Shown here: positions 1 through 39,347 of the stretch, in pieces | Layout of the letters: every line of letters begins with the position of its first letter | How positions within the stretch are numbered: the stretch's first letter is position 1 | Assembly: GCF_944384735.1 (NCBI RefSeq) | Contig: NZ_CALWUN010000019.1 | Span: forward strand, 1-39,347 | Direction: 5' to 3' | Length of the DNA stretch: 39,347 nt | Source: an uncultured Agathobaculum sp. | GTDB taxonomy: Bacteria > Bacillota > Clostridia > Oscillospirales > Butyricicoccaceae | Program-made: the position numbers and the translations under genes | Notes under the pieces: generated by a model | What the model was told of the DNA's origin: nothing | What the model saw: only the letters and a program-made list of their open reading frames with translations | Databases searched by the model: none

Positions 1-1481
1 GCGATCGCGAACGCGTTGGACTTGCCCGGGATGCCGGTCAGCAGGCGGTAGGTCGGCTGCAGGGACTGCACGTTGAACTCACACGAGGCGTTCTCGACGC
101 CGTCGGTCGTCAGCGCGAAGGTTTTGAGCTCGGCGTAGTGCGTCGTCGCCGCGACGCACGCACCCATCTGGCGCGCGTAGCCGATGACCGCGACGGCGAG
201 CGCCGCGCCCTCGACCGGGTCGGTGCCCGCGCCCAGCTCGTCGAACAGCACAAGGTCGCCCTGTCCGCAGCAGTCCATGATGGACACGATGGTCTTCATG
301 TGCGCGGAGAACGTGGACAGCGATTGCTCGATGCTCTGCTCGTCGCCGATATCGGCGTACACATGTTCAAAGAGCGCGATCTCGCTCTTCTCATTTGCCG
401 GGATATGCAGGCCGGAGGCCGCTATCAGGCTCAAAAGGCCGAGCGTTTTGAGCGACACGGTCTTGCCGCCCGTGTTCGGGCCGGTGATGACCAGCGTGTC
501 GTACTCGCCGCCGATGGCAATGTCGATCGGCACGGCCTTGTCCTTGTCGAGCAGCGGGTGCCGCGCGCGCAGCAGGCGGCAGCGGCCGTCGCCCGCGACC
601 AGCACGGGCGCGGCGGCGTTCATCTCGAACGACAGCTTGGCGCGCGCGAACACGAAGTCGAGCGAGACGAGCGCATCGAAATCCTGCTCGATCGCGCCCT
701 TGTAGCTTGCGACTTCATTCGACAACTCGGCCAGAATGCGCTCGATCTCAGCCTCCTCTCGGCCCTCGAGCACCTTGATCTGGTTGTTGATCTCCACGAC
801 CTGCTGCGGCTCGACGAACACGGTCGCGCCGGTGGACGAGGTGTCGTGCACGAGACCCGGCACATCGCCGCGGTGCTCGGCCTTGACCGGCACGACAAAG
901 CGGCCGTTTCGCTGGGTGATGATGGTCTCCTGCAGATATTTCGACCGCTCGCCCGAGATCAGGCGGTTGAGCGTTTCGCGCACCTTGCCCGAAATGCGCC
1001 GCAGCTCGCGGCGGATGGACAGCAGCTCGGGGGAAGCGCCGTCCGCGATCTCCTCCTCGGACACGATCGCGGTCGTGATGGCCTCCTCGAGCGACCGGTT
1101 GCCGGACAGCAGGCCGAAAATCGGCGTCAGCGCGGTCTTTTCCTCCTGCTCGGCGTCGTACACGAGCGCGCGGCGCGCGGTCTGCAGCAGGCTTGCCACG
1201 TCGAGCAGCTCGCGCGGGTTGAGCGTGCCGCCGCGTTCGGCGCGCAGCAGAATCGCCGCCACCTCGCGGATACCGCCGAACGACGGGCTGCCGTGCCGCA
1301 CCATGCGGTTTTTCGCGTCCGTCGTCTGGTCCAGCCAGACCTGCGCCTGCTCATGGTCGTCGAGCGGGCGCAGCGCGCGGCACTTTTCTTTCGCCGCGTC
1401 CGACGCGGCCTGTGCGGCGAGCCGCTCCAAAATTTCGTAATATTCCAGTGTTTTTAAGGATTTTTCGCCTAAACGATTCAT
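1..1481 (-). CDS. mutS2: Endonuclease MutS2, C-terminus beyond the window
   Basis: MutS2 is a MutS-family ATPase that binds branched DNA or collided ribosomes; in full-length proteins a C-terminal Smr domain gives nuclease activity. The visible 493 residues start MNRLGEKSLKTLEYYEIL and show a Walker A motif GPNTGGKT at residues 334-341, a Walker B segment LVLFDELGAGTDP near 405-417, and the MutS2-type core before them (HDTSSTGATVFVEP, then a helical lever region). The ATG at 1481 follows an AGGGAG ribosome site 6 bases upstream and lies 21 bp after recO, so it is probably the last gene of the era-recO operon. The reading frame is open to base 1: the rest of the ATPase domain, the clamp-like region and Smr lie outside. 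The family call is firm; the presence of Smr cannot be checked here. Confidence 0.95.
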   Translation of the reverse strand, partial: MNRLGEKSLKTLEYYEILERLAAQAASDAAKEKCRALRPLDDHEQAQVWLDQTTDAKNRMVRHGSPSFGGIREVAAILLRAERGGTLNPRELLDVASLLQTARRALVYDAEQEEKTALTPIFGLLSGNRSLEEAITTAIVSEEEIADGASPELLSIRRELRRISGKVRETLNRLISGERSKYLQETIITQRNGRFVVPVKAEHRGDVPGLVHDTSSTGATVFVEPQQVVEINNQIKVLEGREEAEIERILAELSNEVASYKGAIEQDFDALVSLDFVFARAKLSFEMNAAAPVLVAGDGRCRLLRARHPLLDKDKAVPIDIAIGGEYDTLVITGPNTGGKTVSLKTLGLLSLIAASGLHIPANEKSEIALFEHVYADIGDEQSIEQSLSTFSAHMKTIVSIMDCCGQGDLVLFDELGAGTDPVEGAALAVAVIGYARQMGACVAATTHYAELKTFALTTDGVENASCEFNVQSLQPTYRLLTGIPGKSNAFAI

Positions 1482-1502
1482 TTCAAACTCCCTAAATACA
1501 AA

Positions 1503-2249
1503 TTATTGTGCAATGGATTTGTAAAACTGCAGGCTGTCAAACCCGCGGCCGAGGTGGTACTGCGCGTACTGCTCTGCCAGCCGGCAAAACTGCTCCTTTG
1601 CCGCGCCGGTGAGCGCAAATGCATACGCCTTCTGCGGCTCGGCCGACAGCGCATGCAAAACTGCACGCAGTGTGCCGTCCGTCAGCCTTTCGTACCCACC
1701 GACGCGTGCGGCGCACTGCATATCCGCCGCCGTGCCCGCCCGCACGGAAAAGCACACGGGCGGCTGCGCGATCGGCTGGCCGCACACGCCGCAGTCCGCA
1801 AGGTCGGGCGCGTAGCCGCTTTCGGCCAGCACGCGCCACTCGAACGCTGCCTTGACGAGCATGGGGTCGCGCTTTTTGCCCTCGAGCGCGTGCAGCGCGT
1901 GCAGCAGCAGGCGGCAGACCGCCGGACTGTCCTCGTCCGGCCCGGTCATCGCGCCGGCCAGCTCGGCCAGATAGCACGCGAGCGCATAGCGCTCGATATC
2001 CTCCGCGAGCGAAAAAAACGAGTGCACCAGATCGGCGTCACGCAATGCGTACCTGCCGCCCCGGTCGGATAAGATCAGCTCGGAATAACAAAACTGCCGC
2101 GCGGCAGGGTTCTGCTTTTTGCCCCGCCGCGCGTTTTTGTACAGGATCTCGCTTTTGCGGCCGTACTCGGTCAGCACGGTCAGATAGCGGTCGTAGTCGC
2201 CGAAATCCACCTCGCGCAAAATGAGCGCGCGCAGCCTGACCTCGGCCAT
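1503..2249 (-). CDS. recO: DNA repair protein RecO
   Basis: RecO loads RecA onto SSB-coated single-stranded DNA in the RecFOR recombination pathway. The 248-residue product has the usual family length. The N-terminal OB-fold begins LRALILREVDFGDYDRYLTV, followed by a helical middle and a zinc-finger-like set C153-x2-C156-x9-C166-x12-C179, the arrangement seen in many Gram-positive RecO proteins. The ATG at 2249 directly follows the TAA of era with no gap, so the genes are probably translationally coupled. An era-recO pair is standard in Bacillota and supports the call. Confidence 0.93.
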   Translation of the reverse strand: MAEVRLRALILREVDFGDYDRYLTVLTEYGRKSEILYKNARRGKKQNPAARQFCYSELILSDRGGRYALRDADLVHSFFSLAEDIERYALACYLAELAGAMTGPDEDSPAVCRLLLHALHALEGKKRDPMLVKAAFEWRVLAESGYAPDLADCGVCGQPIAQPPVCFSVRAGTAADMQCAARVGGYERLTDGTLRAVLHALSAEPQKAYAFALTGAAKEQFCRLAEQYAQYHLGRGFDSLQFYKSIAQ

Positions 2250-3146
2250 TTACTGATCCTCATAGCCGAAGTTGCGCATCTGGTACTGGTTGTTGCGCCA
2301 GCCCTCCTTGACCTTGACCCACAGCTCAAGGAACACCTTGGCATCCAGCATGCGCTCGATATCGGCGCGTGCCTGCCGGCCGATCTCTTTGAGCATCGCG
2401 CCCTGCTTGCCGATGATGATACCCTTGTGGCTGTTCTTTTCGCAGTAGATGACCGCATTGATCTCGATCAGGCCGTCCTCGCGCTCATGCCAGCGCTCGA
2501 TGCCGACGGCAACGCCGTGCGGCACCTCGCGGTCTAAAAGGCGCAGCATCTTCTCGCGCACGATCTCGGCGACGAGCTGCCGCTCGGGCTGGTCGGACAC
2601 CATATCGTCCGGGAACAGCTGCGGGCCTTCGAGGGCGTACTTGTCGACCTCGGACAGAAAGTCCGAAAGCCCCTCGCCCGTGCGCGCCGATACCGGCACG
2701 ACCGCGTCGAAATCATGCGCCCCGGCATAGGCTGCGATGACCGCGAGCAGCTCCTCTTTTTTGACCGTGTCGATCTTGTTGATGACCAGAATGGACGGCA
2801 TGTGGTGCTGCTTGATCTGGGCGATCAGGCTCTCCTCCGCCGGGCCGATGTTCGCGATCGGCTCGACGACGAGCGCCGCCACGTCGACCTCGGACACGGT
2901 GTCGGTCACGACCTTACACATGTAGTCGCCCAGACGGGAGCGCGGCTTGTGCAGGCCGGGCGTGTCCAGAAAGACATACTGCGTGTCGCCGCGGCTGAGC
3001 ACGCCCGTGATACGGGTGCGCGTCGTCTGCGGCTTGCTGGACACGATGGCGACCTTCTGCCCGACCAGCTTATTGGTCAGCGTCGATTTGCCGACGTTCG
3101 GGCGGCCGACCACCGAGACGACCGCGGTTTTCGTAATCTTGCTCAT
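2250..3146 (-). CDS. era: GTPase Era
   Basis: Era is an essential GTPase that binds 16S rRNA near its 3' end during small-subunit assembly. The 298-residue protein shows all GTPase motifs: GRPNVGKS at 14-21 (G1), TTRTR at 41-45 (G2), DTPGLHK at 61-67 (G3), NKID at 123-126 (G4) and SAR at 153-155 (G5). The C-terminal KH domain carries GIIIGKQG at 242-249. The ATG at 3146 was chosen because the protein then starts just before the P-loop strand as in other Era proteins and overlaps the dgkA stop as ATGA. The open frame extends further upstream, but that part coincides with dgkA. Confidence 0.97.
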   Translation of the reverse strand: MSKITKTAVVSVVGRPNVGKSTLTNKLVGQKVAIVSSKPQTTRTRITGVLSRGDTQYVFLDTPGLHKPRSRLGDYMCKVVTDTVSEVDVAALVVEPIANIGPAEESLIAQIKQHHMPSILVINKIDTVKKEELLAVIAAYAGAHDFDAVVPVSARTGEGLSDFLSEVDKYALEGPQLFPDDMVSDQPERQLVAEIVREKMLRLLDREVPHGVAVGIERWHEREDGLIEINAVIYCEKNSHKGIIIGKQGAMLKEIGRQARADIERMLDAKVFLELWVKVKEGWRNNQYQMRNFGYEDQ

Positions 3147-3610
3147 TGTATTCTCCCATAGTGAAATATAAACCAGAGCGCGGCCGGTACGGTAACCAAC
3201 AGCGCCATCGCGACCCACAGATGCGCGAGCAGGAAGCCGAGCGCCGTCCACAGCACGCCCCCGCCGAGAAAGACGCACACGCCGACCGCGACGCATGCCA
3301 CGGCGCACACGAACACGCCCGCCGCCGCGATATCCTTGGCGTTGCGGACATAGCCGTCGTACCCATAGGCCTGCCGGTCGCACAGCCGCTCGATCGCGGT
3401 GTTCATCAGCTCCGCGCCCATCGTCAGGCCGAAGCAGATGCACAAAATCGCGCCCTCGGCCGCGTCCGCGCGCCCCATCAGCGCAAACACGGTCACATAA
3501 AAGGCCGTGACCATGTGCACGCGGAAATTGCGCTCTCCATGGATGCACAGGTTCAGCCCGCGCAGCGCGTGCTGGAAGCTCTCATGCAGTTTTCGGATGT
3601 TCTTGCCCAT
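3143..3610 (-). CDS. dgkA: Diacylglycerol/undecaprenol kinase DgkA family
   Basis: This small integral-membrane kinase phosphorylates diacylglycerol or, in Gram-positives, undecaprenol to feed the lipid carrier for wall synthesis. The signature GAELMNTAIE is at residues 65-74, after a cytoplasmic amphipathic N-terminus (FQHALRGLNLCI). About four hydrophobic segments are visible, two of them after residue 95. At 155 residues it is slightly longer than the usual 115-135, the excess being the last hydrophobic segment. It lies 1 bp after ybeY and overlaps era by 4 bp. The cytidine deaminase gene often found between dgkA and era is absent. The lipid substrate cannot be read from the sequence. Confidence 0.9.
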   Translation of the reverse strand: MGKNIRKLHESFQHALRGLNLCIHGERNFRVHMVTAFYVTVFALMGRADAAEGAILCICFGLTMGAELMNTAIERLCDRQAYGYDGYVRNAKDIAAAGVFVCAVACVAVGVCVFLGGGVLWTALGFLLAHLWVAMALLVTVPAALWFIFHYGRIQ

Positions 3611-3611
3611 A

Positions 3612-4106
3612 TCAGTTCTCTCTGGTCAGGCCGAGGAAAGCAAGGTTGCCCTCCTCCTTGCCACGCATCAGGCGGGTGTCCTCATCGTTTCGCTCGTGGT
3701 CGTAGCCCAGCAGGTGCAGCACCGAGTGCGTCGTCAGATAACCGCACTCGCGCGCGGGCGAATGGCCGAACTGCGCGGCCTGCTCGACCGCGCGCGTATA
3801 GCACAAAATCATATCGCCCAGCATGACGCAGCCCGTGTCCGGCTCGGCGTCCAGTTCCTCCTGCGGCGCGCCGTTATGAAACTCGTACATCGGGAAGGAT
3901 AAAACGTCGGTCACGGCGTCCTTGCCGCGGTATTCCGCATTGAGCTGCCGGATGCTGTCCGCGTCGACGACCGTCACGTCGATCTCGGCGTCAAACGGCA
4001 CATTTTCGCTTTCGAGCACGCGCAGCGCGCAGGTGCGCACAAGTTCCTCAACCGCCTGCTTGTCCCCGACCTCGGTCTCAAAGCCGATGTTGATCTGATG
4101 GTTCAT
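3612..4106 (-). CDS. ybeY: Endoribonuclease YbeY (rRNA maturation factor)
   Basis: YbeY is a zinc-dependent single-strand endoribonuclease needed for 16S rRNA 3'-end maturation and ribosome quality control. The metal site HSVLHLLGYDH lies at residues 127-137 (H127, H131, H137), preceded by the conserved TDVLSFP at 66-72 and LGDM at 96-99. The 164-residue length is typical. It sits 16 bp after phoH and 1 bp before dgkA, the common Bacillota order phoH-ybeY-dgkA-era. Confidence 0.96.
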   Translation of the reverse strand: MNHQINIGFETEVGDKQAVEELVRTCALRVLESENVPFDAEIDVTVVDADSIRQLNAEYRGKDAVTDVLSFPMYEFHNGAPQEELDAEPDTGCVMLGDMILCYTRAVEQAAQFGHSPARECGYLTTHSVLHLLGYDHERNDEDTRLMRGKEEGNLAFLGLTREN

Positions 4107-4122
4107 CCCTCTACCCTCTTAC

Positions 4123-5151
4123 TTACCGCTTGTCCACTTTCCGTCGGAACGCCGGATGCGTATGCTTGTTGTCCGGCGCCTTGCTTTTGCCCTTTTTTCC
4201 CTCGTAATCGGCATAGGCCTTGACGATGCGCTGCACCAGCTCGTGCCGCACGACATCCTTTTCGGTCAGATAGCACTGGGCGATACCCTCTACCCCATCG
4301 AGTACGCGCAGCGCTTCTTTGAGGCCGGACTGCTTGCCGTCAGGCAGGTCAATTTGCGTGATGTCGCCCGTGATAACCGCCTGCGAACCAAAGCCCAGAC
4401 GGGTCAGGAACATTTTCATCTGCTCGGGCGTCGTGTTCTGCGCCTCGTCGAGGATGATGAAGCTGTCGTCCAGCGTGCGGCCACGCATGTAGGCCAGCGG
4501 CGCTACCTCGATCGAGCCGCGCTCCTGATATTTGGCGAAATTCTCCGCGCCGAGCATGTCGAACAAGCCGTCGTACAGCGGGCGCAGGTAGGGGTCGACC
4601 TTGCTTTGCAGGTCGCCCGGCAGAAAGCCCAGCTTTTCACCCGCCTCGACCGCAGGGCGCGTCAGGATGATGCGGGACACCTGCTTATCCCGGAAGGCCG
4701 CGACCGCCGCGGCCACGGCGAGATAGGTTTTGCCCGTGCCCGCCGGGCCGACGCCCATGACGATCGTATTCTTGCGGATGGCCTCCATATAGCGTTTCTG
4801 TCCGAGCGTTTTGGCCTTGACCGGCTTGCCCTTGGCCGTGATGCACAGCACATCGCGGCTCATCGTGTGTACCTCGGCCTCGCGGCCGTCGCGCGCCAGC
4901 CCGATGACGTACTGCACAGTCTGCGTGCCGATGGCTTCGCCGCGCGCAGCCATGGCGGTCAGCGCCTCGACCGTGCGCGCGGCGACCGCAACCGCAGCGT
5001 CCTCGCCCGAGATCTTCAGCTCGCCGCCCCGGCTGACGACCGACACGCCCAGTTCGCGCTCGATCAGCTTGATGTTCTCGTCAAATGCACCGAAAACTGC
5101 GATCAGCAGCTCGGTGCGCTCCACTTCTACTGTCTTTTCTATCGTTTGCAC
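4123..5151 (-). CDS. phoH: PhoH family ATPase
   Basis: PhoH-family proteins are P-loop ATPases of the RNA-helicase type, linked by context to ribosome and RNA metabolism. From the chosen start, Walker A GPAGTGKT is at 135-142 and Walker B LDEAQN at about 234-239, both inside the typical PhoH core with TRPAVEAGEKLGFLPGD between them. A KH-like N-terminal part precedes it. A GTG at 5151 is chosen because the protein then begins where other PhoH proteins do (342 aa); upstream is only a weak AGAAAG. The frame stays open to an ATG at 5340, but those extra 63 codons run through a hairpin region (5199-5307) and have no PhoH similarity that I recognise, so the long form is unlikely. Start confidence is lower than function confidence. 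Confidence 0.88.
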   Translation of the reverse strand: MQTIEKTVEVERTELLIAVFGAFDENIKLIERELGVSVVSRGGELKISGEDAAVAVAARTVEALTAMAARGEAIGTQTVQYVIGLARDGREAEVHTMSRDVLCITAKGKPVKAKTLGQKRYMEAIRKNTIVMGVGPAGTGKTYLAVAAAVAAFRDKQVSRIILTRPAVEAGEKLGFLPGDLQSKVDPYLRPLYDGLFDMLGAENFAKYQERGSIEVAPLAYMRGRTLDDSFIILDEAQNTTPEQMKMFLTRLGFGSQAVITGDITQIDLPDGKQSGLKEALRVLDGVEGIAQCYLTEKDVVRHELVQRIVKAYADYEGKKGKSKAPDNKHTHPAFRRKVDKR

Positions 5152-5198
5152 CTTGCTTTCTGTTTGGGTTGGCTGCCTGCCGTTCGGCCCCCGCACGC

Positions 5199-5307
5199 TA
5201 AAAACATGCCACAGGCATGTTTTTACGGCTCGCTCGAAAATCGCTCGCCGCTCAAAACTTTTTTCTTTCCCTGTATCAAAACCGAGATACATACTCCGGG
5301 TTTGATA
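5199..5307. repeat. Intergenic hairpin pair upstream of phoH
   Basis: The gap between yqfD and phoH (5152-5358) contains two stem-loops. One is a perfect 12-bp inverted repeat, TAAAAACATGCC (5199-5210) with GGCATGTTTTTA (5214-5225) and a 3-base loop. The second spans 5274-5307, with outer arms TATCAAA and TTTGATA and an inner CC-GAG / CTC-GG helix containing one mismatch and one bulge. On the minus (transcribed) strand the TATCAAA hairpin comes first. The order TATCAAA hairpin followed by a poly-A/T-rimmed hairpin resembles the region between ilvC and ilvD. The hairpins may attenuate or stabilise the message between yqfD and phoH; that role is inference. Confidence 0.6.
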
Positions 5308-5358
5308 AGCCGCGCGGCACACCGCACGGTTCCGTTCCATGCGCGGCAGCGAGGGAGG

Positions 5359-6588
5359 CTACGGCGTCCCCCCGTCTGTGTTATCCGGCGGTATTTCCGG
5401 GATCGTGCTGTCGTCCAGCGCCTCGACGCCGATCTGCTCGACCGCGTGCACCGTCATATGCAGCACAGCCGCGCCGTTTTGCTCCGCAAGCGTTTCGCTG
5501 TGCGCCGTGACCGTCCCGTCCATGCCGGACGCCGCCTGTCCGAGCGCGCGCGACAGCATATCGACGCGCACGTCGTCCACCGACGCCGTCTGCGGCGCCG
5601 GCTCATAATAGACGTAGGTCTGCACGACCAGCGACACCGGGAACACCACGCTGTCAGACAGGTGCAGGGTATGGGTTTCTATTATTTTATCACAACTGCC
5701 CCGGTCAATGCCACTACCAATATAGAAATTTAGCCGCTGATTTCCCAGCGTGAGCGCATACTGCCGCTTGACCTTGCCGGTATAGGTTTTGCCTGCGGTT
5801 TCGAGCGCGCGCGCCGCATCGACCTGATGCACGGTATACGCCTCGACCGCGCCGCGCGCATGAGCCAGGCGGTAGCCGCCCTCCTCGCGCGTGGGCGGCA
5901 CAAGCCCGCTGATCAGCGTATCCCCGACGGCGACCGCGTCGCCCGCCTGCACCACCGGCTGCCCCTCGAGTGCCTTGACGCTTTTGACCACGCCCTCGCG
6001 CGCGGCCACCACCTTGACCACCGCGTCCTCGTCCAGCTTTTCTTCCGGCGGCTCGCGGCCGTAGGCCTGCACGGTCAGGCTGTTGCCCTTTACGTTGAGC
6101 GCCAGAAAGGTCATGTGCGGCTGCAGCTGCATCATCTTCCAGCGGATGCTGCGAAAATCCAGCGCGCTGATCCGCGCGCCTACATGTACACCCAGTTCAT
6201 CCAGCTGCTGCATCACCTCAGCTGCGTCGAGTGTCGGGTCGATCTGCACATCGACCGCCCAGATGTGCGCGCACAATACCCAGCACAGCGCCGCCAACAG
6301 CAAAAAACCGCCCCACAGCGCGATGCGCGGCCGCAGGCGCGCAGCCGTGAACGGCGCGCCGCACCGCCGCACAATGTGTACGCGGCAGCCCGTGCGCCCC
6401 ATATAGCGGCGCAGCGCGCGGAAATCCTGCAAGGACAGCGTCGCATACAGCTCGTTCCACGCCGTGCGCTCCATGCCCCGCAGCATCAGGCCATGCGCCG
6501 CGCACAGGTTGAGAAAACGCGGCAGGCTCGCGCCCGTCACGCGCACGCGCACCTGCCCGCGCGCCAGCCGCCACAGCCGCGCGACCAT
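5359..6588 (-). CDS. yqfD: Sporulation protein YqfD
   Basis: YqfD-family proteins are made in the mother cell under SigE in Bacillus and are needed for efficient sporulation; the biochemical role is unknown. The 409-residue product has a short N-terminal domain, one strong membrane span at about residues 88-111 (GGFLLLAALCWVLCAHIW), and a long extracytoplasmic part with YqfD hallmarks such as AREGVVKSVKALEGQPVVQAG and GDTLISG. The ATG at 6588 has a strong GGAAGGGGGC site 4 bases upstream; an alternative TTG at 6609 would overlap the yqfC stop. It directly follows yqfC. The Pro/Asp/Thr-rich tail is dispensable-looking. Confidence 0.9.
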   Translation of the reverse strand: MVARLWRLARGQVRVRVTGASLPRFLNLCAAHGLMLRGMERTAWNELYATLSLQDFRALRRYMGRTGCRVHIVRRCGAPFTAARLRPRIALWGGFLLLAALCWVLCAHIWAVDVQIDPTLDAAEVMQQLDELGVHVGARISALDFRSIRWKMMQLQPHMTFLALNVKGNSLTVQAYGREPPEEKLDEDAVVKVVAAREGVVKSVKALEGQPVVQAGDAVAVGDTLISGLVPPTREEGGYRLAHARGAVEAYTVHQVDAARALETAGKTYTGKVKRQYALTLGNQRLNFYIGSGIDRGSCDKIIETHTLHLSDSVVFPVSLVVQTYVYYEPAPQTASVDDVRVDMLSRALGQAASGMDGTVTAHSETLAEQNGAAVLHMTVHAVEQIGVEALDDSTIPEIPPDNTDGGTP

Positions 6589-6605
6589 CGCCCCGCCCCC
6601 TTCCG

Positions 6606-6863
6606 TCAAACCGCCGTAGTATATTCAACCGACGCGATCGTGCCGGTCACAGCCAATTCATCCAGCGAGAGTGCGGTCAGCGCCAATCCGTCCCCGACGA
6701 TGCGCACCTCGCAGCCGCTGCACTTGACGCGCAGCAGCCCCGATTCGTACTCCTGTATGCCGCGGTGGTTTTCCACCACCACCCGGTGGTTGCCGACGAT
6801 CTCCACACGCGGACGGCCGGTGTGCAGATCGTCCAACAGGCCGCCCAACCCGTCATGCGCCAT
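6606..6863 (-). CDS. yqfC: Sporulation protein YqfC (YabP/YqfC family)
   Basis: YqfC is a small beta-rich sporulation protein of the YabP/YqfC family, expressed in the mother cell in Bacillus. The 85-residue product has the family pattern of PRVEIVGNHRVVVENHRGI followed by L-R-V-K-C and a C-terminal IVGDGLALTALSLDELAVTG segment. ATG at 6863 is preceded by AGGAGG (6871-6876, minus). It is the first gene of the minus-strand block, and a sporulation-type -10 element lies just upstream (6886-6894). Confidence 0.88.
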   Translation of the reverse strand: MAHDGLGGLLDDLHTGRPRVEIVGNHRVVVENHRGIQEYESGLLRVKCSGCEVRIVGDGLALTALSLDELAVTGTIASVEYTTAV

Positions 6864-6885
6864 GTGCGTCCCTCCTCTGTCCCGC

Positions 6886-6894
6886 TATTGTATG
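6886..6894 (-). promoter_or_regulatory. Candidate SigE/SigK-type -10 element upstream of yqfC
   Basis: The minus strand reads CATACAATA here. This matches the Bacillus SigE -10 consensus CATACAAT and also the SigK pattern CATA-N3-TA. The predicted transcript would start near 6879, leaving a short leader that still includes the AGGAGG site. No convincing -35 is visible at the expected distance. The assignment rests on the -10 match plus the known sporulation role of yqfC-yqfD. Confidence 0.5.
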
Positions 6895-6951
6895 CGCGCG
6901 CCGCATCAAACTTGCCAGTCCGGCATATCCTGTGCCATCGGAGGTGTCCCC

Positions 6952-7989
6952 ATGAAGCTGATCCTGTCCTTTGCGCTGTTCTGTGCCTTTCTGCTCTTTC
7001 CAGCGGCCTGCGCCGACGGTGTGCGCGACGGTCTGGCGCTTGCCGCCGGACAGGCGCTGCCCGCGCTGTTCCCCTTTTTCGTCGCAGGCGGGCTGCTGAC
7101 GCGCAGCGGGCTTGCCCTGCGCCTGTCCGGCCTTGCCGCGCGGCCGTTGTCCGCCCTGTACCGTCTGCCGCCCGCGGCAGCGCCCGCCGTACTGCTCGGA
7201 CTGACGGGCGGCTACCCGGTCGGCGCGGCGACCGCCGCCGACCTGCTGGCGCAAGGCGCGCTGACGCACGCGGACGCGGCGCGCGTCAACCGGTTCTGCA
7301 ACTGCGCCAGCCCCGGCTTTTGCATCGGCATCGCCGGGCTGGGCGTGTTCGGCAGCGCGCGCACTGGCGCACTGCTCTACGGCATCCACGTCTTGTCCGC
7401 GCTGCTGGCCGGCCTTGTCACCGCGCGCGGAGACACGCTGTCCCCGTCCGCCCATGCCGCACTGCCCCGCGCGCCGGACGGGGGTTTTGCATCCATCTTT
7501 TGCGCGGCGGTGCAGCAGGCCGCCTCGACCGCACTGACCGTAACCGCCTTTCTGGCCATGTTTTCCATCCTGCTGCGATTGGCCGCGCCGCTTTTAGCAC
7601 TGCTGCCCCATGGGGACGCGCTCTCCGGCCTGCTCGAGCTGACCGCCGGGTTGGATGCGCTTGCCCCGCTGCCGCTGACCGGCAGCGCCAAGCTGACCAT
7701 CGCTTCGTTCCTGCTGGGCTTTGGCGGGCTGGCCGTACAGTTCCAGGTGCGCGCACTTGCCGCGCCCGCCGGCCTGCCGACGGACGGCTTTGCCACCGCC
7801 AAACTGCTGCACGGCGCACTGGCCGCCGCGCTGACCGCGCTGCTCGCCCGCCTTTCCCCGCAGGCGCTGGCCGTTTCCGCCGCGCCGGGCAGCGCCGCGC
7901 CGCACGGCCTGCCGCCCGCCCTTTCCCTGATTTTACTTTTGGCGGCACTCGCAATTTGGTCTGGAAAAAAGGCGGAAAATGCGGTATAA
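6952..7989 (+). CDS. ylbJ: Sporulation integral membrane protein YlbJ
   Basis: YlbJ is a polytopic membrane protein with nucleoside-recognition (Gate-like) segments, needed for spore cortex formation in Bacillus. The 345-residue product has about eight hydrophobic segments, begins with a hydrophobic helix (MKLILSFALFCAFLLF), and has the typical PALFPFFVAGGLL, LGLTGGYPVGA (GYP-GA motif) and FCNCASPGF stretches. The ATG at 6952 has GGAGGTG at 6940-6946; the frame is open far upstream but that part is antisense to yqfC-yqfD. It diverges from yqfC. It is extremely GC- and Ala/Leu-rich. A related nucleoside transporter role cannot be excluded. Confidence 0.82.
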   Translation: MKLILSFALFCAFLLFPAACADGVRDGLALAAGQALPALFPFFVAGGLLTRSGLALRLSGLAARPLSALYRLPPAAAPAVLLGLTGGYPVGAATAADLLAQGALTHADAARVNRFCNCASPGFCIGIAGLGVFGSARTGALLYGIHVLSALLAGLVTARGDTLSPSAHAALPRAPDGGFASIFCAAVQQAASTALTVTAFLAMFSILLRLAAPLLALLPHGDALSGLLELTAGLDALAPLPLTGSAKLTIASFLLGFGGLAVQFQVRALAAPAGLPTDGFATAKLLHGALAAALTALLARLSPQALAVSAAPGSAAPHGLPPALSLILLLAALAIWSGKKAENAV

Positions 7990-7990
7990 T
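7961..7990 (+). promoter_or_regulatory. Candidate promoter for the small four-Cys gene and dacF
   Basis: A perfect TATAAT (7985-7990) overlaps the ylbJ stop codon. A weak -35, CTGGAA (7961-7966), lies 18 bp upstream. It would serve the gene at 8027 and the D,D-carboxypeptidase. The -10 is strong, the -35 poor. Confidence 0.4.
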
Positions 7991-8026
7991 GGGTCACATA
8001 ACCTTTGGATGGGAGTGACTGACCGC

Positions 8027-8266
8027 ATGAAGCTGAAAAAGCTGCTGCGAAAGGATATCGAGCCGCACTGTACATACTGTGCGCATGGCACGCCGCTGGC
8101 CGACGGGCAGCGCATCCTGTGCCGCCGCCGCGGCGTAGTAGACGGCGCCGACCATTGCCGCGCCTTCCGGTACGACCCGCTGCGCCGCGTGCCGCCCAAG
8201 CCGGCCGCGATCCGCGGACACTTCACCAACGCCGACTTTTCGCTGGGGGATTCCGATGAAACATGA
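8027..8266 (+). CDS. Small four-cysteine (zinc-ribbon-like) protein, unknown function
   Basis: A 79-residue basic protein beginning MKLKKLLRKDIEPHCTYCAHG. It contains C15-x2-C18, then a cysteine in RILCRRRG and one in HCRAF, which together could bind one zinc. The rest (RYDPLRRVPPKPA) is basic and Pro-rich. The ATG at 8027 follows GGGAGTG (8011-8017). It overlaps the start of the D,D-carboxypeptidase by 11 bp, so the two are probably translationally coupled. I do not recognise a characterised family. Confidence 0.75.
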   Translation: MKLKKLLRKDIEPHCTYCAHGTPLADGQRILCRRRGVVDGADHCRAFRYDPLRRVPPKPAAIRGHFTNADFSLGDSDET

Positions 8267-9743
8267 CCTGCTTTTGCGCCGCCTGCCGGCGCTGGCCCTG
8301 TGCCTGATTTTCCTGTTCACCGCCGCGCCGCTGCCGCAGTCCTATGCCGCGCCGGATGATAATGAGGCGGTTTCCGACACCGATACGGACACCGGCGAAG
8401 ACGATACCGCCGACGGAGATACCGCGGACGATGCCGCCTCCAACGCCAATGTCATCGCCGCCGCGCCGGACGCGCCCACGCTCAACGCCGAGGCCGCGCT
8501 GCTCATCAGCCCGGATTCCGGCATGGTGCTCTATGAAAAGAACGCGGACGAGCGCCGCTACCCCGCTTCGACCACCAAGATCATGACCGCGCTGATCGTG
8601 CTGGAAAACGTGACCGACCTAAGCGAGACTGTCACCGCCGAGGCATCGGATTTCGAGCACGTCACCGCAGACAGCTCAAACGCCGACATCAAGGAGGGCG
8701 AAGTCGTCACAGTCGAGGACCTGCTGTATGCCCTCATGCTGCCTTCGGCCAATGAAGCGGCCTACATGCTCGCGCGCCACGTCGGCGGGACATGGGAAAA
8801 CTTTGTCGACATGATGAACGAACGCGCCGCCGAGCTGGGCTGCACGGGCACGCATTTTTCCAATCCCTGCGGCCTGCACGAGGACGACCATTACTCGACC
8901 GCACGCGACCTGTACAAAATCGGCTATGCCGCCATGCAGGATGAAACCTTTGCCAATATTGTCAACACCGTGCAGCATAAAATGGCCAAAACCAATATGC
9001 ACGAGGAGCGCAAGATCTACACCACCAACATGCTGATTTTCAGCTCCTACGCAGCCTACGCCTACCCCTACTGTCAGGGCATCAAGACCGGCCATACGTC
9101 GGAAGCGGGCAACTGCTTTGTCGGCTATGCCGAATACGGCGACGCCAAGCTGTACTCGGTTGTGATGGGCTGCGACGACCAATCCAAGGAATATCCGGAG
9201 ATCGCCGCCAGCTTTACCGACACGAGCGCGCTGTGCAAATGGGGCTTTGAAAAGTTCACCTCCAAAACCATCGTCCAGCAGGGCGACACCATTGTGGAAA
9301 TCGGCGTCAACCTGTCGACCGATACCGACCGGCTGGTGCTGACGACCAAGGCCGATCTGGTGTCGCTCGTACCCGCCGATATCGACATGGACGCACTGCT
9401 CAAAGGTGCCGTCATCACCGCACCCGATGAGGTCAACGCCCCAATTAAGGCGGGCGACGTCATCGGCAGCGTCACCTACTCCTATGGCGGCGTGGATTAC
9501 GGCACGGTCGAGCTGGTCGCGCTGAGCGACGTAGAGGTCAGTCAGGTGCTGTATTACGCGGACAAGCTCAGCCATTTCTTCCAAAGCACCGTATTCAAGG
9601 TTATTCTGATCGTGCTGGCTGTGTTCGTTGTGCTGTACATCCTGTTCAACCTGACGTTCGGCGGCATACGCCGCCGCCAGCAGCGCAAAAATCTGCGCGC
9701 CCGCTATGAAAACACCAACTACCAGCGCCGCCGGCGCAGATAA
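8256..9743 (+). CDS. dacF: Serine-type D-Ala-D-Ala carboxypeptidase (DacF/PBP5 family)
   Basis: This enzyme trims the terminal D-alanine from peptidoglycan stem peptides outside the membrane. The 495-residue protein has a signal peptide (about 1-31), an acidic low-complexity linker at about 34-62 made of D/T/E/A repeats, then the S11 catalytic domain: SxxK S105-TTK108 in PASTTKIMTA, SxN S164-A-N166, and K277-T-G279. A PBP5 C-terminal beta domain follows. The C-terminus has a full membrane span at about 446-468 and a very basic RRRQQRK...RRRRR tail, rather than the amphipathic anchor of PBP5. Sporulation-type DacF or vegetative DacA cannot be separated by sequence alone; the symbol is tentative. 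Confidence 0.9.
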   Translation: MKHDLLLRRLPALALCLIFLFTAAPLPQSYAAPDDNEAVSDTDTDTGEDDTADGDTADDAASNANVIAAAPDAPTLNAEAALLISPDSGMVLYEKNADERRYPASTTKIMTALIVLENVTDLSETVTAEASDFEHVTADSSNADIKEGEVVTVEDLLYALMLPSANEAAYMLARHVGGTWENFVDMMNERAAELGCTGTHFSNPCGLHEDDHYSTARDLYKIGYAAMQDETFANIVNTVQHKMAKTNMHEERKIYTTNMLIFSSYAAYAYPYCQGIKTGHTSEAGNCFVGYAEYGDAKLYSVVMGCDDQSKEYPEIAASFTDTSALCKWGFEKFTSKTIVQQGDTIVEIGVNLSTDTDRLVLTTKADLVSLVPADIDMDALLKGAVITAPDEVNAPIKAGDVIGSVTYSYGGVDYGTVELVALSDVEVSQVLYYADKLSHFFQSTVFKVILIVLAVFVVLYILFNLTFGGIRRRQQRKNLRARYENTNYQRRRRR

Positions 9744-9761
9744 CCACATCCCCGGCATAAC

Positions 9762-9793
9762 AAAACCGCCGTCCCCAACGGGACGGCGGTTTT
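9762..9793. terminator. Bidirectional terminator between dacF and rodA
   Basis: Perfect 14-bp stem AAAACCGCCGTCCC / GGGACGGCGGTTTT with loop CAAC. It is followed by CTCTTTTTG on the plus strand and rimmed by A/T on both sides. It lies between the converging dacF (stop 9743) and rodA (stop 9803). Confidence 0.92.
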
Positions 9794-9802
9794 CTCTTTT
9801 TG

Positions 9803-10933
9803 TTATTGCAGCCAGCTTGGCTTTTCGCGCATGCGCACGCCCGCGGCAATGCCGAGCGCGGCGTACATGGTCAGCACCGAGGTGCCGCCGTAGGAGAAGA
9901 ACGGCAGCGTCAGACCCATGACCGGCAGCAGGCCGACATTCATGAAGATGTTCATAAACACCTGGAACAGGAACATGCCGCCGACGCCCACCGCCAGCAA
10001 GGCGGAAAAGGTGGTCGACGCACGATAGGACACATAGAATAAGCGCAGGATGAGCAGCGTCAGCAGGCCGATGATCAGCAGGCAGCCGATCAGGCCGAGC
10101 TCCTCGCCCGCGACCGAGAAGATATAGTCGGTCTGGTTTTCGGGGACGAGCTGCATCTGGGTCATCGTGCCGTGCGTCAGCCCCTGACCGGATACCTGCC
10201 CCGAGCCGATCGCAATCTTGCCGTAGGTCGCCTGACGGGAAGCATCCGGATCGATCGACGGGTCGAACAACACGAGGATACGGGTTTTCTGGTATCCCTG
10301 CAACACAAAGTTCCACAGGATCGGGATGCTGACAATACCCAGCCCGATGCCCAGCCCCAACCACTTGAGCGACAGCCCGGCGGCAAACAGCATGATCAGC
10401 GCGATCATAAAATACTGGATTGCCATACCCGAGTCACCCGAAGCGATGATCACCGCGCCCATCATAATCAGCGTATGCAGGCCGATGACAAACAACCCGC
10501 GCCACTCACTGATGTGCTCCTTGATTTCGGAAATATGCGCCGCAATGGTGAAAATGAAGATCAGCTTGCCAAGCTCCCCCGGCTGCAGGCTGGTCACCTC
10601 CAGATCGAGCCATGCACGCTGGCCGTTGACCTCCATGCCGAGCGGCGTAAACAGCAGCATTTGCAGACAGATATTGATGATGACGAAAATCTTCCACCAG
10701 CCGCTCATCGCCTCGAGGTCGATCAGACTCATCACTACAAACGCGCCGATGCCCATGATGATCGCCGCGCCCTGAATGAACAGGTTTCGCGTGCTGCCGT
10801 CCACCGCGCTGACCGGGTTGAGCGTGGCCGAAAAGATCAGCACCATGCCAAAGCCCGAGCAGATGAGCGCAAGAATCAATAAATAAAGGTCGGTATTTTT
10901 GAGATAGTGCCTGACCGTTTTGAAAACGTCCAT
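9803..10933 (-). CDS. rodA: Rod-shape SEDS glycosyltransferase RodA
   Basis: RodA is the SEDS-family peptidoglycan glycosyltransferase of the elongation complex, working with a class B PBP. The 376-residue protein has about ten hydrophobic segments and SEDS landmarks: NPVSAVDG after the first span, NGQRAWL in the large loop, LQPGELGK, QTDYIFSVAGEELGL, and the C-terminal GLTLPFFSYGGTSVLT. A FtsW or SpoVE assignment is possible, but the GHG-less loop and the fit of QPGELGK-SGQG favour RodA. ATG at 10933 follows AGGAGGGT. It is monocistronic here. The mreBCD or PBP2 genes are not in the window. Confidence 0.88.
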   Translation of the reverse strand: MDVFKTVRHYLKNTDLYLLILALICSGFGMVLIFSATLNPVSAVDGSTRNLFIQGAAIIMGIGAFVVMSLIDLEAMSGWWKIFVIINICLQMLLFTPLGMEVNGQRAWLDLEVTSLQPGELGKLIFIFTIAAHISEIKEHISEWRGLFVIGLHTLIMMGAVIIASGDSGMAIQYFMIALIMLFAAGLSLKWLGLGIGLGIVSIPILWNFVLQGYQKTRILVLFDPSIDPDASRQATYGKIAIGSGQVSGQGLTHGTMTQMQLVPENQTDYIFSVAGEELGLIGCLLIIGLLTLLILRLFYVSYRASTTFSALLAVGVGGMFLFQVFMNIFMNVGLLPVMGLTLPFFSYGGTSVLTMYAALGIAAGVRMREKPSWLQ

Positions 10934-11036
10934 GCCGACCCTCCTTTTTCGCCAAGATAAATGTACGCTTTATATCATACCACAAGGCTGTCTGTTTTGC
11001 GATACGCAAATTCGGCAAATTTTTCGCCGGATTCGC

Positions 11037-11065
11037 TGGAAAACTGTGCACAACATTGTTATAAT
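11037..11065 (+). promoter_or_regulatory. Candidate SigA promoter for fhs
   Basis: Perfect TATAAT at 11060-11065, with a 4/6 -35 TGGAAA at 11037-11042 and a 17-bp spacer. The predicted start near 11072 leaves a leader of about 33 bases containing GGGGAGGT before the fhs ATG at 11105. Confidence 0.65.
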
Positions 11066-11104
11066 GGTGTCACTGTGTAAATGAATACGGGGAGGTAACC
11101 ATTT

Positions 11105-12775
11105 ATGTTATCCGATATTGAAATCGCGCAGGGCTGCCAGATGCGCCCGATCGTTGACGTTGCCGCGGCCGCCGGGCTGGACGCGGACGACCTCGAACTT
11201 TACGGCAAATACAAGGCCAAGCTGTCCGCCGATGTGTGGAAAAAGACCGAGGGCAAGGAAAACGGCAAGCTGGTGCTGGTCACCGCCATCAACCCCACGC
11301 CCGCGGGCGAGGGCAAAACGACCACGACCGTCGGCCTCGGGCAGGCGATGGCAAAGCTGGGCAAAAAGGCGATGATCGCGCTGCGCGAGCCGTCGCTCGG
11401 CCCGGTGTTCGGCATCAAGGGCGGCGCCGCCGGCGGCGGCTATGCGCAGGTCGTGCCGATGGAGGACATCAACCTGCACTTCACCGGCGACATGCACGCG
11501 ATCACCGCGGCGAACAACCTGCTGTGCGCCATGCTGGACAACCACCTGCAGCAAGGCAACACGCTGGGCATCGACCCGCGCCGCATCACGTTCACCCGCG
11601 TGATGGACATGAACGACCGCGCCCTGCGCAACATCACGATCGGTTTGGGCGGCAAGGTCAACGGCGTGCCGCGCGAGGATCACTTTATGATCACGGTCGC
11701 GTCGGAGATCATGGCCATCTTGTGCCTTGCGTCCGACCTTGGCGACCTGAAAAAGCGCTTTGGCGACATTCTGGTCGCGTACAACTACGCGGGCGAGCCG
11801 GTGTACGCGCGCGACCTCAAGGCCGAGGGCGCGATGGCCGCGCTCATGCGCGACGCCATCAAGCCCAACCTTGTGCAGACGCTTGAGGGTACGCCCTGCC
11901 TGATGCACGGCGGCCCGTTCGCCAACATCGCACACGGCTGCAACAGCGTACAGGCGACCAAGCTGGCGCTGCGTCTGGCTGATATCGCGATCACCGAGGC
12001 GGGCTTCGGCGCCGACCTCGGCGCGGAGAAGTTCATGGACATCAAGTGCCGCAAGGCAGGCCTGTCCCCCGACTGCATCGTCATCGTCGCGACCGTGCGC
12101 GCGCTCAAGTACAACGGCGGCGTGCCCAAGGCCGAGCTGAACGAGCCCAACCTGACGGCGCTCGAGCGCGGCATCTGCAACCTCGACGCGCATCTGGATA
12201 ACATGCAGAAGTTCGGCGTGCCGGCGGTCGTCGCCATCAACGCCTTCCCGACCGACACCGCCGAGGAGATGGACTTTATCCGCCGGCACTGTGCCGAGCG
12301 CGGCGTACGCGTGGCGCTCTCCGAGGTGTTCGCCAAAGGCGGCGAGGGCGGCAAGGCGCTGGCCGAAGAGGTGCTTGCCGTGCTGGACGAGGGCAAGGCC
12401 GACTTCCACATGCTCTACGAGGACGCGCTGCCGCTCGAGGACAAGATCCGCAAGATCGCCAAGGAAATCTACGGCGCGCTCGGCGTGACCATTGCGTCCG
12501 CCGCCCACAAGGAACTGCAAAACATCACTGCACTGGGCTTCGGCCACCTGCCGGTGTGCATCGCCAAAACGCAGTATTCGCTGTCCGACGACCCGGCGCT
12601 GCTCGGCCGTCCGACCGAGTTCGTTGTCAACGTGCGCACCGCGCGTCTGGCTGCGGGCGCGGGCTTTGTCGTCGTCGAGACCGGCGCGATCATGACCATG
12701 CCCGGCCTGCCCAAGGTGCCCGCCGCAGAGAAGATCGACGTCAATGCCGACGGCAAAATCACCGGCCTGTTCTAA
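11105..12775 (+). CDS. fhs: Formate--tetrahydrofolate ligase
   Basis: The enzyme makes 10-formyl-THF from formate, THF and ATP, feeding purine synthesis and the methyl branch of one-carbon metabolism. The 556-residue product is of standard length. The P-loop TPAGEGKTT is at 65-73. Other conserved stretches are [43 protein letters not shown] and the C-terminal [22 protein letters not shown]. The gene has its own promoter, a strong ribosome site, and a hairpin after the stop. It is a lone gene, so a complete Wood-Ljungdahl pathway cannot be inferred. Confidence 0.98.
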
Positions 12776-12793
12776 ACCCATCTTTGCGCAAGC

Positions 12794-12819
12794 GAAAGCC
12801 GCCCGAAAGGGCGGCTTTC
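12794..12819 (+). terminator. Terminator-like hairpin after fhs (left copy of a duplicated hairpin)
   Basis: Perfect 11-bp stem GAAAGCCGCCC / GGGCGGCTTTC with a GAAA tetraloop, 18 bp after the fhs stop. The T-run is short (TTTC). The central 24 bases recur exactly at 12981-13004, on the other side of the hairpin element at 12819-12980. Confidence 0.65.
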
Positions 12820-12980
12820 AGTCTGTCGATAAAGTCCTCGCGCCGCAGCGCGCATTGTTCAGCCGCTCTGTGAGCGGCATCAAAAAAGCGGGCTTTGCCC
12901 GATTTTTTGATACATTTGATTCGATCGGAAGCGTGGTTCCGATCGAGAGGCTGTCGAAAACTATGTTTTTCGACAGCCTC
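12819..12980 (+). repeat. Multi-hairpin intergenic repeat, copy A
   Basis: This is one of three near-identical elements (others 17208-17369 minus, 24795-24955 plus). In order it holds: CGCGC/GCGCG (12839-12852); GCCGCT/AGCGGC (12862-12878); a long ATCAAAAAAGCGGGC/GCCCG-A-TTTTTTGAT hairpin (12879-12911); TCGATCGGAA/TTCCGATCGA (12921-12946); and GAGGCTGTCGAAAA/TTTTCGACAGCCTC (12947-12980). CTGTCGA near the left end and TCGACAG near the right form a short terminal inverted repeat. There is no credible gene: the open frame through it is a by-product of repeat sequence. It lies downstream of fhs in the same sense. Confidence 0.9.
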
Positions 12981-13004
12981 AAAGCCGCCCGAAAGGGCGG
13001 CTTT
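12981..13004. repeat. Right copy of the duplicated hairpin flanking repeat copy A
   Basis: AAAGCCGCCC / GGGCGGCTTT with a GAAA loop, identical over 24 bases to 12795-12818. It ends 6 bp before the stop of the converging DUF4179 gene (13011) and could act as its terminator. Its exact duplication across the element suggests an insertion-linked duplication. Confidence 0.8.
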
Positions 13005-13010
13005 GCTGCG

Positions 13011-14018
13011 TTATCCGGCAAGCGGGATGGTGATCCCCTCATCCCCTGCCGTGTTACTGATAATCAGCGCCTGCACATCATCTGCACCGATATGCCCCAG
13101 ACCGCGGTTGAATTCTTCAAACTGGATTTCAAACGCCTCCGTACCGCCCCGGCTCCTCTGCCGCAGCACCTCCCCGTTTTTCAGCTGCAGCTGCACATCG
13201 AGTGCATAGCTGCCGTTCCGGCCATACTGGAGCAATTGACCGTCCAGGCTGACGCCCAGCGGCGCAAGGTACAGGTTGTCCAGCCGGACGACCGCGCCGT
13301 CCGGCAGCGTGACCTGCTGGTCGATCTTCAGAACCTCGTCCACCGGCTCCCAGTCCGTCGGGAACGTGAACGTCCAGTTGCCATAGAACAGCTGCATGCG
13401 GTCGAGGTCGGTGTCCACATAGGAAATACGCTCAAAAATGATCGTATAGGTCTCCGGCCACGCTTCCAGATACATCTGGTAAACAAACTCGACCTTGTTG
13501 TCATCCTGATCGGCATCGGGCAGCACATACGGCCCGCTCAGGCCGCCGCAGATGCCCGTCTCGTTGGCTTCGATCATCGCCGCAGTGTCCATCACCAGAT
13601 CCATCTGGGTGCGCGGTATGGAATCAGCCTCCTCCGTCACCTGCTCCGCACGCAGCGGCCTGCCGTCGTCCCGCGACACCGTCCCCTTGATGTAGACGGT
13701 GCGGGTGCTGCCGTACATCTCATCGAAGGTGATGGTATAGCCGTCATACGACTGGCTCAGACCCAGCGGCGTGCTGCCATGGTCCTGCTCCCAGTCGCCC
13801 ATGGTCTGTCGCGCCCAGTCGCGGTATACCGCAGCGGCGACGCAGCCTGTGATCAGCAAAATCACCGCAGCGGCAATCAGGATCATCGTCCGTTTGGTTT
13901 TCATACGGCTTCGCCCCTTTCCTCCGGTGACCGCCTGCAATATGCGGGCTTTGGACGCCTCCGGCAGCGCCGCGCCCGCCATCCGGCGGTCGATTGCCTG
14001 TTTCAGCTTTTCATCCAT
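13011..14018 (-). CDS. DUF4179-type membrane protein, probable anti-sigma factor
   Basis: The product has about 335 residues. The cytoplasmic N-terminus (KLKQAIDRRMAGAALPEASKARIL) resembles anti-sigma regions. One membrane span at about 45-65 (MILIAAAVILLITGCVAAAV) follows, then a long extracytoplasmic DUF4179-like part with YDGYTITFDEMYGSTRTVYIKG near residues 90-112. It overlaps the upstream sigma-factor gene by 8 bp, typical of sigma/anti-sigma pairs. The ATG at 14018 is preferred over 14024 because AGGGTGGG then sits about 7 bases upstream. The anti-sigma role is inferred from context and topology; the sensed signal is unknown. Confidence 0.78.
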   Translation of the reverse strand: MDEKLKQAIDRRMAGAALPEASKARILQAVTGGKGRSRMKTKRTMILIAAAVILLITGCVAAAVYRDWARQTMGDWEQDHGSTPLGLSQSYDGYTITFDEMYGSTRTVYIKGTVSRDDGRPLRAEQVTEEADSIPRTQMDLVMDTAAMIEANETGICGGLSGPYVLPDADQDDNKVEFVYQMYLEAWPETYTIIFERISYVDTDLDRMQLFYGNWTFTFPTDWEPVDEVLKIDQQVTLPDGAVVRLDNLYLAPLGVSLDGQLLQYGRNGSYALDVQLQLKNGEVLRQRSRGGTEAFEIQFEEFNRGLGHIGADDVQALIISNTAGDEGITIPLAG

Positions 14019-14511
14019 CGTCATCCCACCCTTTCAGCGTTTCTTTCAGCTGCGCCCGCGCGCGGCGCAGCCGCGTCGAGACCGTGTTTTCCTTTTCGTG
14101 CAGCAGCGCTGCGATCTCCGGTATGGTCAGCTGCTGCCAGTAGTAGAGCAGCACCGGCTCGCGGTACTTGGGCGCCAGCGCCAGCACCTGCCGCAAAATC
14201 TCGTCGTCCTGTGGTTCAGCGTCCGGCGACGCAGGAATCTGCTCGAGCAGCGCTTCACTGTCCAGCCGTTTGCGGTACCAGTACAGCCGCCGGTAGTCGC
14301 GACAGACGTTGACCGCGATCGTCGTCAGCCACGTCTTTTCACTTGCGCGCCGCGCGTAGCCGTCCAGCCCGCGCCACGCCTTGAGCATGGTGTCCTGCAC
14401 GGCGTCCTCCGCAAGGTACAGGTCACCCAGCAACAACAGGCACAGGCGGTACAGCCGGTCGCCGTGTTCTTCCATCATGCGCGTCAGCGTTTGCTGCCGG
14501 TCGTTTTCCAT
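14011..14511 (-). CDS. ECF-type RNA polymerase sigma factor
   Basis: A 166-residue sigma-70 of the extracytoplasmic-function type. Region 2 spans about residues 15-75 (HGDRLYRLCLLLLGDLYLAEDAVQDTMLKAW, with the -10-binding TWLTTIAVNVCRDYRR). Region 4 is at about 105-160 (LAPKYREPVLLYYWQQLTIPEIAALLHEKENTVSTRLRRARAQL). The DUF4179 gene overlaps its end. Upstream on the minus strand GAAC (about 14560) and CGTC (14538-14541) recall an ECF autoregulatory promoter, but the spacing is two bases longer than the usual N16, so this is weak. The SigV/SigX-like subgroup is not resolvable. Confidence 0.93.
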   Translation of the reverse strand: MENDRQQTLTRMMEEHGDRLYRLCLLLLGDLYLAEDAVQDTMLKAWRGLDGYARRASEKTWLTTIAVNVCRDYRRLYWYRKRLDSEALLEQIPASPDAEPQDDEILRQVLALAPKYREPVLLYYWQQLTIPEIAALLHEKENTVSTRLRRARAQLKETLKGWDDDG

Positions 14512-14644
14512 ATCCCCTGCCTCCTTTCACCCCATTAGACGGATACGGCATGCCTTTCCGTTCATCACGCCGCAAAAACTTTTCTCCGACAGCATAACAC
14601 GACGCGCCGCTGCGGGGCAAGTGCGCACAGCTTCCTTCCCACGG

Positions 14645-14674
14645 TGGACAAAGATGCGCATTTAGGTGTATAAT
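14645..14674 (+). promoter_or_regulatory. SigA-type promoter for the Lrp/aminotransferase operon
   Basis: TGGACA (14645-14650, 5/6 match) and TATAAT (14669-14674, perfect) with an 18-bp spacer. The predicted start near 14681 leaves a leader of about 48 bases with AGGGAGG before the ATG. Confidence 0.75.
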
Positions 14675-14728
14675 AAAATATACCGCGGGTTTGTCCGCCG
14701 GAAATATCCTGCACACAGGGAGGTTGTT

Positions 14729-15223
14729 ATGATGGAAAATCCCGAAAAGCTGCTCGACCTGCTCAGCCAGGACGCACGCCTGACCCCCGCCCAGCTTGCC
14801 GCCATGACCGGCGCGAGCGAGGCCGAGGTGGTCGACGCGATCCGCGCTTTTGAAAAGAACGCCACAATCCTGGGCTATAAAACCGTGATCGACTGGGACA
14901 AGACCGCCAAGGAGAGCGTCACCGCACTCATCGAGGTCAAGATCACCCCGCAGAAGGGCATGGGCTTTGACGAGATCGCCCGCCAGATCTATTCGCACCA
15001 TCAGGTCGAAAGCGTCTACCTGATGAGCGGCGGCTTTGACCTGACGGTCATCATCAAGGGGCGCTCGATGCGCGAGGTTGCGCGCTTTGTCTCCGAGCAG
15101 CTTGCACCGATGGAAAACGTGCTGTCGACCGGCACGCACTTCATCCTGAAGAAATACAAGGATTACGGCGTCGAGTTTGACCCCTCGGAAACCGATCAAA
15201 GAGAGGTCATGATGGCATGGTAG
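14729..15223 (+). CDS. Lrp/AsnC family transcriptional regulator
   Basis: A 164-residue feast/famine-type regulator. The N-terminal winged helix-turn-helix (LLDLLSQDARLTPAQLAAMTGASEAEVVDAI) covers about residues 5-38, followed by the linker TILGYKTVIDWDK and the RAM/ligand-binding domain from about 65 (VTALIEVKITPQKGMGFDEIA, VYLMSGGFDLTVIIKG). ATG at 14729 is 5 bases after AGGGAGG (14717-14723); ATG at 14732 is an equal alternative. Its last codons overlap the aminotransferase start, so it probably controls or senses the substrate of that enzyme. The effector amino acid is unknown. Confidence 0.92.
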   Translation: MMENPEKLLDLLSQDARLTPAQLAAMTGASEAEVVDAIRAFEKNATILGYKTVIDWDKTAKESVTALIEVKITPQKGMGFDEIARQIYSHHQVESVYLMSGGFDLTVIIKGRSMREVARFVSEQLAPMENVLSTGTHFILKKYKDYGVEFDPSETDQREVMMAW

Positions 15224-16386
15224 ATTACGAACAGCTGCTGTCCGACCGGGTGCAGATGGTCAAGCCCTCGGGCATCCGCCGCTTTTTTGATGTAGCCGCC
15301 GCCATGCCGGACGCGATCTCGCTCGGCGTGGGCGAGCCGGACTTTGAAACCCCGTGGCAGATCCGCCGCGCGGGCATCCAGTCGCTCGAAAAGGGCAAGA
15401 CGTTTTACACCTCCAACTGGGGCCTTGCCGACCTGCGCAAGCAGATCGCTGCGCTGACACGGCGCAAGTACCAGTTATGCTACGACGCGGACAAGGAAAT
15501 CCTCGTCACGGTCGGCGGCTCGGAGGCCATTGACAATACCATCCGCGCGCTGGTCAATCCGGGCGACGAGGTGCTCATCCCCGAGCCGAGCTTTGTCTGC
15601 TACACCCCGCTGACCCAGATGGCGGGCGGCGTGCCCGTCCCGCTGCCAACACAGGCGGCCGACCAGTTCAAGCTGACCGCGTCCGCGCTGCGCGCGGCCA
15701 TCACACCGCGCACCAAACTGCTGATCCTGCCCTACCCCAACAACCCGACGGGCGCGATCATGACGCGCGACGAACTGGAAGCGCTTGCCGCCGTGCTGCG
15801 CGACACCAATATCGCTGTCATTTCGGATGAAATCTATTGCAGCCTGACCTACGGCAAGGAACCGCACGTCTGCTTTGCCGAGCTGCCCGGCATGCAGGAG
15901 CGCACGATCGTCGTCGACGGTTTTTCCAAGTCCTACGCGATGACCGGCTGGCGTCTGGGCTGGGCGATGGGGCCGAAGGAATTGATGAAGCAGATCTGCA
16001 AGATCCATCAATTTGGCATCATGTCTGCGCCGACGACCGCGCAGTTCGCGGGCATCGAGGCCATCCGCACGGGCGAGGACGACATCGAGCGCATGCGCAG
16101 CCAATACGATATCCGCCGCCGCTTCCTGCTCGGCGAGCTGCGCTCCATGGGCCTTACATGCTTCGAGCCGCAGGGCGCGTTCTACATGTTCCCGTCGATC
16201 GCATCGACCGGCCTGTCCTCCGAGGAGTTCTGCGAACGCCTGCTGCACGAGCAGCGCGTCGCGGTCGTGCCGGGCAACGCCTTCGGCGACAGCGGCGAGG
16301 GGCATGTTCGCATCTCCTATTCCTACTCGATGAACCACCTGCGCGAGGCCTGCTTCCGCATACGCAAGTTCCTGCAAAACCTGTAA
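15217..16386 (+). CDS. Class I PLP-dependent aminotransferase
   Basis: A fold-type I aminotransferase of 389 residues. Visible PLP site residues: NNPTG at 175-179, D204-E-x-Y207, and the Schiff-base lysine K238 in GFSKSYAMTGWRLGWA. It starts inside the last codons of the Lrp gene (7-bp overlap, ATGGTAG), a pair often seen in Clostridia. Aspartate, alanine or aromatic amino acids are all possible substrates. The his operon in this window lacks hisC, but this protein looks like an AspC/PatA-type enzyme rather than HisC; that judgement is by eye. Confidence 0.92.
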   Translation: MVDYEQLLSDRVQMVKPSGIRRFFDVAAAMPDAISLGVGEPDFETPWQIRRAGIQSLEKGKTFYTSNWGLADLRKQIAALTRRKYQLCYDADKEILVTVGGSEAIDNTIRALVNPGDEVLIPEPSFVCYTPLTQMAGGVPVPLPTQAADQFKLTASALRAAITPRTKLLILPYPNNPTGAIMTRDELEALAAVLRDTNIAVISDEIYCSLTYGKEPHVCFAELPGMQERTIVVDGFSKSYAMTGWRLGWAMGPKELMKQICKIHQFGIMSAPTTAQFAGIEAIRTGEDDIERMRSQYDIRRRFLLGELRSMGLTCFEPQGAFYMFPSIASTGLSSEEFCERLLHEQRVAVVPGNAFGDSGEGHVRISYSYSMNHLREACFRIRKFLQNL

Positions 16387-16390
16387 CGAC

Positions 16391-16430
16391 ATAAAAGCAG
16401 CCTGTTCCAAACGGAACAGGCTGCTTTTAT
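16391..16430. terminator. Bidirectional terminator between the aminotransferase and pyrE
   Basis: Perfect 18-bp stem ATAAAAGCAGCCTGTTCC / GGAACAGGCTGCTTTTAT with AAAC loop, placed between converging genes. TTTTAT follows on the plus strand; A/T rims on both sides allow use in either direction. Confidence 0.93.
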
Positions 16431-16441
16431 GCTGCTTTTAA

Positions 16442-17104
16442 TCAGAATACGCAGTACTGCGCCATATAAGCGTCCATCAGCGGCAGCAGGTCGGCATACT
16501 CGGCCTTGTCAGCCAGATACTCGCGGATATCCTGCACGGTGACGAGCGCGTGTACCTTGATGCCGAACTCCTCGCCAACCTCCATGACCGCGGTCTTGCC
16601 CGGGGTCGTGCCGACCTCGCAGCGGTTGACCGAGATGAACATATCGGTCACCTTGACGTCCGCGCAGCCCTGCAGCACCGGCATGGTCTCGCGGATGGCG
16701 GTGCCCGCGGTGATGACGTCCTCGATGATGATGACGCGGTCGCCGTCCTTGGGCTTGTAGCCGACGATGCTGCCACCCTCACCGTGATCCTTTACTTCCT
16801 TGCGGTTGAAGAAAAACGGCTTGTCGATACCGTAGTTGCGCGCGAGCGCACCGGACACCGAGGTCGCCAGCGGAATGCCCTTGTAGGCCGGGCCGAACAT
16901 CGCGTCGAAGTTGTCTCCGATCGTCTCCTTGACGAGCGCCGCGTAGAATTCGCCCAGTCGGGAGTTCTGCAGGCCGGTCTTATAGTTGCCGGTGTTGACA
17001 AAATACGGGGTCTTGCGGCCAGACTTGGTCGTAAAGTCGCCGAAGCGCAGCACGTCCGCGCCCATCATAAACTCGATAAATTCCTTTTTCGCCTCAGAAA
17101 GCAT
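16442..17104 (-). CDS. pyrE: Orotate phosphoribosyltransferase
   Basis: PyrE joins orotate and PRPP to OMP in pyrimidine synthesis. The 220-residue product has the PRPP-binding segment VIIIEDVITAGTAIRE, the catalytic-loop region KEVKDHGEGGSIVG, and the substrate-site start FTTKSGRKTPYFVNTGNYKTG. The ATG at 17104 follows AAAGGTGGAACGAGCT; an in-frame ATG at 17128 has no ribosome site. It has its own promoter (17137-17165) and no visible PyrR attenuator. No other pyr gene is in the window. Confidence 0.96.
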   Translation of the reverse strand: MLSEAKKEFIEFMMGADVLRFGDFTTKSGRKTPYFVNTGNYKTGLQNSRLGEFYAALVKETIGDNFDAMFGPAYKGIPLATSVSGALARNYGIDKPFFFNRKEVKDHGEGGSIVGYKPKDGDRVIIIEDVITAGTAIRETMPVLQGCADVKVTDMFISVNRCEVGTTPGKTAVMEVGEEFGIKVHALVTVQDIREYLADKAEYADLLPLMDAYMAQYCVF

Positions 17105-17136
17105 AGCTCGTTCCACCTTTTTACTCATTTGGTACC

Positions 17137-17165
17137 AGTATAGCAGATTTGTCCGGCAGAAACAA
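17137..17165 (-). promoter_or_regulatory. SigA-type promoter for pyrE
   Basis: On the minus strand TTGTTT (17160-17165) and TATACT (17137-17142), spacer 17 bp. Predicted start near 17130, about 26 bases before the pyrE ATG, leaving no room for a classical leader attenuator. Confidence 0.7.
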
Positions 17166-17180
17166 GCCGTCGGAAGATAG

Positions 17181-17207
17181 AAAGCCCGGAGCATCCGCTC
17201 CGGGATT
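17181..17207. repeat. Hairpin flanking repeat copy B (left)
   Basis: Stem CCCGGAGC / GCTCCGGG (17185-17204) with ATCC loop. AGCCCGGAGCATCC here matches AGCCCGAAGCATCC on the other side of copy B (17371-17384) with one difference, and the rest is partly conserved. It parallels the duplicated hairpins around copies A and C. Confidence 0.65.
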
Positions 17208-17369
17208 GAGGCTGTCGAAAACTATGTTTTTCGACAGCCTCTCGATTGGAACCACGCTTCCAATCGAATCAGTTGTATCAAAAAAGCGGGCAAAGCTCGC
17301 TTTTTTGATGCCGCTCACAGAGCGGCTGAACTATGCGCGCTGCGGCGCGGGAACTTTATCCACAAACTG
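17208..17369 (-). repeat. Multi-hairpin intergenic repeat, copy B
   Basis: Minus-strand copy of the element at 12819 and 24795, in the 298-bp gap between ilvD and pyrE and in sense with ilvD. All five hairpins are kept. The fourth has arms TCGATTGGAA / TTCCAATCGA (17242-17267 in plus orientation): both partners of one base pair differ from copies A and C (C-G changed to T-A), so the stem is preserved. The third hairpin also stays paired. The apex of the GAGGCTGTCG hairpin reads as in copy C and inverted relative to copy A. No gene is supported in it. Confidence 0.9.
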
Positions 17370-17370
17370 A

Positions 17371-17396
17371 AGCCCGAAGCATCCATTTCTGGCTTT
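17371..17396 (-). terminator. Terminator-like hairpin after ilvD (right flank of repeat copy B)
   Basis: Imperfect stem AGCCCGAA / TTCTGGCT with one mismatch and loop GCATCCAT, placed 7 bp after the ilvD stop on the minus strand. It is the diverged partner of the hairpin at 17181-17207. Confidence 0.5.
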
Positions 17397-17402
17397 ATGT
17401 TT

Positions 17403-19067
17403 TTAGCGGAGCACCGCACCCTGATCGGCCGAGGTGACCAGCCGCGAATAACGGTACAGCCAGCCCGACTTGACGTTGGGCTCGCGCGGCACGAACTTCG
17501 CGCGGCGGGCTTCCAGCTCCCCGTCGGAAACCTTGACGTTGACCTTGCTGTTCGGGATGTCGATGGCGATGATATCACCCTCCTGCACGAGCGCGATCTC
17601 GCCGCCTGCCGCTGCTTCGGGCGACACATGGCCGATCGACGCGCCACGGGACGCGCCGGAGAAACGGCCGTCCGTGATGAGCGCGCAATCCTTGTCCAGC
17701 TGCATACCGGCCAGCGCCGAGGTCGGGTTGAGCATCTCGCGCATGCCGGGGCCACCCTTCGGGCCCTCGTAGCGGATGACCACCACATCCCCCTTGTGAA
17801 TCTCGCCGGCATAAATGGCCTTGATCGCATCATCCTCGGAATCGAACACGCGCGCCGGGCCTTCGTGCACCATCATCTCGGGCGCGACAGCCGAACGCTT
17901 GACGACGCAGCCGTTCTTCGCGATGTTGCCCCACAGCACGGCGATGCCGCCGGTCTCGGAGTACGGGTTGTCGATCGGGCGGACGACCTCGGGATTCTTG
18001 TTGACGACGCTCGCGAGGTTCTCGCCGACCGTCTTGCCGGTCACAGTGATCAGTGACAGGTCGAGGAAGTCGCGTCTGGTCAGCTCCTTCATGATGGCTG
18101 GCACGCCGCCCGCGGCGTACAGCTGCTCGATGTGGTGCGGGCCCGCGGGCGCGAGGTGGCAGATGTTCGGCACCTTGGCCGACAGTTCATTGAGCGTTTC
18201 CAACTGCAGCGGCACGCCCGCCTCATTGGCCAGCGCCAGCAGGTGCAGCACCGAATTGGTCGAGCAGCCGATGGCCATTTCGCAGCACAACGCGTTGCGG
18301 AACGCCGCCGGAGTCAGGATGTCGCGCGGCTTGATATCCTTTTCGACCAGCTCCATGATCTTCATGCCTGCGTGCTTGGCCAGATGGATGCGCGCAGCCG
18401 AAATCGCCGGGGTAGTGCCGTTGCCGGGCAGCGCCATGCCGATCGCCTCGGACAGGCAGTTCATCGAGTTCGCCGTGTACATGCCCGCGCACGAACCGCA
18501 GCCCGGGCAGGAATTGCACTCGGCCTCGTAGAAGGTCGCGTCATCCATGATGCCTGCCTTATACGCGCCGACCGCCTCAAAGGTTTTGGACAGCGAAACC
18601 TCCTCACCGCCGAAATGGCCGGCCAGCATCGGGCCGCCGGACACGAGGATGGCCGGGATATTCAGGCGCGCCGCCGCCATCAGCATGCCGGGCACGATCT
18701 TGTCGCAGTTCGGGATGAGCACGAGCGCGTCAAACTGGTGCGCCTGCGCCAACGTCTCAACGCTGTCCGCAATCAGCTCGCGGCTGGGCAGCGAGTACTT
18801 CATGCCGATATGCCCCATCGCGATGCCGTCGCACACACCGATGGCCGGCACGAGCACCGGCGTGCCGCCCGCCGCGCGCACGCCTGCCTTGACGGCGTCC
18901 GCAATCTTATCCAGATTGATGTGGCCGGGGATGATCTCGCTGTATGCGGAGACGACGCCGATGATCGGGCGCTGCATCTCCTCGTCGGTCAGGCCGCAGG
19001 CGCGCAGCAGCGAGCGGTTGGGCATGCGCTCGGCGCCTGCGATGATGTTGTCGCTTCTTCTGGACAC
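17403..19067 (-). CDS. ilvD: Dihydroxy-acid dehydratase
   Basis: IlvD is an Fe-S dehydratase giving the 2-keto acids that precede valine and isoleucine. The 554-residue product has typical length and motifs: [14 protein letters not shown] near 41-54, [10 protein letters not shown] at 77-86, [10 protein letters not shown] at 119-128 and [17 protein letters not shown] at 187-203; C121 and C193 are likely cluster ligands by family position. The start is a GTG at 19067 ([11 protein letters not shown]), with AAGGAGG about 9 bases upstream. The frame is open upstream to 19172, but that part runs through a hairpin cluster and lacks family similarity. It follows ilvC after a 262-bp structured gap. 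Confidence 0.96.
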
Positions 19068-19093
19068 GGGGAAATTCCTCCTTTTGACAGAAC

Positions 19094-19316
19094 AGGCGAG
19101 CGGAAACCCGCCCGCCTGTACACATTCTTCTTTTCGCGCCTTCGGCGCGCATGCAGTCGAAAAATCCAGCACGCTGGATTTTTCATCAAAAGCGCGAGCT
19201 CTGCCCGTGCTTTTGATACCTCGACTCAGCCGCCTTGGGCGGCGTCATTCGGGTATCGAAAACCGGTTTCTTCGGAACCGGTTTTCGTATATAGGGGGCT
19301 TTTGAAGCCCCCTATA
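19094..19316. repeat. Cluster of six hairpins between ilvC and ilvD
   Basis: Consecutive stem-loops in a 262-bp gap: AGGCGAGCGG/CCGCCCGCCT (19094-19118, one mismatch); CGCGCC/GGCGCG (19135-19149); GAAAAATCCAGC/GCTGGATTTTTC (19159-19184); ATCAAAAGC/GCTTTTGAT (19185-19217); CGAAAACCGGTT/AACCGGTTTTCG with a C-TTCG-G apex (19257-19287); TATAGGGGGCTT/AAGCCCCCTATA (19290-19316). A further GCCGCC/GGCGGC lies near 19229. The array sits inside the minus-strand message between ilvC and ilvD. The hairpin nearest ilvC could stabilise the upstream message or partially terminate; the role of the rest is unknown. Confidence 0.75.
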
Positions 19317-19329
19317 CGTTTCAAACGAC

Positions 19330-20337
<1,008 letters not shown>

Positions 20338-20383
20338 CTAAGTATATAGAAATGAATTTAGGAAAACAAATTAAAAGGCGCGG

Positions 20384-20860
20384 TCACTTCTCGATCGCGG
20401 TGACGCCCGAGCGGCTCATCTCGACGATCTCAAAGTTGGAGATAACGTCAAGGAACGCATCGATGCGGCTGGGTACCTCGGCCAGCTCAACGATCATCGT
20501 CTCGTCGGTCGACTCGACGATATGCGCCTCATACAGGCCGCACAGCTGACGGATGGCGTCGCGCTCGCTGGCGTTTTCCGCCTTGACCTTGACGAACACC
20601 AGCTCGCTGCAGCAGGAGTCGTCCTCCTGCAGGTGGTCGACGCGCTGCACCTCCTCGAGCTTGAGCAGCTGCTTGATGATCTGCTCAAGGATCGGCTCGT
20701 CGCCCTGCACGATAATCGACATACGCGAAATCTTGGGGTCGGTGGTCGCGGATACGGTCAGCGAGTCGATATTATAGCCGCGGCGGCCGAACAGGCTGGA
20801 CACGCGCGCCAATACGCCCGCGTTATTCTGCACGGTGACAGAAAGGATATATTTTTCCAT
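20384..20860 (-). CDS. ilvN: Acetolactate synthase small (regulatory) subunit
   Basis: The ACT-domain subunit activates IlvB and confers valine feedback inhibition. The 158-residue product starts with the ACT domain (KYILSVTVQNNAGVLARVSSLFGRRGYNIDSLTV, residues 3-36, with the N-x-x-G-V-L ligand loop) and has a second ACT-like C-terminal half (ELVFVKVKA...IVELAEVPSRIDAFL). It is 15 bp downstream of ilvB. The symbol ilvH would be equally valid. Confidence 0.96.
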   Translation of the reverse strand: MEKYILSVTVQNNAGVLARVSSLFGRRGYNIDSLTVSATTDPKISRMSIIVQGDEPILEQIIKQLLKLEEVQRVDHLQEDDSCCSELVFVKVKAENASERDAIRQLCGLYEAHIVESTDETMIVELAEVPSRIDAFLDVISNFEIVEMSRSGVTAIEK

Positions 20861-20875
20861 GGTCAGTCCCCTTTC

Positions 20876-22543
20876 TCAGTCCGCCACAATGTCGTCGACC
20901 GTGCCGCCCGCCGGGATCATGGGCAGCACGCGCTCGTCCTTGTCGATGCGGCAGTCGATCAGCACCGGGCCGGTGCGCTGTTCGAGCGCGCCGGACAGCG
21001 CCGCGCGCAGCTCCGGGATGTTGGTCACGCGGTAGCCGCGGCCGCCGAATGCCTCGGCCAGCTTGATATAGTCTGTTTTGCGGTACAGGTCGGTCTGGGA
21101 ATAGCGCCGGCCGTAGAACATGGTCTGCCACTGGCGGACGTTGCCCAGCACGTTGTTGTTCATGATGATCGTGATGACCGGCAGGCCGTAGGTCACGGCG
21201 GTGCACAGCTCGTTGAGGTTCATGTGGAACGAACCGTCGCCTGTGATGTGGACGACCGTCTTTTCCGGGAACGCAATCTGCGCGCCCATGGCCGCGCCGT
21301 ATCCGAAGCCCATCGTGCCAAGTCCGCCCGAGGTCAGGAAGTGGCGCACCTTGCGGCAACGGTTATACTGTGCCGACCACAGCTGGTGCTGGCCGACGTC
21401 GGTCGCAACGATTGCGTCGTCGCCGATCATGTCGTACAGCGTGCGCAGCAGCTGGTGCGGATGGATGACGCTGTCGTCGTCCTCGGGCGCATAGTCGAGC
21501 GTGCGCTGCCACTCGGCGATCTGCGCGCGCCATTCGGTGTGCTTGGCCTCGGCGACATGCGGCAGCAGCGCCTTGAGGAAGTTCTCCGCGTCGCTGACAA
21601 CCGAGTAATCCACGCCGATGTTCTTGTTGATCTCGGCCGCGTCAATGTCGATATGGACGATCTTGGCCTTGGGGGCAAAGCGGCGCGGGTTGGTGGCCAC
21701 GCGGTCGGAAAAGCGCGCGCCGATGCAGATCAGCAGGTCGCTGCGCTCGACCGCCCATGCAGCCGAAACCGTGCCGTGCATGCCGACCAGCCCAAGGCTG
21801 AGCGGCTCGGTGTCCGGGATGCAGCCAATGGCCATCATGGTGTGCGCCGACGGGATATCCGCCTTCTGCATCAGCTTTTGCAGCGCCGCGCCCGCATTTG
21901 CGGTCTCTACGCCGCCACCGTAATAGATCATCGGGCGCTCGGACTGCGCGATCATGGCCGCGACCGTCTCCAGCTGCTCGGTAGTGACCTCATAGGATTC
22001 ATCGACCACGGCCTTGCCGGCCGGGACGTACTCGCACTCGGCGCTTGTGACGTCCTTCGGGATGTCGATCAGCACCGGGCCGGGACGGCCGGACGAGGCG
22101 ATACGGAATGCGTCGCGCACGGTGGCAGCCAGTTCCTCAACATGGCGCACGACGAAGTTGTGCTTGGTGATCGGCATGGTGATGCCGGCGATGTAGACCT
22201 CCTGGAAGGAGTCGCGGCCGATCAGGCTGGTACCGACGTTGCCGGTGATGGCGACCATCGGGATCGAGTCCATGTAAGCCGTTGCGATGCCCGTGACCAG
22301 ATTGGTCGCGCCCGGGCCGGACGTTGCCATGCAAACGCCGACCTTGCCGGTCGAGCGGGCGTAGCCGTCGGCGGCATGCGCCGCGCCCTGTTCGTGGGCA
22401 GTTAAAATATGTCGAATGCGGTCGCTGTTCTTGTAAAGCGCGTCATAGATATTCAGCACCGCGCCGCCGGGGTAACCGAAAATCGTATCGACCCCCTGCT
22501 CTACCAGCGCTTCCACCAAAATATCCGAACCGTTCTTTATCAT
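20876..22543 (-). CDS. ilvB: Acetolactate synthase large (catalytic) subunit
   Basis: A ThDP-dependent enzyme that condenses pyruvate units, the first committed step of branched-chain amino acid synthesis. The 555-residue product shows GYPGGAVLNIYDAL with the catalytic glutamate in TAHEQGAAHAADGYAR near 48-63, GRPGPVLIDIPKDVT, the central FAD-binding-type domain, and the ThDP motif GDGSFHMNLNELCTA followed by NNNVLGNVRQWQ. ATG at 22543 has AAAGGAGG upstream. It is the first gene of the ilvBNCD operon and is preceded by a T-box leader with a consensus promoter. Confidence 0.97.
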   Translation of the reverse strand: MIKNGSDILVEALVEQGVDTIFGYPGGAVLNIYDALYKNSDRIRHILTAHEQGAAHAADGYARSTGKVGVCMATSGPGATNLVTGIATAYMDSIPMVAITGNVGTSLIGRDSFQEVYIAGITMPITKHNFVVRHVEELAATVRDAFRIASSGRPGPVLIDIPKDVTSAECEYVPAGKAVVDESYEVTTEQLETVAAMIAQSERPMIYYGGGVETANAGAALQKLMQKADIPSAHTMMAIGCIPDTEPLSLGLVGMHGTVSAAWAVERSDLLICIGARFSDRVATNPRRFAPKAKIVHIDIDAAEINKNIGVDYSVVSDAENFLKALLPHVAEAKHTEWRAQIAEWQRTLDYAPEDDDSVIHPHQLLRTLYDMIGDDAIVATDVGQHQLWSAQYNRCRKVRHFLTSGGLGTMGFGYGAAMGAQIAFPEKTVVHITGDGSFHMNLNELCTAVTYGLPVITIIMNNNVLGNVRQWQTMFYGRRYSQTDLYRKTDYIKLAEAFGGRGYRVTNIPELRAALSGALEQRTGPVLIDCRIDKDERVLPMIPAGGTVDDIVAD

Positions 22544-22572
22544 GCGAATCCGCCTCCTTTCCCAAAATAAAC

Positions 22573-22612
22573 AAAAATAAAAAAGCCTTCGCCTCAACAA
22601 AGAGACAAAGAC
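22573..22612 (-). terminator. Intrinsic terminator of the ilvB T-box leader
   Basis: On the minus strand an 11-bp helix GTCTTTGTCTC / GAGGCGAAGGC (three G-U pairs) with loop TTTGTT is followed by TTTTTTATTTTT. It lies between the T-box sequence and ilvB, so read-through would depend on the antiterminator formed with uncharged tRNA. Confidence 0.85.
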
Positions 22613-22861
22613 CAATCCTCTGCGGTACCACTCTTCTTGCCGCGCACGCACGCGCATGCCGCGACCACTCACCTGACCTTTTAACGCAGATCACGCGGAA
22701 CGCCTTACACGGAGCCCTGTTCCATCCCTTTTCAGACGTCCGGCTCACGGAGGACTTTCGCACTTCCCTTCTTCCACCGCCTTGCACCACCCGGCGGCTC
22801 TCTTTTTGGATTCCAGACGCTACTTTTCCGGTCATTGCCGATATGCCGTATTCAAAATGTA
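22573..22861 (-). promoter_or_regulatory. T-box riboswitch leader controlling ilvBNCD
   Basis: The minus-strand leader shows the T-box core AAGAGTGGTACCGC (22622-22635) upstream of a terminator. TGGT in the core would pair with an ACCA tRNA end, fitting Leu, Val or Ile tRNAs. Stem I landmarks are present: GGAAAAGTAG near its start (about 22820-22829), AGAGAGCCGCC with the distal loop GGGTGGTGCAAGGCGG, and the descending side GCGAAAGTCCTCCGTGAGC. A base helix GCGTCTGG/CCGGACGT can be drawn. Codons near the specifier position include GTC (Val) and CTC (Leu); I cannot decide without folding. The leader accounts for most of the 452-bp gap to the divergent yetF-like gene. Confidence 0.88.
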
Positions 22862-22867
22862 ATTCAT

Positions 22868-22896
22868 ATTATAAAGCGGCTTTCGGAGATTGTCAA
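22868..22896 (-). promoter_or_regulatory. Consensus SigA promoter of the ilv operon
   Basis: TTGACA (22891-22896) and TATAAT (22868-22873), both perfect, with a 17-bp spacer on the minus strand. The predicted start near 22861 gives a leader of about 318 bases. A perfect promoter is expected where control is by attenuation. Confidence 0.93.
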
Positions 22897-22995
22897 CAAC
22901 TTTTTCGCATTTTACTTTGTTAAATTCCTGTCCGGTTATAATCTGGCCAAATTGTGACATACTACCGGTAAATCCACTTGAAATGAGGCGGAATT

Positions 22996-23670
22996 ATGGC
23001 TGTTCCCCTGCTGCGCACGCTGGTGCTGTACTGCGCGGTCATCGCCGCGGTGCGCCTGATGGGCAAACGTCAGATCGGCGAGCTCGACCCGTCCGAGCTG
23101 GTCATCACCATACTGGTATCCGACCTTGCGGCCGTGCCGATGCAGGACCTCGGCATCCCGATGTTCGCCGGGCTGGTGCCGATCGCCACGTTGATCGTAC
23201 TCGAGATCCTGATGAGCTGGCTGTCGCTCAAAAGCCGCGCATTCCGGCGGCTGCTCAACGGCCAGCCCGCCATCGTCATCCGCGGCGGGCAGTTGGACAT
23301 CGGCAAGCTGCGCGAAATGCGCCTGACGACCGACGAGATCGTCGAAACGCTGCGCAAGCAGAATGTATCCTCGGTGTCGGACGTCAAATACGGCGTCATC
23401 GAGCCGGACGGCACACTGTCTGTCATCCTCAAGCAGCCACAGCAGCCGGTGACGGCCGAGATGCTGGGCATCACACCCAAAGATGTCGGCCTTCCGCTCG
23501 TCGTCGTGTCGGACGGACGGCTGGTGCGCCGCTCGCTGCGGCTGCTGCACCTCGACCCCAAGGACATTGAAAACCGGCTGAAAAATCAGAGCCTTGCTGT
23601 GTCCGATGTGTTCCTGATGACGCTCGACGACTGCGGCAACAGCTTTGTGCAGCGGAAGGGGCGCGCCTGA
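22996..23670 (+). CDS. DUF421 (YetF/YcaP family) membrane protein
   Basis: A 224-residue protein. Three N-terminal hydrophobic segments (about 3-20, 34-50, 57-78) precede a cytoplasmic DUF421 domain containing GKRQIGELDPSELVITIL (24-41), RLLNGQPAIVIRGGQLDIGKL (84-104) and VSSVSDVKYGVIEPDGTLSV (123-142). In Bacillus the YetF/YrbG family includes spore-associated membrane proteins; the molecular role is unknown. ATG at 22996 follows GAGGCGG. A TATAAT at 22937-22942 may serve it, but no good -35 is seen. Its stop overlaps the next gene as TGATG. Confidence 0.88.
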   Translation: MAVPLLRTLVLYCAVIAAVRLMGKRQIGELDPSELVITILVSDLAAVPMQDLGIPMFAGLVPIATLIVLEILMSWLSLKSRAFRRLLNGQPAIVIRGGQLDIGKLREMRLTTDEIVETLRKQNVSSVSDVKYGVIEPDGTLSVILKQPQQPVTAEMLGITPKDVGLPLVVVSDGRLVRRSLRLLHLDPKDIENRLKNQSLAVSDVFLMTLDDCGNSFVQRKGRA

Positions 23671-24008
23671 TGCGGCGGGTCTGGATGGCGCTGGCGCTGC
23701 TCGCGCTGCTCCTGCTCGGCAGCTGGTGGAGCCTGCGCACGGTTGAGCGCACCACGGAAGCCATTGTCGCCGAAATCGAGGCGGGCGACTTGGATGCCGC
23801 GCACCAGCGCTGGGATGAGGCGCAGGTGCTGCTCGGTTCGCTGCTGCTGCACGACGAGCTGGACGCAGCCGACCGGCTGTTCGACCGCGTGCTGGCCGCG
23901 CGCGACGCGGGCAACGGCGAGGACTTCGCGCTCGACCGCACCGAGCTGCTGTCCCAGCTGCGCCACCTGCCCGACCTCGAACGGCCGAGCCTGATCAACC
24001 TGTTCTGA
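23670..24008 (+). CDS. DUF4363-like small membrane-anchored protein
   Basis: A 112-residue product with one N-terminal membrane span (MRRVWMALALLALLLLGSWW) and an extracytoplasmic helical part with alternating acidic and hydrophobic residues (IVAEIEAGDLDAAHQRWDEA, LHDELDAADRLFDRVLAA). DUF4363 proteins are commonly encoded right after a DUF421 gene, and here the start codon overlaps the DUF421 stop. The pair probably forms a membrane complex; that is inference. Confidence 0.75.
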   Translation: MRRVWMALALLALLLLGSWWSLRTVERTTEAIVAEIEAGDLDAAHQRWDEAQVLLGSLLLHDELDAADRLFDRVLAARDAGNGEDFALDRTELLSQLRHLPDLERPSLINLF

Positions 24009-24058
24009 TCGCCAAATCCAAGGCTGCAATTTTGGCAAATTTGATATAGCTTTTCCGG

Positions 24059-24097
24059 ACAAGATATGGTAGTATTGGTTTGTAAATAATATCTTGT
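24059..24097. promoter_or_regulatory. 9-bp inverted repeat upstream of the flavin reductase-rubredoxin gene
   Basis: ACAAGATAT (24059-24067) and ATATCTTGT (24089-24097) are perfect inverted arms separated by 21 bp, in an AT-rich gap otherwise without a gene. The right arm ends 27 bp before the start codon. The half-site spacing is two helical turns plus, which would suit a repressor binding two sites on one face. The promoter within it is not clear (TAGTAT at 24070-24075 is the best -10). Confidence 0.5.
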
Positions 24098-24124
24098 TTT
24101 ATTAGTATCCAGAAAGGAAGCTGC

Positions 24125-24760
24125 ATGATGAACAACGCTGCCTATAAAAAGCTCGATTACAGCCTTGCGCTGCTGTCCACCACGGCCGATGGCAAAAACT
24201 TCGGCTGCATCATCAACTCGCTGCATCAGGTGACCTCGTCGCGCCCGCCCAAGTTCACGCTGTCGCTGAATAATGACTCGGCAACCGGTGCCGCGCTCAA
24301 AAAGAGCGGCGTTGCCGCCGTCACGCTGCTCGCACAGGACGCAGACGAGAAGATCGTCAACGAATTCGGCTATAAATCCGGCCGCGCGATCGACAAGTTC
24401 GCCGCCTTCCCGTTCGAGACGGATGCCAACGGCTGTCCGTACCTCAAGGACGGCATGGTGTCCCGCCTGAGCCTGCGTGTGACCGAAACGGTCGCCATCG
24501 GCTCGTACACGCTGTTCATCTGTGAGCTGACCGACGCCGAGGTGCTGGCCGACGGTGACTGCCTGACCGTCAAGGCGCTTGAAAACCGCGGCAAGGACGC
24601 GCCCCCGGCCGCGCCGGTCTACCACGAGGTCGGCCCGGACGCAGGCTGGAAGTGCACGGTCTGCGGCTATGTCCGGCTGGACGAGACCATCCCGGACGAC
24701 TATATCTGCCCGATCTGCCGCGCCCCGCGCAGCAAATTCGTCAAACGCAGCGAAGCATAA
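24125..24760 (+). CDS. Flavin reductase-rubredoxin fusion (high-molecular-weight rubredoxin type)
   Basis: A 211-residue two-domain redox protein. The N-terminal FMN-binding flavin-reductase-like domain covers about 1-155 (DYSLALLSTTADGKNFGCIINS, then the VTSSRPPKFTLSLN region). The C-terminal rubredoxin is at about 174-208 with C177-x2-C180-GY and C195-PI-C198. In Moorella, protein Hrb of this design passes electrons from NADH to a flavodiiron protein that reduces NO or O2; a similar role in oxidative or nitrosative defence is inferred. The residue after the second Cys pair is Arg (CPICRAP), where Gly is usual. ATG at 24125 follows AAAGGA. No flavodiiron gene is nearby. Confidence 0.9.
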   Translation: MMNNAAYKKLDYSLALLSTTADGKNFGCIINSLHQVTSSRPPKFTLSLNNDSATGAALKKSGVAAVTLLAQDADEKIVNEFGYKSGRAIDKFAAFPFETDANGCPYLKDGMVSRLSLRVTETVAIGSYTLFICELTDAEVLADGDCLTVKALENRGKDAPPAAPVYHEVGPDAGWKCTVCGYVRLDETIPDDYICPICRAPRSKFVKRSEA

Positions 24761-24770
24761 ACCGACCGAA

Positions 24771-24794
24771 ACGGCCGCCCGGAGGGGCGGCCGT
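24771..24794. terminator. Terminator-like hairpin after the rubredoxin-fusion gene (left copy)
   Basis: Perfect stem ACGGCCGCCC / GGGCGGCCGT with GGAG loop, 10 bp after the stop. It lacks a T-run. A near copy at 24957-24980 lies on the other side of repeat copy C (two differences over 24 bases). Confidence 0.6.
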
Positions 24795-24955
24795 CAGTCT
24801 GTCGATAAAGTCCTCGCGCCGCAGCGCGCATTGTTCCACCGCTCTGTGAGCGGCATCAAAAAAGCGAGCTTTGCCCGATTTTTTGATACATTTGATTCGA
24901 TCGGAAGCGTGGTTCCGATCGAGAGGCTGTCGCAAACATAGTTTTCGACAGCCTC
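24795..24955 (+). repeat. Multi-hairpin intergenic repeat, copy C
   Basis: Same length (161-162 bp) and hairpin order as copy A, with only a handful of differences: CCACCGCT for CAGCCGCT, GCGAGC for GCGGGC in the third stem, and GTCGCAAACATAG for GTCGAAAACTATG at the apex of the last stem. The last change inverts the apex relative to copy A. It lies in sense downstream of the rubredoxin-fusion gene. The remaining bases of the 273-bp gap (24956-25033) hold the duplicated hairpin and a promoter. Confidence 0.9.
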
Positions 24956-24956
24956 T

Positions 24957-24980
24957 CGGCTGCCCGGAAGGGCGGCCGTC
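24957..24980. repeat. Right copy of the duplicated hairpin flanking repeat copy C
   Basis: CGGCTGCCC-GGAA-GGGCGGCCG, matching 24772-24795 except for two substitutions. One (C to T) turns a G-C pair into a G-T wobble, so the stem is still possible. Confidence 0.7.
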
Positions 24981-25009
24981 TTGTTTTCCGGCTTTCGCTA
25001 TGATATGAT
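24981..25009 (+). promoter_or_regulatory. Candidate promoter for the zinc-ribbon membrane gene
   Basis: TTGTTT (24981-24986) and TATGAT (25004-25009), spacer 17 bp. The -35 box begins at the base after the duplicated hairpin of repeat copy C. The predicted start near 25016 leaves AGGTGG before the ATG at 25034. Confidence 0.6.
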
Positions 25010-25033
25010 AGGGGCAAAGGCAGGTGGAGCAGT

Positions 25034-25444
25034 ATGAAAAGCATCAAGCCTGGCCGCGGCCCCTCGATGATGGGCGGCTTCGGTTCGGTATTCGGCATTG
25101 TGTTCGGCATCTTCTGGACGGTCATGGCCGCCCGCATGACGCACGGTCTTGGCCTGGTCGGCGTAGTCTTCCCGCTGTTCGGTGTGATCTTCATTCTCAT
25201 CGGCGTGGTCAACGCGGTTTACCACTTCAAGAACGCCACCGGCAAAAACCGCTACTCCGCGTTCGACATCACCGACGAAAACGAGGAGCCAGACCCGCTG
25301 AACGCGCGCTTCGGCAGCCCGTCCGCACCGCAGGATGCACCCAGCCAAACCGCTTCCAGCGGTTTCTGCCCGTACTGCGGCGCGCCCGTGCAGGGCGATT
25401 TCGCCTTCTGCCGCAAATGCGGCAGACAGCTTCCCAAGGAGTGA
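25034..25444 (+). CDS. Two-span membrane protein with C-terminal zinc ribbon
   Basis: A 136-residue protein. Two hydrophobic segments (about 15-33, GGFGSVFGIVFGIFWTVMAA, and 41-60, VGVVFPLFGVIFILIGVVNA) are followed by a hydrophilic linker and a C-terminal zinc ribbon C112-x2-C115 (FCPYCGAPV) and C126-x2-C129 (FCRKCGRQL). Proteins of this design are widespread in Clostridia and uncharacterised. The next gene's ribosome site AAGGAG overlaps its stop, so the two form an operon. Confidence 0.8.
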   Translation: MKSIKPGRGPSMMGGFGSVFGIVFGIFWTVMAARMTHGLGLVGVVFPLFGVIFILIGVVNAVYHFKNATGKNRYSAFDITDENEEPDPLNARFGSPSAPQDAPSQTASSGFCPYCGAPVQGDFAFCRKCGRQLPKE

Positions 25445-25449
25445 CCCCG

Positions 25450-26049
25450 ATGAAAAAAGTACTGTTCGTCAACGGCTGCATCCGCGGCGCGGACTCGCGC
25501 ACGCTGCGCCTTGCGCAGCGGCTGGTGCGTCAGATCCCGGACGCCGGGATCGAGGTGCTTGCGCTGCCCGCGCTGCACCTGACGCCCTATGACGCCAAGG
25601 ATATCACCCAGCGCGACGCGCTCTCGGCCGCAGGCTCGTTCCAGCTGCCATTTTTCGCGCTGGCCAACCAGTTCAAAAGCGCGGACGCGGTCGTGCTCGC
25701 CTGCCCGTTCTGGGATCTGGGCGTGCCGTCCATGGTGCGCTGCTACCTCGAGCGCCTGTGCGTGACCGGGCTGACCTTCCACTATAACGACAAAGGCTAT
25801 CCGGTCGGCGACTGCGACCCACAGCGCTTTGTCTATGTGACCACGCGCGGCGGCATCGTCGACAACAGCGACCCCGTGCTGGCCGACCACGGCTCTGCGT
25901 ACCTGCGCTCGATCTGCAAGCTGCTGTCCGGCGCCCGGTTCGACACGCTGGCCGCCGAGGGGCTGGACATCGCCGGCAGCGACGTGGAGGCGCTGCTGCG
26001 CGCTGCCGAAGCGCAGGCCGACGAACTGGCCGCGCATTTCTGGGACTGA
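25450..26049 (+). CDS. Flavodoxin-fold NAD(P)H oxidoreductase (azoreductase-like)
   Basis: A 199-residue protein of the flavodoxin-like NAD(P)H dehydrogenase/azoreductase group. The FMN phosphate loop is near the N-terminus (VNGCIRGADSRTLRLAQ), followed by ADAVVLACPFWDLGVPSMVRCYLERLCVTGLTF, the typical active-site and dimer segment with P-x-W-x-x-x-x-P. The start ATG at 25450 is 6 bp after the zinc-ribbon gene. The true substrate (quinone, azo dye or other) cannot be inferred. Confidence 0.87.
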   Translation: MKKVLFVNGCIRGADSRTLRLAQRLVRQIPDAGIEVLALPALHLTPYDAKDITQRDALSAAGSFQLPFFALANQFKSADAVVLACPFWDLGVPSMVRCYLERLCVTGLTFHYNDKGYPVGDCDPQRFVYVTTRGGIVDNSDPVLADHGSAYLRSICKLLSGARFDTLAAEGLDIAGSDVEALLRAAEAQADELAAHFWD

Positions 26050-26067
26050 CTGCCCACACCGCATGAC

Positions 26068-26101
26068 AAAACCGCCGGAACCCTCGGGTTCCGGCGGTTT
26101 T
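26068..26101. terminator. Bidirectional terminator between the oxidoreductase and capA-like gene
   Basis: Stem AAAACCGCCGGAACCC / GGGTTCCGGCGGTTTT with a minimal TC loop, so the innermost pair is probably open. Its right arm ends 2 bp before the stop of the converging gene. Confidence 0.92.
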
Positions 26102-26103
26102 CG

Positions 26104-27321
26104 TTACAGCAGCACTTCGTCCGTGCCGAAAATCCTGCGCAGGTCGGCAAGCCCCTGCTTGAGGTTCTGGTAGCCCGTCTCGCCAATGACCGACGTGTCG
26201 CCGTTTTCATAGTCCTGCATGGCCTTTTTGATGTCCAGCAGACGGTAGCAGCCCTCGTTCGAGGCGTCCGGATGCAGCATGTACAGCGGGACATATTCGC
26301 AGCCCGACACGGTCACCGCGCCGGTCTCGCCGTCCTTAGTCAGTTCAAGGTTGACCGCCGCGGTCAGGTTGGTGTAGGGGTCGTGCTGGTTGGAGAGCAA
26401 GTTGCCCAGACAGTAGCACAGAAAGCCCGTGCGCCCGTCGGGCAGCTGCCGCAGCTCCATTGGCTGCGGCACATGCACATGGCCGCCCAGCACAAGTGTC
26501 GCGCCGTTTTCAAACAGGAAATCGGCAAGCGCCGTCTGCTGCTCGCTCGGCGTTGTCCAATATTCCTGTCCCCAGTGCATGTAGACCGCAATCGCGTCCG
26601 CGTCGGCTTGCTTGGCCTTCGTCAGATCGGCCGCAATCCGGTCGTAATCGACCACGCTGCAATCGGTCAGGTAGTCGGTCGTGTAGACGTTGACGCTGTA
26701 CGGGTGCTCGCCCAGCGGCATGCCGTTGGTGCCGTAGGTATAAGCCAGCAGCGCTAACCGGATGCCACCCACGTCGACCACCTTGACCGCGTCTCGCTCG
26801 GCCTGCGTGCGGTGCGTGCCGACATGGTCCATGCCTGCGGCATCCAACACATCGAGCGTGCGCACCAGCCCATCGTGCCATTTGTCCAGGCTGTGGTTGC
26901 CCGATGTGCTCAGCAGGTCGAAGCCAACCGTTTTCAGGTCGGCCGCCAGCTTGTCCGGCGCGCAGAACATCGGGAAGCCCGAATACGGCGGGCCGTTGAA
27001 CGTCGTTTCCAGACAGGCGACCGCATAATCCGCCCGCTCGAAGTGCGGCCGCACCTGCTCGAACAGATAGGTGAAGTCATGGGTATCCGTGGCGCTGTTG
27101 TATGCCTCATTGACGATCGGCATGTGCATCACCAGATCACCTGCAACGCAAAGCGTTGCGACTGTGTCCGGCACGGCCGGTTCCACCGCCGGCACGCTTG
27201 CAGCGGCCTGCGGCGGCGCCTGCTGTTCCCTTTGCCACAGCCCGAACACAATCAGCGATGCCGACGCTCCAAGCACCATCAGCACGGACAGCCATCCAAT
27301 CACACGATTAACCAGCTTCAT
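26104..27321 (-). CDS. CapA/PgsA-family metallophosphatase, membrane anchored
   Basis: A 405-residue protein of the CapA family, related to the poly-gamma-glutamate synthesis protein and to calcineurin-like phosphatases. An N-terminal membrane span at about 9-29 (GWLSVLMVLGASASLIVFGLW) and a Pro/Ala linker to about 52 precede the catalytic domain: GDLVMH (61-66), CLETTF, STSGNHSLDKWHDG, MHWGQEYW and GGHVHVPQPME. These supply the metal-binding Asp, Asn and His residues. In canonical CapA the last motif is usually H-P-H-V-x-Q; here it is HVHVPQ. No capBC genes are nearby, so capsule synthesis is not implied. It is 47 bp after the PNPOx-like gene. Confidence 0.87.
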   Translation of the reverse strand: MKLVNRVIGWLSVLMVLGASASLIVFGLWQREQQAPPQAAASVPAVEPAVPDTVATLCVAGDLVMHMPIVNEAYNSATDTHDFTYLFEQVRPHFERADYAVACLETTFNGPPYSGFPMFCAPDKLAADLKTVGFDLLSTSGNHSLDKWHDGLVRTLDVLDAAGMDHVGTHRTQAERDAVKVVDVGGIRLALLAYTYGTNGMPLGEHPYSVNVYTTDYLTDCSVVDYDRIAADLTKAKQADADAIAVYMHWGQEYWTTPSEQQTALADFLFENGATLVLGGHVHVPQPMELRQLPDGRTGFLCYCLGNLLSNQHDPYTNLTAAVNLELTKDGETGAVTVSGCEYVPLYMLHPDASNEGCYRLLDIKKAMQDYENGDTSVIGETGYQNLKQGLADLRRIFGTDEVLL

Positions 27322-27368
27322 CTCGATCCCCCGCTTTCCCGCGCCGCACTGCCGACGGCGCCGCGTGG

Positions 27369-27848
27369 TTATTTCGGGTCTTTGCGCGAGCCTTCAAACG
27401 AATCCGCGTGCACCCAGAACACCTCGGCCACGCTGAGCGCCGGGTCGGTATAGCTCCAGCCGCCGCGGCCGGTCTGGTGCTGCATGATGACGTCGAACCC
27501 GCGCCGTTTTTCTTCGTTCGTCTGCGCGAACTCGACCTTGCCGTACCCCACAACCGAGGCAAACGCAAAGCTGTACCGGCAGGCAAGGTCGCCCTCGCCG
27601 GTCAGCCCCATCTCGGTGTCCAGCTCAAAGCACACGCGCGAGTCGGCGCGCAGCGCGTCGATCTTCTTGCCCTTCAGGCCGCTGTGAAAATACAGCGTCA
27701 GGCCGGTCTCATCCCATGTATAACCAAAATTGAGCGGAATCACATAGGGCATGCCGTCCGCCGTCATCGCCAGACGGCAGGTTTTGCACGCCTGCAGGAT
27801 CGGCTCGATGTTCTCCCGTCCCGTGATCTCTCTGTCTTTTCTGCGCAT
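27369..27848 (-). CDS. Pyridoxamine-5'-phosphate oxidase-like (NimA-related) flavoprotein
   Basis: A 159-residue split-barrel protein of the NimA/PNPOx-like group. It begins MRRKDREITGRENIEPILQACKTCRLAM and has the conserved YVIPLNFGY (35-43), LYFHSGLKGKKIDALR and VCFELD segments, plus a late GKVEFAQTNEEKRRGFDVIMQH. Members bind FMN, F420 or heme; some Nim proteins confer 5-nitroimidazole resistance, but family membership does not show resistance. ATG at 27848 follows GAGGTGA. It may be co-transcribed with capA. Confidence 0.88.
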   Translation of the reverse strand: MRRKDREITGRENIEPILQACKTCRLAMTADGMPYVIPLNFGYTWDETGLTLYFHSGLKGKKIDALRADSRVCFELDTEMGLTGEGDLACRYSFAFASVVGYGKVEFAQTNEEKRRGFDVIMQHQTGRGGWSYTDPALSVAEVFWVHADSFEGSRKDPK

Positions 27849-27867
27849 ATCTTGTCACCTCAGCACA

Positions 27868-27896
27868 AGCATACCATGTTTTGACGTTTGAAGCAA
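27868..27896 (-). promoter_or_regulatory. Candidate promoter for the NimA-like gene
   Basis: Minus strand TTGCTT (27891-27896) and TATGCT (27868-27873), spacer 17 bp. The predicted start (about 27861) falls at the very beginning of the ribosome site, so the real start may differ or the leader is very short. Confidence 0.4.
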
Positions 27897-27897
27897 G

Positions 27898-27924
27898 AAA
27901 AAGGGACGCATTGCGCCCTTTTTT
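27898..27924 (-). terminator. Terminator after the C39-like peptidase gene
   Basis: Stem AAAAGGG-CGC / GCG-CCCTTTT with an A-C mismatch and T-run on the minus strand, 14 bp after the stop at 27938. Confidence 0.75.
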
Positions 27925-27937
27925 CCCTGTTGTGCCG

Positions 27938-28846
27938 TCATGCCCGCGCGCACGCCCAGAGCGCCGCGATCTGGCCGGAAAGCCGGTCGTACGACCAGGT
28001 CTTTTCGCTGCGCGAAACGCTGTTCGGGTCGCGCACGATGTACTCGCCGTTGTCCGCGCGGCCGGTCAGCACGATGAAGTGCCCCTCGGTCGTAAAATCG
28101 CCCGGTAGCATCGAGCAGATGACCGGCTGGCCAGCGTCGAGCGCCGCGTCGAGCTGTCCCTTATCGAGCGGCAGCTGACAGCACGAAATACCGAACGCAC
28201 CCGCACCGTCACGCAAAAGCGACCAGCTCGTACCCTGCCCGGGCACATAATAGCCGTTTTCGGCCGCGTACCGCGCCACGCGGTACGGCGTGACTGTGCT
28301 GTCGCCCGTCAGGTAAGCCGCCGCCATGGCAAGGCTGGTCGGCGCGCAGCCGCTGACCGCGACCATGCTGCTGCCGTAATCCTGATAGCCCCAGCGCATA
28401 TCCCACTGTAGCAGCAGCGGCACGGTGTCGAGCGGCTCGGACAGCGTTTCGGCGGGCGCATCGGCGTGATGCTCCGGATAGCCTTCGACAAACTCGATCG
28501 TCTCGCGGTTGCCCGCGAGCAGGTCGAGCAGCGCGGGCGGGTACTGCTCCGGATGGTCGAGGATGGCGAGCACGCGGCTGTCGGTCAGCGACATGCGCCA
28601 GAGCGCCGCGACCGTGCCGTCCTGCACCGCGACGCCGGCCGTCTGCCAGCGCAGCGCGGCCAGCGTGCTGCTGACCGCGCGCGGCGCGAACCAGAACACC
28701 GCGCCCAGCGCCAGCAGCACGAGCAGCAGCCGGAACGGGCGGCGGCGCTTTTTCACCCGGCGGCGGCCGCCGCGCCGCTGCGCAGGGCGCGGTGCGGTGC
28801 GCGCGGACTGTTCCTGTCGGTCTATCACAGTATAACGGGTGGTCAT
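27938..28846 (-). CDS. Membrane-anchored C39-like cysteine peptidase
   Basis: A 302-residue type II membrane protein. The N-terminal tail is strongly basic (QRRGGRRRVKKRRRPFR, about 24-40), followed by one span (LLLVLLALGAVFWFAP) and an extracytoplasmic domain. The C-terminal Peptidase_C39_2-like fold is visible: the oxyanion Gln/catalytic Cys area QWDMRWGYQDYGSSMVAVSGCAPTSLAMAA, the histidine in GHFIVLTG, and the aspartate in VRDPNS. ATG at 28846 (MTTRYTVIDRQ) follows GGAAGGGG; an ATG at 28903 has no ribosome site. The substrate is unknown; it is not adjacent to a transporter or lantibiotic gene. Confidence 0.85.
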   Translation of the reverse strand: MTTRYTVIDRQEQSARTAPRPAQRRGGRRRVKKRRRPFRLLLVLLALGAVFWFAPRAVSSTLAALRWQTAGVAVQDGTVAALWRMSLTDSRVLAILDHPEQYPPALLDLLAGNRETIEFVEGYPEHHADAPAETLSEPLDTVPLLLQWDMRWGYQDYGSSMVAVSGCAPTSLAMAAAYLTGDSTVTPYRVARYAAENGYYVPGQGTSWSLLRDGAGAFGISCCQLPLDKGQLDAALDAGQPVICSMLPGDFTTEGHFIVLTGRADNGEYIVRDPNSVSRSEKTWSYDRLSGQIAALWACARA

Positions 28847-28983
28847 ATCGGTTTTCCCCTTCCCGGCCGCTGTGCGGGCGGCCTGTCCTGATGCTTCCAG
28901 CATAGCAGCAGTTTCTTGCGATTTTGCCGCGGAAATTCTTAATGTTTTCTGAAGGTTTTCCGCAGCCCCTATCCATAAGAGTC

Positions 28984-29028
28984 AAAAAACCCCCGAACCG
29001 TTGCGGCAGAGCCGCAGGTTTTCGGGGG
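28984..29028 (-). terminator. Terminator of the his operon
   Basis: On the minus strand CCCCCGAA...TTCGGGGG encloses an inner GCGGC/GCCGC hairpin, followed by TTTTTTG. It lies in the 299-bp gap 28847-29145, which otherwise shows no gene. It is 118 bp after the hisE stop. Confidence 0.85.
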
Positions 29029-29145
29029 AAATTTTCTCCTCCTGCCAATAAAACGCTTGACCTCCCGGAATTCTGACAGCGGGAACGCATCTTTCTGTTT
29101 TTACACGAAGCAGGAAGGGGGATTGTTCGGTTGTGCTTTTGTTTT

Positions 29146-29469
29146 TCAGGTGTTGTGGTCGGAGACGTGGAACTGCTTGAGGTTGCCGATCTTCTGCGCG
29201 CGCACGTCCATCTCCGCGCACACGTCCGCAAGCGTCACGCCGCATTCGTTCATCATCACCATCATGTGATAGAACACGTCGTTGATCTCGCCGACGAGCT
29301 CTTCCTTGTCGCCGTTCTTGGCGGCGATGATAGTCTCAGCGCACTCCTCGCCCACCTTTTTCAGGATCTTGTCCAGACCCTTGTCAAACAGGTAGCAGGT
29401 GTAGCTCTTTTCCTGCGGTTCGGCGCGCCGCTGCGCGATGACCGCCTCCATCTGTTCAAACGAATTCAT
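29146..29469 (-). CDS. hisE: Phosphoribosyl-ATP pyrophosphatase
   Basis: HisE hydrolyses phosphoribosyl-ATP to phosphoribosyl-AMP, the second step of histidine synthesis. The 107-residue all-helical product has SYTCYLFDKGLDKILKKVGEECAETIIAAKN (22-52) with the metal-binding E-E-x-x-E, and the second E-x-N-D motif GEINDVFYHMMV. It is separate from HisI here, with a small ORF between them. The C-terminal KIGNLKQFHVSDHNT tail is a little longer than usual. Confidence 0.95.
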   Translation of the reverse strand: MNSFEQMEAVIAQRRAEPQEKSYTCYLFDKGLDKILKKVGEECAETIIAAKNGDKEELVGEINDVFYHMMVMMNECGVTLADVCAEMDVRAQKIGNLKQFHVSDHNT

Positions 29470-29500
29470 TTCGATCTTCCTTTCCTAAGTTGCACCGCGC

Positions 29501-29593
29501 TCAATGCCGGTGTGTCACCAGCAGCACGACCGCCGCGATCACCACGACCGCCACGGCAGCCATGCCCAACATCGCCACCATCGAAAAGACCAT
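29501..29593 (-). CDS. 30-residue hydrophobic micro-ORF between hisI and hisE
   Basis: ATG at 29593 overlaps the hisI stop (TGATGG) and is preceded by GGGGAGG about 4 bases upstream. The 30-residue product begins MVFSMVAMLGMAAV, is nearly all Ala/Val/Leu/Met through residue 26, and ends THRH, so it would be a single membrane helix with a polar, His-rich tail. The stop at 29501 is 31 bp before the hisE start. It accounts for most of the 123-bp gap, unusually long for this otherwise tightly overlapping operon. No homologue is known to me; expression is unproven. Confidence 0.5.
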   Translation of the reverse strand: MVFSMVAMLGMAAVAVVVIAAVVLLVTHRH

Positions 29594-29922
29594 CACGCCT
29601 CCCCTTTCTCCCACAGCGTCGTGTAGAAGCAGGTGCGGTTGCCCGTATGGCAGACCGGCCCCTTAGGCGTGCCGACGTAAATCAGCGTGTCGTCGTCGCA
29701 ATCGGACAGGATACGACTTACGAAAATGAAATTGCCCGAGGTCTCGCCCTTGTTCCACAGCTTCTGCCGCGAGCGCGAGAAAAACCACGCCGTGCCGGTG
29801 TCCATGGTCAGCTGCAGCGCCTGCTCATTGGCGTAGCCCAGCATGAGCACCTCGCCGTTCCGCTCGTCCTGACAGATGACCGGGATGAGCGGCGCCTTGA
29901 CAAAAAACTTGCTTAACTCCAT
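29593..29922 (-). CDS. hisI: Phosphoribosyl-AMP cyclohydrolase
   Basis: HisI opens the purine ring of phosphoribosyl-AMP. The 109-residue product has VLMLGYANEQALQLTMDTGTAWFFSRSRQKLWNKGETSGN (25-64), metal-binding DCDDDTL at 74-80, and the zinc-cysteine segment GPVCHTGNRTCFY. It is the stand-alone form without HisE. It lies 5 bp after hisF. Confidence 0.96.
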   Translation of the reverse strand: MELSKFFVKAPLIPVICQDERNGEVLMLGYANEQALQLTMDTGTAWFFSRSRQKLWNKGETSGNFIFVSRILSDCDDDTLIYVGTPKGPVCHTGNRTCFYTTLWEKGEA

Positions 29923-29927
29923 TGTCC

Positions 29928-30689
29928 TTACCTCACCGGAATGTTCTTTTCGCGCAGGTGCGCCTTGACCTCGCCCACGGTCAGCTCGCCGTAGTGGAAC
30001 AGGCTGGCGGCGAGCGCCGCGTCGCAGCCCGTCTGCTCGAATACCTCGGAGAAGTGTTCAAGCGAGCCGCAGCCGCCCGACGCAATGACCGGGATGCCGA
30101 CCGTATCGACGACCGCGCGGGTCAATTCGAGGTCAAAGCCGCTCTTGGTGCCGTCCTTGTCCATCGAGGTCAGCAAAATCTCGCCCGCGCCGCGCTCGTA
30201 GACCTCGCGCGCCCACGCGACCGCGTCCACGCCGGTCGGCGTGCGGCCGCCCGCGACATATACCTCAAAGCCCGAGGGCGTTTTGTCGGTTTTGCGGCCG
30301 TCGATCGCGACAACGACGCACTGGCTGCCGTATTTCTCCGCGGCGGCGTTCACCAGCTCCGGATTTTTGACCGCTGCCGAGTTGACCGAGATTTTGTCCG
30401 CGCCCGCGCGCAGGATATCGCGGAAATCGTCCACCGTGCGGATGCCGCCGCCGACCGTGACCGGCACGAACACCTCGCGGCAGGTGCGGCGCACCACGTC
30501 CGCGATCGTGTCGCGGCCATCGCTCGTCGCGGTGATATCGAGGAACACAACCTCGTCCGCGCCCGCCTGCGAGTAGAACTTGGCAAGCTCGACCGGGTCG
30601 CCTGCGTCGCGCAGGCCGACGAAGTTGACGCCCTTGACCACGCGGCCGTCCTTGACGTCCAGGCAGGGGATAATGCGTTTGGCCAGCAT
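29928..30689 (-). CDS. hisF: Imidazole glycerol phosphate synthase, cyclase subunit
   Basis: HisF is the TIM-barrel cyclase half of IGP synthase; it uses ammonia from HisH to make IGP and AICAR. The 253-residue protein starts [23 protein letters not shown] with catalytic D11 in LDV, and has [10 protein letters not shown]130 in the strand-5 region [12 protein letters not shown], and [13 protein letters not shown] at 30689 (TGATG overlap with hisA) matches other HisF N-termini; an in-frame GTG at 30692 precedes it. AAGGAGG is about 6 bases upstream. Confidence 0.97.
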
Positions 30690-31402
30690 CACTCGGCCTC
30701 CTTGATCGCGGCGGGCAGGTCGAGCTTGCCCGTGTAGACCGCCTTGCCCGCGATCGCCGCGTCGATGCCGAGGCGCTTGAGCTGGCGGATATCGTCGAGC
30801 GTCGATACGCCGCCCGAGGCCGCGATCTGACAGTGCACGGTCGCGCGCAGCGCCGCGAGCTGGTCGAAGTTCGGGCCGGCGAGCATGCCGTCCTTGTCGA
30901 TATCGGTGAAAATGATCGTCTTGACACCATAGGACTCCATGCGCTCGGCAAACGAGATGTAGTTCTCGCCGCTGTCGCCCAGCCAGCCGTCTGTGCGCAC
31001 GGTCTCGCGTTTGGCGTCGATGCCGACCGCAATCTTGTCGCCGTATTTCTTGACCGCCTCGGCCACAAACTGCGGGTTGCGCACCGCCGCCGAACCGATG
31101 ATGACGCGCTTGACGCCGAGCGCCAGCACAGCCTCAATATCCTGCATGGTGCGCACGCCGCCGCCCAGCTCGACCGCCGCGCCGGTCTCGCGGATGACCC
31201 GCTCGACCACGCCGTAGTTCGCGTGCGAGCCGTCCTTGGCGGCGTCAAGGTCAACCATGTGGATCATGGTCGCGCCCGCGGCAAGGAACTTGCGCGCGGT
31301 CTCGACCGGGTCCTCGGCCACCTTATGTACGGTATCATAATCGCCTTTTTTCAGGCGCACACACTGTCCATCTTTCAAGTCAATCGCCGGGATAACCTTC
31401 AT
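30689..31402 (-). CDS. hisA: ProFAR isomerase HisA
   Basis: HisA isomerises ProFAR to PRFAR. The 237-residue TIM barrel starts [22 protein letters not shown] with catalytic D8, and has the second aspartate in [27 protein letters not shown] and [15 protein letters not shown]. The ATG at 31402 overlaps the hisH stop (ATGA) with AGGTGGG ahead of it. The longer upstream open frame is inside hisH and is rejected. Confidence 0.97.
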
Positions 31403-32016
31403 TTTCCCACCTCCGTCAGTTTTGCAAAATTTTTCAGCATACAAAGCCCCACTTCCCCGCTCTTTTCCGGGTGAAACTGGCAGCCGAACAGGTTGCCGCG
31501 CGCCACCATGGCGGGCACGCGCGCGCCGTAGTCGGTTACGGCGGCAAGGTCGTTTTCGTCCGCCGGGCACGCCATGAAGCTGTGCACGAAGTATACATAA
31601 TCGCCGGTCTGGATGCCCTCGGTCATGGCGTTCGGCCGCAGGATATCGAGCGCGTTCCAGCCAATCTGCGGCAATTTCAGCTCGGTCTGGATGCGCTCGA
31701 TGCGGCCGGGCAGCAGCCCCAGCCCCTTGCAGGGGCGCACCTCGTCCGACGCCTCGAACAGCATCTGCATGCCGAGGCAGATGCCGAGGAACGGCTTCTC
31801 TTTTGCCGCGCGCAGCACCGCGTCGGTCAGCCCCGAGGCGTGCAGCGCGTCCATCGCGTCCGGGAACGCGCCGACGCCGGGCAAAATCACGCCCGCCGCC
31901 CCGTCGATCACCGCCGGGGTGTCCGCGACCTTGTTGTCATAACCCAGGAAATCGAGCGAGTTGTGCACGCTCATCAGATTGCCCGCGCCGTAGTCCACAA
32001 TTGCAAGATAACCCAT
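31399..32016 (-). CDS. hisH: Imidazole glycerol phosphate synthase, glutaminase subunit
   Basis: HisH is the class I glutaminase that channels ammonia to HisF. The 205-residue product has LAIVDYGAGNLMSV at the N-terminus, the nucleophile in FLGICLGMQMLFE (Cys near residue 79), and the catalytic His-Glu in FGCQFHPEKSG. ATG at 32016 overlaps the hisB stop as TGATG; a GTG one codon upstream is less likely. Confidence 0.97.
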   Translation of the reverse strand: MGYLAIVDYGAGNLMSVHNSLDFLGYDNKVADTPAVIDGAAGVILPGVGAFPDAMDALHASGLTDAVLRAAKEKPFLGICLGMQMLFEASDEVRPCKGLGLLPGRIERIQTELKLPQIGWNALDILRPNAMTEGIQTGDYVYFVHSFMACPADENDLAAVTDYGARVPAMVARGNLFGCQFHPEKSGEVGLCMLKNFAKLTEVGK

Positions 32017-32591
32017 CACAGTACCCCTTTGGCACTTAAAACGCCGCCGCCCGTCACCGCGACCGCCTGTTTGAGCGCCCGCGCGAGCGCCTTGTACAGC
32101 GCTTCGGTGATGTGATGCGCATTGTCGCCGTACTCACACTTGAGGTGCAGCGTCAGCCCGGCGTTGACCGCCAGCGCGCGCATGAACTCGACCGTCAGGC
32201 AGGTGTCATACTGCCCGCACATCGGCTGCGGCATGGGCGCGTCAAACACCAGATACGGGCGGCCGGAGATATCGAGCGCACAGAAGCCGAGCGCCTCGTC
32301 CATCGGCACAATCGCCTGCCCGAAGCGCGCGATGCCCGCCTTGTCGCCCAGGCACTGCGCGAGCGCCTGCCCGAGCACGATGCCGCAGTCCTCGACCGTG
32401 TGGTGCCCGTCGACCTGCAAATCCCCCTTGCAGCGGATGCACAGGCCGAAGCCGCCGTGCACGGCAAAAGAGTTCAGCATGTGGTCGAAAAAGCCGATGC
32501 CGGTGTCGATCTGGCGGCTGCCGCCGTCGAGATTGAGCGTCAGCGTGATGTCGGTCTCCTTGGTCTTGCGTGTGATTTCAGCTTTCCGCAT
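32016..32591 (-). CDS. hisB: Imidazoleglycerol-phosphate dehydratase
   Basis: HisB removes water from IGP. The 191-residue monofunctional enzyme has GIGFFDHMLNSFAVHGGF, VDGHHTVEDCGIVLG (HHTVED) and the second metal motif DNAHHITEALYKALARAL. There is no phosphatase domain. ATG at 32591 (MRKAEITRKTKETD) overlaps hisD by 14 bp and has AGGGGAAAG upstream. Confidence 0.97.
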   Translation of the reverse strand: MRKAEITRKTKETDITLTLNLDGGSRQIDTGIGFFDHMLNSFAVHGGFGLCIRCKGDLQVDGHHTVEDCGIVLGQALAQCLGDKAGIARFGQAIVPMDEALGFCALDISGRPYLVFDAPMPQPMCGQYDTCLTVEFMRALAVNAGLTLHLKCEYGDNAHHITEALYKALARALKQAVAVTGGGVLSAKGVL

Positions 32592-33879
32592 CGTCTTTCC
32601 CCTCCGCAAAGCGCACCGCGACCGAATTCGCGTGCGCGTCCAGATGCTCGCTCCGCGCGAGTGCGATGATATCCTGCGCGTAGGCCTTGAGCGCGTCGCG
32701 CGTGTACTCGATCACGCTGGTTTTCTTCAAAAACGTGTCGGTCGAGAGCGGCGAGAAAAACCGCGCTGTCCCCGAGGTCGGCAGCACATGGCAGGGGCCT
32801 GCCATATAGTCGCCGAGCGGCTCGGGCGCGTACTGCCCGAGGAAGATCGCGCCCGCGTTGTGCAGGTGCGGCAGCCACTCGCGCGGGTTCGCCGTCACGA
32901 CTTCAAGGTGCTCGGGCGCGACCATGTCCGCCATCTTGCAGGCGTCCGCGAGGTCGTCGAACACGATCGCGCAGCCATAATTCGCCACACTCTCTTTGAC
33001 GATATCGAAGCGCGGCAGTTCCTTTGCCTGCCGCTCCATTTCGCAGGAAATCGCCTGCGCCTGCGCCATCGAGTTGGTCAGCAGCACGGCGGACGCCAGC
33101 TTGTCGTGCTCGGCCTGACTGAGCAGGTCGGCCGCGACCCAGGTCGGGTTGGCCGTATGGTCGGCGATGACCAGCACCTCGCTTGGCCCCGCGATCATGT
33201 CGATGTCGACCGTGCCGAAAGCCAGCTTTTTTGCCGCCGCAACAAAGGCGTTGCCCGGGCCGACGATCTTGTCGACCTGCGGGATAAAGCCCGCGCCGTA
33301 GGTCAGCGCGGCGATGGCCTGCACGCCGCCGATGGCGATGACGGTGTCCACGCCCGCGATTTTGGCCGCGGCGAGCACCTCATTGGACAGGTTTTCGGTC
33401 GGCGGGGTGACCATGATGAGCTCGCCCACACCCGCGACCTTGGCCGGGATGGCGTTCATCAGCACGCTCGACGGGTAGGCCGCCGTGCCGCCCGGCACAT
33501 ACAGGCCGACGCGCGCAAGGCCGCGCACGGTCTGGCCGAGCACTTCGCCCTCGCTGCGCTTCCACTCCCACGATTTTGCGAGCATCTGCTCGTGGTAGTC
33601 GCGGATATTGGCCGCCGCCTTTTCGAGCGCCGCGATCAGCGCGGGCGGACAGGCCGCGTAAGCCGCGTCCAGCTGCGCGGGTTCGATGATGTACGGCTCA
33701 TTTTTGTCGAATTTCTTCGCATATTCGCAGACCGCGTCCCAGCCGCGCGCCTGCACGTCGTCCATGATCGCGCGGACGGTCTGCTCGATATCGCCGCGCG
33801 CGCCCGCCGCGCGCGCCTTCATCTCGCGGATAACGGCCTGCTCAGCCTGCCCGTCCGCGAGCACGGTTTTCAAAAACAT
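32578..33879 (-). CDS. hisD: Histidinol dehydrogenase
   Basis: HisD oxidises histidinol to histidine in two NAD-dependent steps with zinc. The 433-residue product has YVPGGTAAYPSSVLMNAIPAKVAG, IVGPGNAFVAAAKKLAFG, DMIAGPSEVLVIAD and QAEHD with metal ligands Gln and His, and the late HVLPTSGTARFFSPLS. ATG at 33879 is one base after the hisZG stop and follows GGAGGGATA. The open frame upstream to 33912 belongs to the end of hisZG in another frame. Confidence 0.97.
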   Translation of the reverse strand: MFLKTVLADGQAEQAVIREMKARAAGARGDIEQTVRAIMDDVQARGWDAVCEYAKKFDKNEPYIIEPAQLDAAYAACPPALIAALEKAAANIRDYHEQMLAKSWEWKRSEGEVLGQTVRGLARVGLYVPGGTAAYPSSVLMNAIPAKVAGVGELIMVTPPTENLSNEVLAAAKIAGVDTVIAIGGVQAIAALTYGAGFIPQVDKIVGPGNAFVAAAKKLAFGTVDIDMIAGPSEVLVIADHTANPTWVAADLLSQAEHDKLASAVLLTNSMAQAQAISCEMERQAKELPRFDIVKESVANYGCAIVFDDLADACKMADMVAPEHLEVVTANPREWLPHLHNAGAIFLGQYAPEPLGDYMAGPCHVLPTSGTARFFSPLSTDTFLKKTSVIEYTRDALKAYAQDIIALARSEHLDAHANSVAVRFAEGKDDAES

Positions 33880-33880
33880 G

Positions 33881-35515
33881 TTATCCCTCCAAACCGCTTT
33901 CCAGATCGGCAATCACCTGCTGGATGGCGACTTTCTTCATTTTGGCGCTCGCGAGGTTGACGATGACGCGCGCCGAGATGGGCGCAACGTCCTCAATGAC
34001 CTCGAGGCCGTTCTCCTTGAGCGTCGTACCGGTCTCAACGATATCGACAATGGCGTCGGCCAGTTCCAAAAGCGGCGCCAGCTCGACCGAGCCTTCAATC
34101 TTGATCGTCTCGACGTCCATGTTCTTTTTATGGAAAAACGCCTTGGTGACCGCCGGGTACTTGGTCGCAATGACCGGCGTCTTGTAGCCGCCGTACACAT
34201 CCTTGCCCTTTTTGGTCGCCAGCGCAAAGCGGCACTTGCCGAAGCCGAGGTCTACCATCTCGTAGAAACTGCCGCCTTTTTCCATGATCGTGTCCTTGCC
34301 GACCACGCCCATGTCGCACACGCCGTGCTCAACATAGGTGATGACGTCGGCGGCCTTGGCCAGCACGATCTCGACGCCGGTGTCCGGCAGCGCGAAGATC
34401 AGCTTGCGCGAGCCGGCTTCCAGCTCGGCAATGTCATAGCCCGCGGCTTTCAGCAGCGAAAGGGTTTTCTTTTCCAGCCTGCCCTTGGTCAGCGCGATGC
34501 GCACCGTGCCGCTGCGGGTCGCGGCCTCCGGGCGCTGCGCGCCCTGCAGGCTGTCCGCGACGCTCTCGACGTCGATACCGAAGCCGCCCGCGGGCAGGTC
34601 ACGGCCAAACTTGGCGCACAGCGCGTTGTACCGGCCGCCCGCGAGGATGGCCGCGCCCGCGCCGCCGATGTAGCCGCGGAACATGACGCCGGTATAGTAG
34701 TCCATCTCATGCACCAGACCGAGGTCGATCATGATGCGGCTGCCGTAACCCGCCTCATCGAGCGCCTGATACAGCCGCCGCAGATAGGCCACCGCGCCGA
34801 TGACGCGCACGTTGCCGGTCAACGCCTCGACCTCGTCCAGCACCTCCATGCCGCCGAACAGCTGCGGCATCGCGCCCAGCGCCCTGGCGGCGGGGCGCTC
34901 GCCGAAGGGGGCAAGCGCGTCGCCCAGCGCCGCGAACGACTTGTTTTCGATCAGGCGGCGGATGCTCTCGGCCGTCTGGTCGTCCACGCCCAATTCCTCG
35001 ATGAGCGCCTTGTAGATCTCCGCGTGCCCCAGCTCGATGCGGAAGTTGTCCGCGCCGGTCGCGGTCAGCGCGCCGAACGCCGCCGACAGGATATCCTTGT
35101 CGGCCGCAAGGCCGTCCGCGCCGATCAGCTCCGCGCCGACCTGCAAAAACTCGCCCTTGTGCCCATGGCCGCCCGCGACCGAGCGGAACACCTTCTGGCT
35201 GTAATACAGCCGCACGGGCAGCGCCGCGTCGTCCAGCCGGGTCGCCGCGATGCGCGCGATCGGCGTGGTGTTGTCCGGCCGCGCCACACAGATGCGCCCC
35301 GACCGGTCGATGATCTTGAGCATGTTCTGCTGGTCAAGCTCGGGGTTGGCCTGCGCGAATACGTCGTAGTACTCGACCGCAGGCGTAATGATCTCACTGT
35401 ATCCGCAGCCCTCGAGCGCGGCGCGCACGGCGTGCTCAGTCTGCCGCAGCGCGCGGCAGGACGCGAACAGCAGGTCGCGCGTACCCTCGGGGGTGGAAAT
35501 CCGAAAACGGTTCAT
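33881..35515 (-). CDS. hisZG: Fused HisZ-HisG: ATP phosphoribosyltransferase regulatory plus catalytic subunit
   Basis: One continuous 544-residue frame joins two normally separate proteins. Residues 1 to about 325 are HisZ, a class II HisRS-like protein (STPEGTRDLLFA, ARPDNTTPIARIA, LYYSQKVFRS, GHKGEFLQVGAELIG, GLVHEMDYYTGVMFRGY, AGGRYNAL). After a short linker (about 326-336), residues 337-544 are a short-form HisG: RIALTKGRLEKKTLSLL, VEHGVCDMGVVGKDT, and the PRPP loop DAIVDIVETGTTLKENG near 487-503. The pair makes phosphoribosyl-ATP, the first and feedback-inhibited step. In most organisms with short HisG the subunits are separate genes. It is the first gene of the operon. Confidence 0.95.
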   Translation of the reverse strand: MNRFRISTPEGTRDLLFASCRALRQTEHAVRAALEGCGYSEIITPAVEYYDVFAQANPELDQQNMLKIIDRSGRICVARPDNTTPIARIAATRLDDAALPVRLYYSQKVFRSVAGGHGHKGEFLQVGAELIGADGLAADKDILSAAFGALTATGADNFRIELGHAEIYKALIEELGVDDQTAESIRRLIENKSFAALGDALAPFGERPAARALGAMPQLFGGMEVLDEVEALTGNVRVIGAVAYLRRLYQALDEAGYGSRIMIDLGLVHEMDYYTGVMFRGYIGGAGAAILAGGRYNALCAKFGRDLPAGGFGIDVESVADSLQGAQRPEAATRSGTVRIALTKGRLEKKTLSLLKAAGYDIAELEAGSRKLIFALPDTGVEIVLAKAADVITYVEHGVCDMGVVGKDTIMEKGGSFYEMVDLGFGKCRFALATKKGKDVYGGYKTPVIATKYPAVTKAFFHKKNMDVETIKIEGSVELAPLLELADAIVDIVETGTTLKENGLEVIEDVAPISARVIVNLASAKMKKVAIQQVIADLESGLEG

Positions 35516-35551
35516 CGTGGAATGTCTCCTTTATTGCTTTATCGCGTTAAA

Positions 35552-35580
35552 ATAATACCATGCCCTGCGGGGGCTGTCAA
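35552..35580 (-). promoter_or_regulatory. SigA-type promoter of the his operon
   Basis: TTGACA (35575-35580, perfect) and TATTAT (35552-35557, 5/6) with a 17-bp spacer on the minus strand. The -35 box overlaps the stop codon of the preceding gene. The predicted start near 35545 is about 30 bases before the hisZG ATG, with AGGAGA between; no T-box or attenuator fits in that space. Confidence 0.88.
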
Positions 35581-36542
35581 GCATGGATTTTCTGGATGGT
35601 CATATCGCGGTAGGTCGCGCCGTCGCGCACGACCGCGAGCCGTCCGGCCGCGCCCAGCGCGCGGATACGGGCAAAAACCAGCATATCACTGACGCGGTTG
35701 CCCGTTTTGTCGAGCGCGATGATCGACCGGCCGACCGTCAGCGCGGCGCAATCCTCTTCTTCCGGCACACAGGACAGGATCACATCGTCGTAGTAATCCG
35801 CCGGGACGGACTGCACCCTGCCGTCCACCAGCGCGCGCAGCGGCGTGTTTTCCCGCCGCAGGCGCGCCCAGTCGGCCGCGAGTGCGGCCTGTTCCCCGTC
35901 CGTCAGCAGACGGCGGCGCTGATAGAAATACGCCAGCAGGTCGGGCGAAACCTCGCCCACCGTCGAAAAATACGCCATGCCCGCGCGCGGCGACTGCTCC
36001 ACCCGCTTGCGCAGGCTGCGCCGCTCGACCCGCGCCGCGTACCGGCGCAAAAGGGGCTGCGGCACAAGCCGCAGCAGCGCGTTTGCCGCGCGGCTGGAGG
36101 TAATGACGCCGACCACAGACGTATCGCGCATCCGGCGGTTCGCCCGCTGGATAGCAGAGACCGGCATCCAGCCGACCTCGCAGACCCAGACCGGGATATG
36201 CCGCTGCCGCAGGCGGCTGACCACATAGCGCAGGCCGCACTGCTCGCACGGGTTGCCGCCCGCGTACCAGACAACTGCCTCGTCGACCTTGTCCAGCCGG
36301 TCAAGCGCCGCCCAGTGCCGCGCCCGATATTTTTCCTGCCACGCGCCGTCCAGTTCCGGGTCGCCGCGCCACGGCGTCAGGATATCCGACCGCGCCGCGC
36401 GGTCGGTCACGTCGGCAATGTCGCCCTGCGCCCAGTCATCCGCCAGCGCAAGGATATGCCCCTCATCAAGAGTTGGTTCCATCGCGCGGCGCGCCATGGC
36501 AAGGCCGCCCTTGGCGCCGTCACCGAAGCAAACCCAGTACAC
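35577..36542 (-). CDS. DUF1835/DUF3658-type protein, unknown function
   Basis: A 321-residue protein starting at a GTG (MYWVCFGDGAKGGLAMA), a DUF1835-like opening in which a GD-x-A-x-G loop follows the first strand. The middle has WYAGGNPCEQCGLRYVVSRLR with a C-x-x-C pair, and the C-terminus from about 250 resembles DUF3658 (ALVDGRVQSVPADYYDDVIL, MLVFARIRALGAAGRLAVV). Such proteins are scattered in Bacillota with no assigned reaction. It lies 5 bp after the DUF6054 gene, so it is probably co-transcribed. The GTG has AGGGGGC about 11 bases upstream, a weak site. Confidence 0.78.
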   Translation of the reverse strand: MYWVCFGDGAKGGLAMARRAMEPTLDEGHILALADDWAQGDIADVTDRAARSDILTPWRGDPELDGAWQEKYRARHWAALDRLDKVDEAVVWYAGGNPCEQCGLRYVVSRLRQRHIPVWVCEVGWMPVSAIQRANRRMRDTSVVGVITSSRAANALLRLVPQPLLRRYAARVERRSLRKRVEQSPRAGMAYFSTVGEVSPDLLAYFYQRRRLLTDGEQAALAADWARLRRENTPLRALVDGRVQSVPADYYDDVILSCVPEEEDCAALTVGRSIIALDKTGNRVSDMLVFARIRALGAAGRLAVVRDGATYRDMTIQKIHA

Positions 36543-36547
36543 GGCGG

Positions 36548-36889
36548 TCAGCCCCCTGTGTAGCTTTCGGCCAGCTCGACCACCTGATCGAGAAAACTCC
36601 CCTCGCCGAGCGTGTTGACCTTCCAGAACACCGCCTGGCTGCCGCCCGAGGTGACCGCCGACAGGAACAGGCCGCTGCCGCTGCCCACGAGCGTGATATT
36701 TAGGCTGACGCGGTTGCTGCCCATAAAGCTGTACCGCTCAAACACACGCACGGCCACGCGGACACCGTTCCCTGTCCAGTCACTGCCGTCCTCATAAGAA
36801 GCGGACATGCTGCCGTTCATAATGCCGTCAAACAGGTAGTCGAGAAAAGCGTCAAAATTCCCCACCAGCTGCTTTTCATACTTTGCCAT
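36548..36889 (-). CDS. DUF6054-type small protein, unknown function
   Basis: A 113-residue protein beginning MAKYEKQLVGNFDAFLDYLF, with the family-typical GIMNGSMSASYEDGSDW, VRVFERYSFMGSNRVSLNITL and LFLSAVTSGGSQAVFWKVNT stretches. It looks like a compact alpha/beta cytoplasmic protein without membrane segments. ATG at 36889 follows AAGGAG. It is 28 bp after polC in the same direction. The family name is given from memory of similar sequences. Confidence 0.75.
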   Translation of the reverse strand: MAKYEKQLVGNFDAFLDYLFDGIMNGSMSASYEDGSDWTGNGVRVAVRVFERYSFMGSNRVSLNITLVGSGSGLFLSAVTSGGSQAVFWKVNTLGEGSFLDQVVELAESYTGG

Positions 36890-36917
36890 GTCTCTTTTCT
36901 CCTTCTATTGCGTTTTC

Positions 36918-39347
36918 TCACCCAAAGAGCGAGATCTGTGTCGTTTTGGGCATCGAGCCGAGCGCGCCGATCTGGTCAAGCAGCTCGACGACCGCCTTGG
37001 ATGCCTTGGGACAGCGCACCGCCAGCTCCTCCGCCGACAGGAACTTGCCGTTTTTGCGCTCCTCGACGATGTTGAGCGCCGCCTGCTCGCCAATGCCGGG
37101 CATGGAGGTAAACGGCGGGATGAGCCCGGTCTCGGTGACAAGGAAGTCGGTCGCGTCGGATTTGTAAATATCCATCGGCTCAAAGGTGAAGCCGCGGCGG
37201 TAAAACTCATGGCAGACCTCGAGCGTGGTCGACATTTCCTTTTCGGCCGCCGTGATCGTCTTGTCCTTCTCCTTGAGCGCCAGCTCGCGCAGCTTGTCCT
37301 GCACGACCTTGTCGCCGCGGATCATGCACGAGGCGTCAAAGCCCTTGGCGCGCACCGAAAAGTACGCCGAATAGAACGCGAGCGGCCGGTGCACCTTGAA
37401 CCACGCAATGCGGAACGCCATCATCACATACGCGACCGCGTGCGCCTTGGGGAACATGTACTTGATCTTTTTGCATGAGTCGATGTACCAGTCGGGCACG
37501 TTCTGCTCGCGCATGGCGGCCTCCATCTCCTCGGTCAAGCCCTTGCCCTTACGGACGCTCTCCATCGTCTTGAACGACAGCTTGGGCTGCACGCCCTGCA
37601 AGATCAGGTAGTTCATAATATCGTCGCGGCAGCAGATGCAGCCGGACAGCGGGATGCCCTTGCGCACCAGCTCGGCGGCGTTGCCCAGCCAGACGTCCGT
37701 GCCGTGCGACAGGCCGGAGATCGAAACCAGCTCGGCAAAGGTGGACGGCTTGGTCTCGCCCACCATGCCGCGCACGAACTTGGTGCCGAACTCGGGCACG
37801 GCCAGACAGCCGAGACTGCCCAGAATCGGGTCAGAATCCGGGTTTTCCCCCGTGTATTTGAGCGCCTTGCACGAGTGGAACAGGCTCATCGTGTCCGGGT
37901 CGTCGAGCGGGATGGTTTTGGCGTCCACACCGGTCAGGTTTTCGAGGTGTTTGATCATCGTCGGGTCATCGTGCCCCAGCTCGTCGAGCTTCAAGAGGTT
38001 GGCGTCGATCGAGTGATATTCAAAATGAGTCGTGATGATGTCCGAGTCCGGGTCGTCTGCCGGGTGCTGCACCGGGCAGACGTCGTAAATCTCAATTTCC
38101 TTGGGCACGACAACGACGCCGCCGGGGTGCTGTCCCGACGTGCGGCGCACGCCCGTGCAGCCCGCGGCGAGGCGGTTTTCCTCGGCGCGCGAGCACTCGA
38201 TGCCGCGCTCGTCCATGTACTTTTTGACATAGCCGTAGGCCGTCTTTTCCGCCACCGTGCCGATCGTGCCCGCGCGGAACACATGGTCGTGGCCGAAAAT
38301 TTCGCCCGTGTACCAGTGGATGCGCGACTGGTACTCGCCCGCGAAATTCAGGTCGATATCGGGCACCTTGTCGCCCTCAAAGCCGAGAAACGTCTCGAAC
38401 GGGATGTTGAAGCCCTGCTTGGTCAGCGGCTTGCCGCAGTTCGGGCAGATTTTGTCCGGCAGGTCGACGCCGCAGGAGTATTCCTCGTGCCACTCGACAT
38501 ATTTGTCATCCGGGCACAGGTAGTGCGGCGCGAGCGAGTTTACCTCGGTGATATCCGACATAAACGCCGCGAGCGACGAGCCGACCGACCCGCGCGAGCC
38601 GACCAGATAGCCGTCCTCGAGCGACTTGGTCACCAGCTTCTGCGCGATGATGTACATGACCGCGTAGCCGTTGCCGATGATCGAGTTGAGCTCGCGGTCG
38701 AGCCGCGCCTGCACCACATCGGGCAGCGGGTCGCCGTAGATGCGCTTGGCCTTTTCGTAACACATATTGCGCAGGTCGTCCTCGCAGCCGTCGATGTGCG
38801 GCGGGTAGTTTTCGCGCGGCACCGGACGGATGACGTCGCACATATCTGCGATCATATTGGTATTTTTGACGACGACCTCATACGCGCGGTCCTCGCCGAG
38901 ATAGGAAAATTCGCGGAGCATCTCGTCGGTCGATTTGAAGAACAAGGGCGCCTGGTTGTCCGCGTCGCCGAAGCCCTGCCCTGCCATCAGGATGCGGCGG
39001 AAGGCCTCATCCTCCGGCTCAAGGAAGTGCACGTCGCCGGTCGCGCAGCAGGGCTTGCTCAGTTCATCGGCCAGCCGCAGGATATCGCGGTTCCAGTCGC
39101 GCAGCTGGTCGTCGTCCTTCGCCATCCCCTTGGCGACCATGAATTTGTTGTTGCCGATCGGCTGAATTTCCAGATAGTCGTAGAACGACGCGAGCCGCTT
39201 GAGCTCGTCCCACTCCACGCCGCTTGTCAGCGCGCGGAACACCTCGCCCGCCTCACACGCCGAGCCGAAGATCAGCCCCTCGCGGTGGCGGATGAGCTCC
39301 GAGCGCGGCATGATCGGCCGCTTGTTGTAGTATTCGAGAAAGCTCTT
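36918..39347 (-). CDS. polC: DNA polymerase III, PolC-type, N-terminus beyond the window
   Basis: PolC is the main replicative polymerase of low-GC-lineage Gram-positives. The visible 809 residues start inside the PHP domain, which ends with KPCCATGDVHFLEPED. The polymerase core follows: GYLVGSRGSVGSSLAAFMSD, a four-Cys knuckle at fragment residues 278, 292, 301 and 304, the catalytic-Asp segment VPDIDLNFAGEY (about 328-339), TSGQHPGGVVVVP, and ASCMI. The C-terminal HhH region is PPFTSMPGIGEQAALNIVEE. The frame is open to the last base, so the N-terminal OB, exonuclease and most PHP parts are outside. An internal ATG at 39311 is not the true start. Confidence 0.97.
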   Translation of the reverse strand, partial: KSFLEYYNKRPIMPRSELIRHREGLIFGSACEAGEVFRALTSGVEWDELKRLASFYDYLEIQPIGNNKFMVAKGMAKDDDQLRDWNRDILRLADELSKPCCATGDVHFLEPEDEAFRRILMAGQGFGDADNQAPLFFKSTDEMLREFSYLGEDRAYEVVVKNTNMIADMCDVIRPVPRENYPPHIDGCEDDLRNMCYEKAKRIYGDPLPDVVQARLDRELNSIIGNGYAVMYIIAQKLVTKSLEDGYLVGSRGSVGSSLAAFMSDITEVNSLAPHYLCPDDKYVEWHEEYSCGVDLPDKICPNCGKPLTKQGFNIPFETFLGFEGDKVPDIDLNFAGEYQSRIHWYTGEIFGHDHVFRAGTIGTVAEKTAYGYVKKYMDERGIECSRAEENRLAAGCTGVRRTSGQHPGGVVVVPKEIEIYDVCPVQHPADDPDSDIITTHFEYHSIDANLLKLDELGHDDPTMIKHLENLTGVDAKTIPLDDPDTMSLFHSCKALKYTGENPDSDPILGSLGCLAVPEFGTKFVRGMVGETKPSTFAELVSISGLSHGTDVWLGNAAELVRKGIPLSGCICCRDDIMNYLILQGVQPKLSFKTMESVRKGKGLTEEMEAAMREQNVPDWYIDSCKKIKYMFPKAHAVAYVMMAFRIAWFKVHRPLAFYSAYFSVRAKGFDASCMIRGDKVVQDKLRELALKEKDKTITAAEKEMSTTLEVCHEFYRRGFTFEPMDIYKSDATDFLVTETGLIPPFTSMPGIGEQAALNIVEERKNGKFLSAEELAVRCPKASKAVVELLDQIGALGSMPKTTQISLFG

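Follow-up and report, generated by a model that had tools for sequence, protein, structure and literature searches.

IS1182-type targeting of terminators is already known from IS1272, a member of that family, which inserts at hairpins, terminators included, and at which the hairpin is removed (PMC4923244, in the part of the paper available to us). In the available parts of the reports on IS1272 and TnSha1 of staphylococci, the elements insert, reportedly in both orientations, at stem-loops that have no sequence consensus and in several cases are terminators; the hairpin is lost wholly or partly with no target duplication (PMC4923244; PMC5678879). One branch of the published IS1272 model, in which strands are transferred to the hairpin's 5' feet, results in duplication of the whole stem-loop (PMC5678879, available part). 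The element described here shares with IS1272 and TnSha1 this kind of target and, through its putative partner, the transposase family, but it duplicates the whole hairpin, lacks a transposase gene and has a conserved interior of several hairpins.

Like bacterial MITEs, it is short, multi-copy, intergenic and structured, with TIRs and a target duplication and without a transposase; the part of the MITE review available to us does not describe duplication of a whole terminator (PMC10969869). The SPRITE, BOX and RUP sequences of pneumococcus are also short structured intergenic repeats, and SPRITE is terminator-like; there, however, the terminator-like sequence is the repeat itself, whereas in our element the terminator serves as the target and varies from one site to the next (PMC10969869, available part). 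Neither an IS1182-type MITE nor whole-terminator duplication was found described in the open-licence literature. We interpret the element as a non-autonomous MITE of ∼160–260 bp that owes its mobility to an IS1182-family DDE transposase acting in trans and is joined at the feet of terminator hairpins, and we put the probability of this interpretation at roughly 0.8.

Copies in the window and across genomes

The window, the whole 39,347-nucleotide stretch of DNA that was analysed, contains three copies of the element, A, B and C. Their limits and strands, as first given in the original prediction, proved exact, and the same five stem-loops recur in the same order in each. Pairwise identity is 91% for A and B, 96% for A and C, and 90% (over 149 nt) for B and C.

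Table 1. Positions of the element copies, neighbouring genes and flanking hairpins in the window
Feature	Position	Strand	Remarks
Mobile element, copy A	12819..12980	+	162 bp; left TIR CAGTCTGTCGATAAAG, right TIR ..TTTTTCGACAGCCTC; five hairpins
Mobile element, copy B	17208..17369	-	162 bp
Mobile element, copy C	24795..24955	+	161 bp
fhs (formate-tetrahydrofolate ligase, PF01268)	11105..12775	+	upstream of copy A
ilvD (dihydroxy-acid dehydratase, PF00920)	17403..19172	-	upstream of copy B
Flavin reductase with C-terminal rubredoxin-like domain (PF01613 + PF21349)	24125..24760	+	upstream of copy C
Left fhs terminator hairpin, target duplication of copy A	12795..12818	+	24 bp, AAA-stem-TTT; identical to 12981-13004 (L001)
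Right fhs terminator hairpin, copy A	12981..13004	+	identical to left hairpin
Left (element orientation) ilvD terminator hairpin, copy B	17370..17395	-	decayed; L019
Right ilvD terminator hairpin, copy B	17182..17207	-	L019
Left terminator hairpin, copy C	24772..24794	+	3' of flavin reductase-rubredoxin gene; L003, score 20
Right terminator hairpin, copy C	24957..24979	+	L003

The paired change noted in stem 4 is real, this pair being C-G in 22 of the 28 aligned copies, U-A in four, U.G in one and C.A in one. The claim that stem 3 keeps its pairing through G-C and G-T variants does not hold: in the orientation of the element there is a G-C pair in copy A only against an A.C mismatch in 27 of 28, the G.T exists on the opposite strand alone, and the difference adjoins a variable pair. 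All three copies do lie 3' of a gene and in its sense, as had been proposed, but this is not a general rule. A reading frame on the minus strand (13011-14024) also converges on copy A, and a crude reading-frame rule applied to 25 host copies finds 10 flanked by convergent genes, 8 in the same sense as the two neighbouring genes, 5 antisense to the two and 2 in other arrangements.

Further copies had been proposed as a check, and the host assembly holds at least 40 places with the element. These represent ∼36 distinct copies after the pairing of four contig-edge halves that have a flanking hairpin in common, a lower bound because 40 of 89 first-look candidates were scored. The common form is 160–168 bp long, with variants of 208, 217–218 and 259 bp, so that the element is short, multi-copy and without its own transposase gene, as expected of a MITE. 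Seven contig ends of the host assembly lie inside element copies and an eighth 27 bp outside one; element copies thus explain some of the breaks in this assembly.

BLAST matches were obtained in 22 of 24 congeners, at least one of which (G017) has a spurious best match, and in 2 of 15 genomes from other genera (G026 and G031), where the best match is spurious in both. These best matches (L068–L070) are ordinary terminators that resemble hairpin 3 and were rejected as element copies. Phage and plasmid records gave no match to the element, and viral contigs no exact match to its left end.

An unoccupied site, a further check proposed, is present at fhs, the locus compared: in each of the five congeners searched a single terminator hairpin follows the gene, with no element. 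At L215, 121 nt from the right-hand hairpin on into downstream sequence can be aligned with the window over nearly their full length.

Terminator hairpins at the two ends

Most copies are flanked on both sides by the same intrinsic-terminator hairpin. This feature was missing from the original prediction, to which we add the identity of the target, a terminator hairpin, its duplication as a whole and the likely transposase family. In 24 of the 29 testable host copies the two flanks match better than the 99th percentile of 812 mismatched pairings, and in 17 better than the maximum of these pairings; of the 22 distinct congener elements whose two ends were recognised, 20 exceed the 99th percentile. 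A target-site duplication of the kind that marks a MITE is therefore found in host and congeners alike. At copy B the flank match (score 14) is by itself below the 99th percentile, and the duplication was judged by eye. Whereas the target duplications of typical MITEs are a few bases long, those seen here hold G/C-bounded stems of 15–28 bp and are set by structure.

The duplication is direct in 20 of the 23 host copies in which its direction could be counted, inverted in two (L013 and L032) and tied in one, six of the 29 being omitted because the duplication is absent or too decayed; inverted duplication as the rule was accordingly rejected. Host copies L014 and L026 have flanks without duplication, as do the congener elements L071 and L104; in L014 the hairpins at the two ends differ by eye. 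In L016 the flank match lies 29 nt past the right end, behind another hairpin.

The tracts that border the stems are distributed unequally. Among the 25 of the 29 host copies with a clean adjacent duplication, five or more A residues precede the stem in 18 left hairpins and in no right hairpin, and six or more T residues follow it in 14 right hairpins and in 5 left ones. With the A-tract outside the left hairpin and the T-tract outside the right, a complete terminator would stand downstream of the element, and insertion would cost the host little.

Two other classes of mobile sequence were weighed against these flanks. Group IIC introns target terminators, and an ORF-less intron of this type would share the location of the element. 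To our knowledge, however, retrohoming gives no target duplication, against the duplicated hairpins of 24 of 29 copies; the ends, moreover, are TIRs and no Rfam group II match was found, and we consider this origin scarcely credible. The second class is a REP-type palindromic repeat mobilised by a Y1 transposase of the HUH type, which would likewise be intergenic, palindromic and multi-copy. A REP element is a single short imperfect palindrome without target duplication, and we rejected membership since the element has five distinct hairpins, not one REP unit, and duplications with long stems. TIRs accompany a long target duplication here, whereas we know of none made by Y1 transposition, and the left end is similar to one found in a DDE family; such an origin is highly improbable. 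The original proposal of a structured RNA or a REP/MITE-like element, mobile in trans, is thus strongly supported in its MITE half, because of the copy number, the empty site in congeners, the TIRs, of which the left is close to that of IS1182 elements, and the target duplication, and also because the host assembly yielded no matching transposase; strictly speaking, it is not REP-like.

Structure and covariation of the internal stems

Copy A together with both flanking terminators (221 nt) folds with a predicted energy of −126.6 kcal/mol, compared with −76.0 ± 4.6 kcal/mol for 200 shuffles (z = −11). Compensatory changes were sought in two alignments, in both of which several rows lack or misalign one end. 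In the 165-bp set (A2, 28 sequences) 9 of 51 pairs covary (24 cells), and in the cross-species set (A3, 14 sequences, seven congeners) 22 of 58 (63 cells). None of 500 shuffles reached the covariation score in A2 or in A3, and the scores of slid structures are far lower; a measure of pair types was reached by 19 (A2) and 55 (A3) of 500, and the shuffles ignore relatedness in both tests. Covariation thus extends beyond the one pair of stem 4, another of the checks proposed, and with ∼36 copies in the host neither of the two outcomes named at the outset as telling against the original prediction, a lack of further copies or of such covariation, has come about.

These changes could mean that the element serves chiefly as a structured RNA in 3' untranslated regions, either an sRNA or a determinant of RNA processing or stability, which spread because it is useful and for which mobility is secondary. 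Besides the covariation, the loop AAGCGTGG is constant in 12 of the 14 A3 sequences while its stem varies, and severing the left terminator from its T-tract would place the element within the transcript. The strand tests are divided: in A3 sense-strand G.T pairs outnumber A.C by 50 to 3, but the A3 structure was chosen with RNA rules, and in A2 the counts are 21 against 37, or 21 against 10 once one fixed A.C pair is set aside, which is adverse or neutral. Covariation in perfect inverted repeats can also arise through correction of palindromes during replication, and the alignment defects and shuffle limits given above weaken its force. The orientation of neighbouring genes has no clear bias (8 copies sense to both against 5 antisense to both), and no Rfam family matches over the element at gathering score, the matches all being sub-threshold. 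On this balance a primary role as RNA seems unlikely.

The same lack of a clear transcriptional bias would be expected if the stems were needed as DNA and not as RNA, for binding by the putative transposase or a host factor, or for folding as single strands or cruciforms during transposition. The targets are themselves hairpins, and hairpins also adjoin the ends of the IS1182 relatives L138 and L140 by eye; a wobble pair that is strand-specific, U.G in 14 of 14 A3 sequences, fits RNA better. We regard a role at the DNA level as a tentative possibility. A further idea, rather unlikely in our view, is that of a mobile structured RNA domain that severs the first U-tract and rebuilds the terminator, so that it would always lie in the 3' end of a host transcript, where its covarying hairpins would act, with modules exchanged across the genus. 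The small plug-in module in this case would be a three-way-junction-like unit, AAGGTGAATTG-stem-CAAGAGAAGG-stem, swapped between hairpin loops.

Relation to IS1182 elements and a model for insertion

The TIRs of the element are imperfect, with CAGTCTGTCGATAAAG on the left and, as the reverse complement, GAGGCTGTCGAAAA on the right. By raw counts without a chance control, the left end matches the end of a partial IS in a congener (L133) at 18 of 19 positions and CAGCCTGTCGAAAAAGTCC at 17 of 19, and the right TIR, which starts GAGG and not CAGN, matches IS left ends at 10–12 of 17. Two congeners, G021 (L106 and L111) and G023 (L133), have partial IS elements in which an IS1182-type reading frame follows a left end almost the same as that of the element. 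The N-terminal 67 residues of this frame match the NCBIfam IS1182 transposase model NF033551 with an E-value of 3.8e-15 and 55.7 bits, against a cut-off of 270; Pfam gave no match to the frame. The genus yielded no autonomous copy of full length: L106 and L133 are truncated at contig ends, and L111 is decayed. The host assembly, which is 83% complete, contains no match to the 67-residue N-terminus, no match to PF13751 and no autonomous partner with the same ends. Such a partner would not be required for a MITE mobilised in trans or for an old one, and we infer the link to IS1182 because both the left end and the target resemble those of IS1182 elements. The borrowed enzyme is most likely of the IS1182 class.

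Two PF13751-type IS1182 elements of congeners, L080 and L085, were set aside as partners because their ends (..GTTGACAAAGTC..) differ from those of the element. Each side of L080 carries ACGTCC-six bases-GGACG, with inversion of the loop; this repeat was taken as part of the ends because L085 has part of the same sequence, and a hairpin duplication is possible.

IS1182 elements elsewhere point to a shared palindromic target, the MITE and IS1182 targets both being hairpins. A hairpin below −8 kcal/mol lies directly to the left in 29 of 32 such elements, compared with 10% of mononucleotide shuffles. The hairpin is duplicated above the 99th percentile of 702 cross pairings in 14 of 27 loci (13 of 26 when L153 and L154, which are the same insertion, are counted once), and 13 of the 27 fall below this threshold; in the T. 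melissae IS and in L145, L146, L150, L171 and L185 the hairpins differ between the ends by eye. The ISBspe1-family copy on pBpOF4-01 of Alkalihalophilus pseudofirmus (L140) and the ISEfa7-family copy on an Enterococcus faecium plasmid (L141), with left ends CAGGCTGTTGAGAAAG and CAGACTGTAGACAAAG respectively, resemble the window element in lying between two copies of one terminator-like hairpin, but unlike it they are autonomous, with transposase coding sequences 1356 and 1521 bp long.

A mechanism can be proposed on these grounds. An IS1182-type transposase acting in trans would recognise the terminal repeats, roughly (C/G)AG(T/C/G)CTGTCGA(A/T)AAA, and, as hairpin or cruciform DNA, the stem-loop of an intrinsic terminator of any sequence. 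The element ends would be joined at the two feet of the hairpin, and gap repair would leave one whole hairpin on each side. The original A-tract would end up outside the left hairpin copy and the original T-tract outside the right one, rebuilding a complete terminator downstream and so preserving termination. The internal hairpins may be under structural constraint or may be continually corrected as palindromes.

The data fit the stem-loop duplication branch of the IS1272 model (PMC5678879), of which we met no example in the available part of that paper, and which is seen here many times, both among MITEs of one family and among autonomous IS1182 elements. In a compact genome a terminator is a safe place to land: reading the shape of a hairpin instead of its sequence, and duplicating it whole, would leave both the gene and its stop signal usable and make a high copy number possible. 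The copies amount to a series of natural experiments in terminator insertion, and the way in which DNA hairpins are read by an IS1182 transposase becomes directly testable.

Hairpin duplication, empty site and spread of the element

The five-hairpin intergenic element (~162 bp) occupies many sites, has terminal inverted repeats and an empty counterpart in relatives, and is flanked by a hairpin duplicated as a whole, a target rule that it shares with elements of the IS1182 family. Most copies carry one hairpin on both sides, its sequence varying from locus to locus. Left and right flanks were aligned in the 29 host copies for which each flank and each end is present, using 812 left-right pairings across different copies as control; 11 of the 40 host places had been dropped as contig-edge halves or for want of an identifiable right end (L028-L031, L033 and L035-L040). 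The flank match exceeds the 99th percentile of the cross pairings in 24 of the 29 copies, and their maximum in 17. In one of the 24, L016, the match lies 29 nt past the right end, with another hairpin between. L013, L019 (window copy B) and L024 fall below the 99th percentile, yet have the same hairpin on both sides by eye; L014 and L026 show no duplication in this host test, by score or by eye. Among congeners (other Agathobaculum genomes), where only loci with a recognised right end are counted, 22 of 24 rows pass, or 20 of 22 distinct elements, two loci having been counted on both strands.

The outer tracts were counted where the duplication is clean and adjoins the element, in 25 host copies (L014, L016, L024 and L026 dropped). 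An A-tract (five or more A among the 9 nt that lead into the stem) precedes 18 of the 25 left hairpin copies and none of the right, and a T-tract (at least six T after the stem) follows 14 right copies against five left, the outcome expected from splitting one A-tract/hairpin/T-tract terminator and duplicating the hairpin only. The duplication is direct in 20 of 23 host copies examined, inverted in two and a tie in one. The loop is reverse-complemented between the two hairpin copies of L032 and of L013, and the fhs terminator loop reads GAAA at the occupied site in the window and TTTC at the empty site L215; these inversions look as if the hairpin had flipped.

The original prediction had looked to relatives for empty sites. 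At the one locus examined, fhs is followed by a single hairpin, without the element, in all five congeners searched. In congener G019 (L215) the hairpin and the DNA after it (GTTATCCGGCAAGCGGGATGG...) align to the window almost throughout, the element and one hairpin being absent, and at L218 a short part of the same downstream sequence is common to the window.

Further genomic copies were found as anticipated: BLAST with copy A and its flanks, pieces merged by hand, places the element at 40 or more positions in the host assembly (G000; 94 contigs, 2.06 Mb, 83% complete), a lower bound from the 40 of 89 first-look candidates that were scored. About 36 of the 40 are distinct, there being four pairs of contig-edge halves with a common flanking hairpin. 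Seven host contig ends lie inside element copies and an eighth (C93) begins 27 bp before one; common flanking terminators suggest the pairings C16/C30, C42/C66, C55/C82 and C73/C93. The common form measures 165 bp; there are further forms of 208, 217/218 and 259 bp, and what distinguishes them is a pair of inserts at hairpins 1 and 3. BLAST matches occur in 22 of 24 congeners, that in G017 being at best a terminator, and in two of 15 genomes of other genera, where the best matches are plain terminators. Longer relatives also occur in congeners; most measure 200-330 bp, their ends are similar and their interiors partly differ.

Interior stems and accompanying modules

The three window copies have the predicted positions and share the five predicted hairpins, with identities of 91% (A-B), 96% (A-C) and, over 149 nt, 90% (B-C). 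Together with the terminator on either side, copy A has a folding energy 11 standard deviations lower than that of its shuffles.

Features located in the window
Feature	Position	Strand	Remark
Copy A	12819-12980	+	after fhs
Copy B	17208-17369	-	after ilvD
Copy C	24795-24955	+	
Acetolactate synthase-like gene	20876-22672	-	named by eye
T-box leader (RF00230)	22598-22844	-	97.7 bits; gathering score 93

The T-box leader lies upstream of the acetolactate synthase-like gene and overlaps its longest reading.

The paired change reported in stem 4 holds across 28 aligned copies (C-G in 22, U-A in four, U.G and C.A in one each); the G-C/G-T difference claimed for stem 3 does not, as the element's own strand has an A.C mismatch there in 27 of the 28. 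Both-sided changes extend beyond the stem 4 pair, to 9 of 51 pairs (24 cells) in a first set of 28 sequences belonging to the 165-bp form (the host supplied 21; the right end is missing in five rows from congeners), and to 22 of 58 pairs (63 cells) in a second set of 14 longer relatives from seven congeners. With shuffles that ignore relatedness, the covariation score was reached by none of 500 in either set and the pair-type measure by 19 and 55 of 500 respectively. Because of the both-sided changes and a covariation score above all shuffles, the interior structure is probably maintained, whether by selection on an RNA, by selection on a DNA hairpin or by palindrome correction during replication. 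The strand counts are mixed. The first set has 21 G.T and 37 A.C (10 once a single fixed A.C pair is set aside); the second, where the structure was picked by RNA rules, has 50 and 3. By a crude reading-frame rule, 25 of the 29 copies were judged for orientation (10 convergent, eight sense to both neighbours, five antisense to both, two other), and no clear bias relative to neighbouring genes was seen among them.

The genus also has a separate module of ~43-50 nt (AAGGTGAATTG, a variable stem, CAAGAGAAGG and a second stem, GGCCTGGGCC; L220-L261), present in 15 of its 25 genomes, with 14 matches in the host, none of the listed host places falling within the window; the reversed pattern gave none in all 25. 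Another hairpin often holds the module in its loop, whichever way round. Of 44 distinct contexts, 42 have a stem of 4 bp or longer, 12 different such stems being represented, and a predicted flanking helix encloses the module in 31. It resembles a small RNA-like module of a mobile or plug-in sort. At L231 (host C58:10163-10191) it lies inside an apparently ParB-like reading frame (named by eye) that stays open across it. By eye, a second insert of ~52 nt (GCCGTAGCCCGCGAAACC...CCGCCGCTGTGCGGCGATGAAATGCGTGTC-like) occupies hairpin 1 of the 217/218- and 259-bp forms (L022, L027, L032, L034), with a related version in the hairpin 4 loop of L061 in congener G009.

IS1182 elements and the proposed mechanism

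Across 10 congeners searched, the pattern AGNYTGTCGAWAAAG occurs at 37 places, in five of the genomes (reversed pattern, six places). Of these, 30 were inspected: the majority are left ends of related elements, and L115, L120 and L129 are ambiguous. At L115 (congener G011, C1:3930203) the left end is followed by an apparent IS200-type transposase fragment (by eye), which suggests a second insertion into the element. At L106 and L111 in G021 the left end belongs to a longer element: a terminator is followed by CAGCCTGTCGAAAAAGTCC and a reading frame beginning MLERGKLDRGIVEMVDTESLVPQDHLLRKIDAAVDF; a third such end with a reading frame is L133 in G023, and L125 is a seemingly decayed counterpart. 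The first 67 residues of the L106/L111-type frame match the IS1182 family transposase model NF033551 of NCBIfam (E 3.8e-15; 55.7 bits, below the cut-off of 270, as a fragment should be) and no Pfam family. Among the best 15 of 469 plasmid records, eight are annotated at the match, all eight as IS1182 transposases. Two results speak against an IS1182 partner: no IS1182 transposase was found in the 83% complete host assembly, and at its right end the MITE agrees with the IS ends at only 10-12 of 17 positions.

Scanning genomes with the Thermocaproicibacter transposase as query gave 71 loci; 36 long loci and two plasmid copies made a sample of 38, of which 32 offer an identifiable left end together with 40 bp or more of flank (L155, L159, L168, L181, L182 and L184 were dropped, L184 with a hairpin duplication visible by eye). 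A strong hairpin lies directly left of the element at 29 of the 32, against 10% of shuffled flanks. In 14 of the 27 loci with enough right flank (13 of 26 with L153/L154, the same insertion, taken once) the hairpin recurs beyond the right end, with a match exceeding the 99th percentile of 702 cross pairings. The IS1182 reading has against it that the other 13 fall below this threshold and that the hairpins at the two ends differ in several loci (L145, L146, L150, L171, L185 and the T. melissae IS), and likewise in host copy L014. Such differing pairs could come from recombination between copies.

Hairpin targets, several of them terminators by RNA-seq, are described for IS1272 (IS1182 family) and TnSha1 in PMC4923244 and PMC5678879, and a review cited by both names palindromes as the target of some IS1182 members. 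With IS1272 and TnSha1, all or part of the stem-loop is removed and no duplication is left, whereas here the hairpin is duplicated whole. The present elements behave like one branch of the model drawn in PMC5678879, where strand transfer to the 5' feet would duplicate the whole stem-loop. In the open-licence literature searched, no description of an IS1182-type MITE or of whole-terminator duplication was found.

We infer that an IS1182 transposase acts in trans on the MITE, joining its ends to the two feet of a hairpin, which repair would then copy. The downstream terminator would still be functional, because its T-tract is intact, and the upstream one would be weakened, so that the transcript probably includes the element.
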